From positions 25,085,001-25,149,000 of the forward strand of contig NC_064437.1 in NCBI RefSeq assembly GCF_023343835.1: 64,000 bases of DNA, in the 5' to 3' direction. The DNA is from Lagopus muta (Eukaryota > Chordata > Aves > Galliformes > Phasianidae). The notes beneath the pieces were generated by a model. The model saw only the letters and a program-made list of their open reading frames with translations. It had not been told where the DNA came from and did no database searches. Of this stretch, positions 1 to 64,000 are shown piece by piece (position 1 is the stretch's first letter; every line of letters starts with the position of its first letter). A program made the position numbers and the translations under genes.

Positions 1-568
1 ATCCCAGAAGCAGTTTCGGGTCACGGCGTTCCCGCAGAGGAGCAGACCCAGCCCGCGCTTGATGTGCGCGGAGCCACGCCGTAGCAAAGGAGCTGAACCG
101 CTCGGAGCAGCCGAAGGGAGGAGCGGTCACCTCCCGGCTCAGAGCTCGGCTGCAGAGGGAAGCCTGGGATCACACGGGTTCCTCCTCAAAGAAAGAAACG
201 CCGGTCCTCCTTTCGCGTTGGAAGCTCCATAGGCTGGCTGGCGGATCCCAAACGGGAGAAGCGCGAGGCACAGCGCTGCGTGCCAGCAGCCCGGACCGCA
301 GCCCAGCCGAGGGGCGGGACGGGGCCGTGCCGCGGGGCTCCCCGCCTCCGGAGCTCGGAGCGCTGCCCCCCGCCGCCTCCCCTTTGTCCGCCGGCTCCCC
401 CTCCTCCTCCTCCCTCCCCCGGCGGCCGCCGCTCCCGGCACGTTGTAAAGTCATTAACTCCCCCAGCCATGCCGGCCCGCGCCCCGCCGCCGGCTGCTAC
501 TGCCCCGGCCGCTGGTGGGCCGCCGCGCCGCCTCCTCCGAGCGGCGGCAGCAGCAGCAGCAGCGCGGC
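1..568 (+). promoter_or_regulatory. GC-rich promoter / 5' UTR of the ADAMTSL2-like gene
   Basis: The sequence is GC-rich and CpG-dense from about 250 to 760, with CCG/CTC-type runs, and it surrounds the first coding exon. This is the pattern of a CpG-island promoter with a 5' UTR running into the ATG at 569. I see no TATA box and cannot place the transcription start. The long open frames here in several phases come from the GC bias and are not genes. Confidence 0.6.
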
Positions 569-3500
569 ATGGCCGCTCCCCGCCGCCTCCTCCTCCTCCT
601 CCTCCTCCTGAGCGCCGCCGCCCCCCTCGGCGCTAAGGTAAGCGCGGCCTCGGGGCTGACCTTGCCCGGAACGGCGCCTCCGCGCCCGCCCCGCCGACAA
701 AGGGCCGCGGCGACCCGGAGAGGCCGCTCGCCCGCGCCTGGGAGCCGGTTCCAGCCCTGCCCCCACGGCCTTTAGAGGTGGCACTGTTCCGCTGCTGCGT
801 GGGGAGCGGAGCCCCCCGGTTCGCAGGAGGGGTCTGAGCGATGCGCTGCTCCCCGCACAAAGCCGTGGCTGAGGTGGGATCGCCGATAGGACTTGGGGGG
901 GGGGGACGGCTCTTTGCTGCGAGGGGAGATTGAGGTGAGATGTCAGGGGGAAATTGTTCGCTCAGAGCGGTGAGGAGCCGGCGCTGCTGCCCAGAGCTGT
1001 GGGTGACCCATCCCTGGAAGTACCCCAGGCCACGGATGGGCCCTGGGCAGCCTGAGTTGGGTGCAGCCAGCCCATGGCATGGGTGGTGAGTGATCTTTGA
1101 GGTCCTTCCTGAGCCATTCTGTGGCTCATTCTGTGTACACCCCAGCTTTGAGCAGCGTTGTCACCTGAGCTGGGATTGCCTTTGGGTTCAAGCCCCAGTG
1201 TGCTGCTCCTGCTGCATTTTGCAGCCTTGCACACATTCTGCCTGCTCTGCTCTGCTTCCCAGGGTCAGCCTGCCAGATGTGCACTCCTTCACCCCACACA
1301 GAGCAGGCTGTGGATGCAGTGGTCATTAAGGGATTAACCTGCTGGTTGTGTTTTCTGCAGCATGCATGCAGAGAATGCCACAGAGTGCTTCAGTCCCTAG
1401 ATAAGCAAATTCCTTCCTGCACCAAGCTCTGGACACAGTGCCTCTGAAAAAACAGATGGTAGGGATTCCTCATGCACACCCCGTATTCCTTTCCTCTTTC
1501 CCTTCACAGCAGGATGATCAACGGTGCATCAGAGTTCTCCTTTCTGTGGGGAGGAAGGGACACAATTGAAAACACAGTCGTTTTTTTCAGCCACAGCTTT
1601 GATCAGAGCACAACACAGAGCACCCAGACCTGGGGGCTGAACACGGCGGTTCATTTCCAGGAGCACAAGATAACATCTGCAGGCAGTTTGAGGCATTAGG
1701 ACATCTGAAGCTGTTTAGTATCTCAAGCAAGTAGCAGAGTTTGCCATAGAGAGAAGCCCTGAGGTAAGGGATTGTGGATTTCTGTAGAGGACATGCAGTT
1801 AATGACCTCAGAAAAGGGCTGTTCAGAATTTAGTTCTTTTTCAGCTGCTTTTTTGTCTTATGAGAGCTTCCTGTGGCCTGCAGTGGTGCACAGGGCCCTA
1901 AGGCACATCACACTGCAACAGAGCACACCCCTGCAAGCTTCTCCACTCAGGGGAACTAACAGGGATTTGTTTTGTCTCTTCCTAGAAAGATTTCTAACCC
2001 CTGAGACACGGGCTTAATGAGTCCCAGGATTCAGTGCGCAGTGTGGGACACTGAGCCAATGACACACTAATTGCCATTATTCCCAGGTTTCTGGGAAACC
2101 CATTGTAGCTTAGAGTTGATCTGACACGCAACAGAGAATCATTAGAGGGTTTATTTTCTCCTTTCTGTTCTTCAGAAAGACCGCCTGGAGAACTGATAGG
2201 ATGTCAGCCTGGGCCCTCCCTCCTTCGCCAGGCTGAAGCAGTTGTTTGTGGCAGCCTTTGTCTGGCTCTGGTGGGGGGTAGAAGGGAAACAGCTGCTGAG
2301 CCTTTGGGTAGGCAGGAAAAGCTTTCAGTGATGCTGGCTTAGAGACAGCAATATTGGAAAATTTTGGAAAAGTTCCCCAGCGTCACCGTAGGCTCTGCTC
2401 ACCCCCGAGCAAGGGAACAGGAGGGCAGCCCTCACCAGAGCATGTGCGCAGCCTCCCGTGTAGGTGTTGAGGCACAGGAATACCGTGGTTAGCCTCAGAG
2501 AGGAAGAGCTGCAGCTGTATAGCCTGCGTGCCAAGCCACAAGTGCCTCCAGGGGAATTCTTGAGGAGAGCACCTGGCTGAGCTGCAGGTGGCCTGTCTTT
2601 TCTGCTGATGTGATTTCTAGCCCTTAACGTTTCTCATCAGCTGAGGAACTGTACCTGATCCTCCCTTCCATATCCAAGCCCAGGCAGAGCCAGCCTTACA
2701 GATCCTGCACCTACACTCACCTCCTGCCCCACAGTTTCTGGTCTGCTCCATGCATGGTTCTACAGCATGGGACAAGTTAGAGTGGGATTCAGCATCTCCC
2801 ATAACCAGGAGACTGCAGAAGTGTTGTTTTAAAGCCCCTTGGCTCTCTTTCTCCAAGGAACGGGGGGGGAAATCTGCTTGGCCAGAAGTAACCCTTGGGG
2901 TCTGCCGAGGGGCTTGGGAAACTGAAGCTGGGAGCTTATCTAATCTGGAGTCTATCCCACAAGCCTTAATTTATTATCTGGAAATTTGGAAAATGCAAGT
3001 ATCGCTAATTACAAACAAGAGCCATTTGTGTGTCATGGTTAGCACGGGTTCACTTCTGGCAACACAGCAAAGTCAGCCCAGATTGAAACCAGCTGCACGT
3101 ACCTGAGTTTCACCTCCACGTCTCAGGGCTGAGGACTCAGCTGCTGTCACACCGTGAGCCTCGCTGGCAAAGGCTGCAGCTCAGCACTGTCCTTGCTTAC
3201 ACAGATAAATAAGTGCTGCTGGGCGAGGGCTGGCAAGAGTGCTTGGTCATGGAAAACCTGAGAGCCAAATCAATCTATTTAGTGTGTGATTGATTGAGGA
3301 AGCAGGAACAGGGGCTTACAGAGGTAGAGGAACACATTTCATTTGAAAACTGCTGTCACTGCTTGAGCTGCAGCAGAGCCCACAGGGGTGGAGTGGGGCA
3401 AAGCCTGGAGAAAGGCTGGGTAAATATTGCCACTTCTGGCCCACACGCCTCCCCCTGGGCAGCCTGTGCACCCCTTGGTGCTCTGTGGCCACTCAGTCAC

Positions 3501-6500
3501 GTGGAAAGGGGCCAGCTGTGATTGATGCTCCAGCTCCTGAGAGACTGCTTTGCACTGAGCTCTTTGCACAGACAGATAAATCATTGTCCTCTCCTTCCCA
3601 GCAGCTGTGAAGGGCGCTTCCTCTGCAGGCCTGGAGATGCTTATCACAGGGGTCAGGGGGAGATCTGAACTGAAAATACAGCCTTTCGTTTCTGTCTTTG
3701 TAACCACGGAAGCTGCATAGCCAGCATTTCCACCTGCAGACTGATCGTGTGCAGTCAGGCAGAAACCGTCGTAGGACGCAGGTTGAAATGAGCATCTGGT
3801 AGCAGAAGGAAAGATCTTGCTGAAAATCTGCTTGTTTCTTTTACACTTCATTTTTACACAGCACTTGCTCTCTGTCAGAGAAGCACATCCAGCCAGCACA
3901 CCCATGTTGCAAGGAATTTGGTTGCACTGTTTTCACCATCAGCTGTTGTAATCACAAAAGGGTAAAGCATCAGGTGGTGTGGTGCTTTTTTTGCAGAGCA
4001 GGTTTACTTTTAACACACTCCATGGGCAGCACAGTCACTATGTGCACCTCGACCACACTTGGTTCTAACCCCAAATCAGCTCCTCTGCATCTCCTCTGCC
4101 CAGAGGATGCTGTTGGCAGATGCTATAGAAACAAATGCTCAGGCAGGAATTACACTGCAAGATGAAGAACATTTTGGCTTTATTACACCATGAAAGAGCA
4201 TCGAGCCAAGAGGCAGTCAACCAGAATAGTGAATCTAGCTCAGCAGACTGCTGAGCTTTCTTTTACATCCATCAATTTTGCAGACCAGTTCTTCCCACCA
4301 GGACGATCAGGGTTTTGCTATGAGTAGCACTGATACAGCCTCTCCATGTGTAACATAAGAGATGCTACACAGACAACACACACACACAAATTATTTGATC
4401 TCTTCTGCTACTACTGATACACCGTCAGCATTTTCAGCTGGCTAAATCACTTCTAGTCACTGCCCCATGGTAAGCTCATTGCTGCGTTTAACTCTCTGCT
4501 CACAGCTGTGTTGCAGTAAACAGCAAATTCACTCCTGCACACAATTTGCAAAAATCTCTGGAGCTTTTAGGGCATCACACAGCAGGAAAAGCATTGCAAG
4601 AGATCTTACTGAAACATACGCTCACTTACCTGCTGGGAATCTTAGAGGTGCAGTCAACGGCAGCCTGCAGTTGTGATTGCACAGGGGTGGGAGAGCTCAG
4701 GTTTGCCAAATTTAAAGGATTGGCCACAGCAAAGCATGCTGGGTGAGGGAGAAAGTCCTCTGCTGAGCACGGAGAGGCCAGCAAAGCTGTGCTGAGACAG
4801 CCTGCGAGAGGCTCTGGTTCTGAAGCGCTCTTGAAAATGACTTTTGTGACAGTCGCAGGGTGAAGAACTTGGACCTGAGCCGACTTATGCACAAAGAAGA
4901 GTTTATTCCCTGTGATACAGCTCTGCCAAAGGACAGATGCATCCCCCCCCACCCCCCTTCTCTGCAGCCAGGCATTGCAGCCTTCCTGCTGCTCCGTGCT
5001 GGCTGGCAGCTGGGCTGTGGGCTGCTGGTGTGGCTAAGCTGGGCTGGCAGTGAGCTTGCAGCTCAGGCTGCAGCCAGACTGAGTGCCACGCATGTCATAC
5101 CCAGCAGCCTTTCTCCATGCCACGAGATCCCAGAGGCATCCATCCATCCATCCATCCATCCTCTGGAGTTAGGCCACCAGGTTCCCCAGCTAACCGTTCT
5201 CTGTTTCTGTCAGGACAGTAGTGAGGCAGCAGACGGAGCTGGCCCCTGGGATGAAGAAGTTACCAAGTGGTGGGGAGAGTGGAGCTCGTGGTCCACCTGC
5301 TCGCGATCCTGCGGCGGAGGCGTGATGTCCCGGGAGCGGCACTGCCTGCGGCAGCGGTGGGTCCCAGCATGCATTCTCCACGGTGCCCCAACCTCCATTT
5401 GCCCCCTGCAGCTACTACGGTCCTGGAATTGGTCAAATAGGGTTCGTGGGGACCCAGCTGTTCCCTCTGGATCACCTCACCACCCAGCCCTTATCAGGCA
5501 CCTCGCCAGCCTGAGCTGCTAACAAGAGCCAGCATCGTACTGCGCAGCACACCGTTGGGGCTGCTCAGCCTCTTTCCCTTCTGCGTGACTGCACTCCTGA
5601 GGGCAGGAAGCTCAGACAAGGGCCCCCTACCTGCTCTGCCTCCTCCAGAAGAAAATTTCTTTTATGTGGGCTGGTTGGCAGCATAGTAAGGGTCCAGATG
5701 TGGTGACAGCCATCCGTCTGGACACCGCCTCCCCACTAACGAGGCTTGCCAATGTCTCTGCCTCTGCTTGACATCAAACCCAGCCAAAAGGCCCCTGCAG
5801 CTTTCGGCAGGGCAGCTTAAGTGTGAGCCAGCCATGCGCTGTGAAACAGTTTTTGCTGGAGTCTGCAGGCTGCCCCTGTTTCAGCTGAAAGAGATGGCAA
5901 TTTTGAAGCCTTATGATGTGAATTTAGGCTCTACCAACATTGTGTAAATTGTTGCTCTGCAGGAATAGCTAGACCTGAGCAGTCCAGCTTGAATGTGGTT
6001 CTTCATTACACAGTGAAGTTCCCATCTGTAACCTTGACCTTTCTCCCTGCATCTTCTCAGCTTTGAGGAATTTTTTTAGCTTTTGCATTAGTTGAGAAGT
6101 TCAGTATCCCTTGGACAAGTGCTGCTGGCCAGAACTAAAGCATCACTTGCTGAGAACCATGGTTTTTGTTCATCACCAAACCTCTCTTGCTAGTCTTGAA
6201 AGGTGTTCAGTACACATGATAGGTGCCATCTCTCTGCATGCTGCCCAGTGAATTCTGAAATCAGTTCCCCAGCTCACTTCTAAATCGTAGGTGCTTCTGT
6301 GGAAATGGTGGATCATCAAGCCCCATTGGCCTTTTGTCACACAACCCTTCTGCAGAGATGTGCAGACAAAGCCTTGGAAATACTTCAGCTGTTTCCCATC
6401 CACCCAAACTGAGCCTAAAATCACACTCCAAAGCTAACAGCACTGAAGATGTCTTTCAGGGGAGACGTTGACCACTGTAAATCCTGAAAACCTTACTCTA

Positions 6501-9500
6501 ATAAAATCCCACCCTGACTTTTCTATTATCCTTGATTTCTTAGTGCTTTGCAGACCTCTAGCTTATTTCTGCTTTCACACATTCTGCTTTGCAGGCTCCA
6601 GATGCCCCAGGGAACAAACAGCACCATGTGTGTTGGCCAAGCCAAGCACTACCAACTGTGCCAGCAGCAGGTGAGAATTGCTTCCAGCACTGACTGGTCC
6701 GTACTGGGGGATGTGAGGTTGGACCAGCAAGTGCAGGAGTGCAGGAGCAGCAGCAGTGAGGGTCTGGCAGAGGAGTGCAGATAAGAGGCACAGTGCACTC
6801 CTGAGGAGTTGCCAGTGTGCCTCTGGGAGTTGGGCTCCTCTCTGGGTCTGAAAGGTGGGGGAGAAGGATATAAAACATATTCATCGTGGGGTGGGGGGAA
6901 GGAAGAAGTTTTTCTGGTATGTTTTTCCCTTTGCTGGAAGTAGATTTTGCAGTACTGTTAACTACAGCTGTCTGAGGCGATGGAAGCCTGGCCTTTCTGC
7001 CCGTGTTACTGCACATCAAAGTCCATCACTGATTCCTTCCAGGGTGGACAGGGCATTTTCATCCTCCAAGGATGTAGCAGGGCCAAGCAGCTGTCACAGC
7101 CAGGGCTGCGATATAGGGAGCTTTTGATCACATTTATTCCCTCCATAGCCCTGCCCAGCCAACACAGCAAGCTTCAAACAACAGCAGTGCTCCAGTTTCA
7201 ATGCCAAAGCCTTTGGAAAGCGGTACTACCACTGGATGCCCCTCTATCCAGGTGGGTTTTCACAGCTTCACACAAAGGATCAGGGTGAGAAAACACCTGC
7301 AGGATTTTCTCAGACACAGGAGGAGGACCCAGGGGCGAGGGATGGATGCTCCTGGCTGGTCCAGAAGTGCTTCCCTATGCTCCCTGCTTTGGAGAAATCA
7401 TCCCCTCTCTTCACAGAGCCACCCCAGCCAGCCAGGCCCCTTCTCACACTGGCTTGGATCCTATGTCAGAATGTGCTGGCGAGCAGACACAGAACACAGG
7501 CATCTCTCAGGTGTCTTGACTCACCACCAGTCACCTTGGCAGAGTGGTGTTCAGTCGGTGTGTGCCTCCTACCATTTCAGCCACCTCCGTCAGCCAGCAT
7601 GCTTCCCACTGGGATGGCGGTGGGTTGTTCTGAACAGGATGGCCATCCATTTCCTGCACAGAGGAGATAAATTGCTTCACACGAGTTGCCAGATGGCCCT
7701 TGAGGCCCAGACTCAGCTCCCCTGAGATATGACCGCCTTTCTGGACCTGCCTGTTCTTCCATTAGCTGCCAAGGGAACATAGAACATCTGCACCTCTAAC
7801 TTCCATTGCTCAGCTGGAAGGGGTGCAGCTGGCCACAGCCCCACTGTGGATACCTCTCTTGCGGGTCATACTTGCTCCTGTGTATTTATGTGTGGCCTGG
7901 GATCTGCTGATGTGGATTCCCATATCTGGCACAGGGAATGGCACTGCAAAGGGGAGAGGTTTTGCCATCAAGAAGCAATTCTGTGTGTGGCCCCAGGTGC
8001 AGCCTCATACCACGATCCCTTTACTACCAAGGTCTGTAGCCTTGCAGTTCATCCCGAGAAGCAAGAACATCTAAGATGATATCAAACCAGCAGTGTGGAT
8101 AAAGGGAAGTTCCCCTCCCTCACTGCCCACCCCCTTGGTCTGCCTCTGTCCCTTCAGATGACTACACCAGCATCTCCAACAAGCCGTGTGACCTCCAGTG
8201 CACCACGCGGAATGGAGAGAGGCAGCTGATGGCCCGAGCCCAGGATGGTACCTCCTGCAAGGACAGGACCTACCAAGGGGTCTGCATCAATGGGAAGTGC
8301 GAGGTGAGGCTCTGGAAGGAAACAGTACTGAAACCAGGGGTATAAATGCCTTGTTGAACTGCCTAGTCACTGTGAAGCCAAGGGTCCCAGCAGAGAGGTG
8401 AAACCAAGGCCTGGCAAGAGTGATGACATTCACTTTTGAATGCCTCTGGGCTAGAGCAGGACAGAGGGACTCACACAAAAGGAGTTAGATACATCCACAT
8501 TCACAGTGGGTAACAGAACTTTTCTCCCAGCACAGAGAAGACTAGGACTGCAGCTCAGTGTTCATAGCCAAACTGAAAAAGATTGGATTTTTTCCCTTGT
8601 AGAATAAGGGTAAAGGATGTGTGTGTGGAGTGGTAGAGAGAGGTATCTTAAAAACTCAAGCAGCCTGCCTGCCTTTGATGCAGCGTCTCCTGGAAGATGA
8701 TGCTGTACATCACTACTACAGTGAGAAGGATTTGCCAAAAGATGGGAGACTGAATAAATGGCAACAGACTTTCTGAGTCCTATTTTCTGCACCCACCCAT
8801 GAGATCCTGCCCCAGGTTCAGGAGCACAGTGCACACGGTCACAAACTACCCTGCATCCACACGCAGAAGCTCACCTAAAGAATAAGGTAGCATCACCTTG
8901 AAAAGACACTGTCCCCTAAGAGACACTCTATTTTTGCTCTGTTCCTTGCAGCCAGTGGGGTGTGATGGGAGCCTGTATTCGGCCCGGACGATGGACAGAT
9001 GCAGGGTGTGTGGAGGGGACGGCAGCACTTGTCACCGTGTCTCAGGCAGCTTCCGAAAGGCAATCTCACAGATAGGTACTCCCTGCTACCACAGTCCAGA
9101 GACTTCACCTGCTACTTCTTACCACCAACTGGCATGAAGGGTGACTGGCTTGAATGAGGGTAGGAGTTTCCCAGCTGCTTGGTGGAAAAAGCTGAAGAGT
9201 GCCACCTCTGCTTAAATACCGACATCTTATCCTTTTGGATTAATCAGAGGAGATTGGGTGTGATATGCTGTAAATGAGGCCAGCAAGGTTTTCTTTCACA
9301 TCTTCACCGTAGGAGGCAGCTGGGGATCTCTTTGTTCCTATTGATTTTGGCATCTCGCGCACCTCAGATGATGTGATAAGGTCAATGAATCTTCTTTTAT
9401 TTGTGCTAGGTGTTCACTGGAAGATTAGGCTCCTCTGATGAGGGTCACAGCATTTGTTTCAGCCTGCACTTCGTCTCCAGCTTTCCCCAGTCCTGTGGCT

Positions 9501-12500
9501 GATGCAGCTGAGGGACAGTCCCTCTGAAACTGGGCTGAGATTAATGGTTCATCTCTTGCAACCTCATGGCCCATTCCTCCACCAAGAAGGAACAGACTGT
9601 GGTATACTCATTAGTAATTAATTAACTGTGGTTTGAGGATGTTTTGGAACATCGTTTTACACTGCTATTGTTCCACTAGTCTACCTCATTCTCCACAGAT
9701 GCTGGACCAGAGAAGTATTCTGGCTCCTTTCCAGGGTGTGGTAATAGTGCTAACCTCTCTAGAAGCACACAGACAGTCTTGGCCTTCCATTCCAGGCCTC
9801 ATAAAATCTTACAGGATGGAAAAAAGCAATCAACAGACTTTCTAACAGGAAAGGCAAGCTGGCAAAGCCCCACAACGTTAAGAGCCTTTTACTTCCTACC
9901 CATTTAAAGGTCAATCTTTATGCTCCTCTTGAGACAAATTCTGTTGAGTCGGGAGCTGTGGGGACCTGCAGTCTTCTCCCTGCACCCTTCAGCACCAGTG
10001 CTGATCAATAGTAAGCTTTTTATGTGCTCTTGTGAGGAAAAGCTTGACAGCACATTCATTCATGCACCCACAGCCACACTATTAAGCTCACGCAATTCCT
10101 TTCTGACTTCAAACCCAGCAGTGGTCAAACTGAGCCTTAGAGACCTGCAGTGGTCATTTGCAAAGGGATTTCAGAAGGGAGCCAGGATTAGAGCTCACAG
10201 CTTGGCACAACATGCTTATGTCCTTAACATCCTGCTAGGGGTAGCGCTGCCCTCCTACATGCACACCTATCCCACGAGGTGCTTTGCCTATGAGCACTCT
10301 TCTGTTCCATCCTTGGAGTTTCTTCACCTCCCGTTCCTGCTCCTCAGGTTACGTGTTCATCACCAGCATCCCTGCCGGTGCCACGGACATCCTCATCATG
10401 GAGCGCAGGAAGACAGAAAACATCCTGGGTAAGCGGGGGGTCTGGCTGGGTGTGGAGGTCCCAGCTCAGCTGCTTATGGGGTGGGAGGACACCTGAGCCG
10501 TTCCTGTGAGCATCTCCTCCTGGGTAGCACAGGGTTTGCTTTCCTTAGTGCCAGCACAGCCTCAGCGCTCCGCACGGAGCATCACGCTTGTCTCTTTTTT
10601 CCTTTGAAGCGCTCGCTGATGAATATGGGCATTTCTTCTTCAACGGCAACTCTGCCATTGACAACCCCCAGAACTTCAGGGTAGCTGGCACGATCTTCAA
10701 GTACAGGCGGCCTTCGAGTCTGAATTCAGATGGGCTGGAGTATATCATAGCTCACGGCCCCACTAACCAGTCTCTGAATGCCATGGTATGTGAAGAGGTA
10801 CTTTTAGCCCTTCCTGTCTTGCCTGTCCCAAACTATGAGCCTCCCTCAGACAAACTGCTTCCTAATTTTGTTCTCATACCAACCCTGTGGCTGAGGAAGC
10901 CAGATATTGCCTCGTGGGGTTTCCTTTTGGGTTTAAGAGGATGCTATCTTCTCTTAACATCTGTCACAAAGCGATTAGAAGAAATGCATGCCCTTAGAAT
11001 AAAAGAGGTTTTGTTTTCCTTCCCTGCTTCCTCCAGTACTATAACTTTAATGGGAAAATGCCACATATAACTTATGACTACACTGTACCACGGACACCAC
11101 CACCTCTCCGAACTGCAGCCCCTGCTGTAGACAGACCTCGTTATCATCACCCAGTAGAGACCAGCCAGAGCCGTCCTGTTCCAGCCAACTTCAGAGCTGC
11201 CAAGGACTCCAATGTCACACGGCTTTCCCTGTCACCAGATGACACCAGCAAACAGCTTCCTCTAAAAGACAGGCATGAAGATTTAGGCTTCAGCCATCCA
11301 CACTTCTTCCACACCAACTCCACTAATCACCCTCGGGGCTGGGGATGGGAACAAGGTGAAGAAAAGGAGAAGTATGAGTTCCACATAAGACAGGTCTACC
11401 ATGCAAACACAGCAGGGGAGGAAGAACGAGAGGAAGCAGCAGCAATTGGTGGAGAAACAGAATTGGGTTGGTTGCTTTGTTTTTCCTTTTCTCCCAAGCC
11501 TTAATTTATTGAAAAGAGGCATTGAGACATTCTACGCTGGTTCACTTGAAATGTAGGGTGGCTTTTCCATCAGGCAGACAGGGAAAAAGGATGGTTAATA
11601 GCAGGGGTGGAGACTGTCAGAGTGCAGCTGGGTGCTCCTTGTGGGAAGAGGAGCAGATCTGAGGTCTGTCTGAGAAAGCCAAACAGTTAAGGGGCAGGAC
11701 TAGGAGTGAAATGCACCTACAACATAGGTCTGAGCTTTAATCCAACTTCTGGGCCACGGGCAGGTGTGAGGATCTCACGTGAGGCTGCTCAGGATAATTA
11801 AAGCCTGTTGATGCACCCTGATGGCAACTTAGGGTTTCAAAGCCAAATACTCAGTGTTTTTTGCATTACCAGGCACCACTAAACCACATGCTAAAGTATA
11901 AGGCGTGCAAGATAGTTAACACATCCCAATGTTCTTCTTCCAGCCCTCAAATTCAACCAGATTTCCATCAGCACAGCTGTACCCTACAGCATGAGGAGGT
12001 CTGAGCTATCAGAGAACAGCCGCGTCGCATCCTCCAGGCTTCGGCTCTTCAGGAGGTTGTGCCACCAGGACCAGCACCACGCTGCCTTCTGCAGGGAGCT
12101 GCAGTACCTGGCTGCCAGGCTGGCCCAGAGGAACACCACAGTAGGACTATGGGCTGAAACAGCTGCCCGGTGGCCACAGGGCCTCCACAAAGCACCGTCC
12201 CATAAGAACTCACTGCAGGACTTGAAGGTGGAGATGTTTGCTGGGAGACAGGGGAAAGCGAGCAACTACAGTGTGATGGCATCTGTGGAGAGCTCTCTGC
12301 TGGGTGCCAGCACAACGGAGGACATCAGCCAGGCAGAGCCTCTGCGGGCCCCCGGCACTGAAAGGTGGCACTTGGTTTCCTGGGCAAAACAGGAGCACGG
12401 TTGGCTGGGAGGGAGGGTTGAACCAGTCCTCTGGCAGTCTCACTGCTGTCCCTGATGTCCCCGTTTGCCAGCGACTCTCCATGGTATCTGTTATAGTTGC

Positions 12501-15500
12501 TTGAGCAACACTGTGTCTTCCAGATGTTTGGCACGGCTCATGGTCCAACACAGAGCTTCTGGAACATACGTTGTGTTCCTTTGCCTCAGAGATCCATTTA
12601 GATGTGTTTGGAAGGACCTGTGGAGCTATGGCTGTTCACAGTCTTACTAGCTGAATATAGGAGGTGGTTGCCCCATCCCTGGAGGCATTCAAGGCCAGGC
12701 TGGATGTGGCTCTGGGCAGCCTGGTCTGGTGGCTGGGCAGCCTGGGTCTTGGCGACCCTGCACATAGCAGGGAGGTTGAAACTAGATGATCATTGTGGTC
12801 CTTTTTCAACCCAGGCCATTCTGTGATTCTGTGAAGGCTTCACGCTCTGCTTACCAGTGGCGCATCTTGCCCATGGTGGGGGAGATAGGGTTGGAGAACA
12901 GAACCATTGAGTTTCTTCCCATTTTCCAAGAAGGAAAGGTGGAAATACAGTCAGTATATTTTATGTTCACAGCAATTTTACGTCTTTATTTCCTGCCTCC
13001 TCCTCTGTCTGCAGCAATGAGTTTGATGTGAGCCCTGTGGGCCACGATGACATCAGCTTGGCTGACATGTATCGGTGGAAGGTCTCGGCTTATGCCCCCT
13101 GCAGCTCCACCTGCACTTCAGGTAGGTAAAGACCCAGAGCTTACTTTGAAGACTGCTTTTGTCCTGGTGACTTCTGTAGTTGGAATCCACTCAGCAGCCT
13201 CCACTTTCTTTGCTATTTGCTTCCCTCTTTTTTGGTATCTGAAGAGGACAGATGTACTGTTTTCCCATTTCCAAATTCCATTGGTCTTAGAGTGGTGTCT
13301 TGAAGTTTCTGACTTTTGTAACAGTGGTGCAATCATAATTTCTTTAGTTTGCAGGGTGAGTTTTAGCATCAGCTTATATGAGAATTTAGGAGAGGTTTAT
13401 ATGCCAACACTCAGAGTCCATTCAGAGCATCTGGCTGGCTTTTGTCTGGAGATTTTTATCAGTTCAAGCCTTGCTGAGGTGACTGATCTTCCAGGACCTT
13501 TTTGGCTACTGGTATTTTTAAATTGCAAATAGACTTTCAGAGGCAGTGAATGCTCTTCGGTGATTTTCTAATAGCTGGGGGAGGCTTTTGGTTCTGGTGG
13601 AGCCTGACCTAGACAAGATCTTGGTTGTCCAGCAGGTATCAGTGCCTCCTATGCAATGTGTGTACGGTACGACGGAGTGGAAGTGGACGAAGCGTACTGC
13701 GATGCCCTGACCCGACCAGAACCTACACATGAATTTTGTACAGGCAGAGACTGCCAGCCTCGGTGAGTGGAAATGACATCTGCTCCCCCTGGGGAATACA
13801 CGTCTTTGTAAGGATCATTTCCTGCTCACAGTATGCAGCCATTTCTGGTCTGGAAGATGTACTTAAACAGCTAAACCTGTGTATCCTCATGTAAGTGAAA
13901 AGAGGGAAGGAATTTTCTGTGTCTAAATTACCCGCTAAGCACAAAGTTGTTTTTCAAGACCACAGACCTACACCTGATGAGCAGATTCATAGCAGCAGTT
14001 AGTGGGTCAGGGAGTCCCAGGCACACGAACACTCCCCAGCCACCCTCCATCCCCGGGTCACTTACGTGGGTTTTGCTTTGTGCTTTCTCTCCTGGGGACT
14101 GTTTGTGGAGGTGGGAAACGAGCCGGTGGAGTGAGTGCTCCAGGACCTGTGGCGAGGGCTACCAGTACCGCACCGTGCGCTGCTGGAAGATGCTGGCTCC
14201 AGGCTTCGACAGCTCTGTTTACGATGACCTCTGCGAGACAGCTGGGCTGGCCAGGCCCATAGAAAGGAAAGCCTGCAAGAACAAGGCCTGCGGACCCCAG
14301 TGGGAGCTCTCAGGGTGGTCTGAGGTAGGCATCGGGGGAACTTTGCATCCAAGGATGAGCCGGGGTCTGAAGGAAAATGACAGATGTTGGGTGCTTCCCG
14401 CTGGCGAGCGCTGAGGAAGCCCTGCCCAACTGCACGCTCACTTTTACTCACTTTTCTCCTTCCCGGCTGGGGCCCTTCTCCTCTCCACCAGTGCAGCAGG
14501 AGGAAAACGCCTTTGCTTATTCCTCTTGTGCTCTGCTTTGGAATCCAACTCGGTGTCATTGCAGTGCTCAGCCCGATGCGGCAGCCAGGGCACGATGAAG
14601 AGGGCGGTGCGCTGCTCGGTGGAAGCAGCCCTCTGCGATGAGTCCCAGAAGCCCAGCAGTGAGAAGGAGTGCACAGGGCCGCCCTGCGACCGCCGCTGGA
14701 CCGCTTCCGACTGGGGCCCGGTGAGTGCAGAGAGGCTGCTCCTCCATGCCCCCACTTCTGAGGGCACAGGGCTGGCAGGAGGGAGCGGATGAGCAGTCAT
14801 GCTGCTGCTCACTGTTGGCTTTCCTCTAGCAGAGGCTAGAGAAATAGTGATAATGTACATTTTTGAGCCAACGGTGTGCCCAGGTGGCCAAGAAGGCCAG
14901 CATCATCCTGGCTTGTATCAGCAGTAGTGCAGCCAGCAGTAGCAGGGAGGGATCATCCCCCTGTACTCAGCACTTGAGTTCTGTGTTCAATTTTGGGCCC
15001 TTCACAAGAAAGGCATTGAGTTGCTGGAGCTTGTCCAGAGAAGGGCAGGGATCTCCATGAGGTCTGGAGCACAGCGTGATGGGGAGCAGCTGAGGGAATG
15101 TGATGGGGCAGTGTGGAGAAGAGGAGTGCAGGGGAGACTTCACTGCTCTCTGTAACTGCCTGAAAGGAGGCTGTGGTGATGTGGAGTCGGCCTCTGCTCC
15201 CAGGTAACGATGACAGGATGGGATAGAATGGCCTCAGCACCAAGGGAGGGTCAGGTTGGGTATTAGGAAACATTTCTTCTCAGTAAGAGTGGTGAGGCAC
15301 AGGCACAGGCTGCCCAGGGAGTGGTGGAGTCCAAGGGTCTTTGGAGGTGCATCTGGTCAGGGAGTTCCATTCTCCAGGTGCCAAGAGCTCCTCAAATTAT
15401 TGAATGGAGCTCATTGAGACCTAACTGGAACTTAGAATCATGGAATCATTAAGGTTGGAAATGATCTCTAAGATCATCTAATCCAAGCATTGACCCATCA

Positions 15501-18500
15501 TCCATGTCCGCCAAACCATGTCCCTCACTGCCGCATTTCCATGTTTCTCCAACACCTCTAGGGACCCTTGGGATCAAGTACCATAGCCCCAGATCCAGGG
15601 CTCCAGACTCTCACTGCTGACCGTAGCCCCTCCACCTCCCTGGTGTGTCTAAATGCCCTTTATTCCTCCAAGTGCTCAGGTTCGTGTGGTGAGGGACGCA
15701 TAAACCGTTTCGTCGCCTGTCGCAACCTGGAGGGCAAGGTGATCTCTGACACACAGTGTGACCCAGCTGCCAAGCCCCTGGCTGTCCATCCGTGTGGAGA
15801 CAAGGACTGCCCTGCACACTGGGTGGAGCAGGAGTGGGACCAGGTAAAGCCAAGCCCAGCCTTCCGTCCTCAGCCCTGTCCCACAGGAGGTGATGGGCAC
15901 TTGGCTCCCTTGGTGGAGCAAAGTTGTACAGTGTGACCACCAGCTGCATCGTTGCTCCTTCCAAAAAGAGGGAAGAGGAAAATACCCCAGCTTGTCCCCA
16001 CCACACCCCAGTCTGTGGCACTTGTGGCCCTCCAAGCTCTCTGAGGTCCAGAGGTCTCTGGGAAGGCAGCAGTGTCTTAAGGAAGTCCTCCTCCTCTCCC
16101 ACTTCTGGCTCCCAGCTGGCAGTTGTAGGCACCTCAGCAGAGCCCCATCCAGAATCTGCACTTACACCCCCAAGATTTTGGTCTCGCTGCTAAAGAGAAA
16201 GCCCTACAAAAACCAACTGCATCTCCAGTTAATAAGAGCCAGAGGTAAGGCCTCAGCCCAGGCCCCTGTCCTGGGAGTCACTTCCAGCCCAAGAGCATTT
16301 ACTTGCCCCAGGTGCAATGAACATGGCCCAGGGGCCCTGTTCTATTAAGCCAGCAATTGCTGCCAGCCTGCTTGCCCTCTGTTGCTAGAGAGGCTATTAT
16401 GAGCTTCCATTACAAGCTGGTCCAAATCCCAGAGCACCCAGAGAGAACATCATGACACACCTGTGGGGTTTGGGCTTTGCCTTGTAAAGTCCTGAGAAAA
16501 ACAGGCATTCACGGAGCACAAAGGAGGGCTTCTAAGGAATCCTTTTTCTAGCCTTCCTAGCTGCTGACTGCGTTCAGTTGGGAGTCCCTCCAGCACAAGT
16601 AACGAGCAGAAATCATTTACAATTGGGGACCCACGGCACTCCTGTAGCCCTTTCCTGCTCTGTCCTGTGGTGTAGGTCCCACCCAATGCTGCAGTGCAGT
16701 TTTTGAGCTGTGCCTGAGTGATTAAACTCACCTGAAATCTGAAGGGCCAGCTGGGCTCCCCACTTTTGCCTGTGCCAGCTTCTTTGCTGTGCTCTCAGCT
16801 GTTCAGCTGCGGGTGAGCTGTTTGCAGGATGACTCAGGAGGGATGTGAGCCAGCTGTGCTGGCCCTGGCACTGTGAAGATGGGCACTGAGCAGTGAAGTC
16901 TTGCACTGGTAAGTGCTGCCTGAGACACCAGGGAACACAGCTAGAATGAGATTCTGCCTCCCACTGCCTGCTTCTCTCGGTGTTGTCCTGAGAGGTCGAT
17001 CCCTCCCATCTGTGCCTGCATAGCTTTGGGCTGAGCGTGGGTACTTGCCTGTGCAATCTCCTGCAGTGCACCAGCTTGGTCCCCTTGAGCCCTCACAGAG
17101 CTTGTCAGTACTCCAGGATGTAATTACTGCACAAACACGCTACGTGGTCTTTTAGGACATAGAGATATATAAAATAAGACAGAAACAGCCTCTTACATCC
17201 TTACCTTGGCTGCTCCAGGTCCCTTGTGGGAACTGCTCTCAGGCCAGCCAGGCTCAATTCAGCATCCTCCATGCTGAACACAAAACCATCTCCTGTCCCT
17301 ATTCCAGAGGAATTCAGCTCCTTTGCAGGCACCCCTTGCTCCCGTGACCCGGGCTGCACTACCTCCATCAGCCTGGTGTTAGCACGTGCATTCAGCATCT
17401 TTTGAGCAGGATGCTACCTTACCTGAAGCTCTACAGCAGAGCAGCAGTTTATGTTCTACTTCCCAGTGTGATGCCAGCTGCGGACGAGGGACAAAGAGCC
17501 GGGTTGTCCTGTGTGCAGGGCTGGAGAATGGGGTGTACAGGGAGTACCCTGAGAAGCGCTGTGAGGCTGCACAAAAGCCTGAGGAGCAAGCTGCCTGCTT
17601 CATGAGGCCGTGTTCAACCTGGTTCACTACCTCCTGGTCTCAGGTACGGCTCAGCATGGCAGGGAAGTGGGAGAAGAGCTAACCCTGGGTGGTGGAGCGC
17701 GACCTGCAGTGAGGATTGCCAGCAGTTCAGTCTGCTGAGGGCTCTGTTGGGTCTGGGTGGGACGACAAGCTCTGCTTTTTAGCAGACCAGGCAGCAAAAG
17801 AAAGGACTGGCCCCCAGCAGGTGGAGAAAACCTTTGAGCTCGTGGATTATTGCCTCAGGCAAAAGCATGTACCACTGCAGGTGATGCAATCATGTCTTCT
17901 CTGCCAGCAGTTGATGTTCTGTCCTCTTGATTGCTTTACTTAGCATTTAGTGAATGGGGGGGAGGTGAAGCTGCCATTTTGTCCATCTTCTAAAACAGCA
18001 TCAGCCTTCAAAGCAAAACCAACTCCGAGCTGCGTTAAAAAGCAGAAAGCAACCTCCTGCCTCATCTTAGAGAGGCTCTCTTCAAGCAGCCGGAGGAGAG
18101 CCTGAGTTTGGGCTTAGATCTGACCCAAACCTCTTTGAGAGCAGTCTCCAAAGCACAGACTGCCAGGTCTCAGTGGAAGAAAGAGCTCGGGACCTACACC
18201 TCAATGAAAACCTACCTCTCATGCTCTCTCTCCTCTCCCTCGATCCCGACAGTGCAGCAAGACATGCGGTGCTGGCGTGCGACTGCGCGAGGTGAAGTGC
18301 TACCAGGGGGAAGCGCTGGCCCAGGGCTGTGACCTTGCTACCAAACCAGAAGGCAGGCAGATGTGTCAGCTCCAGCCGTGCCCCACAGAGGCCCCAGGTG
18401 AGACTGGGAGAGCAGGGAGGAGGAAGAGCCCTGGGAACCTTTCGCTCCCTCCAGCTCTCAGCTTGGGGAAGCGTGTCTGCTTTGTAACCCCTTCTGTGGT

Positions 18501-18635
18501 TGCTTCTGCTCCCCAGAAGAAGACTGTGAAGACAAAGCGACGGCCAACTGCGTGCTTGTGCTGAAGGTGAAGCTGTGCTCTCACTGGTACTACAGGAAGG
18601 CTTGCTGCCGGTCGTGTCGCCTCAAGTCACCGTGA
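569..18635 (+). CDS. ADAMTSL2-like: ADAMTSL2-like secreted matrix glycoprotein (18 coding exons, complete)
   Basis: Coding exons: 569-637, 5214-5356, 6595-6670, 7149-7251, 8158-8303, 8952-9075, 10348-10428, 10610-10785, 11037-11355, 11944-12364, 13015-13121, 13636-13762, 14111-14324, 14565-14720, 15673-15843, 17467-17643, 18253-18397, 18517-18635. All joins use AG/GT sites and keep phase, giving 957 residues (human ADAMTSL2 is about 951). The start ATG has a G at +4 and opens an eight-leucine signal peptide (residues 1-22). Thrombospondin repeat 1 begins at W42 (WWGEWSSW, then CSRSCGGG, with WxxW C-mannosylation and CxxSCG fucosylation motifs). A Cys-rich region (about 97-200) and spacer (about 205-330) follow, then a poorly conserved linker (about 330-565), six thrombospondin repeats (about 565-920) and a PLAC domain ending [10 protein letters not shown]. 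It has no metalloprotease domain, as in all ADAMTSL proteins. Known for the family: ADAMTSL2 binds LTBP1 and fibrillin in the matrix and tunes TGF-beta signalling. Position beside FAM163A suggests an ohnolog, not ADAMTSL2 itself. The linker exons 9-10 are the least certain. Confidence 0.9.
894..906 (+). repeat. poly-G tract in intron 1
   Basis: A run of about 12 G within the first 300 bp of intron 1 of the ADAMTSL2-like gene. The rest of this 4.6-kb intron (638-5213) holds short simple repeats (a CA run near 4375-4388 and the ATCC run listed separately), and I recognise no transposon or other gene in it. Confidence 0.6.
5139..5162 (+). repeat. (CATC)n microsatellite
   Basis: About six tandem copies of a 4-bp CATC unit, lying about 50 bp upstream of the exon 2 acceptor of the ADAMTSL2-like gene. 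A simple repeat. Confidence 0.85.
12661..12836 (+). repeat. CR1 LINE 3' fragment
   Basis: Matches the CR1 3' region: the 'ccatccctggaggcattcaa' stretch, 'gggcagcctgg', 'catagcagggaggttgaa', 'gatgatcattgtggtccttt' and the terminal 'attctgtgattctgtga' tail. Plus orientation, 5'-truncated, in the intron between exons 10 and 11 of the ADAMTSL2-like gene. Confidence 0.85.
14862..15370 (+). repeat. CR1 LINE fragment
   Basis: About 500 bp of diverged CR1 in plus orientation. It contains 'gtgcccaggtggccaagaag', 'ctgtactcagcact', 'ttgtccagagaagggca', 'ctgcctgaaaggaggctgt' and 'ggctgcccagggagtggtgg', in the order of the CR1 reverse-transcriptase 3' end. The 3' tail is missing or very diverged. It lies in the intron between exons 14 and 15 of the ADAMTSL2-like gene. 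Confidence 0.85.
15432..15556 (-). repeat. CR1 LINE 3' fragment, reverse orientation
   Basis: Begins with the reversed CR1 3' tail ('aatcatggaatcattaagg') and continues with 'ttggaaatgatctctaagat' and 'catctaatccaagcattgac'. This is the usual minus-strand CR1 pattern. It ends about 115 bp before exon 15 of the ADAMTSL2-like gene and faces the plus-strand CR1 just upstream. Confidence 0.9.
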
Positions 18636-19032
18636 CTGCTGCCAGGCTGTAGTTCCCTTCCAAGTTCAGGGCTGTGAGCTCCCTGAGCCAGACTTTACCA
18701 CTTGAAGCCACCTCACTTGGCTTGGCCGTGGAGCCAGTCCCTGTAGACCAGCCTGCTCAGCGAGAAAGGACTCCTAGGGCTTAGTCATCACTGTTCCCTC
18801 TCCACCAAGAGGATTTTACTGAAGACAAACCACCAGTTCCTAGAAAGCTACTGAGAAGTGAGTTGGGAGAGCCTGTCCCTGTTGTCAGTCGCCTCCAGAG
18901 AGCTCTGGTTGGAGGCGGTGGGGCACAGAGCCAGCCCACAGCAGGGCACAGGCTGCAGTCACCCCGTCCTGCCCTGCAGGTCGTTCTGCTACATGGGCAA
19001 TTTCCAAACACAGCCAAAAAATTCTGTGTCAC

Positions 19033-19038
19033 AATAAA
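19033..19038 (+). terminator. Poly(A) signal of the ADAMTSL2-like gene
   Basis: A canonical AATAAA lies 398 bp after the stop codon, which makes a short 3' UTR of about 420 bp. A very G-rich stretch follows at 19082-19155, as often seen downstream of cleavage sites. Confidence 0.7.
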
Positions 19039-19081
19039 GAGCTAAACTGTCACCTGTTGTTTTGGGGATGTGTGCGCCTAG

Positions 19082-19155
19082 GCGGCGGGGGGGGGGGGGC
19101 AAGGGAGGAGGAGGGTGAGAAGAGAAACAAGCAGGAGCAGGTGGGGGGGGTGGAG
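19082..19155 (+). promoter_or_regulatory. G-rich tract after the poly(A) site
   Basis: It has a run of about 13 G, then GGGAGGAGGAGGG, then a second run of about 8 G. With four or more G-runs close together it could form a G-quadruplex or act as a polymerase pause element. It lies between two converging genes. The role is inferred; the sequence pattern is directly visible. Confidence 0.5.
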
Positions 19156-19244
19156 AAATCTTAGCATCAGGACAGCTTACAGGGCAGCTATGGATGGACC
19201 CCATTTTGTGTTGCCTGCCAAAAGAACAGAAATCACTCCTGTTT

Positions 19245-21460
19245 TGTATTTCAAAGTCCTCTTTTATTTCTGACATGGAATTTGGACCCATAGCTGAGCA
19301 ACAAAGACAGAGAATAATAACAGAGGAAATCTGAAGTGGAAAAAATCTGAGATGCCTGCCCCTACCCTGTCCTGTTCCTCCACCACCCAAACCGTACAAC
19401 CCACAGCTGTATCTCTGCTCCCTGCCCTTTCGGACTCACCCATCCATCTGCAGCTGCCAGGCCCAGGGTTTTGTGTTGGCTGTGAGGGTGACACTCACCT
19501 TTGGCCATCCATCTACCTTGGAGCTGCCTCACCTCATCAGCTGGTGACAGGTCATTTGCACATGATATGGTTGCTTTCCTCTCTTTCCTCTCATCAGAGA
19601 GGTGACCTGTAGAAGCAGAACCCCATATTCTCTCCCCACCTGGGGACTGCAAGGTGGGAAGCCTTGCTTCATGCCAAGAGGTAGAGTTGGGTAGCGGGAC
19701 ATGCCCATGGCAGCCGTGCTGTGACATTAACTTCGTGTGGCTCCAAGCAGGATGGAGACCAAGCTGAGCAGACGCTCTAGTGGGAAAGGACAGCATTTGC
19801 TGAGTTAGCCAAGAAAAACAGAGAGATGATATTATCCGGGAAGAGAATTGGATGGGAGCCAGGTGCTATCAGCCAGTGGGATCCACAGAGCGTTGCTGCT
19901 GCTAACTCTCTTCTTTCGTCCTGCCTGCCCTTATTGTGAAAGGACACGAAAAGGCCTGCTATCGCTGTCTGGAGAATGGAAGGAGACTGTAAAGGAGGTG
20001 CAGCTAGACTGAGTCTCAGCATAATGGAAACACGAGGTCTTTCTGGCCCAGAGATGGGGGAGACGGTGAATAATGTTTGCTCATACACTGTGTAAGATGC
20101 ATGCTGGGGCACGGTGTCTGGATTGCAAGGACCATCATCACTTTTGGCATTCATCCGGCTCCTTTTCTTTGGGTTGTTTGAGCAGAGGTGCCAAACCAAC
20201 AGCACGTCAGAGTGTCAATTAGCCTACTGTCTGCTAGCAAAGACATCTGAGGCTGACACAGTGTTTGCCTCCACAAGATCTCCTTCACCTGTGTTTGAAT
20301 AGGGAAGTCAAGACTTGTTGGTCCAAATCCTTCAGATGGCCAGTCTCCAAATGGTGGCAGTGAAAGAACACCCCACTTGTACTTCGGAGCAGTTCTACCC
20401 AGCATTGCAAGGGCAAGGCAAGCAGTTCCTGCTATTGCTCCTGGCAGCACCTGTGGGCTGGCTGCGTCCCTCCTCCCTGCTGCAAGCGGGGAGCAGTGCT
20501 GCGCTGTTGCTATGGAAGTGTCCATGGACGATGGAGATGTCCTTTTGGTCATTTTTCACCTAATTGGATTTGTGGAGGAGGAAGGAACTTCCCCATCTTC
20601 ATTCCGCAGATGGAGCTGTTGGCTGAGCTGTCGTCACAGCCACACAACTGCTGGGTCTGGCTCGGGTCCTCTTCCCAAAGTGAAGGGGGAGATTGTGCTC
20701 CATTGGAGCTCCTCACAAAGGAGGGGACGCAAGCTGGTGGGCTCTGCTGCTGCAAGCCAAAGCGATTCTAAACCAGCATCCTTCTGGATGGGGTCTGGGC
20801 AGGGCTTTGAGGTGACCACACTGCAGTCATCTGGCAGTGCAATTCTTGTAAGCAAAACCTCGGTCACTTATGGGCCCAAGTTAAAATCGCTCCTAAGAAA
20901 GCTTGTGAGCAATCAAAGTGGGGGCTTTGGCCACAGAGAGACCTGCCTGTGCTCACTGCCATGGGTGAACGGTCTTCACGTCCCCTCGCAGTGATCCAGA
21001 TCCTCTCCTACAACTGCAGCACAGGCTGCAGTGGGCGAAGCCGAGCCCTGTGTCAGTTCCCAGTGCAACATGAGCTGCTGACAGCGGTGCTGCGGCCAGG
21101 CGGAGCAGGATGGCCCCAGGCCCCCATTCCCACTGCACTGTGCTTCCCATCCCCATCCCGCGTGCAGGGGACGTGGGCACAGCCCCAGCTGGAGAACACC
21201 AAAGGCGCCGCTCTGGGGAGCAATGAAGTTAGTTTGTACTGTACATAGCCCTCATTAGACAAGTTCCTTCAGGAGATAGAGTAATAATTACACTTGTAGG
21301 TGCAGAGGTCACAGTCTGGATAACCTCCTCCACAGCGACCCGTGAGGCTCCGCCACTCCCCTCCATCAGGAGGGCCACGCTGCCCTCGGGCTCTCCCTGC
21401 ACGACCCCCACTATCTGCGAGCTGACAGCCCCATCCCTCGAGCGGGGTGCGTGGTGGGGG
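19245..21460 (-). other. FAM163A: Probable 3' UTR of FAM163A
   Basis: About 2.2 kb between the FAM163A stop codon and a minus-strand AATAAA at 19263-19268. No conserved reading frame, transposon or splice pattern was recognised. Open frames of up to 205 codons on the plus strand (20377-20994) look like chance. A long 3' UTR fits the human gene as I remember it. The extent rests only on the poly(A) signal. Confidence 0.5.
19263..19268 (-). terminator. FAM163A: Poly(A) signal of FAM163A (minus strand)
   Basis: TTTATT on the plus strand reads AATAAA on the minus strand. It is about 225 bp from the converging poly(A) signal of the ADAMTSL2-like gene. No better signal was noticed nearer the stop codon, though I did not scan exhaustively. 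Confidence 0.5.
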
Positions 21461-22718
<1,258 letters not shown>

Positions 22719-22989
22719 TCAAACTCTGAAAGGCAGAACATGGGGAGTGTCACCACCAAAGCATCACCGCTCCCATCCCACGTTCCCCATTGGCACTTAC
22801 CCAGGGATGCGGTGGCCGCTGGCGGTCACGCCGGCCCTGGGACGGCTGGGGGGGGCTGGCAGCTCTGCATGGCCCTGGGGAGATGCCTGTGGCACTGGGA
22901 GCAGGGACAAGGAGGAGAAGAAGCCATCAGCTCAGCCCTATGCCTGCCATCCCCATTGCCATCGTGTCCCATCAGCAGCCCTCTGTGAG

Positions 22990-23072
22990 CCGCTAATTGA
23001 TAGGACCCAAGCGCTGGCAGCTCGCAGCTGAGCAGATCTAATTACCCTTCAGCCACACGACCCTAATTGATG
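22990..23072. promoter_or_regulatory. Cluster of homeodomain-type TAATTGA/TAATTA motifs in FAM163A intron 1
   Basis: Three TAATTGA or TAATTA sites lie at 22994-23000, 23039-23044 and 23064-23070, roughly 25-45 bp apart. Further copies lie in the same intron at 23576-23582, around 23877, 23948-23953 and 25012. Such sites bind homeodomain proteins and the gene is neural in human, so an intronic enhancer is possible. No other support is visible; this is a motif-level inference. Confidence 0.3.
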
Positions 23073-26023
23073 CGGGGAGGTGGCAGCTTCCAGATCACAG
23101 CTGCCAACCTGCTCCTCCGCCCGAGCCGCAGGAAAAGCCCCAAAAACTCATCCCAGCGTGGTTTGCCAGCAGCCACACATTGATTTCCAGCACTCAGAAA
23201 GGCACAGTGCAAAGCCAGAAGGACGGTTTGGATTTACTTCCTTTCTCAAGCCACTCTCACACATAAAACAGGGGAAAAAAATGACAAAAACTCCACAAAT
23301 CGATATGCCCACCAGCCAGCTGATAGGGCCATCCATCAGCACGCCTGCACGGAGCTAACAATAGGGACAGCACGCTCCATGACAGCCACACCGCACCCTG
23401 GATGGCTCGGGGACACCCCACAGAGCCTCCACTTCTTGGAGAGGGACGAGGACACGTCTGTCTGCACCCTTGGGGCCCTCCCTGCCCCTTGCCATCCCAC
23501 TGTCCCCAGTGGGGACGGAGCAGGCTGACCCTGCAGGCAGGCGTGGGGCTGCTTGGCGCAGAGATCCATTTTCTTTAATTGATGCCGTGCGGCAGCACAA
23601 ACTTACAGCCTGAGCAGCAGCTCTGGAGCGAGCGGCTGCTATATTTATTTCCCTTCAATGACGTCCGTGCCGGACGCGCACAGCGAGCAGGGCAGCACAT
23701 TCCCTTTGCTGGTGTGGGTCAATGCGTGCCTCTCCTGCCTGGACAGCCCCAGTCCATTTTGTTGCACATCCATCCCTGCACCCGCACGGCAGCAGCAGCG
23801 GATCAGCCCCATGTGGGGCAGACGGACAGACGTGGGGCTGTGTGCGGGTGGCTCAGCCCCGCTCTGCAGCCTGGGCTAATTCAATGAGCTGTCTGCCTGG
23901 TGAATTAGCGGCCGTGGCCTCACCAGCATCCATCCTCTCACAGGGCCTAATTGGAACAGAGCAGCGCTGGGGTGGGCTGAGCACCCTGAGGGGCTGCAGC
24001 AGTGGGTGGGAGCCCGAAGATAACCCTGATAGAAGAGACCCCACTGCCTCCCCCTGTCCCACTGGGGCCGCCCTGCATGGCCTCGTGGGAGGGATGTGAT
24101 GGGCACAGGGATGGGAAGCAGCTGTGGGGACCCACCGGTGTCTGCTGGGGCTGGGCAATTCCCAAACGTCCCAGAGTTTTGGTGGGAAGGGAACAATTCC
24201 TGAGAACACGCAGCAGATGGGTGAATGGATCGACTGCAAATACCAGAAGAAATGAGCAACATAAAAAACCATAGAGCAGGAAAAACTTAGAAGGCTCCAA
24301 CAAAGCAAAGCCAAAGTGATCTCCAGCACCAGAGCACTGGAGTGCAGGGGGACCGGGACCTGTGTGCAATGTCTGCAGGCACATTCCATCCCGTCCACCT
24401 TTCTCACCACTTCCACCAAAGGAAGCTCAGCCCCAGGTTTATTTCTCACCCTCTGAGCCAGAACAACCAGTGTGCATCCTACAGGGCAAAGTGGCTGGGG
24501 AACAGGGATGTTCCAAATGTCCCCAGGCACTTTCCTGCCCTAAAACGTGCCAGGGAGCCAGCGGGATTCAATCAGCAAAGATCGTTCAGGGGTAACAAAA
24601 TGGAGCATTGCACAGTTGGGTAGGGCAAGGGAAGAGGGGGCTGTGGGGCAAGGCCTTTGAGCAGGGAGCTCATGGACGTGTGGGACCTCTGCCCACTCAC
24701 CTGGGGCACAGATTAGAAGAGGGCACCACATCCATAAGCCACCATCTGGAAAGAACCAGCAGCCCAGGCCAGGGCTGCAGCAGGCAGCAGGTAACTCTCT
24801 GACCGCTGCCACCCTCCAGAAGCACTCCAAGGGCTGGCAGCAATTATAACCCCACTGTAACACCCGTGGCCCTTCTGCATGGAGAAGGGGCTGCGAAGGG
24901 CGCACAGCCTCTCCCTGTGCATGATGCAAGCACTGCTGCCCGCTGTCAGCAGCCCCCAGCATCTTTGCTGGGAGCATAAACAGAGGTTTGTTGTAATGAC
25001 TCATTAAGGTCTAATTGCATTCCCCCAGCAATACAGGGAAGCAGCCTCCCACGTGCAGCAGTACTACAGCCAAGCAGCTGGGCACCATCCCCTCCCCAAA
25101 AGCGCGGGGCAGACAGAGCGACGCTGCCATCCCCAGAGCAACGGGAGCCCAAAACCCCAGAGCAGCATCGGGTCCGCGCTTCCTTCTATTCCTCATGGGG
25201 GATGCTGAGCTTCAGGGGGGAAGCCGGAAGCTGGATACCTATTGCCAGAGCATCAGCATCACAACAGGGCCTCCATCCTGCAGCATCAAGGCCCTCTGAC
25301 CTCTCCCCTCGCTCTCTTTAAGGGAGACTCCACCAGTCCTATCCACGGTCGCTTTTCAGGGCCGTCACAGGGGAATCACATCATGAAGCCTCTCAGCCTC
25401 ACCAGCAAATGAAGCATGAAATGTGCTTTCAGTAGAACACGGGTAGCAGAGCCCCGATGAATATTTCACCTCGCTGGGATGCAGTGTGGGGTGACGCGGC
25501 TGCAGAGAGAAAGAGGCAGCAGAGCAGGGAGCGCTCCGACCTCGCTAATGCTTTACTGCTGGTTTTGGGTGCAGCCTTAGCAGATCCACAAAGGAGCAGT
25601 GCTTGTAGAGCTGATTCTGCCCATGGCCAAGCTCAGCAGTGCTGCTCAAGCTGGAGAAGCTTTTCCATCTCTGGAAAGGCCTCTACCACACTTGGCCGTT
25701 CCAAACACCACCTTCCAGGCAAGGTTTGGGGATGATCACACCAAAGCAGAGCAGCTGGGCCCCCAGATCCAATCCCAGGGCAGCACTTTGGCCACAAAGT
25801 ATTCAGCTGTCCCTTCTGACAGCACCATGCCCAGCACCCAAAACCCAGGTGAGTCCACCCAAACCACTCCATGTGCAACGGCCATAGGGTGCTCCACCTG
25901 GAATTGCAGAGTGGAACAATGGGGCTGAAACGCAGCACTGTGGAGAGGTGTGGGAGCACATCCCGTGTCCCAGTAGAGTGGGATCATTCCCCTCTTGGAA
26001 TGGCATCTTCGTAGAAGCACAGT

Positions 26024-26056
26024 CCAATTCAAACAATGCTATGATTCTGTGGTTCT
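26024..26056 (+). repeat. Possible CR1 LINE 3' tail remnant
   Basis: A short stretch, 'caattcaaacaatgctatga' followed by 'ttctgtggttc', resembles the last 30-35 bp of CR1. The upstream part is not recognisable, so this is a short remnant or a chance match. It lies in FAM163A intron 1. Confidence 0.45.
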
Positions 26057-26734
26057 TTCATCTCTTCTTGGATAGCTGCTCAACAAGTGAAGCCCTCTGG
26101 GATGGAGAATTTTCCCCCCAAGCCCAGCTCTGAGTCCACAGGACCCCACTGGCAATGATGCTAGATGCGAACGAGCAGCCCAAAGGCACCACAAACAGCA
26201 TCACACAGCAGCTCCACACCTCGGATGCACGAGGACCAACGTGGGGAAGAGGAAGAGAAGCCCCCACGACACAACGCTCCATTGGGTGGAATATTCCGTG
26301 GCCTATCAGAAACCCTCTCCCCTGTAGAGGCAATCAATAGCACACAACGAAAGCTGGCTGGAAATGCTAGGTGCTTCCACATGTCCTTTTGTGGGGAACC
26401 AAACCCTCCAGGATAACCTTAGGAGACAACAAATGGCAGACCCATAACTCAAGCACGGGTCTCCTTCAATTACTGAAGCTCAGCCAGAGACAAACCAGAG
26501 ATCCTCAGGGATAAACAAAGGGGCCAGGCACCATCCACACCCCAAAGAGTCAACGTCGCAAAGTTGGGCAGTGCAATCCCAAAGAGATGAACTGGGGTCC
26601 TGTGGTTCCAGAGCCCTTCGTAGAGCATCCCCTGCCCGGGGGCCGGGGGGGGGGCGGAAAGTTCCAAGCGCTTCATCCCAATCCTTTTTCCCCTATCCCC
26701 TATCCCAGATCCTTTATCCCAAATCCTTGACCCT

Positions 26735-27010
26735 TACCTGGAAGCCGGCACACAGCGGGGTCGGAGGAGAGCAGCGCCGCCGGGCGCGGGCAGGAGGAGG
26801 GGGAGGAGGAGGAGGAGGAGAGACAGAGGAGCGCGCACCGAAGCCCGGGAGGCGCCGAGTGTCCGCCCGGGGGTGGAGGCAGCGGGGAGGAGTTTGCCCG
26901 GTTGCGTGGAGCCGCCCCCAGCCCCGCACCGCCCCCGGCCCCAACCTCGGAGTGTCCCCGCCGTGGAGAAGCTCTGGAGCGGTGCCATTCGTCTCCATCA
27001 CCCGTCCCAC
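26735..27010 (-). promoter_or_regulatory. FAM163A: FAM163A CpG-island promoter and 5' non-coding exon
   Basis: A GC- and CpG-rich block with a strong minus-strand splice donor (CTTCCAG then GTAAGGG; the exon ends at 26738). It contains (GGA)n runs. No start codon is needed here, because the coding exon 4 kb away has an acceptor just before its ATG. The transcription start probably lies near 26950-27000 but cannot be fixed from the sequence. Confidence 0.6.
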
Positions 27011-30000
27011 AGCGCTGCCTTGGCCACGGGACCGCAGGGCAAGAAACGGTTGGTCGGATGGCAGCAGGGTCAGTGCTCCTTTTTTCCATGTCAGTCCCTG
27101 GGAAGGAGTTCCTTTGGGAGCAGAGAAGGAGGTGGGGAACAGCGCTGTGCTTTCCAATCCGTGGAGTTTTATATGAAGCACGTGGGTAGGGGAGCCCCAC
27201 CAGCATGTTTTAGGGTCGGCGGCAGCAGCATGACCCAGTGCACTGCGCAAGCTGAGCATGCTTCCTATTAATTTCAGTTTGGGTTTGGGGGAAATCTCAC
27301 CCCTCTTCATCCTCAGACATCCCAGGACTCCAGTGCAGTCAGCCCTTACAGCATGCAGACATTGCAACCCAACTCGTAGGAGTGGTGTAGGATCCCCTCT
27401 GCCTGCTTCTGCAAGAGAATTTGCTGAAAAGTTTTAAACTGAAGCCAGAAAATGTTTCCGGTCCTGCCTGTGCTCTCTGGCAAAAATTAAAGCTTGGACT
27501 CCACTCCCAGCATCGGCTCTTCAGCCATGTGTTTGCTGGGACACTTGTGCACACAGACACCTCTCTGCTCTGCACACATCCTGACACACCCAGGGGTGCT
27601 CAGGAGCATGGAGCAGTGCTGCTTGGTGACAGAAATGCCACCTCCTGCCCAAATAGAGATTGATGTTGAAGACAGCCCCTGCGTGCTGTACAACCCGAGG
27701 CTGTATATTCCCTCCCAGGCGATGGCTACACTTCAGCAGCACACAGCCCCAGCCCAGGAGCCCCGTGTGTCCTCTCCTCCTGGGGACAGCTGGGGAAAAA
27801 AAAAAACCCTCAAGAAATTTACAAAAAAAATAATACAAACACATTTACTTTCAGCCCAAGAAGGATTTCCCCTCCCACACCCCCCTGCACCAGGAAAAGT
27901 ACTGCTTCCAGCCTTCATGAGTCCTCAGCCTCAATATTTGATGAAGCCTAGCAGCTTTTTTCCGGAGCAGGAAGGAAGCGCAGCTCAATGCGGCAGTGCA
28001 GAGCCATGATCCTGTCTCTATGACCCTCCCTCTTTATGACCCCCTCCCACTACCCTATGGTTCATCCTCTCTGCCCTCTCTCCCTGCTGTCCCCTCCCAG
28101 TGCCAGTACGGTGACATAGGCAGTGGGATACACAGGGGATTCTGCTGGGGTTGAGCCATACCGGGTTCACTGCCTCCCAAAGAAACCACCCCATGGGGCT
28201 GACAGCTGCTGTTACAGGTCATCCCACCTGCCAAAGCACATGGACTGAGGCACACAGTGAGTGGGGAGCCACTCACATGGCACAGCTGTACCTTACAGGA
28301 GCTCGCACTGGTCTAGCAGGGACAGGCAGTGCTGCACTGGGGGCCAACAAAGAGGGGATGTGGAGGTGCCAACGTGACCCCAACCCTGAGCCCAGTGCAC
28401 AGCTGAGAGCCTCCAATGCAGCTCAGACCCCTCCACTGCAGGCCCTGCCTGCCCAACAGAGCCCAGCCTTGGCCTCATTTCAGGCTGGGCAAGAGACGGT
28501 CCAGCCCCAGAGGTAGTGAAATGATGCTGAACCTCCTAATGGAGTTTGACAGCAGTGGGATTAAAAGCACGGGTGAGTTCGCAACCCCTCTGCAATCAGC
28601 TCCTGCTTTAAAGAGCTGAACCAGAAAAAGGAGAGCTCCTGGCAGCAGGGTACTGGGAGGGGAGCGCGCATGCATGCACACAGGCTGCTGCCCTGGGGAG
28701 CAGCTCCAGCACTGCGCAGCACCCACAGGAACCCCTCCTCTTCCTCACTGCTGGGAGCAGGAATGGCAGAGAACACCCAGGCTGCTGGGCATGGATCAGC
28801 AGAGCCAGGAAGACCCACCTGGGTGCGAACAGGTGCTCAGCAGGACACCCAGAGACCATATGTCCTCAGGGAGCAGTGCCCAGAGCCCCACCACCAAGCA
28901 CTGAGCCCCACAGCACAGCCCCGCACCAACTGAACCCACATCTCCCCCAGCAGCTCTGCTCCGAGTCTTCCATGCCCCTGTGGTAGGAACATCTCAGCAC
29001 AAGAATGACCCCAAACAACTTGTAAGCAGTGCAGTTCACTCATTCTGCTTGGTAACCTTCAAAAAGCCATCAGCTCCTCAGCACTGCCCACACCCTGCTC
29101 ATCCCAAAGCCACCCCTGCAGCTGCTCAGCACCAGCTAATAGGGGCAAAGAGTTTTAATTCGCCTCTGAGCACAGGGAGCCCTGCAGACAGTGCACATGC
29201 TGGGGAAGGGAAGCACTGATGGGTTCTGGCACAGGGGCTGAAAAGGCAGTTCTGGCTCAAGACCTCATTCTGCAGTGACCTGTGTTGTGAACGTGCTTTT
29301 TTCCCTTTTTCTTGCTAAATGGAAAGAAAAATAAATCCTTCCAGGTCAGAGGAAAGAAAAGCACTTACTCATGGGTCAAGTGAAGCAATGTGAAGCAGCC
29401 TTGAGTGCAGCTTTACCTTCCCTAAACCGTGCAACGATTCCATTTTCACTGGGAAAAAAAAACAAAAGACACCACCACCTAAAAATAAAAAAAGAGAATG
29501 GTTTTGGTGTTAGGAGCATTTCGTTTTTTTAAAGCCAAGCTGACTTGCTGGATAAGCTCCACTTTGTGAAGCATAGGGCAACCCAAAGGCACACAGGAAA
29601 GCAGATGGAGGAAGCAGAGCTGGAATACTTCAGCCCTCTGAAATAGCAGAGCCACCCCGGTACCCCTCAGGTCCAGGTTTTGGGGTGCAGCCCCACTCCT
29701 AGAGTCTCAGCCAGGAACCCCCATATTTCCATCACCCCAACCCACCACCCCAGATGACTCCCCCATACCACAGCTCCACACGTTGTCCAAGTCCATTAGC
29801 ACGTCCCTGGGGCACACATACCTCGCCAGCACTCTGCTAACCCCGGCTTTCAAGGAGAGCTGCAGGGCTGTACTGCCTTTCCATTTTTCATTTGCTTTGA
29901 ACACTTTGGTCCTGTACCCCAGGGGCTCCCGGTCAATAATCACTGTTACAAAGAAATTGCGCAGCTTCCTTCAAGCTTTGCAGCTTGCCCAGGTTCACCC

Positions 30001-30619
30001 CACACCCAGGGAGCAGGGATGCAGGTGCAGCATCACACTTCAGTCCCTGAAGCAACAATCTCTCTTTTTCCACCTTCTTAAGCAATAAATGGACAGCCAG
30101 AGACCTGCTGGGAATGAGAAACATGACCTGAGCTGTACTGGAAAGATCAGCCAAGGTCTCCAGGAGTAGGGGAGCAGCCCCAGGAGCAGGGTTGTTTGGG
30201 TTTTTAGATATCTGCTGATATTGCAGCAGGAGCAGTACTCACATAGCAAGCAGCAGCAGCAGCATGGCAGGCACAACCTCCACGATCCCACCAGTCACAC
30301 GTCATCCCACATGCAGTGCTTGTAGCCCGGAACGTGCTCCCAACCACATCTCAGCAGTTGAAGGAGCTCCTAAGCTATGGGGGAAGCCTCGATGCTGTGT
30401 AATGCTTGCTGGCCTCCCCCCTTGGGTTTGCCTGTTCCCATCAGCAGTGTCTGTGTCTCCCATTCTGAGATCCCAAATGCACCTCCTATCCCCAATTACA
30501 GTCCTGTGAGATGAGAACAGGCAGGATCCAGCCAGCAGCTCCCCAAAACAGCTTCATCGCCCTGCTGCTTGGCGAGCTGGAGGAGATGAGAGGTGATGGC
30601 CTTGAAGCTGAACCCGAGG

Positions 30620-30815
30620 GTCCAGGGTGAATATTGGGAAAAACTTCTGCTCAGAAGAGCAGTTGTGCATTGGCACAGCCTGTCCATGGAGGTAGTGCAC
30701 CCTGGGGGTGTTCAATAACAGTGCACTGAAGGATGTGGTCAGTGGTGGGAATAGGATGGGGTTGGACTTGGGGATCTTAGAGCTCTTTTCCCATCTTCAT
30801 GACTCCGTAAGATGC
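30620..30815 (+). repeat. CR1 LINE 3' fragment
   Basis: Plus-orientation CR1: 'gggtgaatattgggaaaaac', 'ggtcagtggtgggaatagga', 'tggggttggacttggggatc' and a worn 3' end, 'tcttcatgactccgtaaga'. Intergenic. Confidence 0.8.
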
Positions 30816-33461
30816 AGCTGCCCTGGTCAGCCCCTCCCTGTGAGCTGTTCCTGTGCGATTCAGGGGTTGCTGAGAGGCACAGGGATGTTTCCCACCCTGG
30901 TAGAGTCTTTCCAGCAGCTCCTTCCCTCCGGGATCCCCCTAGAGGAGCAGTTTCAGGCTGAAGAGAACAGAGCTGTGCCTCGGCCGCCACCTAGCAGCGA
31001 CCCAGTAGAGCTGGGGACGCGGAGACAGCCAGCAGAGCTGTGCCAAGGCACTGCGCAGTCCTCTGCACGAGCAGTCTGCAAACACACGGCCGAGACAGCC
31101 AAGCTGCATCTACTTTTACCTTTCTGTGTTTCAGGACATCCCACCCCGGCCTCGTATCAGCACTACACACCCAGCACCCTAAGAGACAACTCTGCTCTCC
31201 ACATCCACGCGTGGGGCACTGAGGGATAAGAGAAGGCTGCCAGGACCACCAGCATCCCCAAAAACCACCATCAGCAGCGAAGGACGTCACTACAAAGCAG
31301 TGTCAGCCCACACCAGCAGCACAGCCAGCTGCCTGTTTCACCAGCACCTCAATCCTGTCACCATTTCCCCAAGCTGCTCAGAACTATCCACATCCTTCCC
31401 TCTTTCTGGGGGTAAGGCTCTGAGCCAAAGGGCTTCAGGGTGGTGACTTGTGATTTTGGTCCATTTAGAAAGCATTTATTTTGGACCAAAAAACCAGAAA
31501 ACACACAGCATCTCTGCCAAAGTAGGTCTGGGCTGGATGAGCCAGCCTACCTCTAGAGTCCATCTCTTTCTGCACCTGTCACTCACAATTTCTGGTGTTC
31601 TCTATCAAAAAACAGCCCAGAAAACAGGTTGTTCTGCTCTGGACCATTCACACACTTGCAAGGTGGGAATGGGAACGCAATGACAGCATCCAAAAACAAC
31701 TTAGCATGCAGCCGATACAGCAGTGAAACCTGCTGCTAGGGATGGGGCTATGGAGAAGGCAATCAGCAGGCAGGAGGAAGAGCTTTCTGGGTGATTTAAG
31801 AGATCAAAATTCTCAAGAATATCTGAGACTCAATTAAGGCACCATCACAGTCCCTGACCCAGTGCAGAACGTGCCTTGGTTGAGCCAGGCAGCGATGGAA
31901 GCAGTGCCAGAGACGGACCAGACCACAAACCAGCAGGGGAAAGGGATCAAACAAAAGCTGGCAGGGAGGGGAATAGAGCCAGGGCAGAGCTCAGGTCTGG
32001 AGAAAGGCACCTATGTGCCCACAGGTTAGATAAAGCCAAGACCCAGCTGCTCCTGGCTGGAACAGGAGGCTCCTGACCCAATCACCACCTGGCTCTCTTC
32101 TCTATAACGTTTAACAGCAAGCTTTTATCCTCAGCCAGCTGTTTTATTATTCCAGAGGCAGAGTCATGAACCTCACCACTAAATAAACTCAATGCAAAAA
32201 AGACAGGAGGAATCACAGGGCTTGAAAGAAGTGCTGAAGAGCTACCAAAAGCAGCAGGACGCTGCCTATAAGCAGCTGCTCTAGGTAGTGCTCTAGGTAG
32301 CTTGGCTCGAGGACAACTCCCAGAACTGAGTTCAGGGGCTTTGCCTTTGACTGAGCTGTCCTGGGAGACAGTCCCCACATAGCCATTCAAGTCCCAGTGA
32401 CTCTGGACAAACCAGGGCACCCCAAGATACCCGCCTGCACTTTTTGCAATAGGGCAGAAAGCTACCAAGCAATTTGATTTTTTTTTTTTGCACAGCCCAA
32501 AAGTTCAGCATTCCTATCCTTCCCTCATAGATGCTATTCCTCCTCCACAGGAGAGGAGCTGCCACAGAAGTAGATCTCTAGGAGATAAAAACAGATGTTG
32601 CCCTCCTCTTTGGGAGGAAGTGAGGAAAGCAGACCTTCCAGGAGCATTCAGCTCACTCAAATCCCAGCTACAAAACCAAGCAGATGTTACAGCCCATGCC
32701 ATATGGGGAACAAAGATCCAGTATATCAAAATAAAACTGACCCCATCTTAGTGTTTGAAAGGACACAAAATGCTTTCTTTCCTTTTATTCCCTCCCAGAC
32801 TGCCCCCTACTCAGGTCACAGAGATACACATCCAATTTTCCCTGAGTTCTCATCCCAAGGCATCACAGTAACTGTTTTCCCACAGAAATGGGAACTCAAC
32901 TACCCCAGGCACAGAAACCTCCCTGTCACATCAGGGAGAACTGGGAAAAGAAAATTCTGCAGAAATGTTCCCAGTTGAGAGCTTTTATTAGATTGTAATG
33001 AGCAGAAAAACTAAGACAAAAAGCACTCAAACCTAGCCAGCTCCATTGCCCACGCAACTCTGAGCAAGCACAAGTGTTTCATCCATTTTTATGCTAGAAG
33101 ACAAACACTTTTGTTACAACCTCATGGCCTTAACACAGGACCAGAAAGTCAGGCAACTTCTGACACTCCCTGTAGGGCTACACAGCTGCTGCACAATGCA
33201 TAACTCCTGCAGCTCTCAACTTCTCTGCTTTCACCTCCTTTCACTGGCTTTTTGCCCAGTTGATCCCTAACAACACCCATTTTTCTTTCTTGCTCTCTGC
33301 AGTTTTACCCTTCTTTTTGAATGTGGATCACAACTAAATGGTGAAATTCAACGAAAGTAGTCATCTTTCTTTCACCAGTGCTTCTCAGGGAAAACTCTTG
33401 GGTCGGAATCAACTGGGCACACAGTTCATTCCTAGAAAGGAAGCCCTCACCAGCCAGTGAG

Positions 33462-33622
33462 ATACCAGCACAGGCTGCCCAGAGAGGTGGTGGGGTCACT
33501 GCCCCTGGAGGTGTTCAAGCAAAAGCTACATGCTGCACTGACTGACATGGCCCAGAGCAGACTACAGGCATGGGCTGATGGTTGGGTTAGATGGTCATAG
33601 CGGTCTTTCCAACCATAACGTA
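33462..33622 (+). repeat. CR1 LINE 3' fragment
   Basis: Plus-orientation CR1: 'ggctgcccagagaggtggtg', 'cccctggaggtgttcaagca', 'gggctgatggttgggttaga' and 'ggtcatagcggtctttccaa'. The terminal tail is truncated. It lies just beyond the 3' end of TDRD5. Confidence 0.85.
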
Positions 33623-34004
33623 CTTGAAGGGAGCACATAAACAGGAGAGAGAATGGCTGTTTACGAGGATGGATAGTGATAAGGCTGGCATACAGCTCTC
33701 CTAATGGCAAGGACTGAGCAAGAGCACTGACTGTGTTAAAAAAAAAGATGGAAGAAAACATAACCACCTCCTGTACACAATGATGAAACCACACAGACAC
33801 CGAGGGAGGGATGCATTTCCAGTTTTCCTCTCCTCAGGTTAGAACACAACGTGACACTCGAGATGTTCTTCTGAATCATTAAAGAGCAATAAAGCAAGAC
33901 CAGTACAAGAAAAACAGAGTATTTTCCTCAACTCAAAGAAACACGTGCTACAGGCACCAGGTATGTCTGAGAAAATGTCACACAGGTTTTTCAAACAAGT
34001 GCTT

Positions 34005-34010
34005 TTTAAT
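34005..34010 (-). terminator. TDRD5: Probable poly(A) signal of TDRD5 (minus strand)
   Basis: ATTAAA on the minus strand, 84 bp after the stop codon at 34094. It is the common variant signal. The short 3' UTR is plausible, but a more distal site cannot be excluded. Confidence 0.5.
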
Positions 34011-34093
34011 TAAAAGAATGACAGCACAGTAATATTTCACTGCTCTACGGAGCCTTCCTCAGCAGCAGCTCCATCTGCTTCTCTCACCTCTTC

Positions 34094-37000
34094 TTACAGC
34101 TCCTTTCTTGGGCCTGGGAGCCAGTGGAAGTAGCCATGACAAGTGGCTAAGCGTGCAGCAGCTGCCAACACCGCAGACAAGGTGGTAGGAGGGACGTAGA
34201 GCTTGCAGGACATCTCTTGCTCACACAGACCTCTGCCACTGCACTGCACAAGTGCAAGATTCTCAGGGAGGTCTTTGTTCTTCATTTTCTCATCACCTGC
34301 ATAAGGAAGAAGGAAAATATCCGCATGAATCTCTTAAGAGTTTCAGCTTAGACAGCAGCATCTGTTTGCTGTACTTGATCAAGTGATTGCATGGCTACTT
34401 CCCACTGCAAACTCACTGAATTAACTTGGAAAAGGTGAAATCCAAGAGGTTCTCTCTATCTCCCCCCAGCTCTCATCCCTATTCCCCCCAGAGGTGGGAA
34501 AGAAGACTCAAAGTGAATAAGATCCTATCTTGAAGATTAGGGCCTCAACTCCAGAGAAACAGCAAACTGCTCTATTTCAAGAAACAAACATACACTATCT
34601 CAGGCAAGCCACTTCACTTTGGCTTGTAAATTGGGCAACTTGCACATGGGGGCTGAAAATTCTTTCATTATTTTGAAAACAGGAAAAAAAAAAAACACCC
34701 TTGTGGACTTTTTAAAGTTAAAAAAGTGCTTTTCTCCCTTACAGCTAGAAGGAGAGGCTCACTATGGAATGAACACAGCCTGATGTAAGGAATGGAAAAA
34801 ACAAAAACTTCAGCATGAGAAGTGTAGAAAGTCTAGGAACCACAAAAAAAAAACCAAAAACCCTGGGAGAAAAACACCTCAATTCACTATGCTTACAGAG
34901 GTTGAAACAAAGCATTGCATCCAGCCATTTATTTTTGTCACAGCTCATCCCACAGAAATACCAACAAGTCCATCAGGTCTAGCAAAGAAGCAGCACTAGG
35001 ATACTTTCACATTGACTGCAGGTCTCAAGGGACAGTAAGAGTTTGCTCAGCTTTCCTCTACATTAAACTTTACTGATAAATCCATTCGTACTGTTACGGT
35101 TGTCCAGCATAAATGGTGCTGCCATAAGCAGAAGAGAGGCATGTAGAACTTCACAAGACTGGGCTTTGTTGGAAAATCGTTGTACATTATTAGGGCCATT
35201 TTGGCTCATTTCTGCTGGTTGCTTGACATAGAGGAAGGAGAAGTAGTCTTCCAATGACTTGAAGAAAACAGTAGGCCTTAAGGACTCTCCAAGAGGATGA
35301 GGTGTCTGCAATTATATTAAAACAAACAAACAATAAACCCTCAGGAGAGGGTGCAATTAGTGCACACTCAGTTCATTAGCTGCCCTGACCTTCATGACTT
35401 CCCTCAGAGTTCATAAAGAACTGACATGTCAGCAACAGGAATTTTTCAAAATACTGGCTACTTGCAACCCCAGCAAAAGGGCAGCTCTTCCTGCACAGTG
35501 AGCTGAAAAGAGTGGCAGATTATTACAGGATACTAATTAGCATGTCTTAGCAAAGAACAGCTGGCTCATCTCTCAGCAGCCCCACGCAGAACAAGTGACT
35601 GCGATGACAGAGGGAGTTTCTGCAAGGGAGTGAGAACTGAGTCAGAAGAAGTTCCTCTGCGTTTTTTACCAAAAATACAAATTAAATTTAAGCTCCAGAG
35701 ATGACCACCTACATCTCAGTCAAAGAATGGGACTGAAGCCAGTGTTTTTATTTACTGATTCAGCATGAAGCATGACAGAATAGTGAAACAGGCAAGCCAC
35801 GGTGCAATTCATCTGCCCAACTGTAGCTGTTCAAAAATTAGGTGCCCGTTCTCTAGGCCTCTTCTGCTGAAGCAGCAGCAAAAAGGCACCCACCTCCAGA
35901 TGAGGTGAATCAGCCTCTGGTGAGAGAGCATTCAGACTATTAGCCCAGAACAAAACAGTTTTACACAAGGTGATTCAAGAAGTTTAGGTTGGCCACTCAC
36001 AGGGGGATTGTGAGAAGCTTCTGAAGCAGCAAGGACAGCCTCAGGGCTGGGCAACAGAAGTATAATGCTGGTAGGATAACAAGGCAATAACCTGAACAAG
36101 TATGAGAGCCTCATTAACCAGCTACTCAGCTTGATACCATCAGCCCACTAACAATTTCTGCCTAACATGCAGTAAAAACTAGAGTGCTAGAATAAGAAAG
36201 AAAATACCATTAAAAGGTAATCATCCCCTCTGATAACCATGCTGTCTTTGCTGGGGGACTCAAAGCGTCACTGCCACTTCAAGACAAAGAAGGAACATTC
36301 ATGGAGGAAAGGCAGACTGTGGAAGGGTCTATGACTATTGGAAAAAGCTGGAAGGCACACAAGTCATAAGGAAGCTGTCCAGAAAAGATAAAAGAAATAG
36401 TATGCCCTACAGTGCTGTGAGGGGCAGGAAATAAGGAAGGCACCATCTACACTTCCTCCTGATTCACGCAATTAAGATCATCACCACTAAAAGGAAAGCA
36501 TGAACAATGAAAACTGGAAAAGGGGTGGAATACCACCTGGCAACACCACAGGTACCAACATCTACTGAGGCTAAGGGATCGAGATGACACAGAGAAAGGA
36601 AAAGCTTCTGTTTGTCACAGCTAGCTGATTAGAGCACTTCTTCCCTTGGTGTCTATAGGCAGGATTTAGCTTTTCATCTCATGGTCTTCCTTAACAGAAA
36701 ATCCTGTCACTTTCTCTAAAGCTTCTAAAGCGATTAAGCCAGGGGCAGACAACATGCCCACGATCCAGCTGGGAAATTCCTATGCTTCTATACCCACGTG
36801 GTTTCATACTTGCAGGGGAATGCTTAAGTCAGCTCACAAGGAGTGAAGAAGGGCCAGATTTGATCCATGAAGTGCTGACACTGACACTTTATTCCATAAC
36901 GCCCTGATGTACCAGTGAAACACTAGTGTTCCTGGTGCTGCTGATAATACAGCAACAAAGAGGTAAATGTACACCTCCGGACCCATACTAAAAGCCAATC

Positions 37001-40000
37001 CTTGTTTCATTGTTAGTAAATTTAAAAAAAAAAAAAAGTAGAAAAATTGACTATTTTTATTTAAAACAACTCCATCCCAGCAGCAGTGGCTGAGAAAAAA
37101 AAAAAAACAACAAACCTTACCTTAACCAATGCCATAAGGTCAGTTGAAGATTTGTTTGTATCCTCCTGTTCGAATTCAGGGTCTTGGTCTGTAGCTTTGG
37201 AGTCATTTACTTCATCTGGAAGTGGCTGCACATCGTCCCATTTCTCCTTTGTATACAGGTTCTGTTGCAAGGACATGACCAGCATGAAGAAATCAAGAGG
37301 CACTGGAACAAATCCACTGAAGTGCAAGCTACTGAGCAGTCAGATGGTATCGCTCTGACAGATTAACAGAAAGAAATTTTTCCACCCTGTTCTTCCTGAA
37401 GTTTTGGCAACTTTAAAGAAGAACACAGAGGGAAGGGAAGAGCACGAACAAGAAATGAGCTGCCACCCTAACTTCTTTCCACCACCATAAAACTAGTTTC
37501 TTGATTAAAATCAGACTCTTTAAGAATATTGTCCAGTTAACACAGCCTTCTGAGAACTTTACCATGTAGGAGTGTCCTAGGCTAAGAGATCTGCTACAAC
37601 AGCATCCACACATTTTGTTTTTAAGTGGGAACTGAGTTGCGGTGGGGAAGCAGCAAGCTGTCAAGGCTGACAGGGCAAATCTAAGGTCTGACCAAGTCAA
37701 GAGCATGCACTGCATTTCCCTGCATTGAGAGCAGTTACAAGGAAATGCCAGCTGAGCTGTAACAAGTGTCATGTTAGACACGCTTCATTTCAACTCAAAA
37801 CATGTTATGGGAATGGTGTTGGGCTTTTTTTGGTCCTGCTTCCAACTTCTTTGAAAAAGTGCATGGTACTCATATATCAACATATGTCAAACAACCTCTG
37901 GAGTTTATTCCGTTGAACGACAGTTATGTCACAGCCAAATGCCCACCTGATTACACAGTTCATCCTCATCCAGTCTGGAGCTTGATGCTTCATTATCTGC
38001 ACCTACAGAATCCTGCTGCAAGCAAAGGTCTGGCTCCACCAGTTCAGCACTCTCCTGCTTTGCACTGGGTTGAACATACAAGGCTAAAGAATTCAATTCC
38101 TTGAATCCCTAGAAACAAGCAAACAACAACAAAAAGCAACACACAGCACAGTTAAGAAAGCTAATCTGCAAATACCACCAATATCAGAAAGAAAAAAAAA
38201 GTGTGCTCCAGGCAGTAAAGCTTGACGTCCTGCTGAGATATATAATCCCAGCAGCATTTTTCTCACGGCTTTCAGACCCACACAGCTCTTCCCAAAACAG
38301 AGCTGAGACATTCAGACAATTATACAAATTGGCCTAACTCATAACCACTCCCTGGTGCATGATTTATATCCTGATGTCTGTCCTACACAGAGCATGCAAT
38401 CACCATGCTTACGCTGTCCCACACTGCATATTTCACTGGCAAACTAAGATGCTTCTAATCAAGACCATTTCTGTAATTCAGTTTGGTAATGGCATAACTG
38501 ATCTTCAACGATGAGAGCATCTTCCTATAAGGCACCCAACGGATGCCAGCCCTGCCCTTTCTTACAGCACCACATTCCTCCCTCCTGACCTGGGAGGGTA
38601 AGTTCTCTTTGCAGATGTCAGCATATCCTTTATCCTTCAAGACAGAGTGAATGTAGACATCTTCCTCAGAGGATGTGTCGCACAGAAAGAGATGCAAAAT
38701 GCCATTCACGTATTCATCCACAATGCCCACAAGGACCTTAGAGTAACACAGCTCCTGGAACTGGAGAGTTGCCTCACTGGTCCACGTGTCCTCAAGAAGA
38801 AACAAGAGTATGATGTTACTATAACAGACCAGAATCCATCACCTGAGACTTTCCCTTCTGAGCACTCATCAAGATGACAATTAGGCCAAGGCAGCTAGGG
38901 ATAAAAATGCAGAGGGGAAGGGGGAAATTCAGGCAAACTTTCTAGAACTGAACTAAATTAAATTTAAACCCCAAAGTTTGCAAAGCCAGTTACACAGGGA
39001 ATACCTTCTCACTGTCAGTACCTATTTTCAAGTGTAGCCATTTTATCTTATCTATGGGGAGGGGGAAGAAGCGAATTCCTGGAACCATGAGATTATGAAA
39101 GTTAAGTGCCAGGAGTTTTTACAAAGCTGCTAATGCCTCACTGCAACGTGGATCTGCTGCCCTCAAGAAGCAAAGTTTTTAAGAATGTTTTCAAAACACA
39201 AATTTGAAGTAGCCTTTCCAATGCAGAGCATGGGAGCACGTTTCCCAGACTTCTTGACCATGAGATTTCTCACGACAGACTGACCTGAGCTTTGGCATTT
39301 TGGATTGCACCAAACTCACTTAAAGCTTGGTCTCAGAAAATTTTACAACAGGGCTGAATCTATCAGTGTTTTAGAAGGACCCTGGAGAACTACTGGAGGG
39401 GAAAACAAATGCTTGCTCATTTGCTTATCAGCTATCTGTTTCTGAAATTATATGAGCAAGAATACTACATAGGCATAAAGAAGAAACACTGAAAAGGTTA
39501 TCACTTTTCAGCATTCCACTGAACATAACAGCAACAATTCTGCTGTAAACATCAGAGGGACCTGGATGAATCCAAATATTTGTCCTTATCTTGAGAAAAA
39601 GCCTCTCTCTTCTTGACAGCTCCTATATGTACGTCAGTAAACAAAACTGCATATGAACACACACCTCCACAGGCTTGACCCATGCCAAGGAACACGGGAT
39701 GGCCTGAGCTGGCAGCTTCAAGTAGCACCATCTGCAATATAAAACAAAGTCATGGCCATTAGAGCAAACTCAGAGCAAAAACAGACAGAAGAGCAGAACT
39801 TACTCCTCTTCTGGGTTTTAAAAATCAACTTAGGAATAAAGAGTGGATTTATGATTAACCCCAACAGTAACTTTGGAAAATATCCAGGGAACAGGCACAG
39901 AAAGAACTGCACTAACAACTGATCTCTTATGCCTTCCCTCACCCAAGCATCTTTCTATCATAACCCCTCATGATTACAAAGTTATGGACAGAGAACAATG

Positions 40001-43000
40001 ACTTTTGAACCAAAGAATGAAGCACAGAAGATATTAAATTGCAAAGGCAAACAAGTACCTCTGACACCAAAAACGCAGCCCATTTCAACTGATGACTACT
40101 GAAGAGAATGTTTACACCCACTCGTGGAATCTAAAATGAGGATGAGATCCAACCTCAACCATCCTGTGATTCTGCCAACCATGTGTAATCTACTTACTTG
40201 AGGAACCTCAGCCAAGACTTCTGAACAATGCCTACATTCCCATAATCTGGGTAGAACACCTCCACTTCTTGGTCACTGATCACACGGTAGATGATAACCC
40301 GGTACCACCACTGCAAGAACATCACACAGCAAAGCTGTCCAGGCTGTACTGAAGACTCAGGCATGATGTAACGATCAGAAACAAGTTTATTTGAATAACA
40401 GCATCTGCAAAACATCGTAAGGAAAGACTGTGCTTGGAAAGATGCAAAAGATGAACACAAAAATCCATAGGATTTCAGAAGAATCCTGGTTTCTCAAATC
40501 CCAGTGACAACATTTTCAGATGTTTAAATGGATGCTTTACATCACCTTTCTGCTGAACTCAAACTGAAATGACTGTAAGAAATGCAAACCTAAATTTCAA
40601 CATTTGAATGTCCTCCCTGGGGTCCAATTAAAAAGAGAATTCCTTAGAGGCTAAATACAGTCATTCTGGTCATTAACATTATCTGGCTAAATCACTGCTT
40701 ATTAAAAATCAGATTCTGGAGTATTGGCTACACATCATCTGTAGTGTTTGCCTGCAGAATTTATAACTCCACTTGTATGTGCCCCGTGGACACCGGGTGC
40801 TTCCTCAACACACAGCAGTTCTGTAACTGCTGTTAACTGTGCTGGAAGAGAATCTCAAATGCATAATGAAACTGACAGTCACTGATGAGGCTTTGCTTGC
40901 TTTCAAATACACACAGTTTGCTCTGAAAGTAATGCTTCCTATTTTCACAGTAACCACAACAATACACAACACCACTATTGCAGAATATTCACCTCTGACA
41001 TCGTGAGCAGACATCGTACAGGAAGCATTACTTTGAAGCAGCCCTTGTACATGATGGCAAGTGCATATTACTCATTGCTTTTTGACAAGCATTGGAAACG
41101 GAAGGAAAAATTTTAACTGAGCCCATTAATAACACAGAAAAGAGGCAAAAAGGAAGATAAAAATTCCCCCTCTGGAACCTTTCTATTCTTTTACAGTTTA
41201 GAGCTATCCAGATCACACCCAAGCAACTGCAAATTGATAGTAACCATACTTTTGGCTTGCTAATCAAAAGGAATGGATAAGCACTATGAACACGTGTTTC
41301 AGACAGCACAAGTTACCAAACCAGCTGTAATCGTAACTATCGACTATCATAACTATCATAACTAGCTGGCTGTCCTTGTTCTCTCAGTACAAACACAACA
41401 GGCAGTAGCATCTATCAGCACAGAGTGTTCTCACCTCATCTCAATCATGAGATCCCACAGTTTATCAGAAGTTTCTGCGCTGCAGACATGGATGTAGAAC
41501 TCACCAGGAGAGACTATTAAATTCACTATTACTCCCACCAAGCACCTTGTCTCCAGTGGAGGTAAACTGCAAAGTCTTCTGTCCTGAACTGCATCTGGAG
41601 GGATGTCTGAAGTCACCATCATTATATCCAGCCTGGACTGTTCCAAATCTTGAGGCTACAAAGAGATGAAGGAGTTGGTACTCACATTTCTTCATGCACT
41701 AAGCATACATGAATAACTGTTCCAGTACCATTTAGAAAAGAAAGAGTCTGCTTTGCTTGGAACCTATGAGTTACTGAGTATCAGCAAATCCCACCAGATG
41801 TGCAAACCTGGATTAGAACTTCCTCTGTGGGGGGAGCATTCATTCTCTCTTCTACCTAAAAGGAAGAATGAAGGAAATCAGTCAATAACGGTAGTGTAAC
41901 AACAATACCATGCATTCCCATGAGGAGAAAGAGCTAGAGTCATGTCCTGACTTCTGTCCAGAAAACAGCTATTGCTACAATAATGTTTTTTAAAGTTTGC
42001 TGGATTTTACCCAAAAGATGCTATTTTCTATGCTCTGTGACCATGAAAGAGTATATGACTGAACCAGGAAAGCTACCTGAAAGTGATTCAAGTGACATTT
42101 TCACACTAGAGCTATTTCCCCAGGATAAAAACAAATGAGACCTACAAATTCTGTTCTTTTCTCACCCGAGAGATCTGTCTGTGAATGGCTACTGCAGCTC
42201 ACAGTTTTTTGTGGAGGGGAACCATACATAAGCTACTCTCTCACTGCCTCAAGAGCTTTCTTCTGCAGCAGTGAGCAGCGTTCCTCCAAAGATCAGAAGT
42301 CAAAATGATTTCATTTTGACCCATAACGAACAGACTACAAGTTAACAGTGCATTATGCACCAAGCAACACATGGGAAACGTCTTCCAGTACATACACCTT
42401 CATTTATCTGGCTAATCCAACTGCAAGCAATGTTTTTTGCAACACTAACTCTTCTAAATGTTTTTTTCAAGAATTAGATAAGTCCTTCTACAGACAGAGC
42501 AAAGGCCAATACTCTTGAATTTTTTGAGTTAAAATTTTTTGAGTGAAACATTAAGTTAAATAACAGCTGAGGAAATGCCTGCCTGAGCAGCAGCTCAAAG
42601 AAAAAAAAACAATCCATGGCTGGAAATCCTTTAAGCAGTGCCTGTGAACAGAGGCATTTCTGAGGGACTGGTTTGCTCCCCTGAAGTTGGTTCATATCAC
42701 CCTGTTAAGGGCATACACTATCTTTATAATCTAATTTACAGATCAGTAAAGATGTGTAAGATCACAAAAGACATCTCCATGAATGTATAGAAACATGTAC
42801 TTGTGAATATGCTTAAAAAAAAAAAAAACAAACAACAAACAATAAAACAATAACAAGAGAAAACAGCGAAACACTAAAAGTGAGCCCTGCAATATGTTGC
42901 AGCCTGTGGGACCAGCTAATCCTTTCCCTAAGACAGTCAGGCAGCTGCCACAGTGGTGTGAATGACCCTTGGCTCAGCTGTGGGTGAGAAAAGCGCTGAG

Positions 43001-46000
43001 AGCAGCAGTTCCACACACCTCTCCCCTTCTCAGAGCATTGACTCAGCCCGTGCTCCTCACATTATTAGTTTCCCTTCCATTATTAGCTTCTTGTGACAGG
43101 ATACTGGGGTACCGTATAGCAGGGCAGGGATCAGGTCTCTTCTTTCCCCTCCACCTTGCAGCATCCTGATGAACAAGCATTCACTGCATATCCCACATAC
43201 CAACTACCTTTCCTCCCTTTTCTGGCTTTTTTAAAAACAGAAGAGCAAACTTAACGTCTCATGGGGAAAACAAGTTGAACAAACACCTTTAATGGCCTGA
43301 GCAGGAGAAGTCTTTAACCGATTCCCATTGTGATATGAAGGCTCAAAAACCTCACTTGAAGTCAGGGTTATCACAGTCCTCTTTTTCTTTTTTGCCCTTC
43401 AGATTCAACAGGCAGACTGCACTTGATTCAAGGAGAATTTCTGGCTGCTTCATCACTCAGATCTAAGACTTCTTTACAAGCTCAATGCTGACTGCCAGAG
43501 AGTTTGCTTTAGGAACGTGAAGTCCAGCCGTAAGAATCAGAAAGATTGACATGATGGAAAGGTGATACAAGAGGTGTAATGACAGAGGGACTAATGCAAT
43601 AGGAAAGCATTATAAAGGAAGGAAAAAGGACAGTTCACCCATCTCTGAAGATCTAGGCTTGCAGGGGAGAACTTCACCAAGGAGGGATCCCCAGAAAGAA
43701 ATCCTTGCACAGTGGCTGTCAGCCCTTAAGTGAGGTCTAAGAGAAGTATGGCCAGGCTTTACCCCTTCCTGTTGCACAGTTGAATTGCCTTCACCTGTGC
43801 TCCCAGGGCTGACCAGGTCTTTTCCCCAGGTGCCCAATCAGTGGTTCAGGCTGTGACTCAACAGTTACCATACACGAACTCAGACACAGACTTCCAAATT
43901 AACTGCAAAAAACACCAAAGTCAGGAAGAACTCCTGGGACTCTTTTCCTGCACTCCAATCCTCAGGTTGCATACAGCCACCTGGGAAGCTTGGCAGAGAG
44001 AACTACAGTAGGAAGGTGTTCTGGAGAGAAGGAAGGTAGGAAAAGAGAGAGGAAAAAAAAAAACAGAGGTGACAAATTCCCTCAACCTATTGGATCTTCC
44101 GAACTGCTCCTCTCCGTCTCCTTCTAGAAATATACTGTCAAACAAATTCAAAACTCTCAAAGTCCAACAAGAATGACAAGGAACCCCCATAACTTTAGAC
44201 AGTGAATAAAGTCTTACTGGTTTCCTTTAGTCACCAAGTGAAACTGTAGGGATCAAAGTCTCCACAAGAATCATCACCCAGCTTTGTCTCCCTGTTTAAT
44301 GGGACTGCACAAGACACTTAATTCTGCCTACAGCAGCCCAGGAAATTCCACAGAGCTCATCTTCAGATCACTAAGATGTAATAACAAATAAATACACAGA
44401 GTATTACCATAACTATCAGAGAACAAGATGATGGTTAACTGACCTTGGATGGTCTTTAACACAGATCAGATGACCCAAAAGAGAGAAGAGAAAAACTTAG
44501 GTTAGGATGGCATATGAAGCCATATCCCAGCCTGGAGTCTTGCCACTCCACATTAAAACAGGTATTAAAATTTTTGCAAGCAGCAATGCATCAACAACAC
44601 AATCTCAGTAACAAAAGCAAGCAAAGAGCCTCCAATCTGGGATTAAGCCAAGAAGAAGCTACAGATCACTCATCCAGCTACTCACTTGTTTCAGGCCATC
44701 ACCCAGACCTACTTCTTGTGCATCCACTGGCTCTGACTTCTCTTCTGCTGCCTGATGAAAGATCTCTGTCTCACAGCTGGGTTCCAAAGGAGGCAGCTCA
44801 GCCATGAGTACTGCAAAGACAATAACTTGGCTATTATTCTTTCTTGGACTGATGCAGTTACATATTAAACAGAAAACACTTGAAAAATGAAAGCACTGGT
44901 TGCATTTTTCCATTCTCTTGTAGCATTCAGTTACCACATTCACAAACTTTTGCTAGAGAGGCATCCTTCATAAATGAATTCCAGCTAGACAAGTCAGGAA
45001 CCCTGCAGGTACTGCACACAGTTTTCTGCCATGGCTGTTACAGGAACAGTGAGTACACACAGTCTCTTCTGTGGGAAATTATAGCTTAATCTTTCATAGT
45101 AGTATTAGTAAATTTTCAATCTCAAGAAGTGCACTGAAGGGCTCCAATGCCTTGTGGAGCGGGGCATTCAAGAGATCCTTCTACTTTTGTTATCTGCTGT
45201 CTGCAACAGTTAGCATTTGTAGTCCTCCACACAGGTTCAGAAAGCTTATATTTGGAAGGTAGATCTCTTCTTTCACCTGCCACCAAAAACCAGCGGCAAC
45301 TTGTAGAAAACTTCCAGTTAAGCTCTCTGCTACTGAGACAATTCCTTAAACTACTTCTGCAGCACCACACAGACCTTCCTTGATAAATCAGAAGGGAACA
45401 GGGACTATTACAGCAACTGAAAATACAGCAACATCTACCAGAAATACATCTGCTTGTCCACAATGCTTAAAAGACCTACATGTTTCCAGCTAAAAGATGC
45501 CTTACCTTGTGGCATCTTTTTCTGCTCTTTCTCACTTGAGGAGCTCTTTTTCAGGGTTATCAAGGAACCTTCTTTTGTCTCCTTAACCATAATTGTATCA
45601 GACATGCTTTCGAAAACTTCAAATATGGAGAGAAATCCATACTGCCTGTACTGGAACGTCCGCTTAAAGCGTGTGTAGTACGCATCGTTGAAATCCAAGA
45701 GCAGAAGTGGTGAGGAACTCAAGAGATCTTGCAGCTCCCTCTTCACTGCTGCTGGCAGGACACGAGTCTTGCCCTTTGGAGGCAAATCCCACTGATTCTG
45801 AGAGAGAAAAGCAGCCCTTCCCTTCCTAGCAACACTCCGTGCTTTACCACTTGTTTTCTGTCTGGAAATCAGTTTGGAAATATCTTTGGTGGTCTCGTCG
45901 GCAACAGCTACAATAGGAAAAAAATATTAGATATTTATAAGCTATTTGAAGACTGGAGCAGTAAACCATTCAAAGCTCTGCATAGGCAAAGCTGTTCTTT

Positions 46001-47319
46001 CCACTTTTCCCATTTCCCTTTTTAGACAGATGTCTCTTCTAAAAACAATCCTACTAAACCGTGTGTGGATTTCAGTACAGCAAACAATTTTCCTTCCCCT
46101 CTGCAAAATGGACAGAACCAAATTTAACAGCTAATCTGCACCCTCCTCCCTATAAACCCAGACAGAAGGAAGGCTGGCCAAGTGCATACTGCATCACAAG
46201 AAGAAAGCCAGCTGCTGTGGGTTTTGTTGGGCAACAGTAAATGGTCCACTGCTTCTCTCAGCTTGAATTGCAGTACAATCTTAACACAGCTTAAGAGCAT
46301 CAAGATGCTGATGAACTGAGTCTTGTTTCAAAGTGGCTATGAAAAAAGAATCCAACAGTCACCTCAACTCTTTGAAAAGGTAGATAACAGCAGGGCAAGC
46401 AGAAATGGCTTTAAGTCGAGGGAGGGAAGGTTTAGGTTGGATATCAGAGGGAAGTTCTCTCCTATTAGAGTGGTGAGGTGCTGCAACAGCTGCCCAGGGA
46501 GGTCATGGATATCCTGTTCCTGGAAGTGTTCAAGGCCAGATTGGATGGGGCCCTAGGCAGGCTGGCCTAATATTAAATGGGGAGGTTGGTGGCCCTGCAT
46601 GTGGCAGGGGGGGTTGGAGGTTCATCATCCCTGAGATCCCTTCCAACCTGAGCCATTCTGTGATTTTAAGCTTCACAAAACCACAAGAAGCTGCCAACAG
46701 CACTCAAAAAAGGGCTGTGTTTGTGCACCGGTTCTCCAGTTCACCATCAATCCTAATACTCAAGCAAAAACAAGATGTCAGAATCACACCAAGAACTGGT
46801 GTAGAGGACTTCTCTGGAGGTCATCTGGTCACACACACCCCAGTAGCTCCAAACTAGAGCTGGCACTGATCTTCACTCACCTTCCTCACCTACTGCCTTT
46901 CTGTACTCTTAGCCAAACAACAGGAAACAGCTAAAACAGAAAGCGCCAGAAATACCAGCAACAGCGGGGAGCTAGAGCCAGCCTTTGGGTGGGCAACCTA
47001 CAACAGAGCCCTCACTTCAGGGCACCACTTCACCCCGAGGCGTAACTCCAGGCAATCTTTCTCTACTTGCAAGGAGGAAGGTCTCACCTTTGAGGAGAAA
47101 CCCTCCGTTGCCTTTGGGGCAGATCCGGACCACTCCTGGCATGCTGGCCACCATCTCCATGGTAGAGCAGAACCCCAGGTCACGCAGCGGCAGCGGCCTG
47201 CCGACCATAGCCAGATACTCCTGCTCCAGCTGGGCTGGGGTAAGGCCCTCCTTAGCAGCCAGCAGCTGCGACCTCACCTCCTTCTTCAGCAGCTCCATCA
47301 GCTGTACCTGCTGCGACAT
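34094..47319 (-). CDS. TDRD5: TDRD5, tudor domain-containing protein 5 (LOTUS/Tudor germline protein)
   Basis: Coding exons, minus strand: 47088-47319, 45506-45907, 44686-44810, 41808-41855, 41435-41655, 40198-40404, 39665-39731, 38590-38790, 37947-38108, 37121-37261, 35074-35305, 34094-34296. All phases agree, giving 746 residues; human is about 981. LOTUS 1 is at residues 5-75 ([26 protein letters not shown]). LOTUS 2 is in exon 2 ([29 protein letters not shown]). The extended Tudor domain spans about 270-500: [65 protein letters not shown]. The C-terminus [20 protein letters not shown] matches human. The core is two residues shorter than human before WWYRV. Known role: TDRD5 acts in germ granules to process piRNA precursors and silence transposons in spermatogenesis. 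I could not find exons for the third LOTUS domain or part of the acidic C-terminal region, so exons may be missing. The end of exon 11 (35074) is a weak donor chosen by phase. Confidence 0.9.
40914..41045. mobile_element. Short mariner-type element (Galluhop-like MITE)
   Basis: About 130 bp with imperfect inverted ends. The left arm is at 40917-40940 (TTTGCTCTGAAAGTAATGC...). The right arm at 41020-41043 reads GGGCTGCTTCAAAGTAATGC on the other strand; the two share a 15-bp identical core. The left end matches the terminal sequence of chicken Galluhop mariner as I remember it. There is no transposase, so this is a non-autonomous deletion copy. It sits in the TDRD5 intron between the exons at 41435-41655 and 40198-40404. 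Confidence 0.65.
46395..46665 (+). repeat. CR1 LINE 3' fragment
   Basis: Plus-orientation CR1: 'gggaaggtttaggttggata', 'gaagttctctcctattagag', 'aacagctgcccagggaggtc', 'tggaagtgttcaaggccaga' and an end in 'ccattctgtgatttt'. It lies in the first coding intron of TDRD5, antisense to the gene. The remaining TDRD5 introns show no other repeat I can name, apart from the mariner-like element and poly-A runs. Confidence 0.9.
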
Positions 47320-47329
47320 GTCTGTGTTC

Positions 47330-47720
47330 TAAGAGAGACAAAAAGCGAGCAGAAAACACCTCACGCCACGACTGCGAAAGGCTTTTTAACACATCACAAC
47401 CAAAAGCCGGCAACGCGGCAGGCCAGGCTCAACACTGCCACCACACCCCGGCACCGCCGCCTCAGTCACGACAGCGCGTTTCCGACACGACGCCAAGAGG
47501 CCGCACTGCGCCTGCGCGCCCCGTTCCCGCCTTTTCGGGCTGAGGCGGGGTGGCGCGCGTTGCTCTTCACAGCGCTCTGCCGACCGTGCGGCGCTCCGGC
47601 TACACCTGTTGGCTCTTCTACCCTCTCCCGCTACCCTGCCTGCTCTGTGGGACCGGCTCTCAGCCTTCACCTGGCGGAGCAGGTGTGCTTCCCTTCTGAC
47701 AGGAAAAGTCAGACCCACGT
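47330..47720 (-). promoter_or_regulatory. TDRD5: TDRD5 CpG-rich promoter / 5' UTR
   Basis: A CpG-rich block upstream of the TDRD5 ATG (47319-47317). A good splice acceptor lies on the minus strand 9 bases before the ATG, so the 5' UTR is probably split; candidate donors are near 47671 and 47612. An NRF1-like palindrome, TGCGCCTGCGC, lies at 47507-47517. Exact start unknown. Confidence 0.55.
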
Positions 47721-48853
47721 GTTAAAAAAGTTCTCTTTTCTTGAATGCAATATTTAAACTCAAATGCCAGCGTTGGTCAGGGTGGTCCTGTACATTTTTG
47801 TCCCGTCTGAGAGGAAAGCCTACAGTGGAGTGCCTAAAGTGTCATAAAGCAGCTGTTTTCCTACCGACTTCCATCCAGCTTTTCTCACCTATGTTCATCA
47901 CTGCAGCAAGCTGGTGCGCCTGCCCCCCTGCTTCTAACATTCCGACTCTGAGCAACCCAAAAGCCTGCAATAAAACAGGAATCTTATAAGAAAACGAGAT
48001 CAGCACCTCCCTGGCTGCCTTCCCCCCTCCCTCCAGCAGCTCCTCCACATGACACATCTGCCAGAGGCTGAGTGGGAAACCCTGAGCTCAGCACTGCCCG
48101 ACCACAGGGTTGTCACTGCTTGTATGTTTGAGCCTCGTTAGTGTGATTTCCAGTTGGGTATTGATTTCTTTCAGACAAGCAGTGACACAGCGTGATCTGT
48201 GGCACTCTTTGCAAAGGTTTCCAGAGACGGTACCACAGTCTGTGCCGTATGGCAGCTCTTTCTCTGGTAAAAAGCTCCCATGTTTGCACTGCCTGACTTT
48301 TGCTGTGCAAAATTATGAAGGCGTTTCACACACAAACTCTACTGGCAATTTAGAGATAAATTCAATAGCTCTATGCTTGCAAGGACCTCCATGTTCATCA
48401 CATTCAGAACTGGGAATTTATTGTGCTGAACACTCAGACCATTTGGGGTTTTGAGAGTCAAGCATCTTCTAGTTACTTTTAGCTTGTTTTTCAACAGCTT
48501 TGTAGAAAACATCTATTAAAAATCATTTTGATTGCATTTGATTTCCAAAGGCAGGAAGGTAAAACATAATGTCTTCCTGCAGTTCTCCCTGTTATGGTCT
48601 AACATTCTGTTCATCTCAACAGCCATGTGAAATGAAAGCAGAGCGGGAGGGAAACAGCTTTCTCACTTCACTGTCCATTTTGTCTGACAAGCTTATGATA
48701 AATTTGAACAAGCCTCCTTGATCTAACACCTCCTCTTCTCTCCTCCCCTGCCTGGATTTTCTGCCTGCAGCAATAAATTCAAGCACTCAGGCACGGATTC
48801 TTTCCACTCCCACAGGAAGCTGTATGCTCCTTGGTGCAGAGAAACAGATGAGG
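47721..48853. other. Divergent intergenic region between TDRD5 and NPHS2
   Basis: About 1.1 kb separating two head-to-head genes. It contains no repeat or open frame that I can support. The last part, upstream of the NPHS2 ATG, is pyrimidine-rich (48715-48775) and should include the NPHS2 promoter and 5' UTR. No TATA box or podocyte-factor site was assigned. Confidence 0.5.
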
Positions 48854-51800
48854 ATGGATAAGAGATCTCGAAGCTCTTCCAGGGAGTCCCATAGGAGAAA
48901 GAGAGAGTCTCCAGCTACACAGAGGAAACGGGAGAAGAGGGAGAGAAGCAAAGAAGCCAGCAAAGAAATAGGAGATATAAGGCAGGAGAAAACAAAGGAG
49001 ATTAAGAGCACTGTAGGCACTGATGGTAGGGTGCACACATCCACAGTGGTGGATGTGGATGATGTGATATCTGATGAAGAAATGGAGGCAATGATGTTGC
49101 TGGACAGCGAGCATCAAGAAGAAGGTATGATTTATAGAAGGGAAGGGGCAGAAAAGCTACGGGCTCTTTGACACTGTGTGGGTGACAGTGTCTTTGCTTT
49201 CTGCATGGTGAGTGTTATCACCCGTTGCATAGATGTGTAATTGTCCTTAAGACAGATTATGGGAAGCTCCAGCCAGCTTCTACAGTCAGTACAGGCACAT
49301 CAGTGCTGTCTAGCAAAGCAGTGAACTTTAAACAAGCAGTTACATTCCCAGCATCATTTATGCTTCAGTTCACTACTCCCCATTTTTTTTTTTCCTGCTC
49401 TTTTCTCATTATTTTCTTGCTTGCCCTCCTTTAGGCAGACAGAATTAGCTTTAATGCCAGTTCACAGCCCTAAGAACTGTGCTGCAGGGAGAATGCTTGA
49501 GGCATACAACTGTAACTCCCTTCAGGATAGCCTCTGAGTGCAGCTCTATTCTCTGAAATGTGGCTAAAATCCTGTTCCAAAAGACCCTGAGATCTTTTAG
49601 ATTCCCCAGTGGAGAGGGGTATTTCAGGCTTTGAGTATTGAATATTGTGCTTTATTTGCAGTCTTTCTGTTTGCTTAATCTTTTCAGATAAATTTCTGTG
49701 ATTTCAGGGTCAGCCAGCAAGTTGCCCATTCTGAATCTTTCAGTGCTGCTTAGTTGTCATATAGATCTACTGTGAAGAAGCCAAAAAAAGGAGCATTAAA
49801 ATTTGTGAGCCTGTCTTGGAAATTCTTGACCACCAGGGACTGTTCTTGAAACACAGCTTGAGAGAGCACTGAATAGGCAAACACCAAGTCTAGGCAGAGG
49901 ACCAGCAGAAGCTGACCTGTGCAGGCAGTTGTCAGGCCATCTGTATTTTGGGAACTTTCCTATCCTAACGGAGTCATGTTGGATTTCCCCTTAGGTATGA
50001 AGTCTCCCGGTCTCAACATCTGTGAGTGGCTTCTGACTATATTGTCTTTCCTGTTCATCGTAATGACTTTCCCCATTTCTGTCTGGTTCTGCATGAAGGT
50101 AAGAATAGGCATGATGCCTTTTTGGATTTAGTATTTGGTGTCTGTTGTGACTGTAACCAGCATGTGTTGGTCATAAGCATATAGCTTAGGTTCTTGTTAT
50201 TAAACAGTTTGCAGGTCTGTTCACTTTTGAACATAACCTTCAGCTCACCCAATCCAAACATAGTTGCGTTGCAGCAGCAGGGTAAAATAGATTTTGCGTT
50301 ACAAATTTAAAGGGAGGTTGGATCTTTCAATTAATAGCAGATTTTTCTTCTTCCTTCAGTTTTCTCTAATTTATAGCATGGTTACAAGTAGACATATTTT
50401 GATTACAGCTTCTCAGGAAATAGATTAGGCACAAGGTGTTCAAATTCAGCCAGACTACAAGAAAGCAGAATGCTGGCCTCATCCTGGGAAATACTGAGCA
50501 ACTCTAGCATGGGCTGCTCTCACCTAATCACAGGCTGATTATATGCAAGCCAGCCATCAGTTTTGGGTCAGATTTTCTTCTGGGGTAAAGAGGCTTAGGA
50601 ACAGTTGACTCCACTACCTCCAATCTGCTGAAATCCTCTTTTCAAAGGACTTTACCAGAACAGAGGTCTTCCTATGCACAGCCCAGTGAGATTTTTTTGC
50701 TGGTCCTATGCCTTCCACTCCAGCCTAGCTTTGTTTCTCTCTGCAGGTAGTGCGGGAGTATGAGAGAGCCATTGTTTTCCGGCTTGGGCATCTCCTTCCT
50801 GGCAGGGCCAGAGGGCCTGGTAAGATGCTCACTGAGTTCCCCCCAGCCATATTGTTCCTCTTCATCATGCTCTACTAAAGCTCTTGTCCTGGTGCCCTCC
50901 AGGCAGGTACAGTTAACCAGGAGACACGTCTTCTGAGGTCCAGCAGCTTCCAATGGCTCTTCCCAATACAGAATCAGACTCACAATTTGAGCCTATGTAT
51001 TTGCTGTTCCTTCATAGTTCTGTGCTCAATCCCCTCTACTGCTCCCTTGAGCTGAAGAAGCAATTTCTGTGGTTTTGATGATCACCAAAAGATTTTTTTT
51101 TCTTTCCACAGGTCTTTTCTTTTTCCTTCCCTGCCTGGACACATATCACAAAGTGGACCTCCGCCTCAAAACCCTAGAGATCCCCTTCCACCAGGTATGG
51201 CTACCATCCCTTCTTTACATTAATTCTTGGATCTCTTTATCTGGTTGTATTTGATGACAGTCCTGATTTTGCACTGACGTAAGAAAAACCAGCTTATGCT
51301 TAAGATAGTGATTCTGGTTCCATGTCACTCCACTGGGCAGAAGATACTGTTAAATGCTGCCAGTTCTTAGGGTCTTGCTGCAGATCTTACATCAAGCCAT
51401 CTCTGCAAAGCCTCAGCTGCTGGATTCCTGTGACTGTATGAGACATCCTTTACCTCTCTGCCATTTTAAAACCACTGCTTTTAATCCCATTCAGTTTGAC
51501 AAGCTTTAGTGGTAACCAATAGGAAGTGGCTGAGCCATGGATATTGGAGCAGTTTTTACCCATCACACTGAGGGTACACACAGTGGGGACAGGAAAGCAG
51601 ACTGAGATCTTACAATGGCATCTCTAAGTGTGGCAACTCTGCTCTTGTACAAGTCAGGGAAAGAGCTGAGAGCTCACTGCTAACTTTGAAACTGGCACCC
51701 TCCTAGCCACAGTCCCACAGGTCAAACCTCCCAATAGTCCTGTTGTCTGTGCCACTGCCTTTATCTAGTACCATCAGCAGGTTCCCTCCCGTGGTGTAAA

Positions 51801-54800
51801 GCAAATCCCTCTGGGGATGGTACTCAGCAACACTGAGCACATAGCAGACAACAGGAATGGAGCAAGCAGCTGTGGGCTGAGAGACACATGGGGATGTTTG
51901 ACTGCTTGCAGTCTCTAGCCCAGCAACCAAACTCAGGAGACAGACACAGCGATGCTATACCAGGGAACTGAGATCCACAGGTGATGCAGTTTGCCTCAGG
52001 TCAGAGAGTAGCAGAGGTGACAACTACAAAGATGTACCCATCTAGCTATTCTTCCTCTTTCCCAGAGTTGTGTACTTTTCTGTGCTACCTTAAAGTTGCC
52101 AGAACCATATCCATCTTCCCTCATGTCTTCTGCTTAGGTGGTGACTAAAGACATGGTTACACTGGAGATAGATGCTGTCTGCTATTACCGTTTGGAGAAC
52201 GCCTCTCTTCTCCTCACCACCCTCACCAGCATCTCCAGTGCCATCCAGCTGCTGGTGCAAACCACCACAAAGCGCCTCCTGGCACATCGAGCCTTCTCTG
52301 AGCTTCTGTTGGAGAGAAAGAGCATCAGCCAGGAGATAAAGGTGCTTCTGCAGCTGGGGAGAGGGTGGAGCAAGCAGGGAATTTAGGCTCTGCTAACAAG
52401 CTTGGAAGATAATCAGTCCTAAATCACAGACAGTATTTTGCAAGAGAGTGCGATAAGAACATGTGCCTCCTTCATTGAAAAGTGGGAAATTTTCCTCTTT
52501 TTTTAAATCACTTTAGGGGAAGGAATTACAACGTGGGTCTCACAAGCATATGTGGGTAGTAGCAAACATTGTGATGTGAGAAGTGTGAAGGAACCCCTTA
52601 AATCATTTTCATCAGTGCTCTGCAGTACCTCAGGTTCTGTGCTTATTCCAGAGAGGACTTTCTCAGGAGAATGGTTTTCTGTTGTGCGAGAGAGATGCCA
52701 TAAACCCTGAATACACAGGATCTTCAGCGGCAGTTCTCTGTGGCCACTGTATGCAAACTTTATTATACCACTCAGGAACTGAATGTTTCCTATGGAATTG
52801 GATTGGTTCTACAGTCAACCAGTATGGACTAGCTAAATCATACTAAGGGCAAATACAGATCAGAAGTGAGGGATGTAATTTTTATTTCTGAGAGTCCACA
52901 CACAGTATATAATAAATCCGCATCACTGCCTTGAATTAACGTTCCTGAACTTCTAAGTCCCTCTGAGGAGCCTGGACAAGGGCTTATGTTCTCCTTGTGC
53001 TCTAAAATATCTTCCTCTTGACAGGTGGCTTTGGATGCGGTCACAGGCTGCTGGGGGATCAAAGTGGAGAGAACAGAAATGTAGGTAGGAAGTGGTGGTA
53101 GCAGAGACTTTCTTGCCCTTTTGCAAGTATCCATTCTGCTTTGCTCACATTTCTTCTTCACCCCTGGCCCCCTCCCTGCAGCTCTTCTGCAGCCCTCACC
53201 TCCTTGTTTTCACCGCCCCTTTCAAACCTCTGTCTCACATAAAACTTTCATGAGCAAAGATGTTACTTGCTCCTGCACTGACAGCCAAATGCAGAATCCT
53301 TAGCTGGAATCTCATCAACTCTTCTGCAGTTCTTTTAGCCTAAGAGTCACACAGGCAGTGTGTGCCCCAAAGTCCTCAGGGTCTTAGCAGTGGTTGGTCT
53401 CAACTCTCAGAAGCCTGTAGAGAAAGGTGGGACTTGCTCATCACATAGAGGGCCGTGGAAGAGAGAGCCAGGCAGCAGAGAAGCACATCTGTAAAGAGAA
53501 GGAAATTCCTGTGGCTGTCTTGAGAGCAGTCTCCCAGTGGATCCTCTGATACCTCACAGACTTCTAAACTTCAAGCCTCAGAGACACAAACAGAGAAGGC
53601 CTCTCTGCTGCCTAGTGATTATGTACATCACTAATGATCTAGTTATCATTAGAATTATTTTCTAATGATTCCAGCTTGGATATGTACAAAATCAGGCTGG
53701 AAAAGAAAGATTAGAATAGAGGTAGAATACTAAAGGAAGTAATTTATAGAGGCACACGCAGAGAACAAAGGATGTTTGTGAACACCTCTGTAGAGACCAG
53801 TACTTGAGCCCATTCTAAGCCCTAGAGGGCCAGGGCTGTCAGATGAGCCTAGAGCTCTTCTAATCCTTATCCTTCACTACCACAGCAACAATGTGCAGCT
53901 GCCTGCTGAAGTCCAGCAGTCCTTGGCCGTGGAAGCAGAAGCCCAGAGGCAGGCCAAAGTGCGGGTATGCAAACACTGAAGACCTCCCATCTCCTTCCAA
54001 GGCATCACTCTTTCCTTTCCCCCACCCTAGTTTGAGGTCTTTGGAACATACCACAGTAGGGTACAGCTCTGGGAAGATCTGTTCAAGATGTTCAGATCCT
54101 GTTCGAGAGCTGTGTCAAGCAAGGTGAGCTGCAGCATGGGCCAGTGCAGTGGAATCCCAGATCTGGTACCTATGCACAGGTCAGAAAGACACATAAGAGG
54201 CTGGTGTCATCCCTGACCACAGTGCCTATAAAAACCTCTCCCTTCTCAGGGTTTCACTCTTGCTTGGAGACCCAGCCAGGAGGGTGGAGCTGGGCTGCCA
54301 CTACTATCATGTACCCCACACCATCCTTACCCTGGGCTGTCTTCCATACCTTACACTGAGCCTAGGTAGGATTTATGTCCAAGTACCCTTCTCACAAGCT
54401 TAGCCTGTGGGCTGCCCTCTCACATGCTTTTGCAGCACACATGAGTCCAGTTGTAAGCTCTGATGGAACTAGTAGCACCCAAAGTACACATAGCTTTGGT
54501 GAAAACAAGTTAGACGCGAGATCTAGTACATGCCATGATCAGAACAGCAGGAATGTTACAGGGGCCCCAGAAAGTTCATGGTGGCAACTTCCCTCTGTAA
54601 TAAGTAGCCTATGCCGGGGCCTTACTCCCTGCCTGACAAAAATCTTTATTCTCCTCCTTGGTAGGTGATTGCTGCTGAGGGGGAGAAGGCGGCTTCTGAG
54701 TCCCTGCGGATGGCAGCTGAGATCCTGTCCAGTGCCCCTGCTGCTGCTCAGCTCCGTTACCTTCATGCACTGCACTCCCTTGCTGCAGAGAAACCTGCTG

Positions 54801-54943
54801 CCTTCATCTTACCCTTACCTTTGGATCCCACAAATCTGGTTTCTCCAGCTACCCGCAGCCCTCCAGGAGTGAGCAGCATCATCACAGACACCTCACAGCT
54901 CCCAGAAAGCGTGAAAGACAAGAAGGACTCACCCATGCTGTAA
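48854..54943 (+). CDS. NPHS2: NPHS2, podocin (stomatin/PHB-family slit-diaphragm scaffold), complete
   Basis: Eight exons: 48854-49124, 49995-50098, 50747-50819, 51112-51194, 52138-52341, 53025-53080, 53886-53964, 54665-54943. All are in phase, giving 382 residues (human 383). The start M, then [11 protein letters not shown], aligns with human MERRARSSSRES; an in-frame ATG at 48824 would add ten residues. The N-terminus (1-91) is basic and polar with a TVVDVDDV block. A membrane hairpin follows (about 103-123) containing the conserved MTFP proline at 117. The stomatin/PHB domain (about 125-290) keeps [11 protein letters not shown] (R137, equivalent to human R138), [26 protein letters not shown] and the [14 protein letters not shown] helix. 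The C-terminal tail ends KKDSPML as in human. Known role: podocin forms oligomers in cholesterol-rich membrane at the podocyte slit diaphragm, recruits nephrin and CD2AP and modulates TRPC6. It lies head-to-head with TDRD5 and tail-to-tail with AXDND1, as in human. Confidence 0.95.
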
Positions 54944-55495
54944 GAGTTCTCCCAGAAATAGTTGCTATAAGCACTGGTTAATCCTGCTCAGAGAGGAGCA
55001 AGATGGCTGATCTATGGGGAGCCCAACAGCAGGTACTGGACTGGAGACAGGAGGGAAGGCAGCCCAGACCTGTAATATAAAAGTAGATTGTACATGAAAG
55101 AAGCTTCTGCTTGTTTTGGAAAGGGAAAAGTATGGAGCACAATAAGCAGTGTTGGTGCATATGTGAGCAGGGGACCGAGGGAGAAGTATCATCCCTTCCC
55201 TTTCACATCAGCTGATACACCTTGACACAAAAGATCCCTGGGATCTGATCTGTCCTACCCTCATCACATTGGCAGGAAAGCCTGATAGCTTCCATATGTT
55301 TAAACACCCCCATCTCCAAACGAACAGCCTGTCACACATCATTTGTTACAGGGAAAAATCCACAGTGGGATAAAAGAGGCAGGCACAGGTTGCCTCCTAG
55401 AAGGGAATATCTTATCAGAGGGCATTGTTTTCCAGTGTCCTTACACTCAGGCTTTTGGGGGTTTTCCCTTTCACAATCTTGGCTGAAAAAGCCTT

Positions 55496-55545
55496 TTTAT
55501 TTTATTTTATTTTATTTTATTTTATTTTATTTTATTTTATTTTAT
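55496..55545 (+). repeat. (TTTTA)n pentanucleotide microsatellite
   Basis: About ten uninterrupted TTTTA units. It lies in the NPHS2 3' region, just before a candidate AATAAA. Confidence 0.95.
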
Positions 55546-55551
55546 CTTTTA

Positions 55552-55557
55552 AATAAA
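55552..55557 (+). terminator. NPHS2: Candidate NPHS2 poly(A) signal
   Basis: AATAAA lies 609 bp after the stop codon, directly after the TTTTA array. It would give a 3' UTR of about 630 bp. No transcript evidence is available here, and other signals may be used. Confidence 0.45.
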
Positions 55558-55796
55558 AGCAAGTCCTGCAGCTGGGTGGTAAACAAAGCCAAGGCAGAAG
55601 TTCTTGGATAGGAACATGTTCCTCTTCACAGCCCACCTCTGTGTGCTGCATCCTGAGAAACTGGGAGCGGTTGGGTGCTACAGATGGGAGCTTTGCTAAG
55701 GTGCCTTTTCCTCTGTGTGAATTGATGGGGGAAAGACAACAGCCAGGCAGGTGGGGTGGGAGCCTTGACAAATGAGGGAAATTGGAAGGGGCTTAG

Positions 55797-55851
55797 CAGG
55801 TAATGCAGGTAATTACATGCAGGTAATGCAGGTAATTACATGCAGGTAATT
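55797..55851 (+). repeat. Short tandem repeat, 23-bp unit
   Basis: Two and a part copies of a 23-bp unit built from GCAGGTAAT and GCAGGTAATTACAT halves. Each unit is itself a degenerate doubling of GCAGGTAAT. It lies in the NPHS2 3' flank. Confidence 0.8.
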
Positions 55852-55944
55852 TGGTAGGTGCTGCCAACCTGGTTCTCCTGTGACAAGAGAATGAGCCAGG
55901 TCTTGTCCATGGTGCACTGGATATAAGATTTCAGTTGCCACCCA

Positions 55945-56006
55945 TACATTATACATATTTATATATATATTATCATATATATGTTATTATATATATTTAT
56001 TTAATA
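55945..56006 (+). repeat. AT-rich low-complexity tract
   Basis: Alternating TATA/ATAT with TTTAT interruptions, a simple AT-rich tract of about 60 bp. Confidence 0.8.
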
Positions 56007-56303
56007 GGCAACCAGGATGTTTAGTCCTAGAGACTAAGGAGAAAAGCAGGAAAGTGGCAATGCTTGTGTCTTGCTTGCTTGTGTAGAGGGAGGAAGGCAG
56101 GCTGTGCTGCTACGTGCTTCCACTGGGTGGTGAGACAGGACAAGATCTGAGCTTATGAACCTCTGCTTCCAGCAGGACTGTCTGAAAATATAAGGAAGAT
56201 GACCTATTTAGCCAACTCCCACTGAGCTGAGAAGTGGGAATCCAGCACTAAGCAAAGAGCCAGCTAAAAGCCTTGAGAACAGTTCTTTTGCCCACTGCAG
56301 CCA

Positions 56304-56478
56304 CTTTACATACTGTAAGCTTTTACCTTGATAGACATGGGGCACTGTCAAACTCACAGGGAAGGAATGGAGAAAGTCCTCAAAATTCCTGTAAGATTTT
56401 CCCTGCCGAAAGCTACTTGAAATAGCTTTACATACTGTAAGCTTTTACCCTGAAAGACCTGGGGCACTGCCAAAGGAA
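56304..56478 (+). repeat. Direct repeat pair, about 52 bp, offset 122 bp
   Basis: The segment at 56304-56356 recurs at 56426-56478 with few changes. Both copies begin CTTTACATACTGTAAGCTTT and go on to a GGGGCACTG block. The spacer between them is not repeated. It looks like a local segmental duplication in non-coding DNA. Confidence 0.8.
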
Positions 56479-58273
56479 ATAACACAGTGCCCTTGCTTTC
56501 TTTGCTCTTGGTTCCTTTGGGTGGACATCAACTCTGCTCTTCTCCTTTCACTGCAGCATCTATTCCTGCTTCCAAGCAGATCTCCCTGGCATGCTGCTGG
56601 CCAGTAGAGGCCAAAGGAAATTTTGCGTCCCCTGCTCTTAATCGCCCACAGTAGTTTCCCATCATCCGTGTGTCCAGCAGGGGTGGACCAGCCAGCTGCT
56701 CACTCTTGCTTTTTCACTCATTTTTCTCAGTCTCTCTTGGCCTGCTAGTTACATTCACACACTTGGCTCATACCATTAATTAAGACTTCTGGGACGTGGA
56801 ACTGTGTCTCAAGGATGGTCTGCAGGTACTGGTTTAACATTTCTACAAGGGACAAAGAGTCTACTTGAATAAGTATCAAGTAATTTTGTATTTAATCAGC
56901 TCTTTCCTCTCTACGAAATCTCCTTCTCAACACTCAGTGCTCCATGTATCTCACTCCACTAGTATTTGCTAGTCTTCTTGCAGCAGGGACTCTCAGTACA
57001 CTAGTCTCCTTAGAGGTGGTTGAGAAGGGAAAAAAAAAACAACAAAAAACCTCACCTGTGAACTTAGTGATCACACTGCATCTGAGCTCCAGATGTAGCC
57101 TCACATCCGACTCATTCTACCACTGTAACTGCAGCTGGCTGGCTGGAGGATTTCATTGGCTGCTGCTTGTAGGTCTGTAAGAAAACTCAGTGGTGATCTA
57201 GACACAGAAAACTAATTCTGGGAAGCTCTGTAATCTTCCACTGATGAACATGAGCTTTATATTTACTTCTCTGAGGCTGGTTCTGTTTTTTTTTCTCATG
57301 ATGCTGGAATAAGCCCCTGCTTCCCAACCAGCGCAAAAGGGTGTAAACACCACACAGAGTGACCTACAGATGATCCTTTCTCTGAGCACTTCTCTGGCTG
57401 TATTTCTAACTTCATGTGAAACGATCCAACCAGACCAAGATTCCTTGGCACATCAAGGACCACCACCTCTGCAAGTAACGTCTGAAAGGAACAGTGCTCG
57501 GCCAGAGACACGTGGTATGAGGGCAGGGCACACATTACCCTATTTGCACTCATTTTTAGAAGTCAGGTGCATCTTTCTTCAAACATGCAACTTCTCTACA
57601 AAGTTGCAGAAAAGGCAAATGACAGCTAATTGCTTCCTCAGTTCCAAAGAATCCTTGTTCCAGCAGGATTTTCTCTCTTTAACGTATACAGAGTTGGCAG
57701 AAACTTGTAGTTTTACCTTCAGGAGGTATAGACTCAAAACCTCAAAGAAGGAAAACATCATTTAAAAATGTGCTTCAGTGTTACTGATATATGGTAGGTT
57801 CCATAATAGAATTTACTCCAGGGGAATTGGCAGGGGCTGTTTGGAGCAGACATGATTCTTGACAGCTTCAGAGCTGAGACTGGGTCAAACCTCAGAGTCA
57901 TGCCAAATCCAGGCAGCTGCTGCTGTCCTGGCAGAGCTTCATAACTACTCAGACTATCCCAGGCTGGTGCCTGACTGAGGCAGAAGCCCTGGGGACCACC
58001 TCTCTGGGTGGTTTGGCTTTTTCAGGTTGTAGGGGTACTGCATGTGGGTATATCAGCATACAGAGAAGGTGAACAAGCTGTAGAGATGCTAGAGCTGTTG
58101 GGGGGAAGTAGAGGACAAGCACAAGACAGGTGTGGAAGTGGTAGAACCAGCTAGAAGAACAGTATAAGTGCCCAGATGGCAGAGAGGAGTGGCTAATATA
58201 GAATAAAGGCAGTGGACTGGAATGAGAAACTATTCTGAATAGTCACCAAGAAACTGCTCAGGCATTGTTATTT

Positions 58274-58279
58274 TTTATT
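58274..58279 (-). terminator. AXDND1: Candidate AXDND1 poly(A) signal (minus strand)
   Basis: AATAAA on the minus strand, about 790 bp beyond the stop codon at 59066, inside a T-rich stretch of the plus strand. Low certainty, because such T-rich runs give the motif by chance. Confidence 0.3.
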
Positions 58280-59065
58280 TTTTGCTTTTTCTGGATTGCT
58301 TGTGCTGGCCAGAGGTGGAAGTTTTGGGAGTTGAGCAGGCTTCCCCTTCAGGCAAGCTTTCTTGTAAACATTTTTCTGAAAGGAGAAAAAAAAACAACAA
58401 CAAAAGCCTTTAAAATGCAGAGTAAATACGTTTAAAGTATTTTAAACAAATTAGTCTCTCTTCTTACTTTGATATCAAAGAGAATATACACTAGAGTGTT
58501 AAAAGGAGACGTTTTAATTCCCACTTATTCTCCTTCACATCTTATTTCTGAGCAGATCCAGCCGAGAAAGGAAATATATTCACTTACAATAAACATGCCA
58601 CCTAAAGAACTGACTGCCACACCACGTGGGCAAAACCAAGCCATCAGCAGCTGGAGACAGCAAGAATGGCCTCTGCTACAAACACAAAAGCTATGTGGGA
58701 TATCAAGGGACCTAAACATTATTTCTTTTCTACCCACAAATCAGCGATTCTAAACAGACCTTGACTGTAACAGTACTTAAAGGGAAGGCGAAGCCAATTA
58801 CAGTGACATCTAATATCTAGAATATATGTAGGCCTGGTGTTATATGGCAAAATCAAAATTATTTTATCTCAAAAACAGACAGAGTTCAGCAGTTCTTTCT
58901 GACCCAATCTGGAATGAGAACAAAAGCCTCCCTGCTTAGCTTCTGACAGCGAGTCAAGACAAGACCCTGGGATGTGCTCAGGAAGAAAGGAGCATGTGCT
59001 AAGTGGGACATGAATGAGGCATCCTCAAAAATTGCTTCCTACTCTGAGTCCAGGAGAGGTTCAGA

Positions 59066-62000
59066 TCACTGATTATCCTGACCTTGCCCTTCTTTAGGTG
59101 TTGGTTCTGGGACGACTTTGCCCCTTTTCTCCAGCTCACTCTCTAGCTCCTGGATTCTCTCCAGGGCTTCTTCCAGCTTCTTCTCAAAATCTTCAGATCT
59201 CTGCTCTGCATTCTGAGCACGGATTTCTGTTTCTCTGAAGCAAAGAAGCAAAGATAATGCTGAAACTTGAAATCTAAGCAGGTGCTGGTAGAATACTTAA
59301 AAGAAAGATTTAGAAAGCTGAAACGTGCAGTGGAATTGAACAACTCTATAAAATACAGTTGTGGTTTCATAGAAGGGCATTGTAAGAGATGGAGACATCA
59401 TTGCACAGCTATGCAAGCCTGCAAAGTGAATTCATTTTAAACTCAGCATTTGCTAACAAAGTGTTAAAAGTATCACATCTTTACCTAACATCACAATCAA
59501 CGGTTTGAGACAATCAGAAGAGAAAGAACCCCAAAGCTAAGCTAACAGAGATGGCTGAAGCAGAGCCTAATCAGAAAGCAGAACAGATATAAATGGAACC
59601 CTGCCCTGTTTATCCCTCCAGCATAGAACCAGCACTCACATAAGCTGCACTTGCAGGTGTTCCAGCAGTGCCAGGGCTTCAAACTCTTTCTGAGAAAAGG
59701 GAGTTGACGACTTGCTGGCAGTCATCTCTCTCTGGTTGGAAAGGGCACAATCTTCCATAAATGAACATGAAACCAACAATGCTGCATTTCATCTAGAATA
59801 TTGTTTGGCTGGACACTGCTGGTGTCTCTGTACATGGTCACGACACAGACAAGAGCTCAGTATCCATAAATCATGTAAAACCAGAGGTTAAGTCAAGCAT
59901 TTTCTTTTGATTGGATCCAATCATGTATTGACATTAAAAATAGACTAAAATCACTTCCTGATTTGGACATAAATATCTCACTTGCACTTAGTCTTGGTTG
60001 CATGATTGCCCATGCATCACTGGGTTACAGATGTTGGAGATGGCTGTAGCCTGACCAGGAGTGAAGTAACTAACAACCAATGGCCAGAGGCAGCTACTCA
60101 AATTGTCCAGCAGGCATTAGTTTTCTTCATTTGAAGAAAAGAACCAGGACTTTTGTGGAGTCCCATTAAAAGACTCCTAATCTAAGCTTAGTAAGGTTAC
60201 TATGATTTCCAGAGATTCATTTTTACTAACCAATCTAATTCCATAAAGGAACACTCCTGAGTCTCTCACTATCACTGCACTACCTGCCTGCCTCTAAAGC
60301 ATTGAGAGCAAGGCACACTTAACAATGCAGCTTACTTAAGGAGTAGCAATATCCACTGACAGTTTGCTAAAGCTCCACAATTCACATACATCTGGGCTCT
60401 GCTCTGAAGGTCTGACTAGCTAGGAAGTGACTGGAGAAGGCAAACTGTATGACTTCTGAAGAGCAGCTTTACAAACTGATGCCTTTAGCCTGGACTACTC
60501 TTCCAAAGAGTACAATCCCATAGGTAAGTGGAAAAAAATAGAGACCCAGGAGGCACAGTTGGCCAAAAGCAACCTGAACTTCTTGCACTCCTACTGTTCT
60601 GAATATCCCTGAATCTCTTCTTCTGTGTATTCAGCACCGTATTATTTTTACCATCCCAGGAAGTGCTGGCAACACTCAGTCTCTGATGATAGTCCTCGTT
60701 CAGACTGCACACATCACCTGTGACTGGACCCAACTTCACGGTACAGGGCAGGAATGCATGAGCCACGTGGATGAACTGAGGCAGCAGAAATTGTGCTAAT
60801 GAATATTTTGTAGTGGCAAGAAGAGAGACTGAGAACACCAGCACCTTTCACTCATGCAGCAGGTCCGATATAAACATTAAACAGTGTCTGACAACAAATA
60901 GACAGCTAAAACCCAGCTCCAAATCTCTGCCACGTGTGCTAAAAACATTAGTGTAGTAGAGATTCCTACCCCTGTAACTGAAATGATGTCTGACTTCAAG
61001 GATTTCAGGTGGATGTTGGAGTCTTGTCCTACATATCTGATCACATCTGTAGTAGCTTCATCACCTTCACTCATATCATCTGTACCAGCACCTGGTTGCT
61101 CCTAAGAGAGAAAATGAACAAGAAATAGGAGAAGTATCACTAGCTTAGAGACACTGTAGGTAAAAGGCCACGTTTCCCATCACGTGCACCAAGCAATAAA
61201 AAAATCCCAACTCTGCTGGAAAGTAGCATCTTGCAGCTACTACTGTCACCTGCATAAGGACGATTTTCTCCTTTACTGTTGATGTTTCTTTCTCTGTTAT
61301 TTGTTTCTTTTCGCTGTTGGCATCATCAGCTTTAAGCCCTTCTTGAGTTGAAGAAATGATAGTGTCCTTAAGTTTCAACTCCAATTCCTGTAAGGCACCA
61401 CAATAATTTGGTTAGTACCAAAAGTGCCTTTTGTCCATCCAAATAACCCAGGCAAAATGGCTGGTCTCTGACTTCCTCTTGCACACATTTAAACTTGGGC
61501 TTCATATATCTCATAAGCAGGACCCACTATGGTATACTTGCTTTTTATAGGCCATTGTATAGGGGGGGGGAAAAAAAGGGCAACACATGGCCTACAGCAG
61601 TGGCAGTATACTGTAGTACTGACATACTAGTCATAAGTACACAGTTATGACAAACATCACTCTGCTTGAGGACTAAATTGAGAGCTGATGCACATAATTT
61701 GTGCATCATTTAGGAATAGGAAAACTATTTCCTTGTCATCTGAATTTAGGTTATGTATGACGTTACATCAATGCCAGGCCAGCCATATATAAAACACGTA
61801 ATTGTCACAGGCAGTGTCAGACACCCATTCAGTCATATAAAGAATTGACTAGAAGTTCAGCCTGATTTGGGCAAGCCAACCAAGAGAATTCCAGCTTAAG
61901 TCCACGCCAAAGGTTGAAGCGAAAGCTAGCGGGCACCATGCTGAACTGTTCTACCAGTGCAGTAATACCTCATAGCTACAGTGAAGCTTCAGTTTTGCCT

Positions 62001-64000
62001 CAGAAATACCCTCACAAGAAGCACAGTGATTTTTAACCAGTTTACAGTCTTCATTCTTCAAAGCTTTAACTGCAGCTTTGAGTACATGGAGGTCTCCATA
62101 CTGGATCTTTGCTCAAATTGAATCATAGCTGCTTGCTTTAGATATTTTAAAGCAGATCTTCATTCAAACTGGTTCAACATAGAACAGCAAATGCAGTCAA
62201 TATATGTACCTCTGATCCAAAGAGGTTTCTCAGTTCTTCTAAATGCAGAAAGGAGACTGGAGTGCCTTTGATCTCTGAAAGGAGAAGGCTACACACTTGA
62301 ATCCAATTACAGCACTCAGTCTGAGAAGACATAATGGAAAAAGAGGCATTATTAATTTAAGAAAAAAATAATCTGTGATCGTAATTATTCAGTCAGTTAA
62401 ATAATTCCATCTATCTTTATCTGTTCCAGGGACATGAATGGACCCTTCCATTCACACCTCACAGAGCAAATGGAAGACGTTTCTCCAAGCTTCCAGATAT
62501 GGTATCCATCACTGTCTAATTACTCAATTCCTTCAACACGCTCCACCTCAGGCCAGCAGAGGAGGTCTCTGTCCCAGCCCATGTGGGGAGAAGTGAAGGA
62601 AAATCTGACAGTTTACTTTTTCACTTGCAAAGCTAACATGGAACAGAAACTTTCCAGTCCCTGAAAAGAAGCTTCTTGAATTCCTTGTAAAAATCTCATC
62701 TGTTCTGTGCTCAGTGCAGCGTTAGGCTTTAAGAAGGGTCTACATCTCAGGTTCCTAAAACACAGACAAAGCTTAACTAAACACTGAAGATGACAATGGT
62801 AGCAATTACCAGAGGAAGAAACGTACGCGCTATCACACTCCCTGCACTGCTTCAAATAAAGATGCCATCAACATACACTTTCAGTAAGAGCTCCAGTATA
62901 GAGTCAAGGAGACAGAAGGTAGGCTAGCTGACAGCAGAACACTTCAACAGAGTCTGTATAGTGGTATATTGCACCAAACACCTCCAGAAACTCCCAAGCA
63001 CTGCTCAAATCTCAATTTACATGGCTCTGACAAGCTTTAACATAGAGATGAATCTGCTGCCATTCATACGGAATAAATCTAGCAGGATATCCTGAAATGA
63101 GATAAGGAAAGTGTTAATACTGAGTCATGTTCAGTTTTATCCACTTTCCACTTTCGTGGAGTCAGTAGGCAATTTGAGGGATCAGGAGTAGTAAGAATCT
63201 TCCTCCTTGAAAATCATCACATTTATTTTTCTCTACCTTTCACAAAGCACATGTGGTCTCATCGAGGTACAGACCTAGACAGCTGGAAACATAGTGGCCT
63301 TTTACCTTGAGTTTATCCAGCTCCTCTAGCTCAAAATCAGCTTCTGCATCCTTCTCTGACTGTTTCTTCCGAACAATTGTGCTGACAACCTCACGGCAGC
63401 AGCTGCAAAGATGGAGAATGTCGTTGACACTGTAGGAGTGCCCTCAAATGCTTTCTGCCTTTCAGGCAGCATCCCATTGCTGTCAGCAAGATGTATGAGC
63501 TACCTATAGACTTCTGTGCTAGAGAACAATCCTCACCTGCACCACTCACGCAGTGACCTCCCAGGCAGCTTGCTTGTGCCTGTACTGTACTAGCCCATAG
63601 AGGAAATAAGAACACAGATGCAGGTTTTGCTCCAGGTGACCTGGACTGCAGACTCACTGCCTGAACTGCTTTACATGATGCTCAGAAGAGTAGACAGAGC
63701 CCACAGAGTTACAGGTGCATGTTTTATAGCAGTACCAGGTATGAAGCAGATACTGTCATTCTCTTTAGATACACCTATCTTACGAGGCTCCCTCCAAATT
63801 CCAGTAAGGACCATTTAGAACTAGGAAAAGATCTAAGGAAAACCAAATTGATCAGATCTGCTGCCTCAAGGAATCTCTTGGCACACTACACATTTTTCTT
63901 TAATTAGCCTCCTTTAGTCCAAATTGAAAGTCTCTGTTCATACCTGACTACAGAACCAGACAGTCCACACATCTTGGCAATCAGCTTTTCTGCTTCTTCC
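59066..64000 (-). CDS. AXDND1: AXDND1 (axonemal dynein light chain domain-containing 1), C-terminal part only
   Basis: Nine minus-strand exons, joined in phase: 63944-64000 (continues past the window), 63306-63402, 63021-63091, 62625-62754, 62210-62320, 61250-61387, 60970-61101, 59640-59689, 59066-59234. Together they give about 317 residues to the stop. The protein is rich in charged helix: EEAEKLIAKM at the edge, EADFELEELDKLK, a lysine/glutamate segment (STVKEKIVLMQ), then a strong coiled coil at the end (FEALALLEHLQVQL, FEKKLEEALERIQELESELE). The name rests mainly on gene order: human AXDND1 lies tail-to-tail beside NPHS2. The dynein light chain-like domain would be upstream, outside the window. 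Human AXDND1 is linked to sperm flagellum and spermatogenesis. A different coiled-coil gene cannot be ruled out from these exons alone, and small exons may be missing between 59690 and 60969. Confidence 0.75.

Follow-up and report, generated by a model that had tools for sequence, protein, structure and literature searches.

A sister gene of ADAMTSL2 beside FAM163A in Lagopus muta, probably old and widely kept among vertebrates, and apparently missing from placental mammals

Introduction

Mutations in ADAMTSL2 cause geleophysic dysplasia. The ADAMTSL2 protein is reported to bind fibrillin-1 and LTBP1 and to affect TGF-beta or microfibrils, the effects on TGF-beta being described as inconsistent, and the variants R61H, A165T and R221C appear in the same source (PMC10972594). 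Three zebrafish orthologues, ADAMTSL2a, ADAMTSL2b and ADAMTSL2c, were reported in 2007 (PMC1867822). In chicken, an intronic SNP is reported from ADAMTSL2L (‘ADAMTS like 2-like’) on chromosome 8; after correction, its association fell short of significance (PMC11432379). On a larger scale, 1q21-q25 and 9q33-q34 are paralogous regions, thought to be products of two early duplication rounds (PMC1309616).

Here we describe an ADAMTSL2-type gene, which we call ADAMTSL2B as a working name, in a window of 64,000 nucleotides (the whole stretch of DNA analysed) from Lagopus muta. Our literature searches found no paper on its status as an ohnolog or on its absence from placental mammals.

Results

The gene and its neighbours

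ADAMTSL2B comprises 18 coding exons on the forward strand, from the ATG at 569 to a stop codon ending at 18635. The model was corrected against bird proteins; all 17 introns are GT-AG, and the CDS of 2985 nt encodes 994 aa with a single, terminal stop and no internal one. The gene and its neighbours are laid out as follows.

569..637, +, exon 1: start codon and hydrophobic leader, comparable to that of the full-length owl protein P0001
5214..5356, +, exon 2: thrombospondin repeat 1 (TSR1) begins ([18 protein letters not shown]); Pfam TSP_1
6595..6670, +, exon 3: remainder of TSR1
7149..7251, +, exon 4: start of the cysteine-rich domain, with the diagnostic FKQQQC site (FREEQC in ADAMTSL2 proper)
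8158..8303, +, exon 5: cysteine-rich domain; Pfam ADAMTS_CR_3
8952..9075, +, exon 6: cysteine-rich domain passing into spacer
10348..10428, +, exon 7: spacer; Pfam ADAMTS_spacer1
10610..10785, +, exon 8: spacer; Pfam ADAMTS_spacer1
11037..11466, +, exon 9: end of spacer and part 1 of the fast-evolving middle linker
11944..12364, +, exon 10: middle linker, part 2
13015..13121, +, exon 11: TSR2 begins
13636..13762, +, exon 12: TSR2
14111..14324, +, exon 13: TSR3
14565..14720, +, exon 14: TSR4
15673..15843, +, exon 15: TSR5
17467..17643, +, exon 16: TSR6
18253..18397, +, exon 17: TSR7
18517..18635, +, exon 18: PLAC domain and stop codon
21464..22703, -, FAM163A, two coding exons, tail-to-tail with ADAMTSL2B; Pfam FAM163
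45435-45926, -, LOTUS-domain exon, fitting TDRD5
about 49046, 51051 and 52138, +, exons reading as NPHS2

The Pfam scan returned seven families, among them TSP1-type domains, ADAMTS_CR_3, ADAMTS_spacer1 and PLAC, and no peptidase or metalloprotease domain; it was run on an 882-aa draft that lacked some of the middle linker, and none of the later changes touched the domains. In the final 994-aa protein we counted seven thrombospondin repeat cores, in agreement with the seven repeats and PLAC domain described by an earlier note on this DNA. Their order is TSR1, cysteine-rich domain, spacer, linker, six more TSRs and a C-terminal PLAC. By this domain order, the lack of a metalloprotease and the exon-intron structure of ADAMTSL2, the gene is ADAMTS-like and of the ADAMTSL2 type. 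An AlphaFold model of the owl orthologue, built on a 26-row alignment, was too poor for use (mean pLDDT 42.7, pTM 0.24).

FAM163A (exon 1 from 22703, exon 2 at 21847-21464) is separated from ADAMTSL2B by 2829 bp. The comparison with human 1q25 and 9q34 takes their gene order as given. The FAM163A-TDRD5-NPHS2 context claimed earlier is found here, FAM163A being identified by Pfam, TDRD5 through the fit of the LOTUS exon and NPHS2 by eye.

A second ADAMTSL2 in a paralogous block

The same genome carries a second ADAMTSL2 on contig C22 (G000:C22:6970600-6988155, +). It lies tail-to-tail with FAM163B (6990748-6991134, -) at a distance of 2593 bp, with a DBH-like exon beyond, so that the neighbour and the orientation are those that the earlier note had led us to look for, and the spacing is similar. 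Among the 41 matches of a search with the C-terminal repeats, exons above 60% identity were confined to C8, the contig of ADAMTSL2B, and C22, the best elsewhere reaching 49%; two C22 exons stood at 44-47%.

Intron phases are the same in ADAMTSL2B and the C22 gene in 17 of 17 shared exons, and exon lengths in 14 of the 17. The two proteins are 47.9% identical overall, with 58-66% in the domains and 17% across the roughly 270 residues of the middle linker; the whole-length alignment with ADAMTSL2 asserted earlier is thus correct for the domains and breaks down in the linker. Their lengths, which had been called near-identical, are similar (994 aa against 927 aa for the C22 model without exon 1), and cysteine counts are near-equal (60, and 59 without exon 1).

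Further gene pairs accompany FAM163. A search of the genome for F_actin_bind, a domain that we take to be specific to ABL kinases and whose matches we therefore read as ABL, gave two matches, one each on C8 and C22. Evr1_Alr, presumably a domain of QSOX and GFER, gave one match on C8, one on C22 and two on C18. SEC16, another expected pair, had no match anywhere in the genome and is uninformative on the pairing. With FAM163, ABL and QSOX matches on both C8 and C22, the block seems to be part of the large paralogous region known from humans.

Distribution among vertebrates

A protein search restricted to lengths from about 908 aa upwards gave 1832 matches, of which 120 were listed. Among the matches listed, the ADAMTSL2B type occurs in platypus, marsupials, amphibians, coelacanth, ray-finned fishes, a shark and a chimaera. 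Mammals contribute 8 of the 120 (one platypus and seven marsupial records), with no placental row among these 120 of 1832, and the four platypus and marsupial records placed in a tree all fall inside the ADAMTSL2B clade. The gene is therefore not absent from mammals, as had been proposed: among the matches listed of this one protein search, it seems to be missing from placentals alone among mammals, most likely through loss. The absence of fish ADAMTSL2 proper from the same matches is uninformative, since its expected score lies below the listed rows. Most records of the ADAMTSL2B type among the matches listed are named ‘ADAMTS-like protein 2’ or ATL2.

Discussion

Divergence from ADAMTSL2

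In all 198 rows obtained for the ADAMTSL2B type, the diagnostic site reads FK where ADAMTSL2 has FR, and the RQRR run of ADAMTSL2 occurs in none of them; the O-fucose consensus sites of TSR1, 2, 3, 6 and 7 are kept in 191 to 197 of these 198. We take the FK/FR site to be a position mutated in geleophysic dysplasia, assuming a certain residue numbering of human ADAMTSL2, and R113H, E114K and P147L to be disease alleles; a literature search for R113H and E114K found no paper. Because FK stands in place of FR at this presumed disease site, the same function as ADAMTSL2 is not to be assumed.

Could the two genes nevertheless be redundant, serving one role in one set of tissues, and the placental loss have been without effect? 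Their common domain order, near-equal cysteine counts and conserved O-fucose sites would agree with this, but both genes have been retained side by side in many lineages, and the 17% identical linker, the invariant FK and the missing RQRR set the two types apart. On balance we find redundancy doubtful. Equally tentative is the idea that two ancestral ADAMTSL2 genes of jawed vertebrates split the job between sets of microfibril and latent-TGF-beta partners. Placentals would then have lost the FK type, which might help explain the lethal or disabling effect of losing ADAMTSL2 in mice and humans, and the requirement might be softened or shifted in marsupials, birds and fishes.

Age of the duplication

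The split into two types received support of 100 in one tree and of 100/100 in others. ADAMTSL2B falls outside the ADAMTSL2 clade (100/100), in which mammals were represented by platypus and wombat and by no placental, and the two bird genes fall into the separate, fully supported clades anticipated for an old pair. Taken together, the results support ADAMTSL2B as an old sister (ohnolog) of ADAMTSL2. The old duplicated pair suggested earlier agrees with the second gene, the paired FAM163 genes, the clades and the contigs of the ABL and QSOX matches; the part of that proposal which placed the loss in mammals generally has to be abandoned.

The date of the duplication rests on synteny, because the trees held no fish ADAMTSL2 proper, every fish sequence obtained being of the ADAMTSL2B type, and because an AU test gave the late alternative, ADAMTSL2 joined with the tetrapod ADAMTSL2B type against fishes, p=0.548. 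The tree with a duplication on the tetrapod stem scored higher than the free tree by 0.38 log-likelihood units, and the alternative branch fitting an early date had support of only 54/9. The sequences do not reject such an event, in which the ADAMTSL2-FAM163 block would have undergone a segmental duplication at that later stage, leaving fishes with one ADAMTSL2B-like gene and followed by a burst of change in ADAMTSL2. The ABL and QSOX matches on the same two contigs, however, speak against it. So do the group consensus columns: at 75%, three columns join ADAMTSL2 and the tetrapod ADAMTSL2B type against sharks and ray-finned fishes, no more than for the other pairings (two and three), and at full consensus none does for any of the three pairings. 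The C22 ADAMTSL2 is about equidistant from tetrapod (47-50% identity) and fish (47-53%) proteins of the ADAMTSL2B type. Moreover, ADAMTSL2 is nearly unchanged within amniotes (92-97% identity in domains from bird to platypus), so that a burst on its stem would need to be large. We judge this late origin improbable.

A decaying or silent gene is far less probable still, in view of the uninterrupted reading frame of 994 aa across 18 canonical exons, the 91-92% identity to the owl protein over kept tree columns and the 74-77% identity of the domains between bird and shark proteins of the type. There is practically no chance that ADAMTSL2B is the bird's sole ADAMTSL2, relocated, or a recent bird-only duplicate, the two outcomes named earlier as refuting an old pair: we found nothing in favour, and both are ruled out by the other ADAMTSL2 adjoining FAM163B on C22 and by the tree, in which a single clade of the two bird genes was rejected (AU p=2.99e-47).

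Proposed history and meaning

The account that we favour, with considerable confidence as a whole, is that ADAMTSL2B is an old sister of ADAMTSL2, born in an early block duplication, widely kept, lost in placentals and altered in its partners. Most likely, it was the early vertebrate genome duplications that copied a single stretch carrying ADAMTSL2 and FAM163 tail-to-tail, leaving ADAMTSL2 beside FAM163B and ADAMTSL2B beside FAM163A. Cartilaginous fishes, ray-finned fishes, coelacanth, lungfish, caecilians, salamanders, reptiles, birds, monotremes and marsupials have retained the latter copy, which most likely disappeared along the lineage leading to placental mammals. Its product would be a secreted, non-enzymatic matrix glycoprotein that, by analogy with ADAMTSL2, may bind microfibril or latent-TGF-beta partners via its cysteine-rich, spacer and thrombospondin domains. 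The consistent difference in the cysteine-rich site and the barely similar linker suggest altered partner choice or affinity.

Since birds, marsupials and fishes have a second gene that most of the records listed also name ‘ADAMTS-like protein 2’ or ATL2, some zebrafish or chick results on ‘ADAMTSL2’ may belong to the other gene, and the second gene may mask the effect of knockouts. The one small site that differs consistently offers a natural experiment on which residues determine the choice of partners, and with the second gene apparently lost in placentals, compensation becomes a question that can be put to direct test.

Comparison with known systems

By name and chromosome, chicken ADAMTSL2L is very likely the orthologue of ADAMTSL2B and would be its published annotation; in the accessible part of PMC11432379, the origin and distribution of the gene are not treated. 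The zebrafish name si:ch211-267e7.3 is attached to records of coelacanth, trout and cavefish, and those of coelacanth and trout group with the ADAMTSL2B type in a tree. Among solved structures, none of the 10 sequences matched by the owl orthologue is an ADAMTSL2; its residues 52-316 are nearest in sequence to chains of the TSR-cysteine-rich-spacer region of ADAMTS13 (PDB 3ghm, 3ghn, 3vn4, 6qig), a protease family member, unlike ADAMTSL2B. The closest relative remains ADAMTSL2 itself (human 9q34; here C22), which shares with ADAMTSL2B the domain order, the lack of a protease, all 17 intron phases and a FAM163 paralogue placed tail-to-tail, whereas ADAMTSL2B is set apart by 48% overall and 17% linker identity, FKQQQC instead of FREEQC, the lack of the RQRR run, and another clade and contig.

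Structure and prior records of the second gene

The window carries, beside FAM163A, a second gene of the ADAMTSL2 type, here called the window gene (its relatives, the window type); ADAMTSL2 proper denotes the type found on another contig of the same genome, C22. Features discussed below are (the window spans C8:25085001-25149000):

569-18635, + strand: window gene, from its ATG to the end of its stop codon
21782-21817, - strand: run of 12 glutamates past the membrane segment of FAM163A
C8:25065001-25085000 (stretches L028-L029): two exons with the LAP1_C domain of TOR1AIP proteins, one per strand
C8:24981124 and C8:25237189: Evr1_Alr and F_actin_bind domain matches, 104 and 134 kb from the window gene
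C22:6970600-6988155: ADAMTSL2 proper
C22:8030190 and C22:6035021: Evr1_Alr and F_actin_bind domain matches

The window gene is a real gene, with 18 coding exons, canonical splice sites and a product of 994 residues ending in a single terminal stop. Its exon borders were drawn from reading frames and splice signals, then corrected against a full-length owl protein. In an 882-residue draft with too short a middle linker, Pfam recognizes thrombospondin type 1 repeats, an ADAMTS cysteine-rich domain, a spacer and a PLAC domain, and no peptidase domain. The final protein contains seven thrombospondin repeat cores.

The gene is already annotated, very likely as ADAMTSL2L in chicken, and in other records under the zebrafish clone name si:ch211-267e7.3. 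For chicken ADAMTSL2L, on chromosome 8, one study reports an intronic SNP and no association significant after correction (PMC11432379). The clone name is borne by coelacanth, trout and cavefish records among the matches listed, and a 2007 survey counts three ADAMTSL2 orthologues in zebrafish (PMC1867822). Another ADAMTS-like gene, adamtsl7, is mentioned in two zebrafish papers. In the open-licence PubMed Central literature, we found no paper on ohnolog status or placental absence of the window gene.

A probable old duplicated pair

Downstream, FAM163A lies tail-to-tail with the window gene, followed by a LOTUS-domain exon, which fits TDRD5, and by exons reading by eye as NPHS2. The LAP1_C exons lie upstream, outside the window, the nearer about 4 kb from the gene.

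A PLAC search of the whole genome (1.03 Gb) returned 11 places, of which one, at C22:6988045, is 2.6 kb from the sole other FAM163 match of the genome. It belongs to a gene of 17 exons and 927 residues (assembled without exon 1). Next to this gene comes FAM163B, in opposite orientation, and then an exon resembling DBH that encodes a copper monooxygenase domain. This FAM163B has a mixed acidic stretch, shorter than the glutamate run of FAM163A. Between the two ADAMTSL2-type genes, intron phases are equal in 17/17 exons and exon lengths in 14/17, the exceptions being exons 9 and 10, which encode the fast-evolving linker, and exon 11. The proteins share 47.9% identity over 959 aligned positions: 58% from TSR1 to the spacer, 64% in the later repeats, 66% in PLAC and 17% in the linker. 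Among 41 matches to the C-terminal repeats, exons above 60% identity occur on C8 and C22 only; two C22 exons reach 44 and 47%, and the best match outside these contigs 49%.

The neighbourhoods are paired as well. The F_actin_bind domain, which we take to be confined to ABL kinases, has two matches in the genome, one on each contig; Evr1_Alr, a domain of QSOX, likewise has one on each, plus two exons on contig C18 that presumably belong to GFER. A SEC16 search gave no match on any contig and is uninformative on pairing. From these neighbours and the human gene order, C8 and C22 would be the counterparts of human 1q21-q25 and 9q33-q34, paralogous regions thought to stem from two early-vertebrate duplication rounds (PMC1309616).

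Three trees, of 42, 29 and 33 rows, all separate ADAMTSL2 proper from the window type by a single, fully supported branch. In the 33-row tree, the platypus row and three marsupial rows of the window type group together, nested inside that type (100/99). Two arrangements were rejected there: joining both types of birds as one clade costs 720 log-likelihood units (p=3e-47), and those of mammals 575 (p=3e-54). The earlier note's proposal of an old duplicated pair is thus the correct reading, given the second ADAMTSL2 beside FAM163B, the paired blocks and the two clades.

As to the date of the split, ADAMTSL2 proper is represented in the trees by amniote sequences only, the deepest branches within the window type have little resolution, with lungfish, coelacanth and sharks shifting position among the three trees, and forcing this amniote-only ADAMTSL2 with tetrapod window-type rows was 0.38 units better than the free tree (29 rows, p=0.548). 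The trees do not date the split relative to fishes. The bird's own ADAMTSL2 shares 48.1% identity with the window protein and 52.9% with the shark window type, the ranges being 47-50% for tetrapods and 47-53% for fishes. At 75% group consensus, 77 columns distinguish ADAMTSL2 from all three of sharks, ray-fins and tetrapod window type, while only 3 unite it with the tetrapod window type and the other pairings gather 2 and 3; at full consensus, 38 columns set ADAMTSL2 apart and none supports a pairing. Column counts and identities lean, without proof, to an early split, for which the paired blocks are a stronger argument than sequence comparison.

Taxonomic distribution

Judged by record name, the best 120 of 986 matches in the first protein search are from birds throughout, among them ratites and tinamous. 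With the C22 protein, the best 120 of 1017 cover birds, turtles, crocodilians, lizards, wombat and platypus, nearly all named ADAMTS-like 2 or ATL2. A third search, favouring records of at least about 908 residues, gave among its best 120 of 1832 matches window-type proteins from birds, turtles, crocodile, lizards, snakes, platypus (1 row), marsupials (7 rows), caecilians, salamanders, coelacanth, lungfish, reedfish, paddlefish, bowfin, gar, many teleosts, shark and chimaera. No placental mammal appears by name among these 120. The lowest listed score is 1170 bits, against 1459-1502 for the five marsupial rows above 1000 residues; a placental copy of full length should thus appear among the listed matches. 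Wombat and platypus possess both types. The absence from mammals first suggested has therefore to be narrowed: platypus and marsupials carry the window type, and placentals are missing among the matches listed. The second ADAMTSL2 is conserved, and it is placentals, not mammals as a whole, that appear to lack it.

Frogs are likewise absent by name from these 120, though caecilians and salamanders are present; in this group the gene may have been lost, or its copies may be shorter or more diverged. One big-headed turtle record (P0259), titled 'transcription factor SOX-5-like', is 73% identical to the window type over 975 residues and is misnamed.

Conserved and changed sites

Rows were typed by source search, 198 as window type (197 from the first and third searches plus the window's own) and 121 as ADAMTSL2 (120 from the C22-protein search plus the own-genome gene); 31 and 11 of them, respectively, were tree-tested in the 42-row tree. 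At the place of FREEQC, a motif of 113/121 ADAMTSL2 rows (one further row has FREQQC and the remaining seven have other strings), the window type has FK then Q or E in 198/198 rows, sharks included, and neither type's motif is present in any row of the other. The changed residues are those on which the human geleophysic dysplasia alleles R113H and E114K fall. The RQRR run of 113/121 ADAMTSL2 rows occurs in 0/198 of the window type, where RQRL (101) or QQRL (70) mostly replaces it. Because of the FK site and the lack of RQRR, partner choice of the window protein probably differs from that of ADAMTSL2. The latter is a secreted non-enzymatic matrix protein reported to bind FBN1 and LTBP1; effects on TGF-beta are seen in some studies but not in others, and disease is attributed mainly to failed secretion (PMC10972594).

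The residues at human P147, A165 and R221 are unchanged in 198/198 window-type rows. At R61, altered in the ADAMTSL2 disease variant R61H (PMC10972594), 179 rows have R, 12 have W and 7 are gapped. The W rows, from characins, knifefish and catfishes, are P0293, P0296-P0298, P0301, P0302, P0304, P0307-P0309, P0313 and P0315.

In a sample biased as to isoforms, a gap at TSR2 occurs in 83 of the 121 ADAMTSL2 rows (a total that counts the own-genome gene), against 0/198 window-type rows; for crocodile (row P0215) this gap corresponds to exons 11 and 12 (231 nt in this bird, frame kept). This suggests a conserved exon-skipping isoform of ADAMTSL2 proper.

The O-fucose consensus is kept in window-type rows at TSR1 (191/198), TSR2 and TSR3 (197/198 each), TSR6 and TSR7 (194/198 each), with 127/198 at TSR5 and 0/198 at TSR4. 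Since this consensus is kept, and since ADAMTSL2 proper has the same domain order as the window protein and, counted without exon 1, 59 cysteines against its 60, the window protein would be secreted, O-fucosylated and incorporated in the matrix like ADAMTSL2.
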